The notes beneath the pieces are model-generated. The model did not search any database and was not told the origin of the DNA. It was given only the letters and a program-made list of their open reading frames with translations. From contig JASBTI010000030.1 of NCBI GenBank assembly GCA_030148505.1, positions 1-64,000 on the forward strand: a stretch of DNA of 64,000 bases, written 5' to 3'. Source of the stretch: Rhodanobacter sp. (GTDB taxonomy: Bacteria > Pseudomonadota > Gammaproteobacteria > Xanthomonadales > Rhodanobacteraceae). The translations under genes and the position numbers were made by a program. The stretch's first letter is position 1, and the number at the start of each line of letters is the position of its first letter. This document shows positions 1 to 64,000 of this stretch, piece by piece.

Positions 1-1
1 C

Positions 2-121
2 ATGCGGCTAGGTCGCGAGGCACTCGTGCGACGATGGTCTGGCACGCGCTTGAGCGAACTCATCGATCAGCTACGACACCCCAGCTCACAACTGCTGGAT
101 CAACTGGGGGTCCCGGCATGA
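2..121 (+). CDS. possible 3' end of a truncated CDS
   Basis: An open frame runs from the left edge of the window to a TGA at 119-121 and encodes about 39 residues ending in LLDQLGVPA. The ATG at base 2 may be internal, because the upstream sequence is outside the window. The basic and leucine-rich composition is compatible with the tail of a larger protein. I do not recognise a family, and the frame could be chance. Confidence 0.2.
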   Translation: MRLGREALVRRWSGTRLSELIDQLRHPSSQLLDQLGVPA

Positions 122-554
122 AAACGTGGGGAAACCTCAGGTACCCGACCCGGCTCTCGGGCAGGCGGTTTTGACGGTTCGGATGACATAGCGTTTCGGA
201 CTCTGGGTGATTGGGGTCGCAGAAACCTACCCATTCCCTTGCCGCCGGGCAAGATTGGTAAGCCCCCCAATGCTAGCGGATCCCGTCCCTCCGAAAACCT
301 TCTCCGCAGGCAGGTAGGTCGGCATGCGGCACCCTGCGCATGCTTCTGACGCGCGAATCCCTGTCGCTGTATCAGCGAAAGTTACGGAGAAAGCGTTGCC
401 CTCATACCAGAGGATACCTGGCCGCAGAGGGCTGTCGTAGCCAGCATGCAGGCACCCACGCCATGCAGGGCTACTCCCGGCACTACGGAGATGTCGCCGA
501 ACAGACCCGCTGACAAGGGGCGGGTTTGCCTCGTACCACACCCCGTCACACTGA
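122..554. other. 433-bp stretch with no convincing gene
   Basis: No frame here shows both a ribosome-binding site and recognisable protein sequence. A small inverted repeat (ACCCGC at 505-510 and GCGGGT at 520-525) lies just beyond the stop of the minus-strand zinc-finger gene. It could take part in termination, but it lacks a proper T-tract. I see nothing else. Confidence 0.4.
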
Positions 555-821
555 TCAGCGCAACTGGCTGTCCTTGCTGCCGCGTCGGTTGATGGTATTG
601 AGGCCGCCTTCCTCGCGATCACGTGCCTCCTGGCAGGCGACGCAAAGGCGCACGCCAGGCACCGCACGGCGCCGAGCTTCAGGGATTACCGCCTCGCATA
701 CTTCGCAGTGGGTCAGGCCAGGTCCCTGGCACAGCTTGCGCCGCGCGCGCGCGACCGCATCGCTCACCGTCGCATCAATCTGATCCTGGACAGCCCCGTC
801 ACCAGCCCAACCCGTTGCCAT
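555..821 (-). CDS. DksA/TraR-type C4 zinc-finger protein (YbiI-like)
   Basis: An 88-residue protein with the C-terminal zinc finger of the DksA/TraR family. A CEVC pair at about residues 39-42 and a CVAC pair at about 60-63 form a C-x2-C...C-x2-C motif, preceded by the helix-like ARARRKL. The length matches the short YbiI/TraR class, which lacks the long coiled coil of DksA. Members bind the secondary channel of RNA polymerase or are of unknown role. The ATG is preceded by GAGG at good spacing. It is divergent from the following oxidoreductase, so 822-1002 probably carries both promoters. The family call is firm; an RNA-polymerase role is inferred only from the family. Confidence 0.8.
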   Translation of the reverse strand: MATGWAGDGAVQDQIDATVSDAVARARRKLCQGPGLTHCEVCEAVIPEARRRAVPGVRLCVACQEARDREEGGLNTINRRGSKDSQLR

Positions 822-1002
822 GGAAGCCTCCGCAAATTTCCGTCGGGAAGAATGATTATCGAGGATAGTCCTTTCGGGATGAACCTAACGCCCAGTAGCC
901 TGCAGCGAGCGAACGGACGCCATGGCTTTGCGAAAACAAGCAAGCCGGTTACCTTGCCTGTCTTTCCGGCAATCCGTGCCCGCCCTGGAGGATTCCCTAA
1001 GC

Positions 1003-2082
1003 ATGAGCACCATCCCCGTCACCTTGCGGGTGGGCTTGATCGGCTACGGATTTGCCGGCAAGACCTTTCACGCGCCGCTGATCCAAGCCACACCTCAGCT
1101 GGAGCTGCGCGCAGTCGTCTCCAGCGATGCGCAAAAAGTCCGCACCGATCATCCTCTGCTTACCGTCCTCGCCGAGCCTTCACAGCTGCTTGCGCGCGAG
1201 GACATCGACCTGGTGGTGATCGCGAGCCCAAACCCAACCCATGCCCCGCTGGCAAGCGCAGCGCTGCGCGCCGGCAAGCATGTGGTGGTGGACAAGCCGT
1301 TCGCGCTCGATCTCGCCGAGGCGCGGGAGCTGATCCAGCTCGCAGACCGCAGCGGACGTCTGCTCTCGGTCTTCCAGAACCGGCGCTGGGACAGCGACTT
1401 TCTCGGCGTAAAGAACGCCATCCGTCAGGGTGTGCCGGGACGGGTGACCCACTTCGAGTCGCACTTCGACCGCTACCGTCCCACGGTGCGGCCACGTTGG
1501 CGTGAAAAGAGCGGTACCGGTGCAGGCCTCTGGTACGACCTTGGCCCTCATCTGGTCGATCAGGCGCTTTCACTATTCGGGCTGCCGCAACGCGTCAGCG
1601 GCCACCTGACCATTCAGCGGACTGCTGGCGAAGTCGACGACTGGGCTCACGTCCGACTCGACTATGGGCCGCTGCAGGTGATCCTGCACGCCAGCATGCT
1701 GGCCGCTGGCGGGACTGACCGCTTCAGCGTGCATGGCGACCGCGGCAGCCTGGTCAAGACGCAACCCGATCCACAGGAAGCCCAGCTCCGGGCCGGTCTG
1801 CTGCCCGGTGCACCAGGCTGGGGTATCGATACCGACCCGCTGATCTTCTACCGCGAAGGCCATCCCGCACAGCAGATTCCGGTGCCGCCCGGCGACTACC
1901 GTCACTACTATACCGAGGTCCGCGACGCCATCGCCGGCACGGCCGCCAACCCGGTATCCGCGTTGCAGGCACTGGCGGTGATGGCCGTACTGGAAGCAGC
2001 GATGATATCCAGCCGCGAAGGGCGGGAGCTCGCCCCCGCATTGAGCGCGGAGGAATACGCAGCATGGCCGCTTGCCGGATAG
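1003..2082 (+). CDS. Gfo/Idh/MocA family NAD(P)-dependent oxidoreductase
   Basis: A 359-residue cytoplasmic oxidoreductase. The N-terminal Rossmann fold has the nucleotide-binding segment GLIGYGFAGKTFHAPLI, and the family's EKP-type catalytic stretch appears as VVVDKPFALD near residue 96. The C-terminal alpha/beta domain includes the typical GAGLWYDLGPHLVDQAL. Closest in style to E. coli YdgJ/YcjS-type sugar or cyclitol dehydrogenases; the substrate cannot be read from sequence. I chose the ATG at 1003 because GGAGG lies just upstream. An in-frame upstream start at 922 would add 27 residues unlike the family. It is a single gene with no obvious operon partner. Confidence 0.88.
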   Translation: MSTIPVTLRVGLIGYGFAGKTFHAPLIQATPQLELRAVVSSDAQKVRTDHPLLTVLAEPSQLLAREDIDLVVIASPNPTHAPLASAALRAGKHVVVDKPFALDLAEARELIQLADRSGRLLSVFQNRRWDSDFLGVKNAIRQGVPGRVTHFESHFDRYRPTVRPRWREKSGTGAGLWYDLGPHLVDQALSLFGLPQRVSGHLTIQRTAGEVDDWAHVRLDYGPLQVILHASMLAAGGTDRFSVHGDRGSLVKTQPDPQEAQLRAGLLPGAPGWGIDTDPLIFYREGHPAQQIPVPPGDYRHYYTEVRDAIAGTAANPVSALQALAVMAVLEAAMISSREGRELAPALSAEEYAAWPLAG

Positions 2083-2279
2083 CCAGCCACCGTTTATCCA
2101 CACCAAGACGTCCCCCCTCGTCTCAAGACCTTGGATGGCTCGCGCCGGCCTCCCGGAACCGGCAGGCCCAGCCGATGTCGCAAATCTGCCGCTACCCCGG
2201 TCATCCCCATTGCCGGGGAGCTGGCCCAAGCCCTGAAACCCCATCCGACTCGCCCGCTGCAGCAACCCACCGCCAACCT

Positions 2280-4028
2280 TCAGTGACCCGGCGGCCCAGC
2301 ATCCTTTTTCGGCGGCAACAAGCCGCGCAACAGGCTGTTGAGAGCCTCCTGCTTGTTCGCCGGTTTGGCCGGCGCAGCCGGCCTGGTGGTAGTCGGAGCC
2401 GTCTTGCCCGCTCCGCCGGAAACCCCCGCCTTGATCAGCCCGGCAACGGCCCCGGGATCCAGGGTGAAGGTCGGTGCGCTGGCGGTGCCACCGATGCGCA
2501 CGCCGATGCCCTGTGCCGTGGTGCCCGCAAGCATCCCCCCCAGCATGCGCCCAGCCTTGGAGTGGCCGAGCAAGCCACCCACCGGACCCTGGCCGTTCTG
2601 GCTGGCACCGGTAATTGCCTCGTCGAGCTTGACCAACATGCGGAAGTCGAGCTTGCCGCTCGCCGCCATCCCACCCTTGCCGTTGAAGCTGCCGAGATCG
2701 GCAATATCGGCACTGGCCGGGTTGGCGTTGATTCCGGATGGATCGATCTTCAACGTCGCCGTTGCGTGTTGGATCACGGTGTCCTTCGGTGCCTTGATGC
2801 CTGCCAGCGACAATGCGCCACCAAGTTTCGAGCCGAGGCTGAAACCGGCCAGGCGTGAATTGTCCAGCGTCACCGGGCCACTGATCACCAGCTTGTCGAG
2901 CGGCCCCCGCGCACGCAGATTCACCCCCAGGTTGCCGCCACTGAGATGCGAATCCTTGGGCAGCACCACCCCGAATGCCGGCAGCAGCGGTTGCAGGTCA
3001 TCGACCGGCAAACCCTTGCCGCGGATACGCAGATCCAGCTGCATGATTTTCGCGTGGTTGTCGAAGCTGCCACTGACGGCCAGCTTCGCCGCGCCGCTGC
3101 CCAGTGTGGTGTTGTCGATCTTGCCGGTACCCGAGCTGAGCTGGTAACTAGCCTGGTAGTCGATGCGTACCGCTCGCGGTGAGGGCGCCCCGGCCGCCAC
3201 CAGCTTCAACTGACGGGCCTCAATAATGCCTTTGGACTGCAATACGCCCCGCGCTGAGCTGATCCGCGTATCCAGGTCCAGCACGCCCCCCACACCGTCG
3301 CCGCTGCTCATCAGACCGGCGCCGACCAGGTTCAGGTCGTGCATTACCAGATGCGCCTCGACCGGCGTCATCACCGCATTCTGCGCACGCCATGGACCCA
3401 GCGTGCCGTCCACCTTCAGGGTGCCGCCGCCGGCCATGGCTGCATCCATCGAGAACGGGAATGCGGCACTGCTGCCTACGTGCTGGGCACTCAGCTGCAC
3501 TTTGGTATAGCGGCGCGAGCCGCCGACCGAGCGCTTGAGCTCGATGCTGCCGTTGTTGATACGTAACTTGTCTACGCTGAACGCCAGCGGCGGTGACGAA
3601 TTCTCTGCGGACGCCTGGGCCGCCGGCTGCACGGCACCGGTGTCGCCAAAACTGGCGAAATTCCACTGCCCGGCAGGATTTTGCAGTAGCCGCACATTGG
3701 GATTGTCCAGGGTCAGCGAGGTAATCCGCAGTTGCTGGTGCACCAGCAAGGGCCACAGCCGAACCCCGAGCGCCAGCGACTGCGCGCTGACAAACGGCTG
3801 GGTGCCAAAGGCCGGATCGTCGCCGATGCGGATATTGTCGGCATCCAGTGAACCGGACCACACCGACACATGCAGCTTGCCCAGCGTCACCTGGCGTCCC
3901 AACGCCTTGCTCAGCGTAGTCTGGATCTGTGGCCGGAAATGATTCACGTCGACCAGCATCAACGCGCCCCCACCGAGGATGACGATGGCGACCAGGACGA
4001 CGACGAATCCGATCAGCAGGCGTTTCAT
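2280..4028 (-). CDS. AsmA-family envelope protein
   Basis: A 582-residue protein. It begins with an uncleaved signal anchor (MKRLLIGFVVVLVAIVILGG) followed by the AsmA-type opening VNHFRPQIQTTLSKALGR. The body has long beta-rich repeats with LRI(N/T)-type strands, and the AsmA C-terminal domain lies around residues 330-500 (LDKLVISGPVTLDNSRLAGF). The tail is proline/alanine-rich. AsmA-like proteins span the periplasm and are linked to phospholipid traffic and outer-membrane homeostasis. The ATG at 4028 has GGAG upstream; the frame stays open a further 40 codons, but that extension is not family-like. Monocistronic as far as visible. Confidence 0.85.
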   Translation of the reverse strand: MKRLLIGFVVVLVAIVILGGGALMLVDVNHFRPQIQTTLSKALGRQVTLGKLHVSVWSGSLDADNIRIGDDPAFGTQPFVSAQSLALGVRLWPLLVHQQLRITSLTLDNPNVRLLQNPAGQWNFASFGDTGAVQPAAQASAENSSPPLAFSVDKLRINNGSIELKRSVGGSRRYTKVQLSAQHVGSSAAFPFSMDAAMAGGGTLKVDGTLGPWRAQNAVMTPVEAHLVMHDLNLVGAGLMSSGDGVGGVLDLDTRISSARGVLQSKGIIEARQLKLVAAGAPSPRAVRIDYQASYQLSSGTGKIDNTTLGSGAAKLAVSGSFDNHAKIMQLDLRIRGKGLPVDDLQPLLPAFGVVLPKDSHLSGGNLGVNLRARGPLDKLVISGPVTLDNSRLAGFSLGSKLGGALSLAGIKAPKDTVIQHATATLKIDPSGINANPASADIADLGSFNGKGGMAASGKLDFRMLVKLDEAITGASQNGQGPVGGLLGHSKAGRMLGGMLAGTTAQGIGVRIGGTASAPTFTLDPGAVAGLIKAGVSGGAGKTAPTTTRPAAPAKPANKQEALNSLLRGLLPPKKDAGPPGH

Positions 4029-4305
4029 GCGCTTCTCCGGTGGGGGTGATCGCCGCATGGATCTTGGCCATCCGATACTAGTGGGGCCACACACACGCTG
4101 TCGAACCACGTAACAGCGTACCTCAACAGCACGTCTGCCCTGTTGCACGGCAGGTCACCGACGCAGCCCCGTCGCCCGCCGGCAACAGCGTGTCGCCAAC
4201 CAGCCGATACCAAGGCGGGTCGTGTCGATCAGCCGCCGTCACGCGGGCCACGCCGCTTCAAACGTATAGTGGTCGGCAGCAGCAAACCAAACAGGACCAG
4301 CCCCA

Positions 4306-4587
4306 GTGAAGCTCTTTCATCCCAAAAACCGTTATGCAAGTCCCGAGCACGAACGGATCTACGCGCTCTACGAAATCTGGTATACGACGGTGGACTTTCT
4401 CGCCGCATCGCTCTTCGTAGTGGGCAGCGTGCTGTTTTTCTGGAGCAGCACGCAAACACCGGCGACCTGGATGTTTGTCATCGGTTCGCTCTGCTTCGCG
4501 CTGAAGCCGACGCTGCGCCTGATGCGCGAACTGACCTATCTGCGCATGGGAAAGTACGCGACCTTGGCCCGCCACGAGCAATACTGA
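4306..4587 (+). CDS. YrhK-like small membrane protein
   Basis: A 93-residue protein starting at GTG with AGGA upstream. It has two hydrophobic helices (about residues 27-47 and 54-70) joined by a short polar loop and a basic C-terminus. The N-terminal motif HERIYALYEIWYTTVDF and the two-helix pattern fit the YrhK domain family of uncharacterised inner-membrane proteins. No function is known. It is convergent with the amino acid permease gene that follows. Confidence 0.7.
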   Translation: MKLFHPKNRYASPEHERIYALYEIWYTTVDFLAASLFVVGSVLFFWSSTQTPATWMFVIGSLCFALKPTLRLMRELTYLRMGKYATLARHEQY

Positions 4588-4696
4588 CTACTACTTGGCA
4601 GGCGAAGTGCGTGGCCCACGCCGGTGCGGATCTTGCGTCAGTCAGTTCTTGCTTGCCCGACCGGCCGGTACGGCACGGAGGGCCATGCCGTACGCG

Positions 4697-6085
4697 TCAG
4701 CTCACTGCGTCCGGGCTGCCCTGCCGCCCTTTCCATGCGTAGCCAAGCGCCAGCAGCACAAACCATGCGGGAGTGGCCAGTAGCGCTTCGCGTGTATCGG
4801 GTTGCAGGGAGAGCAACACCAGCACGAAGGCAAAAAAGGCCAGACACGCATAACACATCGCCACGCCACCGGGCATCTTGTACTTCGAGGCCTGATGCAA
4901 CTGCGGACGTTTGCGTCGATAGACGATGTAGGCGCACAGGATCAGCGACCAGACGAACATGAAAAGCACCGCGGCGACCGTGGTGACCAGGGTGAAGGCG
5001 GTGACCAGGTTCGGAATCAGGTAGACCAGCAGCGCACCCAGCAACAGGCAGAAGCAGGAAAACAGCAGACCAAGCGAGGGCACCGCCGCGCGCGACAGTC
5101 GGGAAAACAGCCCGGGTGCGTGATTCTCCTTGGCCAGGCCGTACAACATGCGGCTGGTGGAAAAGATGCCGCTGTTGGCCGACGAGGTGGCCGATGTAAG
5201 CACCACGAAATTGATCAGACTGGCGGCCGCCGGAATACCGGCCAGCACAAACAGTTCCACGAACGGGCTCTTGCCCGGCTCCACCAGCCGCCATGGCGTC
5301 ACCGCCATGATCACGATCAGCGCCAGCACGTAGAAAATGATGATGCGCACCGGAATCGAATTGATCGCCTTCGGCAAATTGCGCTCGGGATCGGCAGTTT
5401 CAGCGGCAGTGGTACCGACCAACTCGATGCCGACGAACGCGAATACCGCGATCTGGAATCCAGCGAAAAAGCCGTTCAATCCCTTCGGAAAGAAGCCGCC
5501 GTCATTCCACAGATTGGTGAGCGACGCCTGGTTTCCCGATGGCGAATGGAAACCCCATGCCACCAGGCCGAAACCGGTCGCGATGAGCGCGCAGATGGCG
5601 ATGATCTTGATCAACGCGAACCAGAACTCCATCTCGCCGAAAAGCCTCACCGTGGCCAGGTTCAGGCTTAGCAGCAACAGCACACACAGCACCGCCGGAA
5701 TCCACGGCGCCAGACCCGGAAACCAGAATTGGGCGTAAGCGGCTATCGCGATCACATCGGCAATCGCGGTGATGATCCAGCAGAACCAGTAGGTCCAGCC
5801 GCAGAAAAAGCCCGCCCACGGACCGAGCAGATCGGTGGAGAAGTCGATGAACGACTTGTACGCCAGATTGGAAAGCAGCAGCTCGCCCATCGCCCGCATC
5901 ACGAAGAACAGCATCACCCCGATGATCAGGTAGACCAGCACGATCGAGGGCCCGGCCAGGCTGATCGTCTTGCCCGACCCCATGAACAAGCCGGTGCCGA
6001 TCGCACCGCCGATGGCGATCAGCTGAAGATGCCGGTTGGAGAGGCTGCGTCGCAGGTGATCGGGGTGTTGCTCGGAGGCAGTCAT
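4697..6085 (-). CDS. cycA: APC-family amino acid permease, CycA-like
   Basis: A 462-residue inner-membrane permease with about 12 transmembrane helices. The amino acid transporter signature is near the N-terminus (HLQLIAIGGAIGTGLFMGSG), and the family motif FVGIELVGTTAAETADPERN lies around residues 220-240. The best resemblance is to CycA, the proton-coupled D-alanine/D-serine/glycine transporter, though other AAT-family members (aromatic or GABA permeases) share these motifs. Length is normal. No adjacent catabolic gene identifies the substrate. Confidence 0.82.
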   Translation of the reverse strand: MTASEQHPDHLRRSLSNRHLQLIAIGGAIGTGLFMGSGKTISLAGPSIVLVYLIIGVMLFFVMRAMGELLLSNLAYKSFIDFSTDLLGPWAGFFCGWTYWFCWIITAIADVIAIAAYAQFWFPGLAPWIPAVLCVLLLLSLNLATVRLFGEMEFWFALIKIIAICALIATGFGLVAWGFHSPSGNQASLTNLWNDGGFFPKGLNGFFAGFQIAVFAFVGIELVGTTAAETADPERNLPKAINSIPVRIIIFYVLALIVIMAVTPWRLVEPGKSPFVELFVLAGIPAAASLINFVVLTSATSSANSGIFSTSRMLYGLAKENHAPGLFSRLSRAAVPSLGLLFSCFCLLLGALLVYLIPNLVTAFTLVTTVAAVLFMFVWSLILCAYIVYRRKRPQLHQASKYKMPGGVAMCYACLAFFAFVLVLLSLQPDTREALLATPAWFVLLALGYAWKGRQGSPDAVS

Positions 6086-6194
6086 GCGGCGCGCCGGTAG
6101 CTTTCGGAATGCGCAAAGATACGCGAGAAGCGCGCCCTATGCGTAGTCGTGAGCGGTTGACCCGCCGCCATCGCCAGGTGCCCACAGGGGTCGC

Positions 6195-7082
6195 TCAGCA
6201 ACGCCATGCCGGGGGATAGTCCCTGCCCTCACGTTTCGCCTGGTAGCAGGCAGTCGTGCGATGAAACACTTCATGCCCATTGTCCGCATGCCAGCCGGGA
6301 ATCCCCGCCAGCGGCAGCGGCCGCAACTCCTGCGGATCGTTCAACAACCGGCCACTGGCGACGGCTTCTGCACACAAACCTTGCACTTGCCCGATATCAG
6401 TCTCTGCCGATGTGAATACCAGCGCCTTGCCCACCAGCAGCTTGGCTGGGTTGAGGGCCAGCTCGAGCAAGGCGTGCCCGAACACCACCAGTTCGATCGT
6501 ACCGTCGCACCACGCTTGCCGGCGTTGCCAGAACAAGCCATACCAGTCGTGGACGTCCCATAGCGCCAGCAAGGCCGGATCGCGCAGCAGCACAATGACG
6601 CCGCCTTCGTCGAACTGGGTCAGCGCATATTGCGGACGCGAGCGTTGCTTGGGTCCCATGCGGGCGATCTCGGCCATCTGGCGCCGGTTCAGTGCCTGTT
6701 TGAGCGCCGGATAACGCAGCCAGATCAACGCGTTGAACAGGTCGTGCCAGTGGTCCTCACGGGTGGCAATCCGGCCGTGCTCGGCGATGCGTTGCTCATA
6801 GTGCAGCCCGTCGGCCAGCAGCGCCGGTGTTTGTGCCACGAAGCGGTGGATCACGTCCGCGGGCAGGCAGGCATTGAGTTGCGCGATCGAAGGCCACGCG
6901 GCGGCTTCGAGCAGGGTCGCGTAGGCGCGCCAGTCCGCCAGCGGAAGTCGCCCGAACACAGCCGGGTCGACTGCCTCGCGCGCCGGCGCGTGATAACGCA
7001 TAGTCAGCAGACCGCCAGGCGATGATCGATCGGCCTGCAAATCCGGCTGTACGTCCTGCATTCCAGCCGAGTCTCGGTCCAT
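6195..7082 (-). CDS. DUF3025 domain-containing protein
   Basis: A 295-residue cytoplasmic protein of the DUF3025 family. The conserved HWHDLFNALIWLRYP block is near residue 130, followed by the acidic/tryptophan-rich segments typical of these proteins. The frame opens further upstream, but the ATG at 7082 is preceded by a G-rich stretch and gives a family-like length. The function is unknown. The next gene on the same strand upstream is rimO, which ends 85 bases away, so cotranscription is possible. Confidence 0.75.
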   Translation of the reverse strand: MDRDSAGMQDVQPDLQADRSSPGGLLTMRYHAPAREAVDPAVFGRLPLADWRAYATLLEAAAWPSIAQLNACLPADVIHRFVAQTPALLADGLHYEQRIAEHGRIATREDHWHDLFNALIWLRYPALKQALNRRQMAEIARMGPKQRSRPQYALTQFDEGGVIVLLRDPALLALWDVHDWYGLFWQRRQAWCDGTIELVVFGHALLELALNPAKLLVGKALVFTSAETDIGQVQGLCAEAVASGRLLNDPQELRPLPLAGIPGWHADNGHEVFHRTTACYQAKREGRDYPPAWRC

Positions 7083-7167
7083 GGAACCCCCATGAAGCGG
7101 CCAATCGTCAGAAATCCAGACTCGCACAACCGACTTTTCGCCGCGACCGCCATCACCTGCCGGCCTC

Positions 7168-8523
7168 CTAACCGGCGAGGCGTGCGTGCAGATCGTGCTC
7201 GTCGGCGCTTTCCACCACCACCTCGACGAACTGACCAGGCTTCAGCTTCTGGCCGTCGGCGATCAGCACGGTGCCGTCGATCTCCGGGGCATCCGCCGCC
7301 GAACGCGCCACGGCGCCCTCAGCACTTGCCTGGTCGACCAGTACCTTGAGGGTACGGCCGATCTTGCCCTGCAGCTTGGCGGCGGAGACTTCGGCCTGCA
7401 CCGCCATGAACTGTTCCAGACGGTCTTCCTTCAGTTCTTCGGACACCGGATCGGGTAAGTCGTTGGCCTTGGCCCCATCGACGGGCGAGTAGGCAAATGC
7501 ACCCACCCGGTCGAGCTTGGCCTCGCGCAGGAAGTCGAGCAGTTCCTCGAACTCGGTATCGGTCTCGCCGGGGAAGCCGACGATGAAGGTGCTGCGGATG
7601 GTCAGGTCGGCAACGACCTTGCGCCAGTTGTTGATGCGCTCCAGCGTCTTGTCGATATTGCCGGGGCGCTTCATCAGCTTCAGGATGCGCGGGCTGGCAT
7701 GCTGGAACGGGATGTCCAGATACGGCAGCAGCTTGCCCGCAGCCATCAATGGCATCAGCTCGTCGACATGCGGATACGGGTAGACGTAGTGCAGGCGTGT
7801 CCACGCATCGAGTTCAGACAGGCCTTCGCACAGTTCGGTCATGCGCGTGCGATAGGTCTTGTCGCGCCACTGGCGCTCGGCGTATTTCACGTCGACGCCG
7901 TAGGCACTGGTGTCCTGCGAGATCACCAGCAGCTCTTTCACCCCACCCCGGACCAGCCGCTCGGCTTCCAGCAGCACCTCGTCAACCGGCCGCGAGACCA
8001 GGTTGCCGCGCATCGAGGGGATGATGCAGAAGCTGCAGCGGTGATTGCAGCCCTCGGAGATCTTCAGATAGGCGTAATGCTTCGGCGTCAGTTTGACGCC
8101 GATCGAGTCATCCTTTCGGGCATCGAGATGCCCGAGCGGCCCGATGTCGATGAATTTGTTGCGCTTCGGCGGCAACGCCGTGTGCACCGCGTTCATCACG
8201 CTGACGTAGTCCTGCGGCCCGCTGATCGACAACACCTCGGGATAGCTCTCGCGGATCAACGTCTCACGCTTGCCCAGGCAACCGGTGACAATCACCTTGC
8301 CATTTTCGTGCAGCGCTTCGCCGATCGCATCGAGCGACTCCTGCACCGCCGCGTCAATGAAGCCACAGGTGTTCACCACCACCGCATCGGCGGCGCCGTA
8401 GCTGGGTACGATCTCGTAACCCTCGACCTTGAGCTGGGTGAGGATACGCTCGGAATCGACCAGCGCCTTGGGACAGCCGAGGCTGACGAAACCGATTTTC
8501 TGCGTACTGGCGGTACTGGGCAT
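7168..8523 (-). CDS. rimO: Ribosomal protein S12 methylthiotransferase RimO
   Basis: A 451-residue radical-SAM methylthiotransferase that adds a methylthio group to the conserved aspartate of ribosomal protein S12. The N-terminal MTTase domain opens with [19 protein letters not shown]. The radical-SAM cluster motif is [13 protein letters not shown] (C-x3-C-x2-C), and the C-terminal region resembles a TRAM domain ([15 protein letters not shown]). The start at 8523 matches the family's short N-terminus. No strong ribosome-binding site precedes it, but a TACAAT hexamer lies at 8558-8553 on the coding strand. Length is normal. Confidence 0.93.
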
Positions 8524-8735
8524 GGCATTCAAACATGAGGGACAAGAGGCAAATTGTAACGCGAGCGCACCACCCATCGCCCGCCACGTCCCGTATTGAC
8601 CAAAGTCCAGCATGCCGAGGCGGTGGCTGACGTTACAATTTGGAGCGCGGCAGAATTTTCGGCAGCAGGTAACTCGCGATGCCTGAACTCGGTGGCAACG
8701 ACCTGTCGATACCCTCATCCCCCAAAGGCCAACCC

Positions 8736-9401
8736 ATGAGCCAGATGATCAAGCTCCAAAGCGGCGACACCACCATCGACGCCTACCTCGCCGAGCCCAC
8801 CGGCACGCCGAAAGGCGGCATCGTGTTGATCCAGGAAATCTTTGGCGTCAACAGCCACATCCGCGATGTCACCGATCGCATGGCCGCCGCCGGCTATACC
8901 GCCATTGCGCCGGCGCTGTTCGACCATGTGCAGAAAGAGGTCGAGCTGGAATACGACGAAGCGGGCATGAGCAAGGGCATCGAGCTGGTCGGCAAGCTAG
9001 GCTTCGACCTGCCGCTTCAGGACGTGGCAGCCGCCGCAAAACGCATCGCCGGCGCCGGCAAGATCGGCGTGGTCGGCTTCTGCTGGGGCGGCACGGTGGC
9101 CTATCTCACCGCGATCCGGCTGGGCCTTCCCGCAGTCAGCTACTACGGTGGCGGCAACACGCACTTCGTCGACGAAAAAGCCACTGCGCCGCTGATGTTC
9201 CACTACGGCGAAAACGACGCACACATCAGCGCGCAGGATCGCGCCCAGGTGCAACAGGCCAATCCGCAGGCGCCGGTGCATGTTTATCCTGCAGGTCATG
9301 GCTTCAATTGCGACCGCCGCGACAGCTATGACCCCGCCAGCGCCAAGCTGGCCATGGAGCGCACGCTGGCCTTCTTCGCCGAACATCTCGGCGGGGCGTG
9401 A
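8736..9401 (+). CDS. Dienelactone hydrolase family protein (copy 1)
   Basis: A 221-residue alpha/beta hydrolase of the dienelactone hydrolase family. The cysteine nucleophile C116 sits in GFCWGG, the acid is in the block GENDAHIS, and the histidine is in [14 protein letters not shown]. The N-terminal block [15 protein letters not shown] is diagnostic. Classical members open dienelactone in chloroaromatic breakdown, but most chromosomal copies act on unknown esters or lactones, and no aromatic pathway genes are nearby. The start at 8736 follows an AAAGG motif. A paralogue lies 74 bases downstream. Confidence 0.85.
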
Positions 9402-9475
9402 AGCGAAACCCGATCGGGCCGGTTACCTGCCACGGCCCGCTAAACTGTGCCCAGGCCAAGGCTGAGTAAGCGCAT

Positions 9476-10144
9476 ATGAGTGAACAGATCACTATCCCCA
9501 CCTCGGGTACCCAGTGCATTGGCGCCTATGTGGCCCGGCCGCAAGGCCGGCCCAAAGGCGGCATCGTGGTGATCCAGGAGATCTTCGGTGTCAACGCGCA
9601 CATGCGTGGCGTCGCCGACCGCTTTGCCGAACACGGCTATACCGCGATCGCCCCGGCGTTCTTCGACCATCTCGAAACCGGGGTGGAGCTGGGTTACGAC
9701 GAAGCCGGCTTCGCCAAGGGACGTCAGCTGGTCGGCGAACTGGGGCTGGAGCGCGCGCTGGAAGATGTTGCCAGCGCGGCCGAGGCGATCTCGTCGTCCG
9801 GAAAGATCGGTACCGTCGGCTATTGCTGGGGCGGCACCGTCGCCCTGCTGGCTGCGCTGCGCCTCGGCCTGCCCTCGGTGAGCTACTACGGTGCACGCAA
9901 TCTGCCGTTCCTGCGCGAAACCCCCAGGGCGCCGGTGATGTTCCACTTCGGCGAACACGATCAGCACATTCCACCGAGCATGGTCGCCAGGCATCGCGAG
10001 GCGTTGCCGCAAATGGAAACCTTCACCTACCCCGCCGACCACGGCTTCAACCGCGATGTCGGCAGCAGCTACCACGAGCCCAGTGCCACCCTCGCCATGC
10101 ACCGCACGCTGGCCTTCTTCGAACAGCATCTGGCCGGCGCATGA
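9476..10144 (+). CDS. Dienelactone hydrolase family protein (copy 2)
   Basis: A 222-residue paralogue of the preceding gene, with the same architecture and similar length. The nucleophile is C117 in GYCWGG, the acid is in EHDQHIPP, and the histidine is in PADHGFNRDVGSSY. The two copies probably arose by tandem duplication and have diverged substantially. Its stop codon overlaps the start of the HIT gene by four bases (ATGA), so it appears to head the co-translated 5-oxoproline operon. The substrate is unknown. Confidence 0.85.
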   Translation: MSEQITIPTSGTQCIGAYVARPQGRPKGGIVVIQEIFGVNAHMRGVADRFAEHGYTAIAPAFFDHLETGVELGYDEAGFAKGRQLVGELGLERALEDVASAAEAISSSGKIGTVGYCWGGTVALLAALRLGLPSVSYYGARNLPFLRETPRAPVMFHFGEHDQHIPPSMVARHREALPQMETFTYPADHGFNRDVGSSYHEPSATLAMHRTLAFFEQHLAGA

Positions 10145-10566
10145 GTCACGCAGATTTCGCCCTCGATCCACGACTGGCTGCCGACAGTTGCCCGGTCGTT
10201 CGCCTGCCGTTGTGTGATGTTCGGCTGATGAACGAGGTGCGTTATCCGTGGCTGATCCTGGTACCGTGCCGCGTGGGGCTGGTCGAGATCGCCGACCTGC
10301 CCGCGATGGAACAGGCTACGCTGTGGCAGGAAGTGAACCGGGTCGGTGCCGCACTGCAAGCAACGGTACCGTGCGACAAGCTCAACGTCGGTGCACTCGG
10401 TAACATCGTGCGCCAACTTCATGTGCATGTGGTCGCCCGCCGCCAAGGCGATACCGCGTGGCCGGGGCCCGTATGGGGCCATAGCCCGGCGCAGCCCTAC
10501 AGCGCGCCCGATCTGGCCGCACGATGCCGTGCGCTGGCTGCCGCGCTGAATCCCAACGCGGCATGA
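10141..10566 (+). CDS. HIT-domain protein with a Q-H-H triad
   Basis: A 141-residue histidine-triad-fold protein, a nucleotide-binding hydrolase or transferase family. The triad block reads Q92-L-H94-V-H96, so the first histidine of the usual HxHxH motif is glutamine, while the middle (nucleophile) and third histidines remain. The segment NEVRYPWLILVPCR is typical of this proteobacterial HIT subgroup. The ATGA overlap with the upstream hydrolase and the 7-base gap to pxpB place it inside the pyroglutamate operon. Its role there is not known. Confidence 0.8.
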   Translation: MSHADFALDPRLAADSCPVVRLPLCDVRLMNEVRYPWLILVPCRVGLVEIADLPAMEQATLWQEVNRVGAALQATVPCDKLNVGALGNIVRQLHVHVVARRQGDTAWPGPVWGHSPAQPYSAPDLAARCRALAAALNPNAA

Positions 10567-10573
10567 GAAGGCC

Positions 10574-11278
10574 ATGAGGCCAGCAATCCAGTTCGAGGCC
10601 CTGGCCGAAGATGCGTTGCTGCTGCGCTTCGGCGAACACATCGACAGCGATCTCAATGCACAGGTGCAGGCCGCCACCGCGCGGCTGCGCCGGTTGCCGG
10701 AGCTGGAATGCGTACCGGCCTATGCCAGCGTGCTGCTGCACTTCGAGCCGTCGGCGTGGCGTGGCAGCGCGGGTGGCGATCCGCACCAGCGCCTGCAGGC
10801 GGCGGCCCGCGCCGCCTTGATGGAGAGCCACCTGACCACCGTCGCGCCGCGCGAAGTGAGCATGCCGGTGTGCTACGGCGGCGAGTACGGGCCGGATCTG
10901 GTCGAGGTCGCTGCTTACTGTGGGCTCGATCCACACCAGGTGATCACCCGCCATGCAGCTGCCGAATACCATGTGGCCATGCTCGGTTTCGCGCCGGGCT
11001 TCCCCTATCTGCTCGGGCTGGACCCTACGCTGGCGATGCCGCGCCGCCACGATCCGCGCCAGCGCGTACCCGCTGGCAGCGTAGCGATCGGGGGCAGCCA
11101 GACGGGCATCTACCCCGAGGCGCTGCCCGGCGGCTGGCAGCTGATCGGCCGCACACCACAGCGGCTCTTCAACGCCAGCCTCGAGCCGCCTTCACTGCTG
11201 GCAGCCGGCGACCGCGTGCGCTTCCGCCCGATCGGGCCGGAGGAATTCCGGCAGCTGGAGGAGGAATACGCGCGATGA
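10574..11278 (+). CDS. pxpB: 5-oxoprolinase subunit PxpB
   Basis: A 234-residue KipI/PxpB protein (allophanate hydrolase subunit 1 fold). Diagnostic blocks are VCYGGEYGPDLVEVA, the glycine-rich HVAMLGFAPGFPYLLGL near residue 135, and SVAIGGSQTGIYPEALPGGW near 173. PxpA, B and C together hydrolyse 5-oxo-L-proline to glutamate using ATP. The start has GAGAAGG upstream. The stop overlaps pxpC by four bases, implying translational coupling. Length is normal. Confidence 0.93.
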   Translation: MRPAIQFEALAEDALLLRFGEHIDSDLNAQVQAATARLRRLPELECVPAYASVLLHFEPSAWRGSAGGDPHQRLQAAARAALMESHLTTVAPREVSMPVCYGGEYGPDLVEVAAYCGLDPHQVITRHAAAEYHVAMLGFAPGFPYLLGLDPTLAMPRRHDPRQRVPAGSVAIGGSQTGIYPEALPGGWQLIGRTPQRLFNASLEPPSLLAAGDRVRFRPIGPEEFRQLEEEYAR

Positions 11279-12261
11279 GCGTCCGCGTGCTCAAGCCCGG
11301 TCTGCTCAGCAGCCTGCAGGACAGAGGACGCCCCAGCCACGCCGCGATCGGTGTGGGCCGCGCCGGCGCCATGGATGGCCCGGCCTGGCAACTGGCCAAT
11401 GCGCTGGTCGGCAACCACGGCGAGGAGGCAGCGATCGAATGCACCTTGCTAGGTCCGTCTCTGCACTTCGAGCAAGCAGCCGTGATTGCCCTGACCGGTG
11501 CGCCGATCGCGGCGCGGGTCGGCGAACGATCGCTGCCGGCCTGGACGGCCTGCTATCTGCCCGCCGGCAGCGTCCTGCAGCTCGGTGGCATGGCGCTCGG
11601 CTGTCGCAGCTATCTGGCGATACGCGGCGGCTTCGCGGTGTCGCCGGTACTGGGCAGCCGCAGCAGCGACCTGCATGCCCGGCTCGGCCATGCCGATGGC
11701 CGTGCCCTGGGTGCAGGCGACCTGCTACCGGTCGGCCCAAGCGACCCGCTACACACCCTGCCGGCTAGCCGCGGTGTCAGCGTGCTGCCCTGGGGACTGG
11801 ATCCGCAGCCCTGGTTCGACTTCGGCCAGCAGCCTATCGCGCTGTTGCATGGCAGCCATTGGGGCCAGCTGGACGAGGCCTCCCAGCAGCGAGTGCTGGG
11901 CGGCAGCTTCATCGTCAGCAAGGACAGCAATCGTACTGCCAGTCGGCTCGATACCCCCAGGTTGCGGCTGCGCGAGCCCCTGGAGCTGATCTCAGAGGCG
12001 GCCCTGCCAGGCACCATGCAACTGCCGCCATCCGGCCAGCCCATCGTGCTGATGGCCGAGGCCCCAGTCACCGGCGGCTACCCGCGCATCGGCCAGGTCG
12101 CGGCGGTCGACCTGGCCCGCTTGGCGCAACGCCGCGCTGGCGATACCGTATGCTTTCGACCCAGCACGCTGGAACAGGCGCTGGCCCGCCTGGCCGAACG
12201 CGAGCAGCGACTCGCGCGACTGCGACGTTACATCGCGCAACGACTGGAGCATCCCGAGTGA
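11275..12261 (+). CDS. pxpC: 5-oxoprolinase subunit PxpC
   Basis: A 328-residue KipA/PxpC protein (biotin-dependent carboxyltransferase-like, allophanate hydrolase subunit 2 fold). The opening VLKPGLLSSLQDRGR and the later SNRTASRLD and APVTGGYPRIGQVA blocks are characteristic. It is the third partner of the ATP-dependent 5-oxoprolinase. The start codon overlaps the pxpB stop (ATGA). The C-terminus carries an extra basic helix (about 30 residues), a common variation. The gap to pxpA is 10 bases. Confidence 0.93.
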   Translation: MSVRVLKPGLLSSLQDRGRPSHAAIGVGRAGAMDGPAWQLANALVGNHGEEAAIECTLLGPSLHFEQAAVIALTGAPIAARVGERSLPAWTACYLPAGSVLQLGGMALGCRSYLAIRGGFAVSPVLGSRSSDLHARLGHADGRALGAGDLLPVGPSDPLHTLPASRGVSVLPWGLDPQPWFDFGQQPIALLHGSHWGQLDEASQQRVLGGSFIVSKDSNRTASRLDTPRLRLREPLELISEAALPGTMQLPPSGQPIVLMAEAPVTGGYPRIGQVAAVDLARLAQRRAGDTVCFRPSTLEQALARLAEREQRLARLRRYIAQRLEHPE

Positions 12262-12271
12262 AGCGGCACGC

Positions 12272-13036
12272 ATGAAGCGCATCGACCTCAATTGCGACCT
12301 TGGCGAATCGTTCGGTGCCTGGCAGATGGGCGCGGACGAGGCCCTGCTGGCGCTGGTCAGTTCGGCCAACATCGCCTGTGGTTTCCATGCCGGCGATCCG
12401 GCGATCATGCAGCACACCGTGGCGCTGGCGACGACCCACGGCGTGGCCATCGGCGCCCATCTTTCGCTGCCGGATCTGCAAGGTTTCGGCCGCCGCGAGA
12501 TGCGCGTGAGCGCCGACGAGGTCTATGCGATGACGCTGTACCAGATCGGCGCATTGCACGCCTTTGCGCGGGCCGCCGGCACTCGACTGGCGCACGTCAA
12601 GCCACACGGCGCGCTGTACAACATGGCCGCACATGACCGCGCGCTTGCCGAGGCGATCGCCGGAGCCGTGTACGCCTTCGACCCGCAACTGTGGCTGTTT
12701 GGCCTGGCCGGTTCGGCGCTGATCGATGCCGGCAAGGCATGTGGCCTGCCGGTGGCGGCCGAGGCGTTCGCCGACCGTCACTACCTGAGCGATGGCTCTC
12801 TGCAGCCCCGCAGCGAGCCCGGTGCCGTGATCGACGACACTGACCTGGCCACCGCGCAGGCGGTCGGCATCGCCCGCGACGGCACGGTGCAGGCGGTAAA
12901 TGGCCAGGCAGTGGCGCTGCACGCCGACACTCTATGCCTGCATGGAGACGGCGCGCACGCGGTAGCGGTGGCTCGCCAGCTGCGCGCGGCACTCGAGGCC
13001 GCCAAGCTGCGCATCGCCGCGCCAGGCGCAGCATGA
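12272..13036 (+). CDS. pxpA: 5-oxoprolinase subunit PxpA (LamB/YcsF family)
   Basis: A 254-residue LamB/YcsF protein, catalytic partner in the 5-oxoprolinase. It opens with the family signature IDLNCDLGESFGAW. The blocks ANIACGFHAGDP, VKPHGALYN and FADRHYLSDGSLQPR contain the conserved polar and metal-site-like residues. Length is normal (E. coli PxpA is about 244). It lies directly after pxpC with a short spacer in a single-direction operon. Confidence 0.94.
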   Translation: MKRIDLNCDLGESFGAWQMGADEALLALVSSANIACGFHAGDPAIMQHTVALATTHGVAIGAHLSLPDLQGFGRREMRVSADEVYAMTLYQIGALHAFARAAGTRLAHVKPHGALYNMAAHDRALAEAIAGAVYAFDPQLWLFGLAGSALIDAGKACGLPVAAEAFADRHYLSDGSLQPRSEPGAVIDDTDLATAQAVGIARDGTVQAVNGQAVALHADTLCLHGDGAHAVAVARQLRAALEAAKLRIAAPGAA

Positions 13037-13067
13037 TCCCGCACCCCTCCATGCGCGCGAGGCGTAC

Positions 13068-13763
13068 ATGAACTACTGGCCGCTGCTCGGCGTCGCGGTG
13101 ATCGTGATCGGCTTTGCATTGCGCTTCAATGCCGTACCGGTGGTAGTGACCGCCGCCCTGGTCAGCGGACTGCTGGGCGGGCTTTCGCCGCCAGCCCTTC
13201 TCGCTCTGCTCGGCAAGAGTTTCGTCTCCAGCCGCATGCTGCTGCTGTTCGTGCTGACCCTGCCGGCGATCGGCCTGCTGGAACGCGCGGGGCTGCGCGA
13301 GCATGCGCAGCGCTGGATGGCGCGACTGCACGGACTGACTCTGGCGCGGCTGCTGATCGGCTACCTGTTGCTGCGCCAACTGCTCGCCACGGTGGGACTC
13401 ACCGGGGTCGCCGGTCCTGCGCAAACCGTGCGGCCACTACTGGCACCGATGGGCGAGGCAGCTGCGCAGAAAATCCTGCCCGGTCTCGACCAGGCTGATC
13501 GCGAAGAGCTGCGCGCGATCGCCGCCGCCACCGACAACGTGGGCCGTTTCTTCGGCGAGGACGTGTTCATCGCGTTGGGTGCGGTGCTGCTGATCCAGGG
13601 CTTCTACACCCAGCACGGCATCGACTTGAGTCCGCTGGCGATCGCCTTGTGGGCGCTGCCGACGGCGATCGCCGCGTTCGTGATCCAGTCAGTGCGCGTA
13701 TGGCTGTACCAACGCCGCCTGCAACGTCGCGCCGCCGCGCTACGTATCGACAAGGCCGGCTGA
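13068..13763 (+). CDS. DUF969 membrane protein, candidate pyroglutamate transporter subunit
   Basis: A 231-residue inner-membrane protein with about five or six hydrophobic helices, opening with MNYWPLLGVAVIVIGFALRF. Conserved polar patches include LRQLLATVGLTGVAGPAQTVRPLL and AAATDNVGRFFGEDVF. It matches the DUF969 family, which nearly always travels with DUF979. It sits between pxpA and pcp, two bases before the DUF979 gene. Transport of pyroglutamate or its peptides is an inference from this context, not shown by sequence. Confidence 0.85.
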   Translation: MNYWPLLGVAVIVIGFALRFNAVPVVVTAALVSGLLGGLSPPALLALLGKSFVSSRMLLLFVLTLPAIGLLERAGLREHAQRWMARLHGLTLARLLIGYLLLRQLLATVGLTGVAGPAQTVRPLLAPMGEAAAQKILPGLDQADREELRAIAAATDNVGRFFGEDVFIALGAVLLIQGFYTQHGIDLSPLAIALWALPTAIAAFVIQSVRVWLYQRRLQRRAAALRIDKAG

Positions 13764-13765
13764 GC

Positions 13766-14734
13766 ATGTTGCGCATCGAATATGCCTACTGGCTTATCGC
13801 CGCGTTTCTGATCTACACCGCACTGCGCAACCTGCGCGACGGGTACGGCTGGCACGCCGCGTTCTGGCTGGTGCTGGGGCTGCTGTTCGGCGCCGGCGAC
13901 TATATCCTGAAGCGATCTGCGGCCGGCCATACACTGCCCTCGCAACTCGCCGGCGTCGGGGTAATTGCGCTGGCGCTGCTGGCGCCACGGTTGCACCGCA
14001 AACCCCATCCGGAAAGCAACAGCGCCCAGACGCGGCAGCAATCCGCCATTCGGCTCGGCCACCGGCTGTTCGTGCCGGCCCTGATGATTCCACTGGTGAC
14101 CTTGTTGGTGGCGCTGTTCGGTGCGTGGCTGTCGATCGACGGCCACGCGCTGTTTGCCGCACCGCAGATGACCCTGACCGGGCTGGCACTGGCCTGCGTG
14201 GTGGCGCTGTTCGCCGCTTCGCGGGTGGCACGCACACCGATGCTCGAGGGCGTGGCCGAGGGCCGGCGCCTGCTCGATGCGATCGGCTGGGCCGCCCTGC
14301 TGCCGTTGCTGCTGGCAGCACTTGGCCAGGTGTTCACGCAAAGCGGGGTGGGTACCGAAATCGCCGCGATCGCCACCGCCTTCCTGCCCACCGGTAACGC
14401 CACCGCCGCGCTGCTGGCATTTGCCCTGGGCATGGTGCTGTTCACCGTGATCATGGGCAATGCGTTCGCCGCTTTCCCGGTGATGATGGCAGGTATCGGC
14501 CTGCCGCTGCTGATCCGGCAATATGGCGCCCACCCGGCGATCCTCGGCTCAATGGGCATGTTGTGCGGCTATTGCGGTACTCTGGTGACGCCGATGGCCG
14601 CAGATTTCAACCTGGTCCCCGCCGCATTGCTGGAATTGCGCAACCCCTACGGTGTGATCCGCGCCCAGGCCTGGAGCGCACTGTGGATTTTCGTCAGCAC
14701 GGTGCTGCTGATGTGGCTGTTGGTCTTTCGCTGA
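13766..14734 (+). CDS. DUF979 membrane protein, candidate pyroglutamate transporter subunit
   Basis: A 322-residue inner-membrane protein with about eight to nine helices. The start at 13766 (MLRIEYAYWL) lies two bases after the DUF969 stop and agrees with the family N-terminus; longer upstream starts are not family-like. Conserved segments include MGNAFAAFPVMMAGIG and a GYCGTLVTPMAADFN block near the C-terminus, resembling the re-entrant polar motifs of ion-coupled carriers. It is paired with DUF969. Their position in a complete 5-oxoproline pathway suggests a two-subunit permease; this is inference. Confidence 0.85.
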   Translation: MLRIEYAYWLIAAFLIYTALRNLRDGYGWHAAFWLVLGLLFGAGDYILKRSAAGHTLPSQLAGVGVIALALLAPRLHRKPHPESNSAQTRQQSAIRLGHRLFVPALMIPLVTLLVALFGAWLSIDGHALFAAPQMTLTGLALACVVALFAASRVARTPMLEGVAEGRRLLDAIGWAALLPLLLAALGQVFTQSGVGTEIAAIATAFLPTGNATAALLAFALGMVLFTVIMGNAFAAFPVMMAGIGLPLLIRQYGAHPAILGSMGMLCGYCGTLVTPMAADFNLVPAALLELRNPYGVIRAQAWSALWIFVSTVLLMWLLVFR

Positions 14735-14753
14735 CGCACCTTCTGAGGCAAAC

Positions 14754-15410
14754 ATGGGCACATCGCTCCCGCGCATCCTGCTGACCGGTTTCGATCCATT
14801 CGGTGGAGAGATCGTCAACCCCTCATGGGAGGCCGTGCGTGCGCTGCATGGCAAGCGGATGGCAGGGCACCTCGTCGTTTCAGCGCAGTTGCCCACCGAA
14901 TTTGCTGCTTCACTGCGCCTGCTCAAGCGGCTGGAGCGCGAGGTCAGGCCAGTCATCCTGCTCGGCGTCGGCCAGGCCGGCGGGCGCCATCAACTCTCGC
15001 TCGAACGGGTGGCTATCAACCTGCAGGACGCCCGCATTCCCGACAATGCCGGCGCCCAGCCGATCGACGAACCGGTGATTGCCGGCGCCCCGGCGGCGTA
15101 TTTCAGCACGCTTCCGATCAAGGCGATGCAGGCGGCCCTGCACAACGCCGGACTGCCCGCGGAGATTTCGCAAACAGCGGGTACCTACGTCTGCAATCAT
15201 ATTGCCTATGCCATGCTTTACCTGGCCGCCAAACGACGCGGTATCCGGGCAGGCTTCATCCACATCCCCTACCTTCCGCAACAGGCCGCCCATATTCGCG
15301 GTGCCGCCAGCATGTCGCAGTCCGATGTGGAGCGTGGGCTTGTCATCGCACTGCGCACGGCCATTGCCACGCCGGTGGATCGCCCTCTCGAAGCCGGTAC
15401 AATCGACTGA
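14754..15410 (+). CDS. pcp: Pyroglutamyl-peptidase I
   Basis: A 218-residue cytoplasmic cysteine peptidase (family C15) that removes N-terminal pyroglutamate from peptides. The catalytic triad is visible as E84 in LSLERVAIN, C147 in GTYVCNH and H170 in GFIHIPYLP. It opens with ILLTGFDPFGG, the family signature. It closes the operon that encodes 5-oxoprolinase, so peptide-derived pyroglutamate would pass straight to PxpABC and become glutamate. Length is normal. Confidence 0.95.
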   Translation: MGTSLPRILLTGFDPFGGEIVNPSWEAVRALHGKRMAGHLVVSAQLPTEFAASLRLLKRLEREVRPVILLGVGQAGGRHQLSLERVAINLQDARIPDNAGAQPIDEPVIAGAPAAYFSTLPIKAMQAALHNAGLPAEISQTAGTYVCNHIAYAMLYLAAKRRGIRAGFIHIPYLPQQAAHIRGAASMSQSDVERGLVIALRTAIATPVDRPLEAGTID

Positions 15411-15947
15411 ATGGCAAATTACCGTTGATCTGCTCGAATTTCGCCTGGCCAGGTTCGCTCGCCAGGTATGTGCGGCAGTTCCTTGCCTTAAGGAGAGCAG
15501 CGGAGCAAGGTTCGGACGTAGGTCAGCAATGGTACTTTTTTGTCCCTAGCCGGTAACTTGCGTCACCTGGGTCCGTCCCGAATCCACCGCTGCAAATCGA
15601 TTGATCACAAGCCCGCCAAGGCCGCCGTGCGAAGTGCGCATGACTGGCACGGGTCGTGCTTCGCTTGGCGAGGTACAACGCCAGACCCATACACTTTCAT
15701 CACCCGTGGCCCTGATAATAGACACGCGGAGGTCGGATCAGGCGGAGGTCGAAGGTAGCGCAGAGAAGTGCCAGTTTCACGACCGCTACCCTTCGTTCCG
15801 TTCTAGCGCGATCTGTCACAACCGGTCGACTGCCAGCGGTAAAGGTGTCACCACATTACCCCATGCGACCCCTAAATTTCGCGGATATACAATGGCTTGC
15901 GGTCGACAACCACGGGTGAAGGATCACCAGGCATTGAGGGGAGGTAA
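15411..15947. other. 537-bp intergenic region before the GGDEF gene
   Basis: I see no convincing gene. Open frames here lack ribosome-binding sites and family resemblance. A TATACAAT stretch at about 15886-15893 could be a -10 element for the following GGDEF gene, but no matching -35 is clear. GGGGAGG just before 15948 is that gene's ribosome-binding site. Confidence 0.4.
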
Positions 15948-17696
15948 ATGAGCAAGCTGATCACAGAGCTGGCGTCGGGCCGTCAACCCCGAGCCTGGCT
16001 GGTTTTTGTCGGCTGCTTGCTTTGGCTGGGAACAGCCTGCGCATCCTCACCCCTCAATGGCGGCTGGCGGGATGTCCAGCCTGGGGACACTCCCGCAACC
16101 GTGATCAAGCAATACAACGCCGGCTTGTTGAACAGCTTCAACCCCTCACAGTTGCAACGGTTCAAGCAGACCGGCCTGGGCAGCTGGGTGGTGCTCGCAC
16201 CGCAGCCCCCCTGGGACAATACCCGAAGGGTCCTCACCATATCCCCCCCCGCCGAGGGAACGGTCGTGGTGTATGGAGCAAATCAGCAATACACCTTGGC
16301 AAAAGACGACTTCGCTACCGCTACCGAAGGTTATGGGCGGCTGGCCTGGGAAGTACCCGCCACCCGCCCTGCATCGCAACCGATCCTGCTCAGGTTCGAG
16401 CCAACGACAGGCATCAGTACACCCGTGCGATTTCAGATGTTGCCGTGGCATGCGTTTCAGCGTGAGGCCGCGCTATGGCTGGTGTTCGCCAGTAGCAGCT
16501 TTGCAGTCATGCTGGCGATGGTGTTGATGGCGCTCTGTTTCTCGTGGATGCTGCATGATGCTATATATGCCTGGTACGCCGGTTACATACTCTGCTATAC
16601 GCTGATCCAGGCAATCCAGACGGGCTTCCTGCTACACCCGTTGGACTGGCAATTGCTTTCCCATATGGCGTTGCTAAGTGGCACCGTGCTGGTAGCCGCG
16701 TCCGTGATCTGCGCAGCCTTCTTCATGATCCGATTCTGTGACCTGAACCGTTACGCGCCGTTGTTGCGGGTACCGATTCTTGCACTGACTGTTGGCATGA
16801 CCCAATTGGTCTTGATGCGCTTCAGCCACATCGCGGTTCTTATCGAGGTAGCGCAGGTATTGCTAAGCCCGCTCCTGATCCTCGGCGCAACCCTGTTGTT
16901 GGTTGCAGCGGTGGTGGCGGCTTCGCGCGGCTCCCGCCCCGCATGGTTCTTTTTGCTCGGCTGGACACCTCTCCTGCTGCTTACCGCAATGGCCAGCGCA
17001 CAAGTGAATGGTGCCTTTCCGACCCTGTACTGGCTCAACGACGCCAGCCTCGGGGCCGGCGCGTTCGAAGCGATTGTATTGTCGCTTGGGCTGGCTGACC
17101 GGGCGCTCACCTTGCGCCGTGACCGCGATGTAGTACGCGCTCTGGCCGATCATGACGCTTTGACCAATGTACTCAATCGACGCGCCTGGACCGAACGCGC
17201 CGCGCTGGCGTTGGCAGACGCCAGCAAGCAACCGGTCGCCATGCTGTTTCTGGATCTCGATTATTTCAAGCAGCTCAACGACCAACAGGGTCATCATGCC
17301 GGCGACCGCGCACTGGTCGCCGTGGCCAAGGCACTGGCTGCCGAACTTCGCCCTGCCGACATACTCGGCCGTTACGGCGGTGAGGAATTCGTTGCGCTGC
17401 TGGCCGACACCCCCGCGGATCAGGCGATGCAGGTAGCCACCCGCTTGTGCCGCCGAGTGAACCGATTGGAGATTCCGCTCAACGAGCAACAGTTGTTGCT
17501 GAGCATCAGCATTGGTGTGGCGATGTACCGAGACGGAGACGACGTGGAGGCGCTTGTCGAACGCGCGGACCAGGCGATGTACAACGCCAAGCTCGGCGGC
17601 CGCAATCGAGTCTGCAGCTTCGATGCCGCGCGGCCGGTCAACATACCGACCCGCCCGCACCTGCATGCCGTGGAAACTCGTCGCAGCGAACCGTGA
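15948..17696 (+). CDS. 7TM sensor diguanylate cyclase (DISM plus GGDEF)
   Basis: A 582-residue inner-membrane signalling protein. A signal peptide (about residues 1-30) leads to a periplasmic beta-rich sensor domain (about 31-175) of the 7TMR-DISMED2 type. Seven hydrophobic helices follow (about 180-390), then a cytoplasmic GGDEF domain (about 405-570). The active-site motif is GGEEF near residue 476, preceded by the metal-binding FLDLDYFKQLND. All of these argue for an active c-di-GMP synthase. No EAL domain is present. A strong GGGGAGG sits just upstream of the ATG. No RxxD inhibitory site is clear. The ligand is unknown. Confidence 0.88.
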   Translation: MSKLITELASGRQPRAWLVFVGCLLWLGTACASSPLNGGWRDVQPGDTPATVIKQYNAGLLNSFNPSQLQRFKQTGLGSWVVLAPQPPWDNTRRVLTISPPAEGTVVVYGANQQYTLAKDDFATATEGYGRLAWEVPATRPASQPILLRFEPTTGISTPVRFQMLPWHAFQREAALWLVFASSSFAVMLAMVLMALCFSWMLHDAIYAWYAGYILCYTLIQAIQTGFLLHPLDWQLLSHMALLSGTVLVAASVICAAFFMIRFCDLNRYAPLLRVPILALTVGMTQLVLMRFSHIAVLIEVAQVLLSPLLILGATLLLVAAVVAASRGSRPAWFFLLGWTPLLLLTAMASAQVNGAFPTLYWLNDASLGAGAFEAIVLSLGLADRALTLRRDRDVVRALADHDALTNVLNRRAWTERAALALADASKQPVAMLFLDLDYFKQLNDQQGHHAGDRALVAVAKALAAELRPADILGRYGGEEFVALLADTPADQAMQVATRLCRRVNRLEIPLNEQQLLLSISIGVAMYRDGDDVEALVERADQAMYNAKLGGRNRVCSFDAARPVNIPTRPHLHAVETRRSEP

Positions 17697-17720
17697 AGCC
17701 GTACTCCCTGTGGCAATGGC

Positions 17721-19991
17721 TCAACGACTGGCCAGCCCCCGTGCGGCGATGACCACGTCGTCCTCGCTCGGCAACACCAGCAGGGCGGCCCCGGCCAATG
17801 GTGTGAAGGTATCGGCACCCACGACCCTCTGCAGGGGCGTGGCGCCGGCACCGCCCGCGACGATTGCGCTGATCACACCTTCGCCCACTCCGGCGCTTTT
17901 GCGTCCCTCGTCAAGCACGATGATACGTTTGGCTGTCTTCGCCTGTGCCGCGATAAAAGCGTCGTTGAGCGGAACCAGCCAACGTAGGTCGATCACCCGC
18001 ACCCGCCAACCCTGCTCCGCCTCGATCTTGCGCGCGGCGCGCAAGGCCATCGGTACGCCGTTACCGAAGGTAAAGATCACCAGATCATCAGCCGTCTCGC
18101 CGTAAATTCGTCCCTCGCCAAAAGGCATCGCCGCGCCCGGGGCCGGGTAGGCGAACTGCCATTGCCCGTCGCCGATGTCGTAAAGATCCTTGGTCATGTA
18201 CAGCGCGATCGGTTCCAGAAACGCGCAAACACGGCCATCGACATGGGCCAGCGCCATCATCGTGCGTAGCATGCTTGCCGCATCGTCGCCACGGCTGGCA
18301 CAGCCGACTACCAAGCCGGGAATGTCGCGCAATGCGGTGATCGAATTGTCGTTATGAAAATGTCCGCCAAAGCCTTTTTGATAACCCAGTGAGGCAATGC
18401 GCATCACCATCGGGTTGCGAAACTGGTCGTTGGAAAAGAACTGCAGCGAGGATGCCTCGCCGCGAATCTGGTCGGCGGCGTTGTGGAAGTACGCCAGATA
18501 CTGGATCTCCGGGATCGGCAGCATGCCCATGTTGGCGAAGCCCTGGGCGAGACCGAGAATCACCGTTTCATCCAGCAAGGTATTGAATACACGGCGGTTA
18601 CGGAAGGTTTTATGCAGCCCCTTGGTCACCGTATATACGCCGCCCTTCTGCGCCACGTCCTCGCCGAACAACAATGACTGCGGATATTTCGCCATGACGT
18701 CGTGCAGAGCCTGGCCGATCTGAATCGCCAGGTGCCGCGGAGGCAGGTTTTCCGGCAACTTTTCCTCGCTGCCGAAAACCGCGAGGCGCGATTCAGCGTA
18801 GTTCGCCCTCTCCGCCTCAGCCTTCACCCGGGTCGGCGAATACGGCGCCAGCGGCGCTATCACGTCATCGAGCCGCTCCAGCTTCGGCCGCCGATCGGCC
18901 GCATCGGCTGCGGCAAAGCAACGCCTGCGCGTCGTCTCGTACAAATCCAGCAAGGTCGTCTTGTCGTAAACCCCTGCGGACAGGCCGATCGCGGCCGACC
19001 GCAACAGCGGATCGCTCGACTCCACCGACACCAGCTCGTCGATACTGCGCCATTCGATTTCGAAATCCGTACCGGCATGGCCCATCACACGGGTCGTCAT
19101 CAGGTGCAGGAAGGTGGGCCGTCGGGTCGTACGGCAATGCTCCACGGCCCGTTGCACCTGGGCGTAGCCTTCGGCCAGATCAAGACCGTTGGCGAAGAAG
19201 TAATCGAGGTGTGAGCGCCGCTGGAAATTGCTGGCGATCCAGCCACTAGGCGTCTTCACCGAGATACCGATGCCATTGTCTTCGCATACGAAAAGCACCG
19301 GCGCCGGCAGCTTCTGGTAGGCCGTCCACGCCGCGGCATTGAAGGCCGTCTGGGCGGTAGCGTGATTGCTGGAGGCATCGCCAAACGAGCAGATCACGAT
19401 CGAGTCAGCCGGAATCGGTAAATCGTGGTCGATCCGGCGCGCCTGCTCGATCGCCACCGCAGTACCCAATGCCTTGGGCAGGTGCGAGGCAATCGTCGAC
19501 GTTTGTGGCAATACCCATAATGGCTTGCTGCCCCATACCTTGTGGCGACCGCCAGAGGCTGGATCATCCTTGCTGGCGGCAAAGGACAACGCCGAATCCA
19601 TCACCGGGTCCATGTCCGGAAGTTTGCGGGAGCGCTCGGCCATGAAGCCGCCGGAGCGATAGTGCAGAAACGCTGGATCGGTATGCCGAGTCAGCCTGGC
19701 CACCATCGCATTGCCCTCATGGCCGCCAGAGCCGATCGTGTAAAACACCTTGTCCTGTACCCGCAGCACCCGCGCCATCAAGTCCAGATGGCGACTGATC
19801 AGCTGCGACTCGAACAACTCGCGAAAGCCGTGCACATCGAGTGTGCTGCCCGGCAAGACCGCCTGGGCACTGTGCGGTGCGACGGCCACTTCGCCCTGCC
19901 ACTGCTCGACGAACTCGATGAAGTTCTGGTCGACGATCTGGGCGCGGTTGAAGCCTTTTTGGCGAGCGGCGATGCGAGATGGGATGGCCAT
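17721..19991 (-). CDS. 2-oxoacid dehydrogenase E1, fused alpha and beta subunits
   Basis: A 756-residue thiamine-diphosphate enzyme. The N-terminal half is E1-alpha with the cofactor motif GDASSNHATAQTAFN near residue 203. The second half (from about 415) is E1-beta, opening with a segment like LLFGEDVAQKGGVYTVTKGL and containing the SLGYQKGFGGHFHNDNS block. Fused E1 proteins of this size occur in several proteobacteria and Bacteroidetes and probably decarboxylate branched-chain 2-oxoacids. No E2 or E3 gene is adjacent, so partners must lie elsewhere. The start at 19991 (MAIPSRIAARQKGF) excludes a further 63 upstream codons that are not family-like. Confidence 0.85.
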   Translation of the reverse strand: MAIPSRIAARQKGFNRAQIVDQNFIEFVEQWQGEVAVAPHSAQAVLPGSTLDVHGFRELFESQLISRHLDLMARVLRVQDKVFYTIGSGGHEGNAMVARLTRHTDPAFLHYRSGGFMAERSRKLPDMDPVMDSALSFAASKDDPASGGRHKVWGSKPLWVLPQTSTIASHLPKALGTAVAIEQARRIDHDLPIPADSIVICSFGDASSNHATAQTAFNAAAWTAYQKLPAPVLFVCEDNGIGISVKTPSGWIASNFQRRSHLDYFFANGLDLAEGYAQVQRAVEHCRTTRRPTFLHLMTTRVMGHAGTDFEIEWRSIDELVSVESSDPLLRSAAIGLSAGVYDKTTLLDLYETTRRRCFAAADAADRRPKLERLDDVIAPLAPYSPTRVKAEAERANYAESRLAVFGSEEKLPENLPPRHLAIQIGQALHDVMAKYPQSLLFGEDVAQKGGVYTVTKGLHKTFRNRRVFNTLLDETVILGLAQGFANMGMLPIPEIQYLAYFHNAADQIRGEASSLQFFSNDQFRNPMVMRIASLGYQKGFGGHFHNDNSITALRDIPGLVVGCASRGDDAASMLRTMMALAHVDGRVCAFLEPIALYMTKDLYDIGDGQWQFAYPAPGAAMPFGEGRIYGETADDLVIFTFGNGVPMALRAARKIEAEQGWRVRVIDLRWLVPLNDAFIAAQAKTAKRIIVLDEGRKSAGVGEGVISAIVAGGAGATPLQRVVGADTFTPLAGAALLVLPSEDDVVIAARGLASR

Positions 19992-20031
19992 GAGTGAGTA
20001 TCGACGAGTGGTGACGAGGATGGTGTGAGGG

Positions 20032-20634
20032 TCAGTTTTGCATCGCCGTATGGCCCGGTCGCCCTCGTACGCGCGCCAACCAGCGACGAATGTGGGGAAA
20101 TGGCTGCAGATCGACACCGCCTTCGCCAGCACAATGGGTGTAGGCATACAGCGCCACATCGGCAATGCCGTAACGATCACCGACGAACCAGTCGTTGTCG
20201 GTCAGGTGCAGCTCCATCACAGCGAGGACCTGCATGCCGCGCTGCCGGAGAGTCGGAAGCTCAGCCCGACGCGGGTGATCCTGCGGCAACCAGCGATGGA
20301 TGAAGCGCGCTACCGCGATGCAAGGTTCGTGGCTGTACTGCTCGAAGAACAGCCACTGCAGCGTTTGCGCCCGCTGCCAGGAGTCTGCCGGCCAGAACTC
20401 GGTGCCCTCGGCCAGATAACAGAGGATCGCATTCGATTCGGCTAGGCGACGACCGTCCGCAAGCTCCAGCAGGGGAACCTTGCCGTTCGGGTTCTTGGTC
20501 AGGTAATCGGGCGTGCGAGTTCCGCCGTGCGCACTGTCCACGTCCACCCAGCGGTAGTGCCGACCGAGCTGATCCAGCAGCAACTGCAACTTATAGCAGT
20601 TACCCGACGTTCGCATGCCATAGATGGTGATCAC
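20032..20634 (-). CDS. Glutathione S-transferase family protein
   Basis: A 200-residue soluble protein with the GST layout. The N-terminal thioredoxin fold has MRTSGNCYKLQLLL with a serine/cysteine active-site turn, then the glutathione-binding PNGKVPLLEL and LAESNAILCYLAE. An all-helical C-terminal domain follows. The substrate is unknown. It is the last gene of a three-gene minus-strand unit, its ATG overlapping the preceding stop by four bases. Confidence 0.88.
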   Translation of the reverse strand: MITIYGMRTSGNCYKLQLLLDQLGRHYRWVDVDSAHGGTRTPDYLTKNPNGKVPLLELADGRRLAESNAILCYLAEGTEFWPADSWQRAQTLQWLFFEQYSHEPCIAVARFIHRWLPQDHPRRAELPTLRQRGMQVLAVMELHLTDNDWFVGDRYGIADVALYAYTHCAGEGGVDLQPFPHIRRWLARVRGRPGHTAMQN

Positions 20635-21128
20635 GACGAGCTCTCTCGCAGTACCTTCAGCAGCGCGGCGCGGCGATGGTCCTTGGGACGGCCGAAGCGT
20701 TCAAGTAGCCGGATCTGCTCGGCCAGGCTCGGCACCGGTACCGTCAAGCCGGCAAACTTGATCACCGCCACCTCGTCGACGTGCACGGGTTCCCAGCCGC
20801 TCTCTCGCCACAGTTCGAGCCCGCCCATCAGCTCCACCGGCAGCCCTGGAAACGTAAAGCGCGCAAAACGCGAACGAAAGCGATCCTCGCCGGGCGGCAG
20901 ATGGTTGGTATCCCGGCGCGCTTGCCAGCACTCCGCCATCCGATCCGCATCGCCAGCGCTAGTGAGCAAATCGACGTCGCCCACCGTCACCTCGGCCCCG
21001 ATCAAGCGCGCCGCAACGCTGCCGATCACCCACCACGGATCGCGGCAGTGTCGCCGCAGATCTGGCACGACCATGGCGAGCACGTCGCCCAGCACGATGT
21101 CGGCAGGATTACGGGCCCGGGCCATCAT
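20631..21128 (-). CDS. Nucleotidyltransferase-like protein
   Basis: About 165 residues. The segment WVIGSVAARLIGAEVTVGDV followed by DLL resembles the GS...DxD signature of the DNA-polymerase-beta-like nucleotidyltransferase superfamily (minimal or AbiEii-like type). The C-terminal part, VDEVAVIKFAGLTVPVPSLA, is also typical of such proteins, where it helps form the active-site core. The start at 21128 gives an ATGA overlap with the upstream acetyltransferase; starts up to 15 codons earlier are possible. Its substrate is unknown, and no adjacent antitoxin-like partner is seen. Confidence 0.6.
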   Translation of the reverse strand: MMARARNPADIVLGDVLAMVVPDLRRHCRDPWWVIGSVAARLIGAEVTVGDVDLLTSAGDADRMAECWQARRDTNHLPPGEDRFRSRFARFTFPGLPVELMGGLELWRESGWEPVHVDEVAVIKFAGLTVPVPSLAEQIRLLERFGRPKDHRRAALLKVLRESSS

Positions 21129-21673
21129 GCATTCCGCCGGCATTGCCGCCATTGTTCGCGCGTCTGGCCCCATATCTCTACAGGAAGGGCGTCAAGAGGC
21201 ACCGGTAGCCGACCTGTACCGAACAACGTGGAGCCGAGCCGACGCGCCACTCTTTTCGAGCCGTCGTTATCCGGATCGATCGGGTGAATCACCTCGGCCC
21301 AGCCCAGCGTGTCGAAGGCGTAATCCATTGCCGCGGCGGACCCTTCGGTGGCATAACCGTTGCCCCAGGCGTCACGTACCAACCCCCAGCCAACCTCGCT
21401 GCCGGGCCAGCCCTCGGGAAACCACGGCCCTATTCGACCCAGCCAGGCGCCACTTGACTTCTCGATCACCGAGAACATCGCGAAACCCTGAATTGCCCAG
21501 GCGCCAGCCATGCTCAGAAAACCACGCCAGGCGACGTGCCGAGGCTGTACGCCACCGATAAAGCGCATGACATCCGGATCGGCCATCATCGCCGCCCACC
21601 CGGCGAAGTCCTCAGCCTGGGTCGGCCGCAGAATCAACCGTTCGGTTTCGATGCGCAGCGAATCGAGATCCAT
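21125..21673 (-). CDS. GNAT-family N-acetyltransferase (RimJ/RimL type)
   Basis: A 182-residue acetyltransferase. It opens with the typical LRIETERLILRPTQAEDF. The acetyl-CoA-binding core follows as WLGRIGPWFPEGWPGSEVGW and then the helix GNGYATEGSAAAMDYAFD, ending in the conserved HPIDPDNDGSKRVARRLG block. The RimJ/RimL subgroup includes ribosomal-protein and small-molecule acetylases; the acceptor is unknown. It is first in a three-gene overlapping unit with the nucleotidyltransferase-like and GST genes. Confidence 0.85.
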   Translation of the reverse strand: MDLDSLRIETERLILRPTQAEDFAGWAAMMADPDVMRFIGGVQPRHVAWRGFLSMAGAWAIQGFAMFSVIEKSSGAWLGRIGPWFPEGWPGSEVGWGLVRDAWGNGYATEGSAAAMDYAFDTLGWAEVIHPIDPDNDGSKRVARRLGSTLFGTGRLPVPLDALPVEIWGQTREQWRQCRRNA

Positions 21674-21691
21674 GGACGCGAAGCTCCGCTG

Positions 21692-22861
21692 TCAGAATGC
21701 GTTGATGCCGGTCAGTTCGCGGCCGACCACCAGCCGATGCACCGTCTCGGTGCCTTCATAGGTGATTACCGACTCCAGGTTCAGCGCATGGCGGATCGCG
21801 CCATGTTCGGTGGTGATGCCGGCACCGCCGAGGATATCGCGGCATTCGCGGGCGATGTCGATCGCCATGCGGCAATTGTTCCATTTCGCCAGCGATACCT
21901 GGGTTGGCTGCATCTTGCCCGCATCTTTCAATCGCCCAAGCTGCAACGACAACAGTTGCGCCGTGGTGATGCGTCGGGCCATGTCCGCCAGCTTCAGCTG
22001 CACCGCCTGATTGGATGCCAGCGGGCGGTCGAATAGGATGCGTTCCGCAGTGTAGTCGAGCACCTCCTTCAAGCAAGCCTGCGCCGCACCGATCGGCCCC
22101 CAGGTGATGCCGTAACGGGCCTGGGTGAGGCAGCCCAGTGGGCCTTTGAGCCCTTTTACCTTCGGCAGTCGCGCGCTGTCTGGCACGCGCACGTTGTCGA
22201 AGAACAACGCCGAGGTGACCGAGGCACGCAGACTCATCTTCTTGTGGATTTCCTGCGCCGTGAAACCTGCTGTGTCGGTGGGCACCACGAAACCCTGGAT
22301 GCCGTCGTCGGTCTGCGCCCAGACAATCGCGATGTGCGCCAGGTTGCCGTTGGTGATCCACATCTTGGCGCCGTTGATTACCCAGTCGCCCCCGTCCTGC
22401 TTCGCGTGCGTCTTCATATTGGCCGGATCCGAGCCGCCGTGCGGCTCGGTCAGACCGAAGCAGCCTATCACCTTGCCCGCCGCCATTGCGGGCAGATACT
22501 GTGTCTTCTGTACTTCGCTGCCATAGGCAAAGATCGGGTACATGCACAACGAACTCTGCACCGAGGCGAAGCTGCGCAGGCCGGAATCGCCACGTTCCAG
22601 CTCCTGGCAGATCAGTCCGTAGCTGACGCCGTTCATGCCAGCACCGCCGTACGCCTCGGGAATCGTGGCGCCGAGCAGGCCGAGCGCAGCGATCTCCGGA
22701 ATCAGCTCGGACGGAAAGCGCGCCTGATCGAAACAGTCGCCGATGATCGGCAACACCTTCTCGTCGACGAAACGACCTACCGTATCCTGCACCATACGTT
22801 CTTCGTCGCTGAGCAGGGAACGGACGTCATACAGGTCGAGCGGATCGAGGCGGGCAGCCAT
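21692..22861 (-). CDS. gcdH: Glutaryl-CoA dehydrogenase
   Basis: A 389-residue flavoprotein acyl-CoA dehydrogenase. Substrate- and FAD-binding blocks include CFGLTEPHGGSDPANMKT and WITNGNLAHIAIVWAQ. The catalytic glutamate is at about residue 368 in TYEGTETVH, followed by the glutaryl-CoA dehydrogenase-like ending RLVVGRELTGINAF. This enzyme oxidatively decarboxylates glutaryl-CoA to crotonyl-CoA in lysine and tryptophan breakdown. Length fits the family. It is divergent from the DMT exporter gene, with about 190 bases between them for promoters. Confidence 0.9.
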   Translation of the reverse strand: MAARLDPLDLYDVRSLLSDEERMVQDTVGRFVDEKVLPIIGDCFDQARFPSELIPEIAALGLLGATIPEAYGGAGMNGVSYGLICQELERGDSGLRSFASVQSSLCMYPIFAYGSEVQKTQYLPAMAAGKVIGCFGLTEPHGGSDPANMKTHAKQDGGDWVINGAKMWITNGNLAHIAIVWAQTDDGIQGFVVPTDTAGFTAQEIHKKMSLRASVTSALFFDNVRVPDSARLPKVKGLKGPLGCLTQARYGITWGPIGAAQACLKEVLDYTAERILFDRPLASNQAVQLKLADMARRITTAQLLSLQLGRLKDAGKMQPTQVSLAKWNNCRMAIDIARECRDILGGAGITTEHGAIRHALNLESVITYEGTETVHRLVVGRELTGINAF

Positions 22862-23054
22862 GCGCGAATTCCGTGGTAGTCAGGCAAGCTTGCTAGTGTA
22901 TCGGTGACAGCGGCGGCGGTCACGGCAATCTGTCGGCGTGCCAGTCCGCGGCGACGGGCAACTGCCGCCAGCATGTGGGACGATAGCCTGCCGGAATCGT
23001 TGCAGAGACCCGGCGCCGTTCGCCCCCCCTCTTCGCTTTGGTGCCGGATTCTCC

Positions 23055-23930
23055 ATGTTCAAAGGTGTGCTTCTGGGCTTCGCGTGTTTCGCCGCCTTTT
23101 CGATCAGTGATGCCTTCGTGAAGTCCCTGTACGGATCGTTGCCAGCCTATGAGGCGGTGTTTTTCGGTGCGCTGTTCGGCCTCTGCGCGTTGCCTTTCAT
23201 CAAAGGCCGCGGGGATCGCTGGCGCGACGTGGTGATCGCCAACCGCCCGCGACTCTGGTGGGTACGCGCCATCACCGGTTCGATCGGCGGCATCGCCGCG
23301 GTGACCGCCTTCACCGCGCTGCCGATGGCCGAAACCTTTGCCTTGATCTTCCTGATGCCGATCTTCGTGACCTTGCTTTCCGTGGTGTTTCTCAAGGAGC
23401 ACGTCGGCTGGCGCCGCTGGTCGGCGGTGTTCATCGGCTTTCTTGGCGTGATGGTGGTACTGCGGCCGGGCTTTCGCGCGCTGGGCATCGGCCACCTGGC
23501 AGCCATCGTCTGCGGACTTTCCGGTGCCATCTCGGTAGTAGCCATGCGTATGGCCGGGCCGCACGAAAAACGCATCACCCTCTACGGCGCCGGCGTGGTC
23601 GGCCCGCTGATCGTCGGCGGGCTGTTGACCATGCCCCACTTCATCTGGCCGGACCTGCACCAGTGGTTGCTGCTTTCCGGCTACGGCTTGCTTGCGGCAC
23701 TGGCCAGTGTACTGTTGATGTATGCCACCTTGCTCGCCCCGGCCAACCGCGTAGCCCCGACCCAGTACAGCCAGATGGTCTGGGCGATCGGCTTCGGCTA
23801 CTGGTTGTTCGGCAATCACCTGGATTGGCCAATGCTGATCGGCATTGTGCTGATCCTCGGTGCCGGCCTGTTTACCCTGGTGAGGGAGGAGAAAGTGACG
23901 CCGTGGTGGCGGCGAGCGAAGATGCTTTGA
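23055..23930 (+). CDS. DMT-superfamily (EamA) transporter
   Basis: A 291-residue inner-membrane protein with ten predicted helices arranged as two EamA repeats. The first repeat ends with ETFALIFLMPIFVTLLSVVF followed by KEHVGWRRW, the conserved EamA half-repeat pattern. The second contains NRVAPTQYSQMVWAIGFGYW. The family exports metabolites such as amino acids or nucleosides; the substrate is unknown. The start at 23055 (MFKGVLLGF) begins the first helix; an upstream in-frame extension is hydrophilic and unlikely. Confidence 0.85.
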   Translation: MFKGVLLGFACFAAFSISDAFVKSLYGSLPAYEAVFFGALFGLCALPFIKGRGDRWRDVVIANRPRLWWVRAITGSIGGIAAVTAFTALPMAETFALIFLMPIFVTLLSVVFLKEHVGWRRWSAVFIGFLGVMVVLRPGFRALGIGHLAAIVCGLSGAISVVAMRMAGPHEKRITLYGAGVVGPLIVGGLLTMPHFIWPDLHQWLLLSGYGLLAALASVLLMYATLLAPANRVAPTQYSQMVWAIGFGYWLFGNHLDWPMLIGIVLILGAGLFTLVREEKVTPWWRRAKML

Positions 23931-24094
23931 GTGGGAATTTATCCAGATCGCAGCTGACGGGAATCGACCCGGGCGCGGCGGGGCTTTAGGAATTACTAAG
24001 CCGAAATACAATATCAGAACGTGAAGATTCGCTTACTTATGTTTTTCTCAGTAAGAGGCGCGACGCTCCGCTGCTCGGCATGCCGACTGCCGCA

Positions 24095-24418
24095 TCAATA
24101 CACCGCTAGCACCGCATCCACCGACCAAGGCGGCAACTTCGCGTGAAGCTTCTGCATCTGTAGCGACGCCCCCAACTCGTCCGCTTCGACGCGGCTGAAA
24201 AATCGCATGACCGTTTCGTCAGCTTCGGTGTCGTACACCGTAAAGCCATCGTCTTTGCCGTGAACTTCCAGCATGGTTGCGGCTCCATCGGGGGCGAGGC
24301 GCCCCGCATGTCCGTTCCACCTGACATTCCAACGCCGGCTGTTGCCTGGGCATTCTGTCGGCTCGGTCTCGACGTGCGGGGCAGCTTGATCGTACGAGGC
24401 ATTGCCTGAATGGTGCAT
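24095..24418 (-). CDS. Hypothetical protein
   Basis: An open frame of up to 107 residues. The C-terminal 60 residues look genuinely coding, with a balanced composition (TMLEVHGKDDGFTVYDTEAD, then VMRFFSRVEADELGASLQ). The N-terminal part is less convincing, so the true start may be further in. No signal peptide or membrane segment is present. I do not recognise a family. Confidence 0.45.
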   Translation of the reverse strand: MHHSGNASYDQAAPHVETEPTECPGNSRRWNVRWNGHAGRLAPDGAATMLEVHGKDDGFTVYDTEADETVMRFFSRVEADELGASLQMQKLHAKLPPWSVDAVLAVY

Positions 24419-24975
24419 CAGCAGGTGGTGGAGGAACGCTTAGGGTTTGACGGATCTGGGTGAATCGTCGTGCCAGGAAGAAAATGATCATGCGTTCATA
24501 GCGCGTAATCACAACGTCCGGCAGCGGCCGTCACCTGCGTCATCAACGGCTATCAATCCAACGAAAGTGAACTTCGGAGCAGCCCGTGAAGGGCCGTAGA
24601 GCGGGAATCCAGTCTACGATTTCCATATCAGCGTTGCGGCCGGCAAAGAGCTGCTGTGCTCGGCATGCCGGCGACCCGTCCGCCCGACAGCGGCTCGATC
24701 GTACTCAACGTTTCCCGGTCGTGGGCGAACAAGACCGTTCTGCACTCTACCTTTTCGGGATACGCTCAACGGAACCTTTCATCGACTGTGCCAGAATGGC
24801 CTCGACGAAACGCTGTTCGACGTGATCACCACCCTCGAGCCGATGAACAAGCGGCGCCAGAAAGGGCAGATGACGAGGTCGGCTTGGTCGGTCGGGATCG
24901 AAGCCCGCGTCATCGAAACTTCCCGACCCAAAACAGCTTTGACGACGGGCGGTAACCGAGGCATACCCACCAAAG
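24419..24975. other. 557-bp stretch with no convincing gene
   Basis: Several short plus-strand frames exist, for example around 24586-24825 and 24822 onwards, the latter with a basic stretch NKRRQKGQM. None has a good ribosome-binding site together with recognisable sequence. They may be degraded remains. I cannot assign anything here. Confidence 0.35.
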
Positions 24976-26085
24976 ATGCGCATTCGACACCTCCATCAGC
25001 GCTTGACTCGCGCGGTACGATGGGCCAAAAGCCTTGGCACGGCATGCCGCGGCGATGGAGTCATGGTCTCGTTGCAGCTGGCTATTCTGCTCATGCTGGG
25101 CGTCTGGCTTACGGCTTTCGCGCTGCCCTCCTTTGCGAAGAATGCGTCCACTACAGTCCCCCACCTCGACCGCACCCGTACTGCATTTTTCTGGCACCCG
25201 GAGATAGCACCTGTCGGCCCAATGGTGATGGTGGTGAGCCTGGACGAGCAGTACCTGTACGTTTACCGCAATGGGGTAGCGATCGGCGCCAGCCCGATCA
25301 GCTCCGGTCGCCCCGGCTTCGAGACGCCGACCGGGGTGTACACGATTCTGCAAAAGGAACGCGAACACCGCTCCAACCTCTATGCCGATGCCCCGATGCC
25401 GTTCATGCAGCGCCTTACCTGGGATGGCATTGCGATGCATGCGGGCACGCTTCCCGGGCGTCCTGCTTCGCATGGCTGTATCCGCTTGCCGCAAGCGTTT
25501 GCGGAAAAATTGTTCCAGGTCAGTCAACGCGGCGCCGTGGTGGTGATTGCCAACGCGCAGGTCACTCCTGCAGCCATAGTCCATCCCGCCGCGGTGGCGC
25601 CGGTCGACCTGTCCGGCCAACTGATGCCCATTCCGGCTCCCGGCGAGAATCCGTCGTTTGGCCCGTCGCCCAGCGGCACGCCGCTCAGCGTGGTAATCAG
25701 CACGCATGACCATGCGGTCTATGTGTTACGCGACGGGCAGCTGATCGCAAGCTCGATACTGGGACTATCGGAAGAGGTCCCCTTCAAGGGTACCGTGCTT
25801 TATGTGATGCGTCGGCAGCCGGCTCCTTCGGATCACGCACCGGCCACCGGGCAAACCGTGCATTTGTGGTCGGGCTACCGGATTATCGGCGCTGGCGCGG
25901 TACCCGAGCCTGCCCAGATGGCTGAGCGGCTGAAAATTCCGGAAGCCTTTGGCCAAACCCTGCGCGCATCCCTGATGCCCGGTACTACGGTACTGGTAAC
26001 CGACATGCCCGGCTACGGTAGCCAGGGGCATGGCGCGTACGGTTCCCTGCTCGAATCCGATCAGCGACCGGTTTCCCCGAACTAG
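24976..26085 (+). CDS. L,D-transpeptidase (YkuD domain)
   Basis: A 369-residue exported protein. An arginine-rich N-terminus and a hydrophobic helix (about residues 30-52, ending ALPSFA) form a signal peptide. The YkuD catalytic domain follows (about 75-190), with the active-site block IAMHAGTLPGRPASHGCIRL; the nucleophile is C168 and the nearby histidine H166. A second YkuD-like half (about 230-340) lacks the cysteine motif. Such enzymes make 3-3 cross-links in peptidoglycan or attach lipoproteins. An alternative start at 25063 has GGAG upstream but would leave an uncharged signal peptide, so I kept the longer form. Confidence 0.82.
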   Translation: MRIRHLHQRLTRAVRWAKSLGTACRGDGVMVSLQLAILLMLGVWLTAFALPSFAKNASTTVPHLDRTRTAFFWHPEIAPVGPMVMVVSLDEQYLYVYRNGVAIGASPISSGRPGFETPTGVYTILQKEREHRSNLYADAPMPFMQRLTWDGIAMHAGTLPGRPASHGCIRLPQAFAEKLFQVSQRGAVVVIANAQVTPAAIVHPAAVAPVDLSGQLMPIPAPGENPSFGPSPSGTPLSVVISTHDHAVYVLRDGQLIASSILGLSEEVPFKGTVLYVMRRQPAPSDHAPATGQTVHLWSGYRIIGAGAVPEPAQMAERLKIPEAFGQTLRASLMPGTTVLVTDMPGYGSQGHGAYGSLLESDQRPVSPN

Positions 26086-26163
26086 ATGCTGTTCAGGGCG
26101 CACCCGCTAGATTCAGACATGACGGCCTCTTCCGTGCCCTTGACCCGTCATCGCGGTTTGCCT

Positions 26164-26889
26164 ATGCGTCGTACCCTCTGTCTACCCCTCGGCGGCATCC
26201 TCGCTACCCTGCTCGCACCCGCTGCGCTGATGCCAGCACGGGCCGCGACGGAAAGCACGAATGACCTGGTGCATACACTCTCGCGGGTGGCGCCCGCAGC
26301 CAATCCGAAAGTGCTGGCACTGGCTATCCGTGCACTGCGATGCGTGCAGCGTACGACACCCACGCACATCCTCAGTGTGATCGACTATTCCCGACCCTCG
26401 ACCGTACCGCGGCTATGGGTGTTCGACGTCAAGCGGCGGCAGCTGCTGTTTCACGAGTTGGTGGCTCATGGTCGCAATAGCGGCGAAAACCTTCCCACGA
26501 AATTTTCCAACGTGCCGGGCAGTCTGGAGTCCAGCCTGGGAACGTTCATCACGGAAGACACCTACTCCGGTCACAACGGCTACTCGCTGCGCCTGAAGGG
26601 CGTCGACGGCACATTCAACGACAATGCCGAGAGCCGCGCCATCGTGATTCACGGTGCCAGCTACGTGAACCCGACACTCGCCCGGAACCAGGGACGGATC
26701 GGGCGTAGCTTCGGCTGTCCGGCCGTACGCAAGGGTGTGGCGCGCAAGCTCATCGACACCATCCGCGACCATTCGGTGGTATTCGCCTACTATCCCGACC
26801 CCCGCTGGCTGCAGGGCTCGCGTGTGCTAGGCAACTGCACGGAAAGCGCCACGCAGATTTCCGCGAACGACGCGCCGCAAGCACCCTGA
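26164..26889 (+). CDS. Murein L,D-transpeptidase catalytic domain family protein
   Basis: A 241-residue exported protein of the YkuD-like family that ends in an SFGCPAV active site (C185), different from the SHGCIRL type of its neighbour. Other family blocks are LWVFDVKRRQLLFHELVAHG, NVPGSLESSLGTF and AIVIHGASYVNP. A signal peptide (MRRTLCLPLGGILATLLAPA) supports the start at 26164 over earlier in-frame ATGs at 26086 and 26119. It lies just downstream of the other transpeptidase on the same strand and is probably cotranscribed. A perfect 7-bp hairpin at 26893-26909 follows the stop, without a T-tract. Confidence 0.82.
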   Translation: MRRTLCLPLGGILATLLAPAALMPARAATESTNDLVHTLSRVAPAANPKVLALAIRALRCVQRTTPTHILSVIDYSRPSTVPRLWVFDVKRRQLLFHELVAHGRNSGENLPTKFSNVPGSLESSLGTFITEDTYSGHNGYSLRLKGVDGTFNDNAESRAIVIHGASYVNPTLARNQGRIGRSFGCPAVRKGVARKLIDTIRDHSVVFAYYPDPRWLQGSRVLGNCTESATQISANDAPQAP

Positions 26890-27112
26890 ATACGGTGCAT
26901 CGTGCACCGCTGCCGCCCATCAGCCGCGGAGCGTTTGAAGACGCGCTTAAGCCCCGGTAACCCATCAGGCGCTGCCGTCAAGCGAACGACGCACGTGATG
27001 ACGGTTTCCATGACGCCGCACCCCACCACGCAACACCGGTCTGTCGCTCACGCAAACCCCTTCGCGCTCGGCCATGGCTACCGCGAAAACGACCTCATAG
27101 CGCGCTACAAAG

Positions 27113-27126
27113 CTGATTCAGATCAA
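27113..27126 (+). promoter_or_regulatory. FNR-type box with class II spacing
   Basis: CTGAT-TCAG-ATCAA matches the FNR/Anr consensus TTGAT-N4-ATCAA at 9 of 10 positions. Its centre (27119.5) lies 32 bases before the centre of a TAAAAA hexamer at 27149-27154, the arrangement of class II activation at -41.5. A start near 27161 would leave a leader of about 75 bases before the GGAG and ATG at 27225-27239. Confidence 0.55.
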
Positions 27127-27236
27127 GCCTTCGGCTGCCGAGGAGGCGTAAAAATTCCCTGCACAGGGAAGACGCGCATCCGCCCAGCTCCCACCCGGGA
27201 CGGTCAGCCGATAATTCAACCGTTGGAGATAGCGAT

Positions 27237-27597
27237 ATGCCTGCCCATAACGCATCGCAATACGGTCCTCGCATTTCCGCAGCGGCACGGTCCGCTAGGC
27301 CGGAAAGAACCCACAGGGTCGAAGCACTCAATGATGGGTCCAGGGTGCTGGCCAGCCCCCTGAGCATGGATGACTATCGGCGCGAGCGGGCTCACACGAC
27401 TCTCGCCCGCGTCAGGTCGCCACTTCATGAATACCTGCACGGAGACGAGCCCGGCACGGGTCGATCAACGCAGGATTGCCACCGCCCGCGCCTGGACGCA
27501 GCGCGGAGTCGTCGTGCTGTTGACATATCACCTTATCGACCAGGCCCGCCAGAATGGCATCACGCAGATGACTACCGAGGAAGGCGTGACCTGGTGA
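27237..27597 (+). pseudogene. Frameshifted small gene downstream of an FNR box
   Basis: An ATG at 27237 has GGAG at ideal spacing. The first frame is plausible to about 27450 (for example DDYRRERAHTTLARVRSPLH, then EYLHGDE). Coding character then moves by one base into the next frame, which reads VDQRRIATARAWTQRGVVVL, then LTYHLIDQARQNGITQMTTE, and stops at 27597. The downstream frame has strongly GC-biased third positions, while the first frame past the junction does not. Joining the frames with a one-base correction near 27450 gives a single protein of about 120 residues. I do not recognise the family. It could be a decayed gene or a sequencing indel. Confidence 0.45.
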
Positions 27598-27877
27598 GTT
27601 TCCCCGGCTTCCGCATACCCCGCGGTCCGGTGGATACCAAGCCGATCGGTCACCCTCCCGACCGGAAATCATCTTCGCCTGATGAGAATGGCAGATTTCG
27701 TCCACTGAGCCGAAATCTGCTACACCTGTTTCGGGTTGACGTGACGAAACCGCACGGCGGCGTAGAGAGTGCGATGATTCGACTATGCCATAAGTCTCAT
27801 CCCTCTGCCCTGCCCGCTACGCGGCCAGTCTGCGGCTGGCCAATTTTGCTCCTGACAAGATTTGACGGGGAATGACA

Positions 27878-28192
27878 ATGACAACGCGAGTGATGATCTG
27901 GGCTGAACACGCCCCGCTATGGCGGGTCTTCTGGCTCTACGGCGTACTTCCCAGCAACCTGCTGTGGGCTGCCGTGCTGGGTATGATGTCTGCCGGACAG
28001 CACACCAATCTCGTTCGCAGCCTGCTGGTTTTCCTGCTGGTCTTTACCGCCTGGATCGTCCGCGCGGTGTGGCTAGCGGCACCGAATGCTGGGGATCAGC
28101 GTTACGGTCTGATCTCAAGGGGACTGACCGTTGCCTGGGGGATCAATACGGTACTGCTAGTGTTTTTCCTTGAACTGCAACTGCTGCACTGA
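27878..28192 (+). CDS. Small hypothetical membrane protein
   Basis: A 104-residue protein with three hydrophobic helices (about residues 15-35, 45-65 and 82-102) and a conserved-looking start EHAPLWRVFWLYGVLPSNLL. The ATG at 27878 is seven bases after GGGG; an ATG two codons earlier is too close to it. The function is unknown. It is convergent with the next gene, leaving one base between stops. The 280 bases upstream (27598-27877) hold no gene that I can support. Confidence 0.65.
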   Translation: MTTRVMIWAEHAPLWRVFWLYGVLPSNLLWAAVLGMMSAGQHTNLVRSLLVFLLVFTAWIVRAVWLAAPNAGDQRYGLISRGLTVAWGINTVLLVFFLELQLLH

Positions 28193-28193
28193 G

Positions 28194-28595
28194 TCAGCTG
28201 AATTGCAACATGTTGCCGAGGCGATCGAACGCGGCAAACTCCGCCACCCGGCCATTGTTGATCGCGTTTACCATGAACCTCAGCGGCTGGGCGGCCTCGT
28301 CCTCGCTTGGCGCAACGCCGGCGCGGCCGGACAGGCTAGTCACGAAAACAATATCCCACTCCATCCCGGTGCGCGCCGACTCCTCCACCAGTGCCGCAAA
28401 ATCAGCTATGTCGGCTGCAGCCTTGTCCACGCACAGGACTGGCGACAGCGTGCCACCTTCGCGGGCATCAAATCGTTCGCGCTGATCGGTGGTGGCAGCA
28501 TCCGGCAAGCCGGCCCGAGCGAACGTCAGCAATAGCCGTTGCGGCTCCGCTTGCTGGTGGGCGGCGGCGAGAAGATCCTGAAAACCGGTAAGCAT
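28194..28595 (-). CDS. Conserved hypothetical protein (often mislabelled ribonucleotide reductase subunit alpha)
   Basis: About 133 residues, soluble. The pattern FQDLLAAAHQQAEPQRLLLT, then DQRERFDAREGGTLSPVLCV and VNAINNGRVAEFAAFDRLGN, fits a small proteobacterial family that databases sometimes call ribonucleotide reductase subunit alpha. Nothing in it resembles the catalytic alpha chain, so that name should not be used. The start at 28595 (MLTGFQDLL) matches the family N-terminus; ATG at 28607 is an alternative. No domain with a known activity is visible. Confidence 0.65.
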   Translation of the reverse strand: MLTGFQDLLAAAHQQAEPQRLLLTFARAGLPDAATTDQRERFDAREGGTLSPVLCVDKAAADIADFAALVEESARTGMEWDIVFVTSLSGRAGVAPSEDEAAQPLRFMVNAINNGRVAEFAAFDRLGNMLQFS

Positions 28596-28824
28596 GACGA
28601 GGCACATGGGTAGGGATGGGGCACAAACTACCATAGCGTATGAGCGCGAAACATCGGCTTCTTGAGGGTCAATTGTCACAGGGAACCATTGAAGCGCCCA
28701 TGCCGGTCGAGTCCTGCTGTGCATAGGTTAGGTGGTTTGCCCCCATGACAACGGACGCGGCAGCTGCACGCCGATCCCAATCTGTTGTGCACTGCCGTCT
28801 TCAACGGAACCCGTTCCCGCGAAT

Positions 28825-29874
28825 TCATCTCACGTAGTGCAGCAGTCGACGAAGCAGGCCAGCGAACGCCATCGCCCACGCTGCGAGCGCAATGCACAGG
28901 AAGGTAGGTTCCAGCCAGTCGAGAAAACCCAGATCCAGTGCCTTCGACATCGCATGCGTGCTGACGGCGTACATACCTAGTGGAAACACGGCACCCCAGT
29001 ACTGCGGGTCGTAGGTTAGCGGCAGACGTTTGTAGACGTAACGCCAAACCGCCAGCACCGCCAGCATCGGTATCCACCAAGTGCCGGTGGCCCAGTAGAA
29101 CACGGTGAATCCCTTCAGGAAGGGCAACAATGATTGGAGGAACGGCGCCTCTGGTGTATTTTCCACTAGCCGCGAGCCAGCCAAGGTGGAAATGGCCATC
29201 GCACCCATGTTGATCCAGTACGGTGGCGCCAGGTCATCGGGTGAAAAATGGAAGAATGTGTAGCGGTAGAAGATCAGCGACATCATCCAGATGTACAACA
29301 TGCCGCCCCACAACCACATCGACAGGGCGAAGAAGTTCAGTTCCAGCTTCCATGGCTGGTCGATGTGGGCGGCGATCAGGGCACCCAGCACCGCCAGCGA
29401 CTGCGTGGCCACTACCGCCAGCAGCCAGCCTCCGGTAATGCCCCGGTCAAGGGCCGGCTTATTTTCCTTGATCGTGAAAGCGGTAAAAATCGTATAGGTC
29501 AAGCTGACCCATAGCACCGCCGCCATCGCCATAAGCAGGATGGCGTAACGCAACCCGGCTTCCAGCAACTCTACCTGACTGCCGAGTATGGCCGTGGCGG
29601 CAACCATGGTGAAGAAACCGGGGCCGCGCAGGTGATCGATCAGGTCCGCCCCGCAGCGTCGTCGGTAATAGAGTAGGCGCAATACGGCCAGCGTCCACAA
29701 CGCTACCCAGGCAAGCAGGTTGAGCCAGAAAAGGATTTGCGCCGACAGCTCCCAGCCCTTCAGATGCAAGCCGATAGAGAGGATGCCCGTCGCCATCACC
29801 ATGGCAAAGTTGCCTGGCGACAGCTCGGCCAGATCCTCGATGGCGCAGGCCATCCGCTGCCTCATGGCACTCAC
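28825..29874 (-). CDS. TehA/SLAC1-family anion channel or C4-dicarboxylate transporter
   Basis: A 349-residue membrane protein with ten predicted helices. It opens with LSPGNFAMVMATGILSIG, the typical start of the tellurite-resistance/dicarboxylate transporter (TDT) family, and later has the WGAVFPLGMYAVST helix. Family members are TehA (tellurite), Mae1 (malate) and SLAC1 (anions). Which anion moves here cannot be told. An ATG three codons further in is an alternative start. It lies near the nitrate gene cluster, and an anion role would fit, but nothing more can be said. Confidence 0.8.
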   Translation of the reverse strand: MSAMRQRMACAIEDLAELSPGNFAMVMATGILSIGLHLKGWELSAQILFWLNLLAWVALWTLAVLRLLYYRRRCGADLIDHLRGPGFFTMVAATAILGSQVELLEAGLRYAILLMAMAAVLWVSLTYTIFTAFTIKENKPALDRGITGGWLLAVVATQSLAVLGALIAAHIDQPWKLELNFFALSMWLWGGMLYIWMMSLIFYRYTFFHFSPDDLAPPYWINMGAMAISTLAGSRLVENTPEAPFLQSLLPFLKGFTVFYWATGTWWIPMLAVLAVWRYVYKRLPLTYDPQYWGAVFPLGMYAVSTHAMSKALDLGFLDWLEPTFLCIALAAWAMAFAGLLRRLLHYVR

Positions 29875-29973
29875 GGCTCCCGCCCTCTGCGCCAGAGGGG
29901 ATATTCCAATCCGTGGCTACTTCGCCGTCTGTACCTAAACATGGCGGCGTAATGAGGATGCATCGCAACGGTC

Positions 29974-30289
29974 ATGTGCTGCTTCTCTTGCATCGGTCGC
30001 TGGCGCGACCATCGCGGATGCCGGCGGATCACCTTGTCGAAAGCCCTCGTGGATGCGATCAATGTCAAGGGTCAGAAGGCTGCTGGTCGCGGCGAGCGGC
30101 TGAGGGCGAAAAAAGCAGCGCTTCGCTGAACTCGCTGACGAAGAGCATGACGAACTGGGCGAATTTGGACGCCCCACGGAGGAAGAGGCCGCGGAAGCCG
30201 AAGATGCGGCTAATGTTGTGGCGCCAGCCTCCAGGCACGGGCCGTCTGGCCTCAAGATCTCGCGGGTCCTCGATCATGCGTTTCCGTAG
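29974..30289 (+). pseudogene. Small frameshifted ORF at an A6 run
   Basis: One frame reads to KALVDAINVKGQKAAGRGER and stops just after the run of six A bases at 30109-30114. Removing one A continues it into a strongly acidic, coding-like frame (RFAELADEEHDELGEFGRPT, then EEEAAEAEDAAN) that ends at 30289. The downstream frame has no good start of its own. Upstream starts are ATG at 29974 or TTG at 30034. The family is unknown. The change could be a mutation, phase variation in the A-run, or a sequencing error. Confidence 0.4.
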
Positions 30290-30370
30290 AAGTGTGGTTG
30301 GGTCATTCCGTCCGTCGGCGTTTCCTGCTTGCAGAGAAAATCGCAGGCGGGCTCGTGGAACCATTCAAGA

Positions 30371-31708
30371 TCATCGGGAAAGCATCGCCGTTACACCTTG
30401 CTTGGCGGTGCCGATGGTGCCGCGGCTGCGATAAAGCACAACGGTGCAAACCAGGCTGAGTAACCCAAGCACCACAAATACGACATTGCCGCGCGCATAG
30501 CCGATCCGACCTAGTGACTGTGCAATGGCACCGAGCACGGGCGGCACCGCAAAGCCACCTAGCGCGCCCAATCCCCCGACCCAGCCAGCCGCCCCTCCCA
30601 CCGCTTCCGGTACGTACTGTGGAACGAGCTTGAATACTGCTGCGTTCGCAACGCCCATGCCAGCGGCGACCAGCATCTCGCCTACTGCGGTCAACGTGAA
30701 GCTAGTTGACAGCATCATGAAAATGGCACCGACGAGAAGCACGATATAGGCGGAAATGGCGACTTTTTCGCCTCCGAAATGGTCGGCCCAACTTCCACCA
30801 GGTACCCTGATCAACGAGGAAAACAGCGAAAACCCCGCTGTCAGTGCCAGCGCTACCCAATGGGGAGCGGCGTAGAAATCCGTCCAGAAGGTTGGCAGCC
30901 AGGCAGTGAGAGCAAGGAATCCGCCGAATGAGGTGAAATAGAGCACGACCAGTGCCCAGGTACGCCATTTGGCGGCAGAGTCCAGAAGTGTCTGCATCAT
31001 GCTCCCGGCCGGATATAGCTCCTGTCCGTAAGCCTGGGCGACGGTTGCAGCATGCGCGGGCGGTAGCCCTTGCTCGCGCAGCTGGAAATAGGGTGCATTG
31101 AATCCAAGCACCACATATAGAGCGATGCCAGCGATCACGATACCGACCGAGACGAGGTAGCCGAACCACAATCCGCCGCCGGCGATGATCATCGGCAACA
31201 CGATGGCTACCAAACCGGGGGAGGTGTTGCCGAGGCCGGCATAGATGGCCAGCGCTTTCCCCTGCTGGGCCTTCGGATACCAGTATGAAACCTGTCCGAT
31301 ACCGACGGAAAATGTCGCTATACCACAACCGCCGAGCCCTCCGAACAGCAGCAGCAACGGATAATAAGCGGCCGTCAGTTTGTCCGGGTACAGCGTCAGC
31401 AGCATGAACCAGAGCCCGACGATGCCTACCAGGGAGGCCAGCAGCAGCAGCAGGAAGGGAAGCTTGCCACCGTTGCGGTCGACCCAGGCACCAAACGGAA
31501 TACGCAGCAGCGAACCGGTCAACATGGGGATAGCCACCAGAAAACCGACCTGTGTGGGGGTCAGTTTCATGGCCAGCACAAAACTGTGCGCGGTCGGTCC
31601 GAACAGCGAGACACCACCGAAGCCTATAGAAAAGCCAATGGTGGCCCCTAGCAATGCCTTGGTGTGATTTCCGCGTGCAGGAAATTGCTCTGAAGAGGGG
31701 GTTGTCAT
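30371..31708 (-). CDS. narK1: NarK-family nitrate/nitrite MFS transporter (NarK1-like)
   Basis: A 445-residue, 12-helix MFS protein. The nitrate-signature-like glycine-rich helices appear as GLGGCGIATFSVGIGQVSYW then AIYAGLGNTSPG, and as AAGMGVANAAVFKLVPQYVP. It is clearly divergent from the E. coli-type NarK at the other end of the operon and resembles the NarK1 branch, thought to import nitrate with protons. The start at 31708 (MTTPSSEQFPARGN) is preceded by GGAAGG; 13 further codons upstream are open. It ends the nitrate operon, 92 bases after the isomerase gene. Confidence 0.85.
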   Translation of the reverse strand: MTTPSSEQFPARGNHTKALLGATIGFSIGFGGVSLFGPTAHSFVLAMKLTPTQVGFLVAIPMLTGSLLRIPFGAWVDRNGGKLPFLLLLLASLVGIVGLWFMLLTLYPDKLTAAYYPLLLLFGGLGGCGIATFSVGIGQVSYWYPKAQQGKALAIYAGLGNTSPGLVAIVLPMIIAGGGLWFGYLVSVGIVIAGIALYVVLGFNAPYFQLREQGLPPAHAATVAQAYGQELYPAGSMMQTLLDSAAKWRTWALVVLYFTSFGGFLALTAWLPTFWTDFYAAPHWVALALTAGFSLFSSLIRVPGGSWADHFGGEKVAISAYIVLLVGAIFMMLSTSFTLTAVGEMLVAAGMGVANAAVFKLVPQYVPEAVGGAAGWVGGLGALGGFAVPPVLGAIAQSLGRIGYARGNVVFVVLGLLSLVCTVVLYRSRGTIGTAKQGVTAMLSR

Positions 31709-31800
31709 ATCGAATGAACCTTCCAAGTCATAATGGGGGAGCACCACTGAGAAACGGCGATACCAACTGCGGGCTTGGGCGTTGGAACAAAGAGGATGTG

Positions 31801-32718
31801 TCAGGCCGTGGCGAGTGCCTCGATCTCCTCAAGCCCCCGTACTTCATAACGTTCCTTCAGTCCAAGCAGGTAATGCTGCAGCTCGCGCTGACGCACCTGC
31901 AGCTCCAGATAATCGGAGATCTGCACCCGAACCTGCTCGAAATCCAGCGCCTCCCCCGGCTGTATTTCGTCGATACTGACCACGTGGTAGCCCCAACGCG
32001 ACTCCACTGGAAATGCCGTGAGACCTTCACGAAGGCGAAAAATCTGCCGATCGAATTCGGGGGTGGTCTGGCCGCGCTGCAGCCAGCCCAACTCGCCGCC
32101 CTGCTCTTTTGATGGGCAGTCGGAATAGCGCATGGCAAAATCGGCAAACAACACCGGATCGGCCTTGAGTTCGCCAATCAGTCGCTCGCCTTCGGCATTG
32201 GCGCGAATGCGCCCCGTGACATCATCGGCTGCAGCACCTAGCAGGATGTGACGTACGCGGATACGGTCCGGCGCACGAAAGCGCTCCTGGTTTTGCGCGT
32301 AGTACCGCCGGCAGTCATCTTCGCTGGGGACGCGATCCTCGATCTCCCGCTCCAGGAGAAGCCGGATGCTGGCCTCCTCCTGGGTCTCCTGGCCGCTGGC
32401 TTGAACCTCATCGGACAGGCCGAGTCGCGCCACCTCCAGCCGCAGCAGCTCGCGCACCACCAGGGCCCGGGCGGCACCGGCGCGGGAATGCTCCGGCGTG
32501 ATCGCGCGATGATATTGCATCTCCTGCGCAATCGCCGCCTCGCTGATCGGTGTATCGCCGACAAACAAGTAGCATGGTGCGGGTTGCCCCAAGGTGCGCG
32601 GACCGTCGCCCTTGGTGTCCTGCTGATGGTCGTGCGCTTCCTGTATCACCGGCTTGCTCGAACCGATGATGGTCAGTGGAATACGCCGAGCGTCTGGATT
32701 TGTCCCGACCATGTTCAT
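31801..32718 (-). CDS. Parvulin-type peptidyl-prolyl isomerase of the nitrate reductase operon
   Basis: A 305-residue protein. The C-terminal half holds a PpiC/parvulin domain (about residues 160-260) with RIRVRHILL, FADFAMRYSDCPSKEQGGEL and FPVESRWGYHVVSIDE, all typical of the fold. An N-terminal SurA/NifM-like helical region precedes it. There is no signal peptide or lipobox, so it should act in the cytoplasm, like NifM rather than SurA. The ATG overlaps the narI stop by four bases. A role in folding NarG or NarH is inferred from the context. The sequence upstream of 32718 is narI and is not part of it. Confidence 0.85.
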   Translation of the reverse strand: MNMVGTNPDARRIPLTIIGSSKPVIQEAHDHQQDTKGDGPRTLGQPAPCYLFVGDTPISEAAIAQEMQYHRAITPEHSRAGAARALVVRELLRLEVARLGLSDEVQASGQETQEEASIRLLLEREIEDRVPSEDDCRRYYAQNQERFRAPDRIRVRHILLGAAADDVTGRIRANAEGERLIGELKADPVLFADFAMRYSDCPSKEQGGELGWLQRGQTTPEFDRQIFRLREGLTAFPVESRWGYHVVSIDEIQPGEALDFEQVRVQISDYLELQVRQRELQHYLLGLKERYEVRGLEEIEALATA

Positions 32719-33419
32719 GCCCTGGGCCCGTATCGCAAGGTCGCCTGACGCTTGCGCACTACCTGATATGGCCGCCACAGATAACTGATCGGGATACTCC
32801 ACACATGAACCAGTCGGGTGAAGGGCGCGACCAGGAACAGCGTCATACCGAGGAACACATGCACCTTGTAGACCCATGAAACCCCGGCGATGTAGGCGGC
32901 CGCTCCGGGGCGAAACGTGACAATGTGCTGCACCCAGTCACCCAGCAAAATCATCTCACCACCATCGAGGTGCTGGGATGACACGACAATCGTGCCCATG
33001 CCCAGCATCAGCTGGACGAATAGCAGGATCAGGATCAGCGTGTCGCCTAGCGTGCCGGTGGCGCGTACACGCGGATTGGTCAGACGACGCACCAGCAGGA
33101 TGCTGATACCGACGAAACACAGCACCCCCGCCAATCCTCCGACCACCATCGCCAGCACTTGCTTATGCGGCGCCGAAATGACCAACGTGTAGACCTCATG
33201 CGGGGTCAGCAATCCCACCAGATGGCCGCCGAGGATGATCAATATGCCGACATGAAACAGGTTGCTGCCCAGACGCATGCCGCGACGGGACAGCAATTGG
33301 CTGGAACCGGTGCGCCAGGTATACATGGCGCGGTCGAAGCGGGCCCAACTGCCGATGAAGAACACCGCCATCACAATGTACGGATAAATCTGAAAAGCGA
33401 ATTGATTGAGATAGTTCAT
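32715..33419 (-). CDS. narI: Respiratory nitrate reductase gamma subunit NarI
   Basis: A 234-residue cytochrome b with five helices that takes electrons from quinol and passes them through two haems to NarH. The haem-ligand histidines are visible as a pair in FHVGILIILGGHLVGLL and a second pair in YKVHVFLGMTLF and RLVHVWS. The N-terminus NYLNQFAFQIYPYIVMAVFF is typical. The start overlaps the narJ stop by four bases, and the stop overlaps the isomerase start likewise. E. coli NarI is 225 residues. Confidence 0.96.
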   Translation of the reverse strand: MNYLNQFAFQIYPYIVMAVFFIGSWARFDRAMYTWRTGSSQLLSRRGMRLGSNLFHVGILIILGGHLVGLLTPHEVYTLVISAPHKQVLAMVVGGLAGVLCFVGISILLVRRLTNPRVRATGTLGDTLILILLFVQLMLGMGTIVVSSQHLDGGEMILLGDWVQHIVTFRPGAAAYIAGVSWVYKVHVFLGMTLFLVAPFTRLVHVWSIPISYLWRPYQVVRKRQATLRYGPRA

Positions 33420-34099
33420 GGCTGCACCGGGGATGTCGTGGTGGAAGGTCGCGGCTTGCGGCTCGGTGGCGAACAGCTGTCGTCCGGCGCCTCGGCGCCG
33501 AAACGGACCGCCTCTTCCTCCCACACGCGATCCATTGCCTCGGGGGTATCGTCGCGCGGTTCCTCACGAGCACGCTTGCGCAATGTTTCGAGGTCGTGTT
33601 TGTCATCGGCCAAGGCCACCAGAATTTCGAACAACACCTGGTAAGGGCTCCCGCGTTCACCCGCGCGGGCCGCCAACATGCCGACGATGTGACCGATATG
33701 GCCAAGCCAGTCGCGTGCCTCCTCCTGCGGACGCTGTGACAGGTACTCCAGCAGCAGCGGCAGATAGTCCGGCAGCTCCTTGGCGGCTAGTTCAAAACCG
33801 TTCCTGCGGTAGGCTTCGATCAGGTCGACCATGGCTTGCCCACGATCCCGTGACTCGCCGTGGATGTGCTCGAACAGCAACAGGCTCATGGCCCGACCAC
33901 GGTCGAACGTAGTCAGCCAGGCATCCTGTGCGGTCAGTGGATCGGTTTCGAGCAGGGTTTGCACAAACCCCAGCAGCTGCCCGTCACGTCCCGCCGGCAG
34001 CACCGGATCATGGGCGGCGTCCAGCAATTCCTCACGGTGATCCCACAGCTCGTCGTGCGGATAATCCAGCAGCACACCCACGAGTTTCAGCAGACTCAT
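33416..34099 (-). CDS. narJ: Nitrate reductase molybdenum cofactor assembly chaperone NarJ
   Basis: A 227-residue helical cytoplasmic chaperone that binds the N-terminus of NarG and helps insert the molybdenum cofactor and the FS0 cluster. Family blocks are LVGVLLDYPHDELWDHREEL, YLPLLLEYLSQRP and GERGSPYQVLFEILVALAD. The C-terminus carries an extra proline/serine-rich tail. The ATG overlaps the narH stop by four bases and the stop overlaps narI. Confidence 0.95.
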   Translation of the reverse strand: MSLLKLVGVLLDYPHDELWDHREELLDAAHDPVLPAGRDGQLLGFVQTLLETDPLTAQDAWLTTFDRGRAMSLLLFEHIHGESRDRGQAMVDLIEAYRRNGFELAAKELPDYLPLLLEYLSQRPQEEARDWLGHIGHIVGMLAARAGERGSPYQVLFEILVALADDKHDLETLRKRAREEPRDDTPEAMDRVWEEEAVRFGAEAPDDSCSPPSRKPRPSTTTSPVQP

Positions 34100-35640
34100 G
34101 GCGTCAGCTCCCGCTTTTTCTGTCGATTCGGGGGTACGACACTGGTCGTGATCTTGCGCGCAGTGAACAGGTCAGCCGGGCTATTCCCGCTGCAGCCGTT
34201 GCCGAACGTGAAGCCGCAGCCACCGCGCTCGCCGAAGGCGTCGTTCGCGTATTCCCGGTGTGCCGTGGGAACCGCGAAGCGATCCTCGTAGTTGGCGAGC
34301 GCGAGGTAGCGGTACATCTCCTCGGCCTGGCTGACGGTGAGGCCGGCCTGCTTGAGCACCGCCAAGTCCTCGACCCCGTCGACGTTACGCGCGCGCCGCC
34401 AGGCACGCATCGCCATCATCCGCTCCAGCGCGCGCACGACGGGTGCTTCATCACCTGCGGTGAGCATATTGGCGAGATAGCGCACCGGGATGCGCAGCGA
34501 GGCGACGTCAGCCAACTCGCCGTTCATCCCCACGCGGCCGCGTTCGGCGGCGGACTGGATCGGCGACAGCGGCGGCACATACCACACCATCGGCAAGGTA
34601 CGGTATTCCGGATGCAGCGGCAGTGCCAGCTTCCAGTCGATCGCCAGCTTGTACACCGGCGATGCCTTGGCCGCTTCCAGCCAGTTGTCGGGGATGCCTT
34701 CGGCGCGTGCGGCCTCGATTACCGTCGGGTCGAACGGGTCGAGAAAGATGTCCAGGTGGGCCTGGTACAAGTCTTTCTCCGCCGATACCGACGCCGCCTG
34801 CTGGATGCGGTCCGCGTCGTACAGCATCACGCCCAGATAGCGAATGCGCCCCACGCAGGTTTCCGCGCACACGGTCGGCTCGCCCATCTCGATGCGCGGA
34901 TAGCAGAAGATGCACTTTTCGGACTTGCCGCTTTTCCAGTTGTAGTAGATCTTCTTGTACGGACACGCCGACACGCACATGCGCCAGCCGCGGCACTTGT
35001 CCTGGTCGATCAGCACGATACCGTCTTCCTCGCGCTTGTAGATCGCGCCGGACGGGCATGCCGACACACATGCCGGATTGAGGCAGTGCTCGCACAAGCG
35101 CGGCAGGTACATCATGAAGGTCTTTTCGAAGGCGCCGTAAATCTCCTTCTGGATCGCGTCGAAGTTGCGATCCTTGGCGCGCTTGGCGAACTCGGTACCG
35201 AGAATCTCCTCCCAGTTCGGTCCCCATTCAATCTTCTGCATGCGCTGACCGCTGATCAGCGAACGCGGGCGTGCCGTGGGCTGGTGCTGGCCTTCGGGTG
35301 CCTCGTGCAGGTGCTGGTAATCGAAGTCGAACGGTTCGTAGTAGTCGTCGATCTGCGGCAAGTCCGGGTTGGCGAAAATCTTCGCCAGCAGACGCCAACG
35401 CCCCCCGGCGCGCGGAATCAGCTTACCTGCGCGGGTGCGTACCCAGCCCCCGTTCCATTTGTCCTGATTTTCCCACTCCTTCGGGTAGCCGATGCCCGGT
35501 TTGGTTTCAACGTTGTTGAACCAGGCGTATTCCACGCCTTCGCGCGAGGTCCATACGTTCTTGCAGGTGATCGAGCAGGTGTGGCAGCCAATGCATTTGT
35601 CGAGGTTGAGCACCATCGCGATCTGGGCACGGATCTTCAT
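34096..35640 (-). CDS. narH: Respiratory nitrate reductase beta subunit NarH
   Basis: A 514-residue iron-sulfur protein carrying electrons from NarI to NarG. Four cysteine groups are visible: CIGCHTCSITC near the N-terminus, then CEHCLNPACVSACP, CRGWRMCVSACP and CIFCYPRIEMGEPTVCAETC. The tryptophan in CRGWRMC replaces a cysteine, as expected for the 3Fe-4S cluster. The ATG at 35640 overlaps the narG TGA by one base (TGATG); a GTG one codon earlier is also open. E. coli NarH is 512 residues, so length is normal. Confidence 0.97.
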   Translation of the reverse strand: MKIRAQIAMVLNLDKCIGCHTCSITCKNVWTSREGVEYAWFNNVETKPGIGYPKEWENQDKWNGGWVRTRAGKLIPRAGGRWRLLAKIFANPDLPQIDDYYEPFDFDYQHLHEAPEGQHQPTARPRSLISGQRMQKIEWGPNWEEILGTEFAKRAKDRNFDAIQKEIYGAFEKTFMMYLPRLCEHCLNPACVSACPSGAIYKREEDGIVLIDQDKCRGWRMCVSACPYKKIYYNWKSGKSEKCIFCYPRIEMGEPTVCAETCVGRIRYLGVMLYDADRIQQAASVSAEKDLYQAHLDIFLDPFDPTVIEAARAEGIPDNWLEAAKASPVYKLAIDWKLALPLHPEYRTLPMVWYVPPLSPIQSAAERGRVGMNGELADVASLRIPVRYLANMLTAGDEAPVVRALERMMAMRAWRRARNVDGVEDLAVLKQAGLTVSQAEEMYRYLALANYEDRFAVPTAHREYANDAFGERGGCGFTFGNGCSGNSPADLFTARKITTSVVPPNRQKKRELTP

Positions 35641-38600
35641 CACACCACCTCCTTGGCGATGGCAGGTACGGGCTCATCATCTAACCAGTCGACCTTGTCC
35701 ATCTTGCGTACGATCACGAACTCGTCGCGATTGGTACCGCAGGTACCGTAGTAGTTGAAGCCGTAGGCTTGCTGAGCGTAGCCGCCAATCATGTGGGTCG
35801 GCTTGAGCACCACCCGGGTCACCGAATTGTGGATGCCGCCACGGCTACCGGTGATTTCCGAGCTGGGTATGTTGAGGATGCGTTCCTGAGCGTGATACAT
35901 CATCGCCATGCCCGGCATCACGCGCTGGCTGACCACAGCGCGTGCGGTGATGGCGCCATTGATGTTGAACAGCTCGATCCAGTCGTTGTCTTCGATCCCG
36001 GCTTCGCGCGCGTCGTCCTCGCTGAGCCACACGATTGGTCCGCCACGCGACAGCGTTTGCATCAAGAGATTGTCAGTGTAGGTACTGTGTATCCCCCACT
36101 TCTGATGTGGCGTAATCCAGTTCAGCAGGATCTCGCGGTTGCCGTTGCTGCGCTTGTTGTGCAGCGGCTTTACCGTCTTGGTATCGACCGGCGGGCGGTA
36201 GCTCATGAAGCCTTCGCCGAAGGCAATCATCCATTCATGATCCTGGTAGAACTGCTGTCGGCCGGTAAGCGTGCGCCACGGAATCAGTTCGTGGACATTG
36301 GTGTAGCAGGCGTTGTAGCTGACGTGCTCGTCCTCCAGTCCCGACCAGATCGGCGAGGAGATAATCTTGCGCGGCTGCGCCTGGACGTCGCGAAAACGGA
36401 TCGCCTCGTGTTCCTTGCCGATCGCCAGATGGGCGTGTTCACGGCCGGTGAACTCGCTAAGCGACTGCCAGGCCTTGACTGCCACGTGGCCGTTGGTTTC
36501 CGGTGCCAGATGCAGGATCACCTCGCAGGCGTCGATCGCGCTGTCGATTCGCGGGCGGCCCTTGCTGACGCCCTCCTCGGTCACCTTGCGGTTGAGCTTG
36601 CCGAGAAAGGCCACCTCGTCCTTGGTGTCCCAGCTCATGCCTTTGCCGCCGTTGCCAAACTTGTCGAGCAGCGGCCCGAGTGAGGTGAACTTTTTGTACA
36701 GGTTCGGGTAGTCGCGCTCGACCACCGTGATCGAGGGCATGGTCTTGCCCGGGATCGGCTCGCACTCGCCCTTCTTCCAGTCCTTGACGCCGAACGGCAT
36801 CGCCAGCTCTCCGGGCGTGTCATGCAACGTCGGGACCAATACCAAGTCCCGCTCGACCCCAAGCACACCGGGCGCCATCGCGCTCACCGCGTTGGCGATA
36901 CCCTTGAAAATGTCCCAGTCACTGCGCGACTCCCAGGCGGGATCCACCGCCTTGGAAAGCGGATGGATGAATGGATGCATGTCCGAGGTATTGAGGTCGT
37001 TTTTCTCGTACCAGGTGGCCGTCGGCAGCACTACATCGGAGTACAGCGCCGTAGTGCACATGCGAAAGTCCAGCGTAACCAGTAGGTCCAGCTTGCCCTC
37101 GGGCACCTCGTCGCGCCACCTTACCTCCTCCGGCTTGACCGTTCCCAGTTCGCCCAGATCCTTGCCCTGCACGCCGTGGCGCGTGCCGAGGAGGTGCCGC
37201 AGCATGTACTCGTGACCCTTGCCGGACGAGCCGAGCAGATTCGAGCGCCAGATGAACATGGCCCGCGGGAAGTTTTCCGGTGCGTCGGGGTCGGCATAAG
37301 CGAAATCGAGCTTGCCCTGCTGCAACTGCTCGACCACGTAATCGGCCGGTGCCTGGCCGGCCTGCTCGGCCGCAGCTACGATCTGCAGCGGATTGCGGTC
37401 GAGCTGCGGCGCACTGGGCAGCCAGCCCATGCGGATCGCCCGCAGATTGAAGTCGGCCTGGCTTCCGCTGTATTTCTCGGGATCGGCCAACGGCGACAGG
37501 ATCTCCTTCATCTGCAGCTTTTCGTAGCGCCACTGGTCGGACATGAAGTAGAAAAACGAGGTGCCGTTCATCTGCCGCGACGGGCGACTCCAGTCCAGCG
37601 CAAAAGTGAGCGGTATCCAGCCGGTCTGCGGCCGCAGCTTCTCCTGTCCCACGTAATGCGCCCAGCCGCCACCAGTCTGGCCAACACAACCGCACATGAT
37701 CAACATGTTGATCAGGCCACGGTAGTTCATGTCGTTGTGGAACCAGTGATTCATGCCGGCGCCGACGATGATCATGCTGCGGCCGTTGGTCTTGGCGGCC
37801 GTGCTGGCAAATTCGCGGGCGATCTCGATCACCTCGGCGCGTGGCACGCCGGTGATCTTTTCCTGCCACGCCGGTGTGCCGGGCAAGTCATCGTCAAAGC
37901 TGCTGGCCACGTTGCCGCCACCGAAGCCGCGATCTACGCCGTATTGCGCCAGCAGCAGGTCGTAGACGGTGGCCACTGCCCACTCCTGGCCGTCAGCCAG
38001 GTGCAGTTTGCGGATCGGAATGTTGCGCTCAAGCACATCCTCGAATTTCGAGGCCGTCCAGCGATCGTGCTCGATGCCGCCGAAATAGGGGAAGCTGACC
38101 GCTTCGATGCCCTCGTTGAAATCCGCCAGGCTCAGGCGAAGGCGGGTGGCACGACCGGAACTGTCCTTTTCCTCGATGTTCCACTTGCCCTTTTCACCCC
38201 AGCGGAACCCGATCGAACCATTTGGTACGGTGATCTGACCGGTGCTCTCGTCCCAGGCAAGCGTCTTCCAGTCGGGATGATTCGTCTCACCTAGTCCATC
38301 CAGGTCGCTGGCACGCAGGAACCGGCCAGGGACGAGGCGGCCATCGGCACGCCTCTCCAGCTGCACCAACAACGGCATGTCACTGTACTTGCGGCAATAG
38401 TCGTTGAAATACGGTATCGAGTGATCGACGTGAAACTCTTTCAGGATCACGTGGCCAAACGCAAACGCGAGCGCCGCATCGGTGCCCTGTTTCGGATGCA
38501 GCCAGTGATCGGTGAGCTTGGCGACCTCGGCATAGTCCGGCGTGATTGCCACCGTCTTGGTCCCGTTGTAGCGCGCCTCGGTGAAGAAGTGTGCGTCGGG

Positions 38601-39383
38601 CGTACGCGTCTGCGGAACGTTGGAACCCCAGGCGATGATGTAGCGGCTGTTGTACCAGTCCGCCGATTCGGGCACATCGGTCTGCTCGCCCCATACCTGC
38701 GGCGACGCTGGTGGCAGGTCGCAATACCAGTCATAGAACGACAGGTTCGCACCGCCCAACAGCGACAGGTAGCGTGCGCCGGCAGCATAGGACACCATCG
38801 ACATCGCCGGAATCGGCGAAAAGCCGATCACTCGGTCGGGGCCAAATTTCTTCGCGGTGTAGAGGTTGGATGCGGCAATGATCTCATTCGCCTCCTCCCA
38901 GCGCACGCGGGCGAAACCGCCCATGCCGCGCTTGCTCTTGTATGCCTTGGCCTTGACCGGATTGCTGACGATGCTGGCCCATGCCTCAACCGGCGGCATC
39001 GTCTTTCGCGCCTCGCGCCACAGGCGCAACAGGGCACCACGCACCAGCGGATACTTCAGCCGATTCGCGCTGTACAGATACCAGGAATAGCTGGCACCCC
39101 GCGGGCAACCCCGTGGCTCGTGATTGGGCAGGTCCGGCCGGGTGCGTGGGTAGTCGGTCTGCTGGGTTTCCCAGGTCACCAGGCCGTTTTTCACATAGAC
39201 CTTCCAACTGCATGAGCCGGTGCAGTTCACACCATGCGTCGAGCGTACAATCTTGTCATACTGCCAGCGCGAGCGATAACCGTTTTCCCAGTCGCGGTTG
39301 TCGTCCTTGGTGCGGCCATGGCCATCGGAAAAGGTCTCGGTCTGGCGTTTGAAAAACTGCAATCGGTCAAGAAAATAGCTCAT
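35640..39383 (-). CDS. narG: Respiratory nitrate reductase alpha subunit NarG
   Basis: A 1247-residue molybdo-bis(MGD) catalytic subunit, the same length as E. coli NarG, reducing nitrate to nitrite on the cytoplasmic side. The FS0 cluster block is HGVNCTGSCSWKVYVKNGL then GCPRGASYSWY, with one histidine and three cysteines. The molybdenum-ligand aspartate lies in FYDWYCDLPPASPQVWGEQT. There is no Tat signal, consistent with a cytoplasmic Nar enzyme rather than Nap. The start at 39383 (MSYFLDRLQFFKR) is the family start. It lies 46 bases after narK. Confidence 0.98.
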   Translation of the reverse strand: MSYFLDRLQFFKRQTETFSDGHGRTKDDNRDWENGYRSRWQYDKIVRSTHGVNCTGSCSWKVYVKNGLVTWETQQTDYPRTRPDLPNHEPRGCPRGASYSWYLYSANRLKYPLVRGALLRLWREARKTMPPVEAWASIVSNPVKAKAYKSKRGMGGFARVRWEEANEIIAASNLYTAKKFGPDRVIGFSPIPAMSMVSYAAGARYLSLLGGANLSFYDWYCDLPPASPQVWGEQTDVPESADWYNSRYIIAWGSNVPQTRTPDAHFFTEARYNGTKTVAITPDYAEVAKLTDHWLHPKQGTDAALAFAFGHVILKEFHVDHSIPYFNDYCRKYSDMPLLVQLERRADGRLVPGRFLRASDLDGLGETNHPDWKTLAWDESTGQITVPNGSIGFRWGEKGKWNIEEKDSSGRATRLRLSLADFNEGIEAVSFPYFGGIEHDRWTASKFEDVLERNIPIRKLHLADGQEWAVATVYDLLLAQYGVDRGFGGGNVASSFDDDLPGTPAWQEKITGVPRAEVIEIAREFASTAAKTNGRSMIIVGAGMNHWFHNDMNYRGLINMLIMCGCVGQTGGGWAHYVGQEKLRPQTGWIPLTFALDWSRPSRQMNGTSFFYFMSDQWRYEKLQMKEILSPLADPEKYSGSQADFNLRAIRMGWLPSAPQLDRNPLQIVAAAEQAGQAPADYVVEQLQQGKLDFAYADPDAPENFPRAMFIWRSNLLGSSGKGHEYMLRHLLGTRHGVQGKDLGELGTVKPEEVRWRDEVPEGKLDLLVTLDFRMCTTALYSDVVLPTATWYEKNDLNTSDMHPFIHPLSKAVDPAWESRSDWDIFKGIANAVSAMAPGVLGVERDLVLVPTLHDTPGELAMPFGVKDWKKGECEPIPGKTMPSITVVERDYPNLYKKFTSLGPLLDKFGNGGKGMSWDTKDEVAFLGKLNRKVTEEGVSKGRPRIDSAIDACEVILHLAPETNGHVAVKAWQSLSEFTGREHAHLAIGKEHEAIRFRDVQAQPRKIISSPIWSGLEDEHVSYNACYTNVHELIPWRTLTGRQQFYQDHEWMIAFGEGFMSYRPPVDTKTVKPLHNKRSNGNREILLNWITPHQKWGIHSTYTDNLLMQTLSRGGPIVWLSEDDAREAGIEDNDWIELFNINGAITARAVVSQRVMPGMAMMYHAQERILNIPSSEITGSRGGIHNSVTRVVLKPTHMIGGYAQQAYGFNYYGTCGTNRDEFVIVRKMDKVDWLDDEPVPAIAKEVV

Positions 39384-39429
39384 GGGAATAGCCTGTGTAA
39401 GTTGAGTCAACCAATTCGACGCATAGGCA

Positions 39430-40836
39430 TCAACAAGGCATCTCGGCACCACGCCGGAAATACCACCACCACGTGATCACCAGGCAGGTGAAGTAAAAAA
39501 CCATGAAACCGTACAGCGCCATTTCCGGACCCCCGGTCATGGCGATGGACGAGCCATAGCTCTTCGGAATGAAAAAAGCGCCGTAGGCGGCGATGGCGGA
39601 GCTGAAACCGATTACCGCGGCCGACTCGACTCCTGCCTGCCGCGTAGCCACCTGCTTGCCCGCGTCATCGAGGCTGGCCGACAGGCGCTCATGCAGGGTG
39701 CGGAAGATCACCGGAATCATGCGGAAGGTGGACGCATTGCCGAATCCGGTCAGCACGAACAACGCCATGAAGCAGACCATGAAGCCCCGAAAGTCACCGC
39801 CTACGCCATGCTGTGGCAGAAAGTACAGCACGCCGAAGACGCCCACGATCATCAGCAGAAACACCCAGAATGTGAGTGCCGCCCCTCCCACCTTGTCAGC
39901 CAGCCATCCGCCCCCGGAGCGTGCAAGCGCACCTACCAGCGGGCCGAGGAATGCGTACTCCATCGCATTCATGCCGGGAAACTGGGTCTTGATCAGCAGC
40001 GGAAAACCGGCCGAGAAACCGATGAAGGAGCCGAACGTACCGGTATACAACCAACACATCAGCCAGTTGTGCTTGCGCACGAAGATTGAGGCCTGCTCGG
40101 TGAACGAGGATCGCGCCGCCGTGAGGTCGTTCATGCCAAACCACGCGGCGAGGCCGCACAGAATGATAAATGGCACCCATACGAAGCCGGCATTCTGCAG
40201 GTAGATCTGATGGCCGCTGGCGGTTAATTGCGGCCCACCCAGAAGGGGTCCGAAAATACCTACCGAGATCGCCAGCGGTATCACGAACTGGGTTACCGAA
40301 ACGCCCACGTTGCCGAGGCCGGCATTCATGCCCAACGCATAGCCCTGCTTTGCGCGGGGAAAGAAGAACGAGATATTCGACATCGACGAGGCGAAATTGC
40401 CGCCGCCCAGACCGCACAGGATGGCAATTGCCACAAACTGCCAATACGGCGTCGATAGGTTCTGTACGGCAAAACCGATCCACACCGAAGGAATAAGCAG
40501 CGATGCGGTGGAAATCGCCGTCCAGCGGCGACCACCCACCAGCGGTACCACGAACGAATAGAAGATGCGTAATGTCGCACCGAGGAAACCCGGCAATGCA
40601 GTCAGCCAGAACAGCTGATTGGTGGTGAACTTGAAACCGATCTGCGGCAAGCTGACGGTGACCGCGGAGAACATCATCCATACCGCGAAAGCCAGCAACA
40701 GCGCGGGAACCGAAATGGCGAGGTTCCGATTAGCCACACGGCGGCCCGATTGCGCCCAGAAGGCGGGATCTTCAGGTCGCCAGTCGTGGATGACGGCGCC
40801 TGCACGCTGCCGGGCGCCGCCGTTAGCACTTTCCAT
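39430..40836 (-). CDS. narK: Nitrate/nitrite transporter NarK (E. coli NarK type)
   Basis: A 468-residue MFS protein with 12 helices. It opens with the E. coli-like GAVIHDWRPEDPAFW and has the nitrate signatures GLGGGNFASSMSNISFFFPR with MNAGLGNVGVS, and TGFGNASTFRMIPVIF. E. coli NarK exchanges nitrate for nitrite. It heads the operon, so its promoter should serve all seven genes. An FNR-like box lies upstream at 40954-40967. Confidence 0.95.
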   Translation of the reverse strand: MESANGGARQRAGAVIHDWRPEDPAFWAQSGRRVANRNLAISVPALLLAFAVWMMFSAVTVSLPQIGFKFTTNQLFWLTALPGFLGATLRIFYSFVVPLVGGRRWTAISTASLLIPSVWIGFAVQNLSTPYWQFVAIAILCGLGGGNFASSMSNISFFFPRAKQGYALGMNAGLGNVGVSVTQFVIPLAISVGIFGPLLGGPQLTASGHQIYLQNAGFVWVPFIILCGLAAWFGMNDLTAARSSFTEQASIFVRKHNWLMCWLYTGTFGSFIGFSAGFPLLIKTQFPGMNAMEYAFLGPLVGALARSGGGWLADKVGGAALTFWVFLLMIVGVFGVLYFLPQHGVGGDFRGFMVCFMALFVLTGFGNASTFRMIPVIFRTLHERLSASLDDAGKQVATRQAGVESAAVIGFSSAIAAYGAFFIPKSYGSSIAMTGGPEMALYGFMVFYFTCLVITWWWYFRRGAEMPC

Positions 40837-40925
40837 TATCTAATCCTTTCGAAGAAACCTCAGCCAGATAGCACTCGGCACACCACAGGCCACTTGCCAC
40901 GGGTGTGGTGTGCCGTGCGAATGGC

Positions 40926-40967
40926 ACCATAGACAACGGCTTGAACGGAGGTATTGACCCAAGTCAT
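40926..40967 (-). promoter_or_regulatory. FNR-like site and -10 element of the nitrate operon
   Basis: On the coding strand ATGAC-TTGG-GTCAA (40967-40954) resembles the FNR/Anr/Dnr consensus TTGAT-N4-ATCAA with both TGA/TCA cores intact and three outer mismatches. A TATGGT hexamer lies at 40931-40926. The distance between their centres is 32 bases, the class II spacing, predicting a transcript start near 40919 and a leader of about 80 bases before narK. Confidence 0.6.
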
Positions 40968-40979
40968 TTACCGAAATGC

Positions 40980-41558
40980 GTACTGAACTGGTCCGCATTC
41001 GGTGTTGTTCCCACGGACGCACCTGCGCTTCGGCAACCTGCCGACGTTTGATGCATATGGCGGTTGCGGCGAGAGGCATGCAGTGGTGGATAGCCTCACA
41101 CCTGCCGCGACCCGATGCCGCATGAGTCCCAGGCAGCGCGACAGGAGCCCTTGCCATTCGACACCTGAAACCGCACGGGGCAGCAAGCCGAAATAACGCG
41201 GCGCACGCGTCGGTCCCGAGGACGACTGCCCCCGTCCTGGAAGGGGTCTCCAGAGGCTGCTGCGACGAGCGTCAAACGCCGAAGACTCAGCAGCCACAGG
41301 CGAAGCCCTCTCCCGCACGGCTTGATCAGGCGGCTGCGGGCAACATGAAAATGGAGAACCTCGGGCTCTGGAGAATCATCTCGCCGTCGCCTGCTGCTCC
41401 GGAAACACTCTCTTCGGCCCCCGCTCCAACGCAGCTATCCGCCCGCTGAAACAACACCGGCCTCCCTGACCCCAGCCGATGACTCCGCACAGCCTCCATC
41501 TCATGCGCTGAGACACTCCTCCGGCTTAATCCGCAGAGACCTTCGCGGACGCCAGATC
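40980..41558. other. 579-bp intergenic region between the narK promoter and mrfA
   Basis: No convincing gene. A few frames on both strands are open for 60-115 codons but lack ribosome-binding sites and recognisable sequence. The region must carry the plus-strand promoter of the helicase gene. I see no clear -10/-35 pair or palindrome of LexA type. Confidence 0.35.
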
Positions 41559-43982
41559 ATGAATGCACTACCCGACCGCTACGCCACTGACGAGCTCGTA
41601 CTGGCCGCCCCCGGCGACGGCCGCACGCTGGCCCAACGGCTGGCAAAACGTTACGCCGCCCGGATCACCGGCGCCTTCGTGGTGTCCGGTCGCGAAGGTT
41701 CGTTCGCGCCGCTGCCGGAAGATCTGCCGCCCGCGCTGGCCGAGGCGCTGCGCTCGCGCGGCATCGAACAGCTTTACAGCCATCAGGCGCAAGCGTGGAA
41801 AGCCACGCAATCGGGCGCGCATGTGGCCATCGTCACACCCACCGCCTCGGGCAAGTCACTGTGTTACACGCTGCCCGTCATCATGGCGGCGATGACCGAT
41901 CATGCCAAGGCGCTGTACCTGTTTCCGACCAAGGCGCTGGCGCAGGACCAGGTGGCCGAACTGTTGGAGCTCAACAACGCCGGCGAACTGGGAATAAAGG
42001 CCTTCACCTTCGATGGCGACACCCCGGGCGACGCGCGCCAGGCGATCCGCCTGCACGGCGACCTTGTGGTGAGCAACCCCGACATGCTGCATCAGGCGAT
42101 CCTGCCGCATCACACCAAATGGGCGCAGTTTTTCGAGAACCTGCGCTATGTGGTGATCGACGAGGTACACACGTACCGCGGCGTGTTCGGCTCGCATGTC
42201 GCCAACGTGATCCGTCGGCTCAAGCGGGTGTGCGCGTTCTATGGCGTCACGCCGCAGTTCATCCTGTGCTCGGCGACCATCGGCAATCCGCGCGAACACG
42301 CCGAGGCGCTGATCGAAGACACCGTCACTGCAATCACCGAGAGCGGTGCACCCACCGGCGACCAGCACGTGCTGCTGTGGAACCCGCCGGTGGTGAATCC
42401 CGATCTGGGCCTGCGCGCCTCGGCCCGCTCGCAGACCAACCGCATCGCGCGGCTGGCGATCAAATCGGGCATGAAGACGCTGGTGTTCGCGCAGTCGCGC
42501 AGCATGGTCGAGGTGCTCACCAAATACCTCAAGGACGTGTTCGACCGCGACCCGCGCAAACCGCCACGCATCCGCGCCTACCGCGGCGGCTACTTGCCGA
42601 AGGAGCGCCGCGCCGCCGAACGCGCCATGCGTGCTGGCAGCATCGACGGCATTGTCAGCACCTCGGCGCTGGAGCTGGGCGTGGATATCGGCAGCCTCGA
42701 CGTGGTGGTGCTCAACGGCTACCCCGGTTCGGTCGCGGCCACTTGGCAGCGCTTCGGCCGCGCCGGGCGGCGCCAGCAGTCGGCGCTGGGCGTGCTGGTG
42801 GCCAGCTCCGATCCGCTCGACCAATACCTGGTGCGCCATCCGGAATTCTTCCAGGGTGCCACGCCGGAGCACGCGCGCATCCAGCCCGATCAACCGCTGA
42901 TTCTGCTCGACCATATCCGCTGCGCCGCGTTCGAGCTGCCATTCAACGGCGACGAGACGTTCGGCACGGAGGTGGCCACGCCCTGGCTCGAGGTGTTGGG
43001 CGAGGAAGGCGTGCTGCATCGCGAAGGCGAGCGCTGGGAGTGGATCGCCGACAGCTACCCGGCCATCGCGGTGTCGCTGCGTTCGGTGGCCGATGGCAAT
43101 TTCGTGGTGGTCGATCGCACCGATGGCCGCCAGACCATCATCGCCGAAGTCGATTATTCCGCCGCGGCCGTCACCTTGTACGAGGGTGCCATCCACATGA
43201 TCCAGTCCACGCCCTACCAGGTGGAACGGCTGGACTGGGAGGGCCGCAAGGCCTATGTCACCCGCACCCAGGTCGACTATTACACCGATGCCATCGATTA
43301 TACCCGGCTCAAGGTGCTGGACTGTTTCGAAAGCTTTCGCGCCGGGGCCGGTGAGGCGCATCACGGCGAAGTGCACGTGGTGCGTCGCGTGCCCGGGTAC
43401 AAGAAGATCCGCTTCTACTCGCACGAAAACATCGGCTACGGTCCGGTCAACCTGCCCGATCAGGAGCTGCACACCACCGCGGTCTGGTGGCAGCTGCACC
43501 AAGCCATTCTGGATGCCGCCTTCGAGCAGCGCCAGCAGGCACTGGACGGGTTTCTCGGTGCCGCCAACGCACTGCATCTGGTGGCCACCGTGGCGGTAAT
43601 GGCCGAAGCGCGCGATCTGCAAAAATCCGTGGGGAGCGGCGACGGCGCCTGGTTCGTCAGCGCCGACCTGACTGGCCGTGGCCAGTTGCGCGGCCCGGAC
43701 GGCCAGCCTTCCGCTCTGGCGCCGCAGGCACCATTCACCCCCACTGTGTATCTGTACGACGCCTTCCCCGGCGGCATCGGCCACAGCGAACCGCTGTTTC
43801 AGCGCCGCGAGGATCTGCTCGTCCAGTCGATCAGCCTGATCGAACGCTGCGACTGCCGCGCCGGCTGCCCTGCCTGCGTCGGACCGGTGCTGGCGGCGGA
43901 CGAACAGGCCGGCGACGATCCGATGGCTACTACGCCGAAAGCCCTGGCGCTGCGCGTGCTGGCACTGCTGGTGGCGTTATGA
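41559..43982 (+). CDS. mrfA: DEAD/DEAH-box helicase with DUF1998 domain (MrfA-like)
   Basis: An 807-residue superfamily-2 helicase. Motif I is VTPTASGKSLCYTL near residue 90, motif II reads VIDEVHTYRG, motif III CSATIGNP and motif VI QRFGRAGRR. The C-terminal part carries a DUF1998-like domain with the cysteine cluster C-x1-C-x3-C-x2-C in ERCDCRAGCPACVGP. This matches B. subtilis MrfA (YprA), a 3'-5' helicase that repairs mitomycin C damage with the exonuclease MrfB. The following gene is a MrfB-like nuclease overlapping by four bases, which strengthens the call. Confidence 0.88.
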   Translation: MNALPDRYATDELVLAAPGDGRTLAQRLAKRYAARITGAFVVSGREGSFAPLPEDLPPALAEALRSRGIEQLYSHQAQAWKATQSGAHVAIVTPTASGKSLCYTLPVIMAAMTDHAKALYLFPTKALAQDQVAELLELNNAGELGIKAFTFDGDTPGDARQAIRLHGDLVVSNPDMLHQAILPHHTKWAQFFENLRYVVIDEVHTYRGVFGSHVANVIRRLKRVCAFYGVTPQFILCSATIGNPREHAEALIEDTVTAITESGAPTGDQHVLLWNPPVVNPDLGLRASARSQTNRIARLAIKSGMKTLVFAQSRSMVEVLTKYLKDVFDRDPRKPPRIRAYRGGYLPKERRAAERAMRAGSIDGIVSTSALELGVDIGSLDVVVLNGYPGSVAATWQRFGRAGRRQQSALGVLVASSDPLDQYLVRHPEFFQGATPEHARIQPDQPLILLDHIRCAAFELPFNGDETFGTEVATPWLEVLGEEGVLHREGERWEWIADSYPAIAVSLRSVADGNFVVVDRTDGRQTIIAEVDYSAAAVTLYEGAIHMIQSTPYQVERLDWEGRKAYVTRTQVDYYTDAIDYTRLKVLDCFESFRAGAGEAHHGEVHVVRRVPGYKKIRFYSHENIGYGPVNLPDQELHTTAVWWQLHQAILDAAFEQRQQALDGFLGAANALHLVATVAVMAEARDLQKSVGSGDGAWFVSADLTGRGQLRGPDGQPSALAPQAPFTPTVYLYDAFPGGIGHSEPLFQRREDLLVQSISLIERCDCRAGCPACVGPVLAADEQAGDDPMATTPKALALRVLALLVAL

Positions 43983-44875
43983 GTGCGCTGCACGCCAAAC
44001 TGCGCCAGCTGCGTACGCAGGCTGGTCACAGGCAAGTCGCCGTCCCGCTCGCCACCGCTCGCGCCGGCTGCGGCGTGGCGACGGCGAAGGGCCATACCCC
44101 GGCAGGCGCCTCGCTGTCACCCGAGGTACGCCGTCTGCTGCAGCGGCACGCTCAGCTCAAACATGGGCCAACGTACCTCGCGTCGACCGACCGGCGCGTG
44201 CCTGGAATCGAATTATCCCCCGGCCTGCGCTACACCGAAACCCGCGTCGACTGGCTGACCCCACCCACCCTCATCGACACCCGCTTCGCACGCGTGCCGC
44301 CAGTGCATCACCAGCACTTGTTGCACTTCGACACCGAAACCACCGGCCTGGCCGGTGGCACCGGCACCCGCGCCTTCATGATCGGTGCCGCCGACTGGAT
44401 CGACGGCCACTTCCGCATACGCCAGCTCACCATCACCAGCATGGCCGCCGAAACCGCCATGCTGCGGACCTTCGCCACCTGGATCGGCAACGACAGCGTG
44501 CTCGTCAGCTACAACGGCAAATGCTATGACGCACCGTTGCTCGCCACCCGCTACCGGCTGGCGCGGTTGCCGAATCCGCTGGCCGGCCTTGTCCATATCG
44601 ATCTGCTGCATCCGGTGCGCCGCCACTGGAAAGGCCAATGGGAAAACTGCCGGCTCGCCACTGCCGAGCGGCAGTTGCTGGGCGTGGTGCGCGAGGATGA
44701 TTTGCCGGGCGCTGAAGCACCGGCCGCGTGGCTCACCTATCTGCGCGGCGGCTCGGCAAACAACCTGCGGCGGGTGGCGGCGCACAATGCGCAGGATCTG
44801 AAGAGTCTGGCGGGCGTGTTGCTGAGGATGGCGGGAATGGCTGAGGAGCCAAGCGGCACAATGCCAACGCATTGA
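43979..44875 (+). CDS. mrfB: RNase H-fold exonuclease (MrfB-like)
   Basis: A 298-residue protein. The core (about residues 110-270) is a DEDD-type 3'-5' exonuclease: motif I FDTETTGLAGG, motif II SYNGKCYDAPLLATR and motif III AHNAQDLKSLAGVL. This is the YprB/MrfB arrangement. B. subtilis MrfB works with MrfA in a nucleotide-excision route for mitomycin cross-links. Unlike longer MrfB proteins there is no clear C-terminal tetratricopeptide region here. The ATGA overlap with the helicase implies coupled translation. Confidence 0.85.
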   Translation: MSALHAKLRQLRTQAGHRQVAVPLATARAGCGVATAKGHTPAGASLSPEVRRLLQRHAQLKHGPTYLASTDRRVPGIELSPGLRYTETRVDWLTPPTLIDTRFARVPPVHHQHLLHFDTETTGLAGGTGTRAFMIGAADWIDGHFRIRQLTITSMAAETAMLRTFATWIGNDSVLVSYNGKCYDAPLLATRYRLARLPNPLAGLVHIDLLHPVRRHWKGQWENCRLATAERQLLGVVREDDLPGAEAPAAWLTYLRGGSANNLRRVAAHNAQDLKSLAGVLLRMAGMAEEPSGTMPTH

Positions 44876-45091
44876 AACGGTTTCCCATGACTGAGGCCTG
44901 CGTCCTGCTCGCCGAGATATGGAGCAGACTCGGCCGCTCCGCCCCCCTGCTATTCGCCGGACACAGGCGCGCTGCCCGTGGTCGTGGAACCTCCCTTGAC
45001 CTAGGGGTCGTCGGCCTGACGCCGCCGACACATTCGGCCCTTTAAGGTCTGCCAAAATCGGTGCGGAGTTGTCGCGCCCGGAGGTCGCAGG

Positions 45092-45964
45092 GTGGAAGAA
45101 AAAACCAAACAGGAGCGTGACGACAAACGCGACGACCCCGAGGTCGGCGACAAGGAAGGCTTCGTGCTCAGCCGCGAGGAAAAAGACAACGTCGAGGAAA
45201 GTCGCCCACCCCGCGCCGCCGTACTGCACGAGATTATCCGCCGCGAAGGCGAGCAGGAGCTGGCCCGCAACATCGTCGCATTGAGCTGGTCGGCATTGGC
45301 GGCTGGTTTTTCGATGGGATTTTCGCTGCTGGCGCGTGGCCTGCTGAGCCGCTACCTGGGCGAGGTACCCGGCCATGTGCTGATCGAAAGCCTCGGCTAC
45401 TCGTTCGGTTTCGTGGTGGTGATCCTGGCACGCCAGCAGCTGTTTACCGAGAACACGATGACGGCCGTGCTGCCGCTAATGTCAGATCCCAGTATGGCCA
45501 AGTTTGGCTCGTTGTTACGGCTATGGGGGGTGGTACTGGTCGGCAACCTCGTCGGCGTGGCGTTGTTCGCCTGGGGCATATTGCACTTGCAGCAGTTCGA
45601 TGCCCGGACCCAGCAGATCTTTTTTGGCATCGGCGAAGAATTGATGCAGAACTCGCCCTGGCAGATGTTCACCAAGGGTATTCTCGCAGGCTGGCTGATC
45701 GCCACCATGGTGTGGTTGCTGCCGTCCGCGGAGCAATCACGGATCACGGTGATCATCCTGACCACCTGGCTGATCGCCGCTGGCGGTTTTACTCATATCA
45801 TCGTGGGATCGCTGGAAACGCTGTACATGGTGTTCGCCGGCCACCTGAGTGTCGCCGATTATGTCTTTGACTTCGCCCTGCCCACGCTGACCGGCAATAT
45901 CGTCGGCGGCAGCCTGATCTTTGCGCTGATCAGCCACGCGCAGGTCCGCAGTGATGTGGGCTGA
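45092..45964 (+). CDS. Formate/nitrite transporter (FNT) family protein, YfdC-like
   Basis: A 290-residue inner-membrane protein starting at GTG with GGAGG ten bases upstream. The first 55 residues are highly charged and unusual for FocA or NirC, but match the YfdC branch. Six helices follow, with FSMGFSLLARGLLSRYLG, FGFVVVILARQQLFTENTMT and TWLIAAGGFTHIIVGSLETL containing the central-pore histidine region. YfdC-type members have no settled substrate. It is not next to the nitrate operon, so a nitrite role is only possible. Confidence 0.83.
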   Translation: MEEKTKQERDDKRDDPEVGDKEGFVLSREEKDNVEESRPPRAAVLHEIIRREGEQELARNIVALSWSALAAGFSMGFSLLARGLLSRYLGEVPGHVLIESLGYSFGFVVVILARQQLFTENTMTAVLPLMSDPSMAKFGSLLRLWGVVLVGNLVGVALFAWGILHLQQFDARTQQIFFGIGEELMQNSPWQMFTKGILAGWLIATMVWLLPSAEQSRITVIILTTWLIAAGGFTHIIVGSLETLYMVFAGHLSVADYVFDFALPTLTGNIVGGSLIFALISHAQVRSDVG

Positions 45965-45997
45965 CCGCTCGCTGGCCGATGGTGGGGGCGTCGACGA

Positions 45998-47293
45998 TTA
46001 TTCCGCATCGTCGGCAGTCTCTGCGTTCGGCAAGCGCATCGACAGTACCGCACCGGCGGCCCCCATCACCGCCAGTGTCGCCAGCACCGCCGCCAGTGAA
46101 AGGGTCGACAGCACCGCGGTAATGCCCCCGACCGCCAGCAACAATACACCGATTGCGGAATTGCTCACTGCCACGTAGGCGATGCGGGTAGCGCCGGCGG
46201 CAATGTCCACCACGTAGGTCTTGCGCCCGATGCGTACCGCTTGATGCCCCAGCGACAATATGAAGTACATCGCCGGCATCAGCCAGACCTGGCCTAGCAG
46301 GCCCGGCGACCACAGCATCGCGGCTGCCAGCAGGGCGCCCAACACGGCGCCGAACGCACCGCCGACCATCATTACCGCGCGGCTCGAACGATCCGCCAGG
46401 CCACCCCATAATGGGCCACCGAGCATCGCCGCCAACCCGTCGGCCACGATAAAGGCGGCCAGCAGCCGCGGCGTGTGACCGAGGTGGCGCTGTGCCAGCA
46501 GCACGTAATAGGGTGCCGACAACGCAGTGCACATCAGCAGCGCCCGCGCCAGCACAAACTTGCGCAGCCGCGCATCTTGCGCCAGCAGGCGCAACCGCAC
46601 CGGGTGATCATGCCCGTTGCGCTCGCCAGTCGGCTCGCGGGTAGCGGAAAACAGCGCTGCAGCCAGCAACCAAAGCCCCCCTGCGCCGAGCAGTACCAGC
46701 GCGTAGCCAGCAGCCTGCAGTCGTTGCGGACCCGACAAGGTCACCACCATGCCGATGCCCAGCGTGACCAACCCCGCGGCGCTGGCCGCCCAGCCGGTGG
46801 TACGCCCCCGCATCCCCTTTGGCAGCGTTCGCGCCAGCACGTCCTTGGAGGCAATCGACGAAACGCTGCGCGCCAGCGCATACAGCGCCAGCAGTATCAA
46901 CAGCACCAGCCCTGCCGCGCTGCCGCGCAGCAACCATGCCGCGAGTGCGATGCCAAACATGCTCAGTGCCTGTAACATCGCACCCAGCGACCAGGCCCAT
47001 TTACGCTGATCGAAGCGCTGCACATAGCGCGCCATCCACACCTGCAGCAACATGCTGCCGGATTCGCGGATCGGTACCAGCAAGGAAATCATCCAGCCAG
47101 CCACGCCCAGAGTGCCGGCCAGCCAGGTCAGGGTGGTCTTCGGGTTGCTCAGCGCGTCACCGAGCTTGCTCAGGAAATGACTGCCCACGAACACCAGAAA
47201 ATTGCGCGGGATCGCCTCGCGCTGGTCTGCCGACAAGGTCTTGTCAGCCATACCGGCGGCGCGGGCTTGTGGAAAAAGGGAACGTAGTGACAT
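45998..47293 (-). CDS. MFS transporter
   Basis: A 431-residue membrane protein with about 12 helices and a charged loop in the middle (SATREPTGERNGHDHPVRLR). The SKDVLARTLPKGMRGRTTGW region resembles the conserved MFS loop between helices 4 and 5. The N-terminus is soluble for about 30 residues. No substrate signature is present. It is convergent with the FNT gene and divergent from the S9 peptidase. Confidence 0.75.
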   Translation of the reverse strand: MSLRSLFPQARAAGMADKTLSADQREAIPRNFLVFVGSHFLSKLGDALSNPKTTLTWLAGTLGVAGWMISLLVPIRESGSMLLQVWMARYVQRFDQRKWAWSLGAMLQALSMFGIALAAWLLRGSAAGLVLLILLALYALARSVSSIASKDVLARTLPKGMRGRTTGWAASAAGLVTLGIGMVVTLSGPQRLQAAGYALVLLGAGGLWLLAAALFSATREPTGERNGHDHPVRLRLLAQDARLRKFVLARALLMCTALSAPYYVLLAQRHLGHTPRLLAAFIVADGLAAMLGGPLWGGLADRSSRAVMMVGGAFGAVLGALLAAAMLWSPGLLGQVWLMPAMYFILSLGHQAVRIGRKTYVVDIAAGATRIAYVAVSNSAIGVLLLAVGGITAVLSTLSLAAVLATLAVMGAAGAVLSMRLPNAETADDAE

Positions 47294-47494
47294 GCGCTGT
47301 CGTCGACGGGGCGAAGCATCACTGTAGCGCGCCAGTCAGCTGGCTTACATCCAGCAAGTTCATGAGGCAGGTCACAGTCAACAAGGACTCGCTGCACACC
47401 TCAATGTGCTGCTATAAATGCGGCGGGGACACGATTACCTGGATAAATCGCGCGCATGCCACAAGGCTGCGTGGCAGGGCTTGGGGAACTCACG

Positions 47495-49504
47495 ATGGCA
47501 TGGCGAAACTGGATCGCAACAATCGCATTGTTGCTGTGTAGTACCGCGCTGCGGGCGCAACCGGTGTCATTCACCGATCTGGCCCGGCATGCCCAATACA
47601 AGGACGTCAAGATTTCACCTGACGGTGAGTATCTGGCCGCAACCGCGGTGGTCAAAGGTCAGACCGTATTGGCGCTGATCCGCCTGTCCGACAAGAAGGG
47701 AAACATCGTCCGTCCCCGGGAGGACGATGATGTCATCGACTTCTGGTGGGTATCGCCAACCCGGGTGCTTTATTCCGTCGGCACACGTATCGGCGGCTTC
47801 GATTCACCGTTCGCCACCGGCGAGCTGTTTGCGGTCAATGCCGATGGTTACGGTGCAGACCTGCTCTACGGCTACCGCAGGAATGGCGTAAGCACTGGTT
47901 CGCATATCCAGCGTGGTGCGCCCGAACGCGGCAGCGCCGAATTCATTTCGACTATTTCAGGTGACCCGTATCACGTACTGGTCGCCATCAGCTCATGGGG
48001 TGCCGCTGGTTTCGAACGGCAGCTGCCGGTGGCCTACCGCATGGATATCCGCGACGGGGTGAAATACAAGATCATCACCGCGCCCATGCGCGGCGCCCAT
48101 TTTGTCGCGGACCATCAGGGCAGGATTCGCTTTGCCTATGGCGTGGACAAGGCCGAGAATTTCAAGGTCTATCTGCATCCGGTTGGTGGGGACGGCTGGC
48201 AGCTGCAGCCGGGGCTCGGCGACAGCCGCTCCATTCCTTTCGCCTTCAAGCGCGACGACAGTGCGGCGTATGCCACTTGTCCGGGGGCTTCCGGAGGCTT
48301 CGGCATATGCCTGTGGCATCCGAAAAAGCCCACCCTGGAAACTCTCTGGAGCAATGCGCGCGTCGAGCCTGACGGATTGCTTCAGGGGTTCGCAAGGGAC
48401 AGCGTGATCGGCGTGGCCTTCATGGACGGGCGGCCCGGGGCAGCGCTGTTCACAGGCCATCCTGCCGATACCAAGGCGCTGATCGCGCTGATGAAACAGT
48501 TTCCCGGCGAAAACGTCCGTTTCGTGTCGGGCACCCGTGATGGCCGTTTGAGCGTGGTAAGGGTGGATGCCGATGTCGACCCGGGGACGTTCTACCTGTA
48601 CGACCGTGACAGCGGCAAGCTCACGCCACTGCTGGCACGCGAATCGTGGATCAATCCCGAAAAGATGGCGTCCAAGCAGCCCTTCAATTTTACCGCCCGC
48701 GACGGCCTGAATTTGCAGGGATATCTGAGCTACCCACCCGGAGAGGAAGGTGCGAAACACCTGCCGATGGTGGTCTTCGTCCATGGCGGCCCCTACGGCA
48801 TACGCGATCGCTGGAATTTCGATCCCTATGTACAGGCCATGGCAACCCGCGGTTATGCCGTACTGCAAGTCAACTACCGCGGTTCCGGCGGTTACGGCAA
48901 ACAGTTCGAGCGCGCCGGCTGGCTTCAATGGGGTGGCAAGATGCAGGACGATGTGACCGACGCCACCCGCTGGGCCGTTGCGAAGGGTATTGCCGACCCG
49001 CAACGGATCTGCATTTTCGGTGGCAGCTACGGTGGTTATGCGGCGCTGGAAGGCGCCGTCAAGGAACCGGATCTGTACCAGTGCGCCATCGGCTACGTCG
49101 GTGTCTATGATCTGGCGCTGATGTACAAGCGTGGCGACATTCCACAATCCAGTTATGGCGAAAGCTACCTCAAGGAAGTACTCGGCCAGAACATGAAGGT
49201 GCTGGCACAGCATTCACCCATCAACCAGCTCGACCGCCTCAAGGCCAAGGTGATGCTGATCGTTGGTGGCAAGGATATGCGAGTGCCACCGATCCAGGGG
49301 GAAGACTTGCACATGGCCCTGTTGAAACGCCACATTGCCCATGTCTGGATCGACAAACCCGACGAGATGCACGGCTTTTACAAGGAGGCGAACGTAGCCG
49401 AGTTGTTTGCTCAGCTGGTGCAGTTCCTCAACGTCAATATCGGTCCCGGCTCCCGCGGCATGCATTCCGCCGGCCTCAACCCTGGCGGCACAACGAAGCA
49501 CTGA
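47495..49504 (+). CDS. S9-family prolyl oligopeptidase-like serine peptidase
   Basis: A 669-residue exported protein with a signal peptide (WRNWIATIALLLCSTALRAQ). The N-terminal part is a beta-propeller-like domain, opening with HAQYKDVKISPDGEYLAATA. The C-terminal alpha/beta hydrolase domain has the serine in FGGSYGGYAAL near residue 511, aspartate in VGGKDMRVP near 593 and histidine in DEMHGF near 625. These peptidases cut dipeptides or acyl residues from peptides in the periplasm. The start at 47495 follows GGGGA; 13 codons further upstream are open but unlikely. Confidence 0.88.
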   Translation: MAWRNWIATIALLLCSTALRAQPVSFTDLARHAQYKDVKISPDGEYLAATAVVKGQTVLALIRLSDKKGNIVRPREDDDVIDFWWVSPTRVLYSVGTRIGGFDSPFATGELFAVNADGYGADLLYGYRRNGVSTGSHIQRGAPERGSAEFISTISGDPYHVLVAISSWGAAGFERQLPVAYRMDIRDGVKYKIITAPMRGAHFVADHQGRIRFAYGVDKAENFKVYLHPVGGDGWQLQPGLGDSRSIPFAFKRDDSAAYATCPGASGGFGICLWHPKKPTLETLWSNARVEPDGLLQGFARDSVIGVAFMDGRPGAALFTGHPADTKALIALMKQFPGENVRFVSGTRDGRLSVVRVDADVDPGTFYLYDRDSGKLTPLLARESWINPEKMASKQPFNFTARDGLNLQGYLSYPPGEEGAKHLPMVVFVHGGPYGIRDRWNFDPYVQAMATRGYAVLQVNYRGSGGYGKQFERAGWLQWGGKMQDDVTDATRWAVAKGIADPQRICIFGGSYGGYAALEGAVKEPDLYQCAIGYVGVYDLALMYKRGDIPQSSYGESYLKEVLGQNMKVLAQHSPINQLDRLKAKVMLIVGGKDMRVPPIQGEDLHMALLKRHIAHVWIDKPDEMHGFYKEANVAELFAQLVQFLNVNIGPGSRGMHSAGLNPGGTTKH

Positions 49505-49641
49505 ACGAGCCCCGTGGCCTGCTGGCACCTTTGGATGCGGCATCGTGAACATTGTCGGCAAGAGGCTTCGCTGCTGCGGATCCGAAACGCAAACCCTGTC
49601 TCGGCGGCTTGACGCATTTACCTCGCTGCGCCCAAGATGGG

Positions 49642-50652
49642 ATGATGCAACGCAGCAATGCCAACCAAACGCCGATAAAACTGGCCCTGCAAGGCGGTGG
49701 CGCGCATGGCGCGTTTACCTGGGGTGTACTGGACCGGTTGCTGGAACTGCCCGGCCTGGACATCGAATCGATCAGCGGCACCAGCAGCGGTGCCATGAAT
49801 GCGGTGGCGCTGGCGCGGGGATGGCTGCGTGGCGGTGCTGCCGGGGCGCGGGAGTCGCTGGATGCGTTCTGGCAGGCGCTCGCCCGGCAGAACGTGGTGG
49901 CTGACTGGTGGGCGGTCGCGGCTGGCATGTTTGAGCATGCTCAGAAAGTCCCACCGAGCCAGGCCATACCACTGTCTGTGAACCCGTTGCGTAGTCTGGT
50001 CGAGGGCATGTTTGACATGGACGCACTGCGAACCGGGCCGATCCAGCTGCGGCTGGCGGCAACGCGCGTACGCGACGGCGCGCTCACCGTGTTCGACAAC
50101 GCACGGCTGAGTCACGACGCACTGCTGGCGTCGGCGTGTTTGCCGCAATGGTTTGCGGCAGTCGAGATCGATGGCGAAGCCTATTGGGACGGCGGCTTTG
50201 CCGGCAATCCCGTACTGGAACCCTTGCTCGATACCGGGAGTGACGACCTGTTGTGCATCCTGCTGCAGCCGTTCGACAACGCAAAGGTGCCAAGGCAGGC
50301 GCGCGACATCGCCGAGTGGTCGGCTCAACTTTCGTTTTCAGCCGCATTCAAGCGCGAGCTGCGCAACCTGGCACTGACCCGCCAGCGGCTTGAGCGGCAT
50401 CTGCTGGCCGATGCTGAAGACCGTCGCCTGCGTCGTCTGCGCATGCATGTGATCACGCCCAGGGAAGCACTGACGGTGGCCGACGGATTTCCAGCCTCCG
50501 ATACCCGCCGGCACCAGCTTCAGGGGCTGCGCGCACTGGGTCGTGAATCTGCCAGCGACTGGTGTGAACGCCACCAGGGGGATCTCGGGCAGCGCGCGAG
50601 CTTTTCGCTCACGAGCTGGCTGGCGGCAAACGGCCGCCCACGTTCCGGCTGA
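49642..50652 (+). CDS. Patatin-like phospholipase family protein
   Basis: A 336-residue protein with the patatin fold. The oxyanion loop is LALQGGGAHGAFTWG, the nucleophile serine is in GTSSGAMNA near residue 46 and the catalytic aspartate in YWDGGFAGNP near 183. This is a normal Ser-Asp dyad, so a lipid acyl hydrolase is expected. No signal peptide. Starts at 49642 and 49645 are both possible; earlier in-frame starts lack homology to the family. Confidence 0.86.
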   Translation: MMQRSNANQTPIKLALQGGGAHGAFTWGVLDRLLELPGLDIESISGTSSGAMNAVALARGWLRGGAAGARESLDAFWQALARQNVVADWWAVAAGMFEHAQKVPPSQAIPLSVNPLRSLVEGMFDMDALRTGPIQLRLAATRVRDGALTVFDNARLSHDALLASACLPQWFAAVEIDGEAYWDGGFAGNPVLEPLLDTGSDDLLCILLQPFDNAKVPRQARDIAEWSAQLSFSAAFKRELRNLALTRQRLERHLLADAEDRRLRRLRMHVITPREALTVADGFPASDTRRHQLQGLRALGRESASDWCERHQGDLGQRASFSLTSWLAANGRPRSG

Positions 50653-50793
50653 CCTCGCGCCCAGCTCGCTGGGTTCGCGGACGGTCGTCCCTCCTCGCCA
50701 TTCGCCCATCTGGCCGGCCTGTCTACGGAGCATTTTCCCGCCCGCCGGCCAAAGCAGGCAAAATACGCCGTTCGCCCCGCGTCGCGATGCCTG

Positions 50794-52413
50794 ATGGCCT
50801 CTGCCCCACGCGCCACGCCCGCTCGATCACGGACCCGACTTTTGACCACCACGCCCCCCGCCCCACCCTCAACCGATGACACCGATCCTGTGCTGTGGGA
50901 GCAAGTGCGCCTCGCCGCTGAGCTGCTGGAGTCGCTGGCTGCCGATCCGCAGCGGTTGAAATCGCTGCCGGCGTCGGCGCGTGGCCAGCTTCTCCAGGCG
51001 GTGGCGAAGGTTTACGACCCCGACCCCGCGGCACGCCGGGTGAAGTTGAAGGCCGCGGCGAAGGCACGCCACGCGGCGAAGATTCGCGCCGAGGACGAGG
51101 TGCTCAACCGCACCGGTATCCGGGCGCTGCGCCGCAAGCCGGTATTCACCACGCCTAACCTGTTTGCGCCGGAGGGTTTTACAGCCCACGATGTCGACCG
51201 CGACGATGCCCCGCGCGAGTCGATCGAACCGCAGCACTGCTACGTCTGCAAGACAAAATATTCGACCATCCATTTCTTCTACGACCAGTTGTGCCCCGAC
51301 TGCGCGGCCTTCAACTACGCCAAGCGCACCGAACTGGTCGACCTGCGCGGGCGGGTAGCGCTGCTGACCGGTGGTCGGGTGAAGATCGGTTACCAGGCAG
51401 GTCTGAAGCTGTTGCGTGCCGGCGCCGAACTGATCGTGACCACGCGCTTTCCACGCGACTCGGCCGCCCGCTACGCCGAGGAGCCGGACTTCGCCCAGTG
51501 GCGCGACCGCCTGCAGATCTATGGACTGGACCTGCGCCACACACCGAGTGTCGAAGCATTCTGCCAGGAGCTGGTGACTACGCGGCCGCGGCTCGATTTC
51601 ATCATCAATAACGCCTGCCAGACGGTGCGCCGACCGCCGGATTTTTATGCGCACATGATGGAAGGCGAAACGGCGGCCTTGCATGACCTTCCCGAACACG
51701 TGCGTGACTTGATCGGCCATTACGAGGGATTGCGCAGCTCGCATATCCTGCCCGAGGCCGGAACGTCGACGAGGGCGGTGGCAGGCCAGGCTTCGAAGCT
51801 GGACGGGCTGACCCGTGCGGCCGAACTGTCGCAACTGCCGCTGCTGCCGGAGGAGCTGCTGGCGCAGAGCCACCTGTTCCCCGAGGGCCGGCTCGACCAG
51901 GACCTGCAGCAGATCGACCTGCGCGGCCGCAACTCGTGGCGGCTGCTGATGGCCGAGGTGCCGTCGGTGGAATTGCTGGAGGTGCAGCTGGTCAACGCGA
52001 TCGCCCCATTCATCCTCAATGCGCGGCTGAAACCGCTGATGCTGCGCACGCCCGAGCGCGACAAGCACATCGTCAACGTGTCGGCGATGGAAGGCCAGTT
52101 CTACCGCAGCTTCAAGACTACCCGGCACCCGCATACCAACATGGCCAAGGCCGCGCTGAACATGATGACGCGCACCTCGGCAACGGATTACCACAACGAT
52201 GGCATCCACATGAACAGCGTCGACACCGGCTGGGTCACCGATGAGGATCCGGCGGAACTGGCGGCCAAAAAAGTGCTGGAAGAACGCTTCCATCCGCCCC
52301 TGGACATCATCGACGGTGCGGCGCGCATCGTCGATCCGATCATTTCCGGCATCAACAGCGGCGAGCACGTATGGGGCCAGTTCCTGAAGGACTACAAGCC
52401 CACCGACTGGTAA
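50794..52413 (+). CDS. Atypical SDR with an N-terminal zinc ribbon
   Basis: A 539-residue protein. An alanine-rich N-terminal region (about 1-140) leads to a four-cysteine ribbon, C149-x2-C152-x14-C167-x2-C170. A Rossmann domain follows, with a modified nucleotide motif (LLTGGRVKIGYQAGLKLL) and INNACQTVRR. A long insert precedes the active-site region NVSAMEGQFY and NMAKAALNMMTRTSA, where lysine is kept but the usual tyrosine position reads threonine and the serine position reads alanine. The ending DTGWVTDEDPAE is SDR-like. The substrate is unknown. A TTG start near 50840 is possible. Confidence 0.8.
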   Translation: MASAPRATPARSRTRLLTTTPPAPPSTDDTDPVLWEQVRLAAELLESLAADPQRLKSLPASARGQLLQAVAKVYDPDPAARRVKLKAAAKARHAAKIRAEDEVLNRTGIRALRRKPVFTTPNLFAPEGFTAHDVDRDDAPRESIEPQHCYVCKTKYSTIHFFYDQLCPDCAAFNYAKRTELVDLRGRVALLTGGRVKIGYQAGLKLLRAGAELIVTTRFPRDSAARYAEEPDFAQWRDRLQIYGLDLRHTPSVEAFCQELVTTRPRLDFIINNACQTVRRPPDFYAHMMEGETAALHDLPEHVRDLIGHYEGLRSSHILPEAGTSTRAVAGQASKLDGLTRAAELSQLPLLPEELLAQSHLFPEGRLDQDLQQIDLRGRNSWRLLMAEVPSVELLEVQLVNAIAPFILNARLKPLMLRTPERDKHIVNVSAMEGQFYRSFKTTRHPHTNMAKAALNMMTRTSATDYHNDGIHMNSVDTGWVTDEDPAELAAKKVLEERFHPPLDIIDGAARIVDPIISGINSGEHVWGQFLKDYKPTDW

Positions 52414-52450
52414 GCCCTGCTTGGGTGCGGGGCAACCTCCCTCGTCGCCA

Positions 52451-52752
52451 TCAGTGTTCCCCGGAGAATTCCTCATAGGCCTGAACCGCCTCGGCCGCGA
52501 ACATTCGCCACGGTCCACCGCCCCTGTACACCGCCAGCGCCAGTGAACTGTCCGTGGCTGACCCCGAGGCACACCCAGGTGCCAACATGAAAGCCGGGGC
52601 AACCCTCGCAGCGGGCAACGACGCCAATGGCCACCGCGATCAGCTCCTTATCGATGGTCGAGAGCACGTCGGGCGCCAATGCGGACTTGGCCATTGTCGT
52701 AAAGCCGTCCATCGTGCCCGGCTGTGACTCACGAAGCGTCTTGATCGCCTAG
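52451..52752 (-). pseudogene. Frameshifted AhpD/carboxymuconolactone decarboxylase-like gene
   Basis: The first frame encodes an AhpD-like body: LSTIDKELIAVAIGVVARCE then GCPGFHVGTWVCLG, including the CxxC-x2-H redox motif (CEGCPGFH). Near 52545 the family sequence shifts to another frame, which reads LALAVYRGGGPWRMFAAEAV then QAYEEFSGEH and stops at 52453-52451. The unshifted frame runs on as non-family sequence to a later stop. An in-frame TAG precedes the first codons, so the normal start may also be lost. Intact members are peroxidase or decarboxylase-like proteins of about 110 residues. Confidence 0.7.
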
Positions 52753-53042
52753 GTGGGGTCAGGGGTGATCAGCTTGAACGACTGGCCGGGCATCGAAATA
52801 CCTTGGGACACACATGGTGATGAACCCGCAATCCAGGGAATGCGCGGGCATGTCGAACTGATCTGGATCGACCTGACGCAGACCACCGGTGGTGGCACCA
52901 CGACATCGCGCTTGCCGGCGAAACGGCAGTCAGGACGGAGCAGCTTGTCGGACCCGGTGGCTCGGCCTTCACCAACGCGCTTGATATCTCCTACATCGTC
53001 GCCAGTGTTGATTGCGTTCCCCGCCACCCACGGAGCTACACC
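52753..53042 (+). other. Possible degraded coding remnants
   Basis: Two plus-strand frames look partly coding but do not join: one with PWDTHGDEPAIQGMRGHVEL near 52810-52870, another with DIALAGETAVRTEQLVGPGG near 52900-52960, ending NALDISYIV. I do not recognise a family. With the neighbouring frameshifted gene this looks like a stretch of gene decay before the quinone oxidoreductase. Confidence 0.3.
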
Positions 53043-54050
53043 ATGCCTACCATGCAAGCCATCGAGATCAGCCGCCCCGGCTCGGCCGACGTACTGCAGC
53101 TGACCGCTCGCCCGATCCCGCAGCCCGGCCCGGGCGAAGTGCTGATCCAGGTAGCGGCTGCCGGCGTCAACCGGCCCGACGTATTCCAACGCATGGGCAA
53201 CTACGCGCCGCCACCGGGCGCCTCGGACATCCCCGGGCTGGAGGTGGCCGGCGAACTGGTCGAGGGCGATCTGTCCCGCAACAACCCGTTCGGACTCAAA
53301 CGCGGCGATGCGGTCTGCGCGCTGCTGGCCGGCGGAGGTTATGCCGAGTACGCGGTGGCACCCCTGGCGCAGTGCCTGCCGGTACCCGCCGGGTTCTCGA
53401 TGGTCGAAGCCGCCGCGCTGCCGGAGAACTTCTTCACGGTGTGGAGCAACGTCTTCGATCGCGGCCAGCTCGGTCGCGGCGAAGGCGGCGCGCAGGAAAG
53501 CCTGCTGGTGCAAGGCGGCTCCAGCGGCATCGGTGTCACCGCGATCCAGCTGGCGCATGCCCTGGGCCATCGCGTGTTCGCGACGGCCGGTAGTGCGGAA
53601 AAATGCGCTGCCTGTGAAAAGCTGGGGGCGCAGGCAATCAACTACCGCGAGCAGGACTTTGTCGCGGTAGTGAAACAGGCCACCGACGGTCGCGGTGTCG
53701 ACGTGATCCTCGACATGGTCGCCGGCGACTACATACCACGCGAAATCGATGCGCTGGCCGAGGGCGGCCGGCTGGTATTCATTGCCACCCTTGGCGGCAG
53801 CAAGGCCGAGATCGACGCCGCGGTGCTGATGCGCCGCCGACTCACCCTCACCGGCTCCACCCTGCGCGCACGCCCGGTAGCCTTCAAGGGTGCACTGGCC
53901 GCCCAGTTGCACCACAAGGTCTGGCCGCTGCTCGAAGCCGGCACCGTACGTCCGGTGATCCACCAGGTATTCCCGGCGGCGCAAGCGGGCAAGGCGCATG
54001 CCTTGATGGAAGGCAGCACGCATATCGGCAAGATCATGCTGCAGTGGTGA
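53043..54050 (+). CDS. NAD(P)H-quinone oxidoreductase (zeta-crystallin/PIG3 type)
   Basis: A 335-residue zinc-free medium-chain reductase. The N-terminal catalytic domain opens with AIEISRPGSADVLQLTARPI and contains GVNRPDVFQRMGNY. The NADPH-binding fold begins with LLVQGGSSGIGVTAIQLA near residue 155. The ending RPVIHQVFPAAQAGKAHALM is typical of the PIG3-like subgroup. It reduces quinones by one or two electrons using NADPH. Length is normal. It is monocistronic as far as visible. Confidence 0.88.
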   Translation: MPTMQAIEISRPGSADVLQLTARPIPQPGPGEVLIQVAAAGVNRPDVFQRMGNYAPPPGASDIPGLEVAGELVEGDLSRNNPFGLKRGDAVCALLAGGGYAEYAVAPLAQCLPVPAGFSMVEAAALPENFFTVWSNVFDRGQLGRGEGGAQESLLVQGGSSGIGVTAIQLAHALGHRVFATAGSAEKCAACEKLGAQAINYREQDFVAVVKQATDGRGVDVILDMVAGDYIPREIDALAEGGRLVFIATLGGSKAEIDAAVLMRRRLTLTGSTLRARPVAFKGALAAQLHHKVWPLLEAGTVRPVIHQVFPAAQAGKAHALMEGSTHIGKIMLQW

Positions 54051-54138
54051 TCCGGCGACAGTCCGTTTCCCTGCCGTGCGTTTACCCAGGCGGGCCATGG
54101 CCCCATCGTGTCTGTCTTGCCTTTCGGGAGAACCCGCG

Positions 54139-54840
54139 ATGATTGAACGCAGACCCTTCAGCAGCCTCGGCCACGCCGACCACGGCTGGCTCGACGCCAG
54201 GCATCACTTCTCGTTTGCCGGCTACCACGATCCCAAGCGCATGGGCTGGGGTGCACTGCGGGTGTGGAACGACGACACCATCGCGCCGCAAACCGGCTTT
54301 CCCCCGCATTCGCACGCCGACATGGAAATCATCACCTATGTTCGCGAAGGGGCGATTACCCATCGCGACAGTCTGGGCAACGAGGGTCGCACCGAGGCCG
54401 GCGACGTGCAGGTGATGAGCGCCGGCAGCGGCATCACCCACAGCGAATACAACCGGGAATCGGATACCACGCGGATCTTCCAGATCTGGATACTCCCCGA
54501 TACGCACGATCACCCCCCTTCCTGGGGCGCACGGCCGTTTCCGGCCGGCGAGCGTTCGGGCCGCTTGGTGACCCTGGCCAGCGGATTCAAGGAGGACAGC
54601 GATGCGCTGCCGCTGCGCACCAAGGCTCGCGTGCTCGGCGCCACTGTAAAGGCTGGCGTAACCATCGAATACACCCTGGCCCAAGGTCGCTACGCTTACC
54701 TGGTAGCGGCCAAAGGTACGGTCGAGCTCAACGGTGTGCGGCTCGAAGCCCGCGATGGCGCCGCCATCCGCCACGAGTCCGTACTGCGGCTGACCGCCCT
54801 GGAGGATGCCGAGCTGGTACTCGTCGACAGCGCCGCCTGA
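54139..54840 (+). CDS. Pirin-family protein (YhaK-like)
   Basis: A 233-residue double-cupin protein. The N-terminal cupin has the metal-site block TGFPPHSHADMEIITYV and GDVQVMSAGSGITHSEYN, supplying histidines and a glutamate. The C-terminal cupin is more degenerate. Some pirins act as quercetin dioxygenases; E. coli YhaK is a redox-sensitive cytoplasmic relative. The start at 54139 follows GGGAG; the upstream extension is not family-like. Confidence 0.88.
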   Translation: MIERRPFSSLGHADHGWLDARHHFSFAGYHDPKRMGWGALRVWNDDTIAPQTGFPPHSHADMEIITYVREGAITHRDSLGNEGRTEAGDVQVMSAGSGITHSEYNRESDTTRIFQIWILPDTHDHPPSWGARPFPAGERSGRLVTLASGFKEDSDALPLRTKARVLGATVKAGVTIEYTLAQGRYAYLVAAKGTVELNGVRLEARDGAAIRHESVLRLTALEDAELVLVDSAA

Positions 54841-54948
54841 GCAGTCGCCGCGACCGGTTTCATTCAGGGACTCGACCATGGTGTACGTGTTTCCGACGGA
54901 AACACTTGCTACCTTGGCTGGTAATTTTCGCTCCCTTGCGAGGCCGAC

Positions 54949-55887
54949 ATGACGCTTCCCCATGGCATCCACACCATCGATACCGGTTTTGTGCGGCCGC
55001 ACTTCGACGCGGCCTACCTGCTGGTCGAAAAGGGTCGCGGTGCATTCATCGACTGCGGCACCAACCATTCGGTGCCGCGCATGCTGGCCGAACTGGATGT
55101 CTGTGGCCTGACCGCAGCCGATGTGGACTGGTTGATCCTCACCCACGTGCATCTCGATCACGCCGGTGGTGCCGGCGAACTGATCGCGCAGTTGCCCAAC
55201 GCCAGGCTGGTGGTTCACCCGCGGGGTGCGCGGCACATGATCGACCCGTCCAAGTTGTGGGCCGGTGCCAGTGCGGTCTACGGGGAAACCGTGATGGAGC
55301 GCGAGTACGGCCGACTGCGGCCGGTCCCGGCCGAGCGTGTGATCGAGGCCGTCGATGGCCACATGGTGGATCTGGCGGGACGCCTGCTGCGCTGCATCGA
55401 CACCCCTGGCCATGCAAAGCATCACATCGCGATCCATGATACCCGCGCCAACGTCTGCTTCACCGGCGACGTGTTCGGCCTGAGCTATCGCGAGTTCGAT
55501 ACCGCACGCGGTGCCTTCATCCTGCCCACCACCTCGCCGGTGCAGTTCGACCCCGACGCGCTGCACGCCTCGATCAACCGACTGGTCGCACTGAAGCCAG
55601 CCGCGATGTACCTCACCCACTTCAACCGGGTCGATGAAATCGACCGCCTCGCCGATGACCTGCATGAGCAGATCGACGCCATGGTCGCCCTAGCCCATGC
55701 CGCCAACCAGCAACCCGATCGCCACGCCTCACTCGTCGCCTTCCTCACCCGCTTGTACGCCGACCGTGCCAAAGCCCATGGCTGGCAAGGCAACCACGAA
55801 ACATTGCTGGAGCTGCTCGGCGGGGACATCGAGCTGAATGCGCAGGGCCTGGGCGTGTGGTTGGACAGTAACGGGACCCGGCAGTAA
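54949..55887 (+). CDS. MBL-fold metallo-hydrolase
   Basis: A 312-residue metallo-beta-lactamase-fold protein. The metal motif is THVHLDHAGG near residue 64, with further ligand histidines or aspartates in CIDTPGHAKHH and in CFTGDVFG. A C-terminal helical region (about 220-312) follows, with HFNRVDEIDRLADDLHEQID. No signal peptide. The substrate is unknown. It ends before a REP-like palindrome. Confidence 0.82.
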   Translation: MTLPHGIHTIDTGFVRPHFDAAYLLVEKGRGAFIDCGTNHSVPRMLAELDVCGLTAADVDWLILTHVHLDHAGGAGELIAQLPNARLVVHPRGARHMIDPSKLWAGASAVYGETVMEREYGRLRPVPAERVIEAVDGHMVDLAGRLLRCIDTPGHAKHHIAIHDTRANVCFTGDVFGLSYREFDTARGAFILPTTSPVQFDPDALHASINRLVALKPAAMYLTHFNRVDEIDRLADDLHEQIDAMVALAHAANQQPDRHASLVAFLTRLYADRAKAHGWQGNHETLLELLGGDIELNAQGLGVWLDSNGTRQ

Positions 55888-55923
55888 CCGAACCGGACCC
55901 GAAGGGCACTTGCTGAAGCGTCA

Positions 55924-55941
55924 TCCCCGCGAAGGCGGGGA
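55924..55941. repeat. REP-like palindrome
   Basis: TCCCCGC-gaag-GCGGGGA forms a perfect 7-bp stem with a 4-base loop. The flanks (GTCAT before, ACCCCGTG after) resemble the other two palindromes at 58952-58971 and 59523-59540 in opposite orientation. It lies 37 bases after the MBL gene and could also act as a terminator. Confidence 0.7.
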
Positions 55942-56102
55942 CCCCGTGTCTTTCGCTCCATCCAACACCCTTGAAGTCACTGGATTCCCGCTTGACCCGC
56001 CATTCGGCGGTTGAGAGCCGCGAAAATGACGAAAAGTGAGGTTTTTCGCCTAAGCAGGTGCGATTCGAGCCCGACTCTGTTTTGACCCGAGCGCGGCATT
56101 CT

Positions 56103-57041
56103 TCAACGGTGGAGGATGCCGATCGTTCGCAGCCATACCTCGGCCAGGCGCGGCCAGCCGGTGATCGGATTCGCTGTCGGCCGCAAGCCGAAGGCATGCC
56201 CCCCGTGAGCATACAGATGCATCTCTGCCGGCACCCGCGCCTTGGCCAGCGCGGTGTAATAGACCAGCGACTGGTTCACGCCGTCGACGTAGTCGTCTTC
56301 CGCCTGGACCAGAAAGGTAGGTGGCGTCGTGCTGGACACCGGCACATTGGGATTCAACTTGCCGTCACCCTTGGTGAGATGCCCCGGATAAATCGGCATG
56401 GCGAAATCCGGGCGCGCACTCTCCTTGTCAGCCGCATCCACCGGCGCATACAGGTGCCGATCGAAGTTTGTGCTGATCTCCGCCACCAGGAAGCCGCCCG
56501 CCGAAAAACCCAGCACGCCGACCTTGTGCGGATCGACATGCCACTGCGCCGCGTGAAAGCGCACCAGCCGCATCGTTCGCTGCACGTCCTGCAACGACGA
56601 CACCGACAGCGCAAAGTTGTGCGGACGGCAGTTGCAATGCCAGTCATAGGGCTTGCTTGGCACGCGATACTTCAACAACACGCAGGTGATGCCATGGGAC
56701 GTCAGCCAGTCGCAAGCCTCGGTACCTTCCAGATCGATGGCCAGTATCTCGAACCCGCCACCGGGAATCACCACCACGGCAGCCCCCGTATTCTTTCCCC
56801 TGGGCGCATACACCGTCATCGTCGGCCGGGTCACATTGCTCACCGCCGTCACCGGCTTGCCCGCCAGCAACTTGTCACTCACCGTCACCGTTTCCGCACC
56901 GGGAACCGCCTGCAAATCGGGCGCCACCCCCGGCCATATCGGCACCTGCGTATGCCCCGCAGCCGGCTGCCAGACCATCGTTTTCGCCTGCACGCCCGCG
57001 CTTGCCAGCAACAGCCCCAAAGCAACCACCCAAAACTTCAT
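56103..57041 (-). CDS. Exported alpha/beta hydrolase (esterase, BD-FAE-like)
   Basis: A 312-residue protein with a signal peptide (MKFWVVALGLLLASAGVQAK). The oxyanion block is VVVIPGGGFEILAIDLEG, the nucleophile lies in VGVLGFSAGGFLVAEI near residue 180, the acid in LVQAEDDYVDGVN and the histidine in YAHGGHAFGL near 281. It resembles acetyl-xylan and feruloyl esterases or other lipase-like exported esterases. The start at 57041 has GGGGGAG upstream. Confidence 0.85.
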   Translation of the reverse strand: MKFWVVALGLLLASAGVQAKTMVWQPAAGHTQVPIWPGVAPDLQAVPGAETVTVSDKLLAGKPVTAVSNVTRPTMTVYAPRGKNTGAAVVVIPGGGFEILAIDLEGTEACDWLTSHGITCVLLKYRVPSKPYDWHCNCRPHNFALSVSSLQDVQRTMRLVRFHAAQWHVDPHKVGVLGFSAGGFLVAEISTNFDRHLYAPVDAADKESARPDFAMPIYPGHLTKGDGKLNPNVPVSSTTPPTFLVQAEDDYVDGVNQSLVYYTALAKARVPAEMHLYAHGGHAFGLRPTANPITGWPRLAEVWLRTIGILHR

Positions 57042-57439
57042 GACACTCCCCCGATCCGGCACCCGGCCAGCATTCCACGTTCAAGACAACACATCGACTG
57101 AACCACCTCCCGCCGATCCTGCGCGCCGCATCGGTCCTGCCACGGTCATTGACATGGCTTTTTTCTGAAATAGCACCAAACACCTTGCCCTCTGCTCGCG
57201 GCCAACCCAGACCGGATCGTGTAGGCAACTTGGCAGGACAACATTGACGATCAAGCCAGAGAGACTCTTTGAGCAAGTATCAGATCGGGTGTCATGGCCC
57301 GGCTCACTCACTTCCCGTCAATCACGCAATGTCGAGAGGACAGGGCAACCGACGCGCAAGCTGCGAAGGGCCGAGGCCGCCCCTTAGCGGTCCTTCCAGC
57401 CCTCGGGCTGTATAAACGCCAATACCGAACCGGGCACAA
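57042..57439. other. 398-bp intergenic region
   Basis: No convincing gene on either strand. Short minus-strand frames of 60-76 codons lack ribosome-binding sites and family resemblance. It separates the esterase from the lower-GC hypothetical gene. I see no clear attachment site. Confidence 0.35.
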
Positions 57440-58393
57440 TTAGTCGACGTCGCCTTGGGGTGGCTCATCGCCCTCTTCCGCATCGTCGAAATAGACGCCC
57501 GGCGAGCCAATAAAACCCATTATTTCGAGCCGTTCCTTCCGCTCTTTAGGATCCATTTCTTTGTAGTGAGACTCCAACTCGTCCATCACCTCAGCCTTCG
57601 ACGCATCTGACTTAAAGCAATCGAGGTAGTCGTCGACCAGACCAGGATCGAAATCTAACGGCCTAATCCCCTTGAGGAACCTCAGGTAGCCCAAGCTCGG
57701 GTCCGCGTTCATGAAGAAGATGAGCAGTTCCTTCCAAAGCACGTCCTCGTCGCCCATGTTCCACTCGCGCCCGAATACGCTGTACGCCTTCGAGCTGTGC
57801 TGCAGTTCATACGTGTACAAACCAAGCTCGCTAGAGCGGTCGCTGACGATCTTATAGATCGTCCGCGAGATCTTCAGGACCGTGCGGCCGATGAAGGCAC
57901 GGTATCGGTCCTCGTTGGGTGTACCGAATGAGAGGGACTTGTCTGGGAACTTTATGCCTAGGTACTTGCTAAGCAGCGCGCGAATTGCCTCGGTTTCCTT
58001 CTTTCCTTTGTAGACCGAGTTGAGCGAAAAGCGGTCATACCGCAACGTCTTGTAGAACGTGCTCAAAAGTTGCAGGAGGTCATTCTGCGGCTTACTTAAG
58101 CTGATCGTGACGTGCTTTTGCACACGCGCCACCAGGTCCAAGTGGCTGTGCGTGATAAGTGACTGCTCTAGCGCATCCTGATCGGTTGCGTCGGTGTGCT
58201 CGTGCAGTACGACCGCGATCTTCAATAGCCGTTCGAGACCGACCGACAGGTTATAGAGGAACTCGAACAAATCGTCGGTGTAATCAAGCTTCCGTAGTTC
58301 ATGGAACCGACGCAGTCCGTTGTAGATGAAGGATCCGGCGATGTGCACTTCCTCGCCGAGCCGGAAATTCTTCCAAAAATCTGACGGATTCAT
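57440..58393 (-). CDS. Hypothetical protein, HEPN-like, probably acquired
   Basis: A 317-residue soluble protein I cannot assign. The helical segment FEFLYNLSVGLERLLKIAVV followed by EQSLITHSHLDLVARVQKHV and LLQLLSTFYKTLRYDRFSLN looks like HEPN or abortive-infection-type proteins, but the classical Rx4-6H motif is not certain. The C-terminus is acidic. The gene is visibly less GC-rich than its neighbours and is flanked by the structured repeats. The start at 58393 (MNPSDFWKNFRLGEE) follows a purine-rich stretch; 37 upstream codons are open. A defence role is only a hypothesis. Confidence 0.6.
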   Translation of the reverse strand: MNPSDFWKNFRLGEEVHIAGSFIYNGLRRFHELRKLDYTDDLFEFLYNLSVGLERLLKIAVVLHEHTDATDQDALEQSLITHSHLDLVARVQKHVTISLSKPQNDLLQLLSTFYKTLRYDRFSLNSVYKGKKETEAIRALLSKYLGIKFPDKSLSFGTPNEDRYRAFIGRTVLKISRTIYKIVSDRSSELGLYTYELQHSSKAYSVFGREWNMGDEDVLWKELLIFFMNADPSLGYLRFLKGIRPLDFDPGLVDDYLDCFKSDASKAEVMDELESHYKEMDPKERKERLEIMGFIGSPGVYFDDAEEGDEPPQGDVD

Positions 58394-58557
58394 GATTCTC
58401 GCTTCTTTCGATTCCAAGACCAGACAGCCTATCGCTGCGAACGGTGATTGAGCCTGCTCAGAAGCCATCGGCGCCCAAAAGGGCGGCACTAATGACACGT
58501 CCACAGTCTAGGCTGCTCGGCGAGGATGAGCCCAGTGTCCGTTCATGGCCGAGCTGA

Positions 58558-58910
58558 GACATTCGGAGCGTTCAGCTATTCAGTGCAAAGCACCTTTCCC
58601 TCCTCAGCATCCGCCACCGCGCAGCGGTCGCGCACCGAGTGCGCGCCAGGATGGCGCGCTGCTCTACCCGGGGCCCCTGTGCGGCGGTGAGGTGGGGGCG
58701 ACAGGCCCGCAGGGGGAGTCGGCACGATGCCGACTCCTTTTCGCCAGCACATGGATGTGCTGTCGAAAAGCCCGGCCCCAGCTCACGGACTTGCGGGGCA
58801 TGGATGCCCGGCAAGCGCCAAGCGGGGTGGCCTTCTCTGTTGGTTACTTATCTCTTGGCCACGCAAGAGATAAGTAACTCGGGCGCCGAAGGCGCACGAA
58901 AGCTCTAGCA
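58558..58910. repeat. Structured repeat element, copy 1
   Basis: About 350 bases repeated at 59048-59472. It begins GACATTCGGAGCGTTCAGCT and contains a 10-bp hairpin at 58715-58737 followed by TTTT, then an imperfect hairpin (58738-58770) and a perfect 15-bp inverted repeat, GTTACTTATCTCTTG (58843-58857) with CAAGAGATAAGTAAC (58864-58878). Short frames inside it are not convincing genes. Confidence 0.75.
58715..58741 (+). terminator. Terminator-like hairpin in copy 1
   Basis: GGAGTCGGCA-cga-TGCCGACTCC is a perfect 10-bp stem with a 3-base loop, followed by TTTT. The same structure occurs in copy 2. It is the form of a rho-independent terminator, with a short T-run. Confidence 0.45.
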
Positions 58911-58951
58911 TTCAAGGCTTCACAACAGTTTGGAGGCGGAGCAGTCACTGG

Positions 58952-58971
58952 ATCCCTGCCTTCGCAGGGAT
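58952..58971. repeat. REP-like palindrome
   Basis: ATCCCTGC-cttc-GCAGGGAT, a perfect 8-bp stem, flanked by CACTGG and GACGAG. It lies between the two structured repeats. Confidence 0.7.
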
Positions 58972-59047
58972 GACGAGATGGAGTCAGGTAATTCGAGGAA
59001 ACTCGGGCAGAATGCATTTGTTGAGTGGCAAATGCTGGCCTACCTGC

Positions 59048-59472
59048 GACATTCGGAGCGTTCAGCTATTCAGTGCGGAGCGGAATCTTTCCCTCCTCAG
59101 CATTCGCCACTGCACAGCCATGGCGCACCGAGTGCGCGCCAGGATGGCGCGCTTGCTCTACCCGGGGCCCCTGTGCGGCGGTGAGGTGGGGACGACAGGC
59201 CCCGCAGGGGAGTCGGCACGATGCCGACTCCTTTTCGACAGCACATGAATGTGCTGTCGAAAAGCCCGGCCCCGCCTCACGGACTTGCCGGGCAAGGATG
59301 CCCGGCAAGCGCCAAGCGGGGTGTCGTTTTCTCTTGGGTACTTCTCTTTTACTCCGGGCATCCTGCCCTCCGCCCTTCGGGCCAGCTTCGCTGTTCATAC
59401 GCGCTCCTGCGCGTATGTGGACAAGCAAAAGAGAAGTACCTCGGGCCGCAAAGCGGGTCGAAACGCTCTTGC
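59048..59472. repeat. Structured repeat element, copy 2
   Basis: About 425 bases, homologous to 58558-58910 over most of its length. It carries the same 10-bp terminator-like hairpin, then TTTTCGACAGCAC (59232-59244) with GTGCTGTCGAAAA (59251-59263), and an outer inverted repeat GGTACTTCTCTTTT (59337-59350) with AAAAGAGAAGTACC (59427-59440). Inside that is CATACGCGC-tcct-GCGCGTATG (59396-59417), absent from copy 1. The stems differ from copy 1 but both arms change together. Confidence 0.75.
59209..59263. terminator. Double terminator-like hairpin in copy 2
   Basis: GGAGTCGGCA-cga-TGCCGACTCC (59209-59231) runs straight into TTTT, which itself starts the perfect 13-bp stem 59232-59244/59251-59263 flanked by T4 and A4. 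The second stem could end transcripts in either direction. Confidence 0.5.
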
Positions 59473-59522
59473 CTGTCCACTCCAAGCTGACACCAGCCAT
59501 TGGATGGCCAAAGGCACTGGGC

Positions 59523-59540
59523 CCCAGCATCCGCTGGGGT
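59523..59540. repeat. REP-like palindrome
   Basis: CCCCAGC-atcc-GCTGGGG, a perfect 7-bp stem flanked by CACTGGG and TGACGAG, the same flanks as at 58952-58971. It lies just after structured repeat copy 2 and 16 bases from the end of the CsaA-like gene. Confidence 0.65.
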
Positions 59541-59556
59541 GACGAGCGAGATCACA

Positions 59557-59916
59557 TCACGCCAACCGCGTGCCATTCGGCACCGGCCGCTCCACCGCCG
59601 CAAGCACCACCCCCTCGTCGGTAGGGAACCCGGTCAACAAAAACTGCGAACGAAACGGACCGATCTGCTTTTCGGGAAAATTGATTACGCCAACGATCTG
59701 GCGCCCGAGCAGATCGTCGGCGGTATACAACGCGGCAATCTGCGCGCTTGTCTTCTTCTCGCCATAGGGCCCGAAGTCGGCCCAGACCTTCCAGGCCGGC
59801 TTGCGCGCTTCGGGAAACGGCTCCACCCGAATCACCGTACCGACCACGGTGAGTACCTTCTGGAAATCGGCCCAGCTGATTTCGCCAACGACCTCTTCGG
59901 TGCCTTGCGCCATCAT
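59557..59916 (-). CDS. tRNA-binding domain protein (CsaA-like)
   Basis: A 119-residue OB-fold protein of the CsaA/tRNA-binding family. Blocks are [29 protein letters not shown], then [20 protein letters not shown] and [18 protein letters not shown]. CsaA acts as an export-related chaperone in Bacillus; other members bind tRNA-like substrates. The ATG overlaps the stop of the upstream oxidoreductase by four bases, so the two are co-translated. Confidence 0.85.
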
Positions 59917-61202
59917 CCTTCCAACCTCACTTTGAACCAATCGTTGAATTCTGCCCGCCAGTAGCTGGCCTGTGCCGCAAGATAGCCGAACGGCCGGTAG
60001 GTGCTGGGCAGGCCGTAATCGGCAAACGCCTTCCAGCCCTCGTCGCCCTCGGCAATCGCCGCCGCCAGCAGCTCGCCGGCGGCGCAGGTGGAACTGAGAC
60101 CATGACCGCCGAATGCCTGGGCCCACCACAAGCCGTCATCACGCCCGCCGATCTGCGGCATTTGATGACGCGCATAACTCATCAGTCCGGACCATGCGTA
60201 GTCGATCCCGACATCCTTCAAGGACGGAAACACCCGCAACATGTCCTGCCGCAACAGGCGACGTACCGCCTCGGGCGATCGGTTGCGGATCGAAATGCGC
60301 CCCCCCCACAGCAATCGGCCATCGACCAGCGGACGGTAGTAGTCGAAGGCGAAGCGGCTATCGTAGATGGCCGCACGAGTGTGCAGGCATTCGCCGAGAC
60401 GATCGCCCAGCGGTTCGGTCACCATCACATAGGTGGCAATCGGCAAGATCGAGCGATCGATCTTTTGCTCCAGGCCCGCCAGGTAGCCGCCGCAGGCAAG
60501 CACCACTTGATCGACGTGCAAACTACCGTGCGCCGTTTCGATACACCAGCGCAACCCGTCCCGACGCAAGCGGCGCACGCCGCTTTGCTCATGAATCCGC
60601 ACCCCTTGCGCGGCTGCCGCAGCGGCAAGACCGATCGCGTAATTGAGCGGATGCAGATGCAGGGCATCGCGCTCGAACAGACCATCGAAATAGCGTTCGC
60701 TGCGAATCAGGTCGCGCAATTCAGCCTGCGCCAGCCATTCCCATTGCACCCCATAGTGGTCGGCCAGCAGTTGCTGGCGCTGGCGCAGCACGCGGGGGTC
60801 ACGAAACCAGTTCGTCCAGATCACCCCTTCGTCGACCGCATCGCAGGGAATCTGGTACTCGGCAACGCGGCGGCGGATGCGCTGCACGCCCTCGATGGTA
60901 TGTTTGAACAGCGCTTGCGCCCGCGCGGTGCCGAGCTGGTCGACAAGGCTTTGTTCGCCCAGCGAATAACCGGCGAACACGAAACCGCCATTGCGTCCGG
61001 ACGCGCCGAAACCGACCTGTTCGCGCTCCAGCAACACGACATCGCCCACCCCACGCTCCGCCAGACCCAGCGCGGTATTCAAGCCGGCGTAACCGCCGCC
61101 GATGATGGCGATGCGCGCGTCCTGACGGCCCTGCAACGGCGCAAACGCCGTATACGGCGTAGCGGTTGCACGGTAGTAGGACAAAGGCGAAGACTGCTTC
61201 AT
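59913..61202 (-). CDS. FAD-binding oxidoreductase (PuuB/DAO family)
   Basis: A 429-residue flavoenzyme of the D-amino-acid-oxidase family. The N-terminal FAD motif is [20 protein letters not shown], with the family GATG-like block [13 protein letters not shown]. The C-terminal block is [20 protein letters not shown]. It is close to gamma-glutamylputrescine oxidase PuuB and related amine oxidases. No polyamine genes are nearby, so the substrate is unclear. The start at 61202 ([10 protein letters not shown]) is family-like; 18 further upstream codons are open. Confidence 0.83.
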
Positions 61203-61313
61203 GAGCCGACCATGCCTGGGATTTTCTCTGTACCAAGGATGAGCATAGCGCGGCACATGGCAAGGAACATTGTCAGCCGCGCGATAGGGCTTGTCGTCGG
61301 GCCGTCGTGGGAT

Positions 61314-62186
61314 TCAGAGGTTGCCGAGAAATGCCCGCACGGTCGGTGCCAGTGCTGGATCCTGCATCGCCATGTGCATGGTGGCACGCACCAGCCCGGC
61401 CTTATTGCCGCAGTCGAAACGCGTACCTTCGAAGCGGTAGGCCAGTACCTTGCCCTGTTCTTTCAACAAGGCCTCGATCGCGTCGGTAATCTGGATTTCG
61501 CCACCCGCACCCGGGGTGGTCTGGTCCAATAGCTGGAAGATGCGCGCAGGCAACACGTAACGTCCGACCACCGCCAGGTTCGAAGGCGCATCCGCCGGTT
61601 TCGGCTTTTCCACCATATGCCTGATGCTGGCACTGCGATCATCGATCACACTGGCATCGACGATACCGTATTTGTCGGTCTGGTCGTGCGGCACCTCTTC
61701 TACCGCAATCACGCCAGCTTGCTCAGCCTCGGCCAATTCAGCCATCTGCCGCAGCGCACCCTTGCCACCGTTCCAGATCAGGTCATCGGGCAGTATCACG
61801 CCGAACGGTTCGTCACCGACGACAGGCCGGGCGCATAACACCGCATGACCGAGACCGAGCGCCTCCGGTTGGGTCACGAAGATCGCCCGGACATGCCGCG
61901 GCAACGTACCCTGAACCAGCGCCAACAATTCAGCCTTGCCTTTTTCCTGCAACTTCGCCTCCAGCTCGTAGGCCTTGTCGAAGTAGTCGGCGATGGCATG
62001 CTTGTAACGGTTGGTGACGAACACCAGCGTGTCGGCACCCGCGTCCACCGCCTCATCGACGGCGTACTGGATCAGCGGCTTGTCGAGCACCGGCAGCATC
62101 TCCTTGGCCACCGCCTTGGTTGCCGGCAGGAAGCGCGTGCCGAGTCCGGCAACGGGAAATACCACCTTGCGCAATGGCTTGCTCAT
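61314..62186 (-). CDS. galU: UTP-glucose-1-phosphate uridylyltransferase
   Basis: A 290-residue nucleotidyltransferase making UDP-glucose. The nucleotide motif is FPVAGLGTRFLPATKAVAKE, followed by the substrate blocks EALGLGHAVLCA and GRYVLPARIFQLLDQTTPGA. The end holds RFDCGNKAGLVRAT. Length is normal. GGAGAG lies just before the ATG, inside the end of the upstream dehydratase gene, whose stop it overlaps (ATGA). The pairing fits a surface-polysaccharide operon. Confidence 0.95.
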   Translation of the reverse strand: MSKPLRKVVFPVAGLGTRFLPATKAVAKEMLPVLDKPLIQYAVDEAVDAGADTLVFVTNRYKHAIADYFDKAYELEAKLQEKGKAELLALVQGTLPRHVRAIFVTQPEALGLGHAVLCARPVVGDEPFGVILPDDLIWNGGKGALRQMAELAEAEQAGVIAVEEVPHDQTDKYGIVDASVIDDRSASIRHMVEKPKPADAPSNLAVVGRYVLPARIFQLLDQTTPGAGGEIQITDAIEALLKEQGKVLAYRFEGTRFDCGNKAGLVRATMHMAMQDPALAPTVRAFLGNL

Positions 62187-64000
62187 GTACTCTCCGGGTT
62201 GGTACGGCGGATCGAAACCACGTTGTCGGGTTGGGACTCTTCGCTCCAGCGAAACGAAGGCAGCAGGCTGGAGACGCAGCGACGAAGATCTTCTTCGTTG
62301 TAGGCAGTCACCGCTTGGTCCGCGTTGTCGAGCATGGCCTGCAGCAGCTCCCAGGACACTTCGCGGTGCTGCGCCAGAAAAATCTTCGCATGCTCGGTGG
62401 CGCGATAGTTTTCCAAGGGGTGAAAAAGCTCTTCGAACAGCTTCTCGCCGGAGCGCAAACCGGTGTAGACGATGGCGATCTCGCTGCCCGGTTTTTTTCC
62501 GGCCAAATGGATCATCTGCTCGGCGAGATCGCGTATTTTCACCGGTTGGCCCATATCCAACGCAAAGATTTCGCCGCCGACGCCGATGCTTGCCGCCTGC
62601 AAAATCAGCTGACAGGATTCCGGAATCGTCATGAAGTACCGCGAGACTTCCGGATGGGTCACCGTCACCGGCCCCCCCTCGCGAATCTGCCGGCGAAACA
62701 GCGGGACCACCGATCCGGCCGAATCCAGCACATTGCCGAAACGTACGGTGATGAAACGGGTTTCGGCGTGGGCGTTGAGGTTCTGGCAATAGATTTCGGC
62801 GACGCGCTTGCAGGCCCCCATGACGCTGGTGGGATTGACCGCCTTGTCGGTGGAGATCAACACGAAGCACTCGACACCGGTCTGACACGCCAGATCCGCA
62901 ACCGTGCGGGTGCCCAGCACATTGTTGCGAAAGGCGGTGCGCAATTGCGCCTGCAACATCGGCACGTGCTTGTAGGCAGCGGCATGAAACACCACTTGCG
63001 GCCGCGACTCGATGAACAATTTGCGCATTGCGGCCGGATCGCCGCAATTGGTCAGCACACCCTCGAGGATCAGCTCGGGAAAGTCCGCCCGCAACTCCTG
63101 CGTGATGCGATACAGGTTGTATTCGCTCTGTTCCACCACGATCAACGACTGCGCCCCAAGCCGGGCAACCTGCCGACAGAGTTCCGAGCCGATCGAACCG
63201 CCGCCGCCAGTCACCAGTACCCGCCGGCCAGTCAAGGTCTGGCGGATCGACTCCCAGTTGAGCTGGACGGTGTCGCGACCGAGTAAATCCTCGATCGCGA
63301 CTTCCTTGATTTCGTTGAACTGGGCGCGCCCCGCGACCACGTCTTCGAGGCGAGGCACGGTGCGATAGGGCAATCCGGTGGCATCGCAAAGCGATACTAC
63401 ATGCCGCATTTCGAGGGTCGAGGCCGCGGGCAATGCGATCAGCAGCATCTCAACGGCGGCCTCGCGCGCCACCTCAGGCAATTGCTCCAAACGGCCCAAC
63501 ACCGGATGGCCATTGATGCTGGCGCCCCGCAGGCTGGCACGATCATCGATGAAACCCACCACGATATATCCGCTGTCGTGATGAAGGTCACGAGAAAGGA
63601 CCTCGCCGGCGCGATCCGCACCGATGATCAATACCCTTTTTACCGACGGGCTGAGCAGATCGCGGCGATTGTCCTTCCAGAACCGATAAGTCAGCCGTGG
63701 CACACCCAGAAACAGCGCCAGCAGTGCCGGGTAGATCAGCAGTACGGAACGCGGCACACCACCCAGGCGGTTGTAGAGGAACAACGAAAGGCCGATGGCC
63801 AGCGAACCGATTACCACCGCGCGCACGATGTTCCAAAGATCCGGCAGACTGGCGAAGCGCCACACGCTCTTGTACAGACCGGTCCAGCGAAAGATCAGCC
63901 CCTGCACCAGCAAGACGATGGGGAACTCCAGCAGCTGGAAACTGACAATTTCATCCGGACGCAGGGCATAGCGCAACAGCTTGGCCAGCCACCATGCCAG
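62183..64000 (-). CDS. Polysaccharide biosynthesis nucleotide-sugar 4,6-dehydratase (FlaA1/WbpM-like), 5' end cut off
   Basis: About 605 residues are in the window and the N-terminus lies beyond base 64000. An upstream transmembrane region (from about KLLRYALRPDEIVSF) with several helices leads to a first Rossmann fold (RVLIIGADRAGEVLSRDLHH) and then the catalytic SDR domain (RRVLVTGGGGSIGSELCRQV). The active-site stretch is STDKAVNPTSVMGACKR, where methionine replaces the usual tyrosine, as in WbpM. Such enzymes turn UDP-GlcNAc into a 4-keto-6-deoxy sugar for O-antigen or capsule. It overlaps galU. Confidence 0.9.
   Translation of the reverse strand: MAWWLAKLLRYALRPDEIVSFQLLEFPIVLLVQGLIFRWTGLYKSVWRFASLPDLWNIVRAVVIGSLAIGLSLFLYNRLGGVPRSVLLIYPALLALFLGVPRLTYRFWKDNRRDLLSPSVKRVLIIGADRAGEVLSRDLHHDSGYIVVGFIDDRASLRGASINGHPVLGRLEQLPEVAREAAVEMLLIALPAASTLEMRHVVSLCDATGLPYRTVPRLEDVVAGRAQFNEIKEVAIEDLLGRDTVQLNWESIRQTLTGRRVLVTGGGGSIGSELCRQVARLGAQSLIVVEQSEYNLYRITQELRADFPELILEGVLTNCGDPAAMRKLFIESRPQVVFHAAAYKHVPMLQAQLRTAFRNNVLGTRTVADLACQTGVECFVLISTDKAVNPTSVMGACKRVAEIYCQNLNAHAETRFITVRFGNVLDSAGSVVPLFRRQIREGGPVTVTHPEVSRYFMTIPESCQLILQAASIGVGGEIFALDMGQPVKIRDLAEQMIHLAGKKPGSEIAIVYTGLRSGEKLFEELFHPLENYRATEHAKIFLAQHREVSWELLQAMLDNADQAVTAYNEEDLRRCVSSLLPSFRWSEESQPDNVVSIRRTNPEST

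Follow-up and report, generated by a model that had tools for sequence, protein, structure and literature searches.

What is a large, hairpin-rich repeat doing in two similar copies in a genome of Rhodanobacter, a genus of soil bacteria, and what preserves its shape while its sequence changes? The question is raised by a locus in the 64-kb stretch of DNA analysed here (the window), for which a preliminary description had proposed a duplicated element under selection for its structure, which could be an RNA, a DNA cruciform or a non-autonomous mobile unit moved by another enzyme.

The two copies in the window and their insertion site

The two repeat copies, both on the + strand, occupy positions 58546-58900 and 59036-59460 of the window and resemble each other in a 197-nt block and a 67-nt block (each 91% similar) as well as in a 46-nt block (89%). 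Each copy is hereafter called an arm; both are of the type designated alpha below and are recognized by R1, a covariance model built from 28 copies of the family, with 167.5 bits for copy 1 (model core 58675-58830) and 171.1 bits for copy 2 (model core 59169-59324). Hairpin H2 (58715-58737 and 59209-59231, both +) has a 10-bp stem followed by TTTT and, in both copies, a CGA loop, whereas 97 of the 107 sequences analysed below have GGA. H3 bears an apical TGGA in copy 1 (58737-58770, +) and is a perfect 16-bp hairpin without GGA in its loop in copy 2 (59231-59264, +), and H6 has an apical TGGA in copy 1 (58790-58815, +) and an apical AGGA on 11 bp in copy 2 (59284-59309, +). The long outer stem reported to differ between the copies corresponds to H4, which was found at 58843-58878 (+; 15 bp, arms 58843-58857 and 58864-58878, 100% complementary) and at 59337-59440 (+; arms 59337-59353 and 59424-59440, 17 nt, 94%). 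The apical loop of the latter contains an optional insert common to copies of other species, within which lies the extra perfect hairpin ascribed to copy 2 (59396-59417, +), whose GGA loop is on the - strand. Copy 1 ends with H5 (58879-58900, +), shortly beyond which the family similarity fades. In RNA folding, both copies beat all 100 shuffles (z -5.2 and -8.6), and long reading frames overlap both of them on both strands. CGTC-tagged REP-like palindromes (the class name follows the accessible part of PMC3733652) come after both copies, at 58949-58975 (-) and 59519-59544 (-).

The duplicated element, including its stems and the 10-bp hairpins, was therefore present as described, except that the T-run consists of four T only and terminator-like matches are not above chance. 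Both window copies have fewer GGA loops than the family norm (H2 of both and H3 of copy 2), and the window pair is a partly decayed tandem example of the family.

Both arms are part of an insertion of approximately 3.7 kb (55888-59556) between two convergent genes, one at 54949-55887 (+) and a tRNA_bind gene ending at 59557 (-). The insertion further contains an alpha/beta-hydrolase gene (56103-57062, -), which is found away from this site in relatives, and, beside copy 1, a frame of 354 aa (57440-58504, -) that is a candidate cargo gene, had no Pfam or PADLOC match and lacked a match in another genome among the matches listed for 45 genus genomes. Among 13 loci from relatives, six have the flanking genes next to each other: in five (L275, L276, L278, L279 and L284) the convergent genes are separated by 10-39 bp, measured between the matching stretches, and the distance in L281 is about as short. 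Five other loci (L274, L277, L280, L282 and L283) carry different insertions of 1.0-2.4 kb, and in L272 and L273 an arm adjoins the right flank. In L273, which belongs to another species, a tyrosine-recombinase-like frame (about 2400-3400, as read from the printed sequence) lies directly upstream of the arm.

A dispersed family of outward-facing pairs

When copy 2 was used as the query, matches were obtained in 41 of 60 genomes, comprising the window's own, all 35 others from its genus and 5 of the 24 from its order, the last being weaker than the same-genus matches (best E 2e-13). The window's own genome gave 19 BLAST pieces and 13 R1 matches. A total of 293 R1 matches were detected in 27 of the 36 genus genomes, which reveals a dispersed Rhodanobacter family with two arm types, alpha and beta; Dyella contigs also carry it. 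Searches of Rfam returned no gathering-level match in the 64-kb window, and the three weak matches in the 1.2-kb region of the copies (rsmX, CRISPR-DR29 and ftsZ-DE) all lay on the opposite strand and failed to reach their cut-offs, rsmX scoring 25.1 bits (E 0.025) against a cut-off of 56. A plasmid origin was also considered and discarded, as no match was found in the plasmid collection. Among the open PubMed Central titles and abstract openings listed, none named paired repeats of this kind or CsrA motifs in a dispersed repeat.

Among 97 cases of neighbouring copies within 7 kb in the 27 genomes, 94 are outward-facing pairs, and the three exceptions are head-to-tail, two on the + strand (one of them in the window) and one on the - strand. 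Pairing involves 188 of the 293 copies; the remaining 105, many of them in draft genomes, are unpaired. Where a single contig holds every match, as in four genomes, 52 of 61 copies are paired. Arms are about 260 nt long, and the core-to-core gaps are either short (3-392 bp, 73 pairs) or long (1.0-6.3 kb, 21 pairs), such that the gap is mostly about 150 bp or is filled by kilobase-sized cargo. The unit is thus normally an outward-facing pair with a gap able to take cargo, of which the head-to-tail order in the window is atypical. The alpha/beta combination predominates in short pairs (20 of 30) and alpha/alpha in long pairs (10 of 13, versus 6 of 30 short pairs; Fisher p 0.0012, in a post hoc comparison with a rough typing rule).

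The genes on both sides of cargo loci also show a preferred direction: 45 of 52 flanking frames point at the element (a hand count of frames picked by a rough codon-position rule), as do 37 of 56 for short pairs. Such an orientation is what would be expected if the arms were insulators or bidirectional terminators that stop transcription in and out, with cargo piling up passively because sockets holding cargo sit mostly between convergent genes, and the GC-rich hairpins with short T-runs fit this idea as well. Nevertheless, we consider it improbable, given that terminator-like matches are not above shuffles either in the window region (4 versus 2.4 +/- 1.6) or in one socket (2 versus 1.4 +/- 1.3), that one socket lies between co-directional genes read as fliP and fliQ, and that the fixed GGA loops on freely changing stems, described below, are left unexplained.

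Covarying stems and fixed GGA loops on the outward strand

The preliminary description had noted that both arms of a stem change together while pairing is kept, and had proposed a statistical test of covariation in a larger set of copies. Such a set, consisting of 108 R1 matches (107 distinct sequences), has 97.2% of its cells paired, with change on both sides in 33 of 46 pairs across the distinct core sequences. Its covariation score is 0.415, compared with 0.137 +/- 0.004 in shuffles (none of 500 reaches the score) and at most 0.098 in slid versions, in an alignment that was fitted to R1 and is thus biased in favour of the structure; when 29 copies were aligned without such fitting, 33 of 66 pairs had double changes. 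For H4, the outer stem mentioned above, a best-hairpin search recovered 47 different stems in 104 arms, a count that includes some truncated versions of a single stem and a few cases of another hairpin. The outcome that would have refuted the preliminary description, a lack of covariation in a larger set, thus did not arise. Among non-Watson-Crick cells read on the outward strand, G.T outnumbers A.C by 113 to 19 (43 to 13 within the three GGA hairpins), an excess much of which is supplied by few columns; this favours folding of the outward strand.

While the stems drift, the apical loops stay fixed. If the loop region is defined as the loop plus three bases on each side, GGA is present on the outward strand in H2 of 97 of 107 sequences, in H3 of 98 of 107 and in H6 of 94 of 106, with all three in 82 of 107; for the inner hairpin H0 the figure is only 43 of 96. 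A model-free search of 106 arms for perfect stems of at least six pairs closing a GGA loop detected 301 on the outward strand versus 8 on the inward strand, the background being 132 on both strands in 246.6 kb of locus ends. Similarly, each of the Dyella arms (45 tested of 48 matches) has two outward GGA hairpins, with 3 inward ones in total. The optional insert bears GGA hairpins on the opposite strand. Since related arms were counted separately, all these counts measure consistency rather than independent events.

These features help to evaluate the possibility that the structure has no function and that template switching and gene conversion, by copying one side of a stem onto the other, merely imitate covariation. 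Double changes do exceed one-sided ones (682 versus 107 cells, summed over the 107-sequence set), and arms do homogenize within a genome, for example to 99.2% between two sites of one genome (G024). However, such processes fail to predict the GGA loops, the 301:8 strand bias or the preference for G.T over A.C, and GTAG-type REP hairpins adjoining the arms, which would be subject to the same processes, have GGA in 0 of 33 cases; this possibility is therefore very remote. The covariation, the G.T excess and the outward GGA loops instead support the earlier proposal of selection on structure. Among the three forms suggested for the element, an RNA is favoured and a mobile unit is supported in part (see below), whereas the strand specificity of the signals makes a double-stranded cruciform less attractive.

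The loops themselves resemble known protein targets. The SELEX consensus of CsrA is RUACARGGAUGU and RsmE recognizes the hexaloop ANGGAN according to the accessible part of PMC7652899, and the loop context of the arms, C-A-N-GGA-U-G, is similar to both, on stems of approximately 9-11 GC-rich pairs that are stiffer than most of the SELEX ligands presented there. CsrA genes were found in all six genomes examined; one of these genomes (G030) has three CsrA-family matches, the five others one each. In Xanthomonas, the 3′-UTR-derived RNA RsmU, a precedent for an RNA of this kind, binds RsmA, and changing all four of its GGA did not abolish binding or effect, as reported in the accessible part of PMC7694677. 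Judging by their sequence, the arm loops are predicted to be docking sites for CsrA/RsmA.

Cargo

Thirty long-gap loci were read for frames and 29 were used, L119 being left out due to its weak second arm (29.3 bits). PADLOC matches with E <= 1e-20, the names of which are predictions, were present in 8 of the 29 cargo loci: PDC-S35 (TIR) in L050, Pycsar (PycTIR and PycC) in L053, PDC-S06 in L057, PDC-S19 in L223, Lamassu (LmuA and LmuB) in both L226 and L227, an LmuB-like ATPase and PDC-S52 in L230, and type I modification and specificity genes in L136. L053, L057, L223 and L230 are the same site seen in four genomes and therefore do not count as independent locations. When 30 proteins (29 cargo frames and the 354-aa frame of the window) were scanned singly, 12 passed 1e-20, one from L231 fell just short (1.7e-19) and 17 had no match at 0.001; as a control, 52 flanking frames gave 23 PADLOC models at 1e-20 with one member each, mostly helicase-named (a count of models, not of frames). 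The cargo thus looks enriched in, yet not limited to, candidate defence genes. A purely defensive cargo was ruled out, since many cargoes have no assignment and some were read from their translations as metabolic or regulatory, including an SDR with an AraC-type regulator in L054 and a transporter with a LysR-type regulator in L228, of which neither the SDR nor the transporter had a PADLOC match.

Several cargo proteins are related across species. Two species carry, at a single site, a DUF6988/PDC-S52 gene (L053:2202-2978 and L230:7180-7833) that is 98% alike, while their cargo otherwise differs (Pycsar versus an SMC-like ATPase). Two proteins in two further loci (L055:1994-2794 and L222:1947-2774), also from two species, are distantly related (43%) and have an N-terminal zinc ribbon (Pfam).

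Turnover of cargo and arms between sites

Clustering of flanks revealed that one site may exist in different states: the gap that is short in L061, L077 and L083 is filled with 1.5 kb in L056, whose similarity to L061 breaks off at the inner edge of the left arm and resumes at the end of the right arm. Another site, located by its right flank, holds six cargoes in different species (L053, L057, L089, L223, L230 and L257), with the above-mentioned gene common to L053 and L230. In 20 further loci of this site, any R1 match was detected in only 4 (L257 included), and the site is unoccupied or decayed in many species. Cargo was also found at different sites. The NERD-domain cargo of L074 is present in 4 of 45 genomes and lies beside an arm or arm piece in 3 of the 4; L074 and L093 become alike at the outer arm end, such that the NERD gene together with an arm occurs at two sites with different flanks, and the outer flank of L093 matches a short-gap site (L075). 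No second arm was detected in 7.5 kb around the copy at L093 (L285).

Arms are only loosely tied to their site. Of 58 arms, 39 have their nearest relative at another site, 15 in the orthologue on the same side and 4 in that on the other side. At the site between the co-directional genes read from sequence as fliP and fliQ, both flanks were recovered in 21 of 24 loci, of which 16 have the element (837-1096 bp between the markers) and 5 lack it (175-391 bp), three of these being clean and two keeping REPs or remnants. Here and at the window site, the search for empty sites in relatives that had been proposed along with the structure thus yielded both occupied and unoccupied states; no target duplication was noticed. 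These states, the cargo gene with an arm in differing flanks and the 39 of 58 arms with their nearest relative elsewhere give partial support to the view of the repeat as a non-autonomous mobile unit.

Such observations are also the ground for the main rival explanation, which we regard as unlikely, namely that the pairs are large non-autonomous transposable elements of the REPIN type, in which the arms would be single-strand-DNA recognition hairpins with REPs outside them and a RAYT (Y1 transposase) or other HUH enzyme would move the pair, at times with genes. Recognition of loops is typical of Y1/HUH enzymes, Y1_Tnp matches are present in 5 of 6 genomes, and the similarity between L074 and L093 begins at the outer arm end. 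Of 80 arms, 24 have an outward GTAG REP no more than 260 bp away, with REPs on both sides in 6 of 40 pairs, compared with 0 of 80 in the reversed orientation and a background of 3 in 61.9 kb, although by the pattern used the other 56 arms have none. On the other hand, one genome without a Y1_Tnp match (G014) has 11 R1 matches, the best R1 match near 12 Y1_Tnp loci (approximately 1.5 kb) reaches only E 0.29, and the lack of noticeable target duplication is a further point against transposition. The two arms of a pair are on opposite strands, so that recognition of one strand fails to explain outward GGA in both unless the arms are read singly. Considering the genome without Y1_Tnp and the lack of arms near the 12 Y1_Tnp loci, RAYT was rejected as a demonstrated mover and figures in this rival only.

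Arms as possible RNA-based gene sockets

The best explanation of these data, which we put forward tentatively and with slightly less than even confidence, is that the repeats are RNA modules with RsmA-type loops whose outward-facing pairs act as sockets for exchangeable genes. Each copy would be one arm of a unit that normally consists of a short spacer flanked by two outward-facing arms. In the outward direction, an arm would specify an RNA of approximately 260 nt in which the stems are free to change and three loops present GGA in an ANGGA context. Transcripts starting in the spacer or in a cargo gene may run outward into the arm, which would fold and bind RsmA; the arm would thereby serve as the 3′-UTR of the cargo gene and tie its mRNA to RsmA, and all the arms together might act as an RsmA sink. 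Since the sockets share sequence, arms and the genes enclosed by them could be exchanged among sites and strains by recombination in the arms, which would allow accessory genes, some of them phage defences, to turn over at fixed places. A wider claim, that throughout the genus a defence gene captured between arms joins the RsmA regulon through its 3′-UTR and that the arms provide the shared homology for cargo swaps, is possible and at present rather doubtful.

Two findings slightly weaken this explanation: one moved cargo copy is single-armed, and most of the loci fetched for the site with six cargoes are unoccupied. Promoter-like sites were found neither in the window region nor in one socket, and an enzyme that reads loops in single-stranded DNA might leave the same signals. 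The stiff stems, the window loops that lack GGA (H2 of both copies and H3 of copy 2), the low share of GGA in H0, the opposite strand of the GGA hairpins in the optional insert, the 105 unpaired matches, the absence of noticed target duplications and the persistence of RsmU binding after the change of its GGA also count against it.

If right, the socket explanation would join three subjects that are usually treated separately, namely dispersed palindromic repeats, the global regulator Csr/Rsm and the turnover of phage-defence genes, and would account for bacteria retaining at least ten copies of so large a structured repeat. It would also amount to a portable means of connecting recently acquired genes to a control circuit already in place, and provide a sequence signature by which undiscovered defence genes could be sought in Rhodanobacter and Dyella. 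With the RsmA part left aside, the paired structured repeats still mark sites of cargo turnover and offer a usable map of accessory-gene hot spots.

Comparison with known systems

No known family has every feature tested, and several share some of them. Csr/Rsm decoy RNAs are encoded by one or a few genes per genome. CsrB/C, RsmX/Y/Z and RsmU (for RsmU, the accessible part of PMC7694677) are like the arms in having several hairpins with GGA loops on one strand; three such loops are found on the outward strand, which would be the transcribed one, in 82 of 107 arms, and the cognate protein is encoded in all six genomes examined. Unlike these RNAs, the arms form a dispersed family in outward pairs around changing cargo, their binding to RsmA is a prediction, and Rfam places neither window copy in a decoy family, the rsmX match being below the cut-off and on the other strand.

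Non-autonomous units of the IS200/IS605 type have their end hairpins on the same strand, whereas 94 of 97 neighbouring arms are inverted and outward-facing. Integron attC cassettes consist of structured sites beside swappable genes, and the arms likewise adjoin exchangeable genes, but each cargo has two outward arms and the units are dispersed over genomes instead of forming an array. REPINs are short units of about 100 nt without cargo. With REPIN/BIME and RAYT systems, the arms share the nature of dispersed extragenic palindromes in inverted pairs, and REPs lie outside 24 of 80 of them; they differ in their length of about 260 nt, their five or more hairpins, their GGA loops and the gap of up to 6.3 kb with kilobase-sized cargo, as well as in a host genome (G014) without Y1_Tnp.

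In minimal mobile elements, a fixed position is occupied by different genes from strain to strain, and differing genes at one conserved site are also found here, between species. The Correia elements of Neisseria, according to the accessible part of PMC2649163, are dispersed inverted-repeat units that affect neighbouring genes, and the arms are likewise dispersed inverted-repeat units. What distinguishes the present family from both is that the bracket around the exchanged genes is itself a dispersed structured repeat, and that one cargo gene is found together with an arm at two sites.
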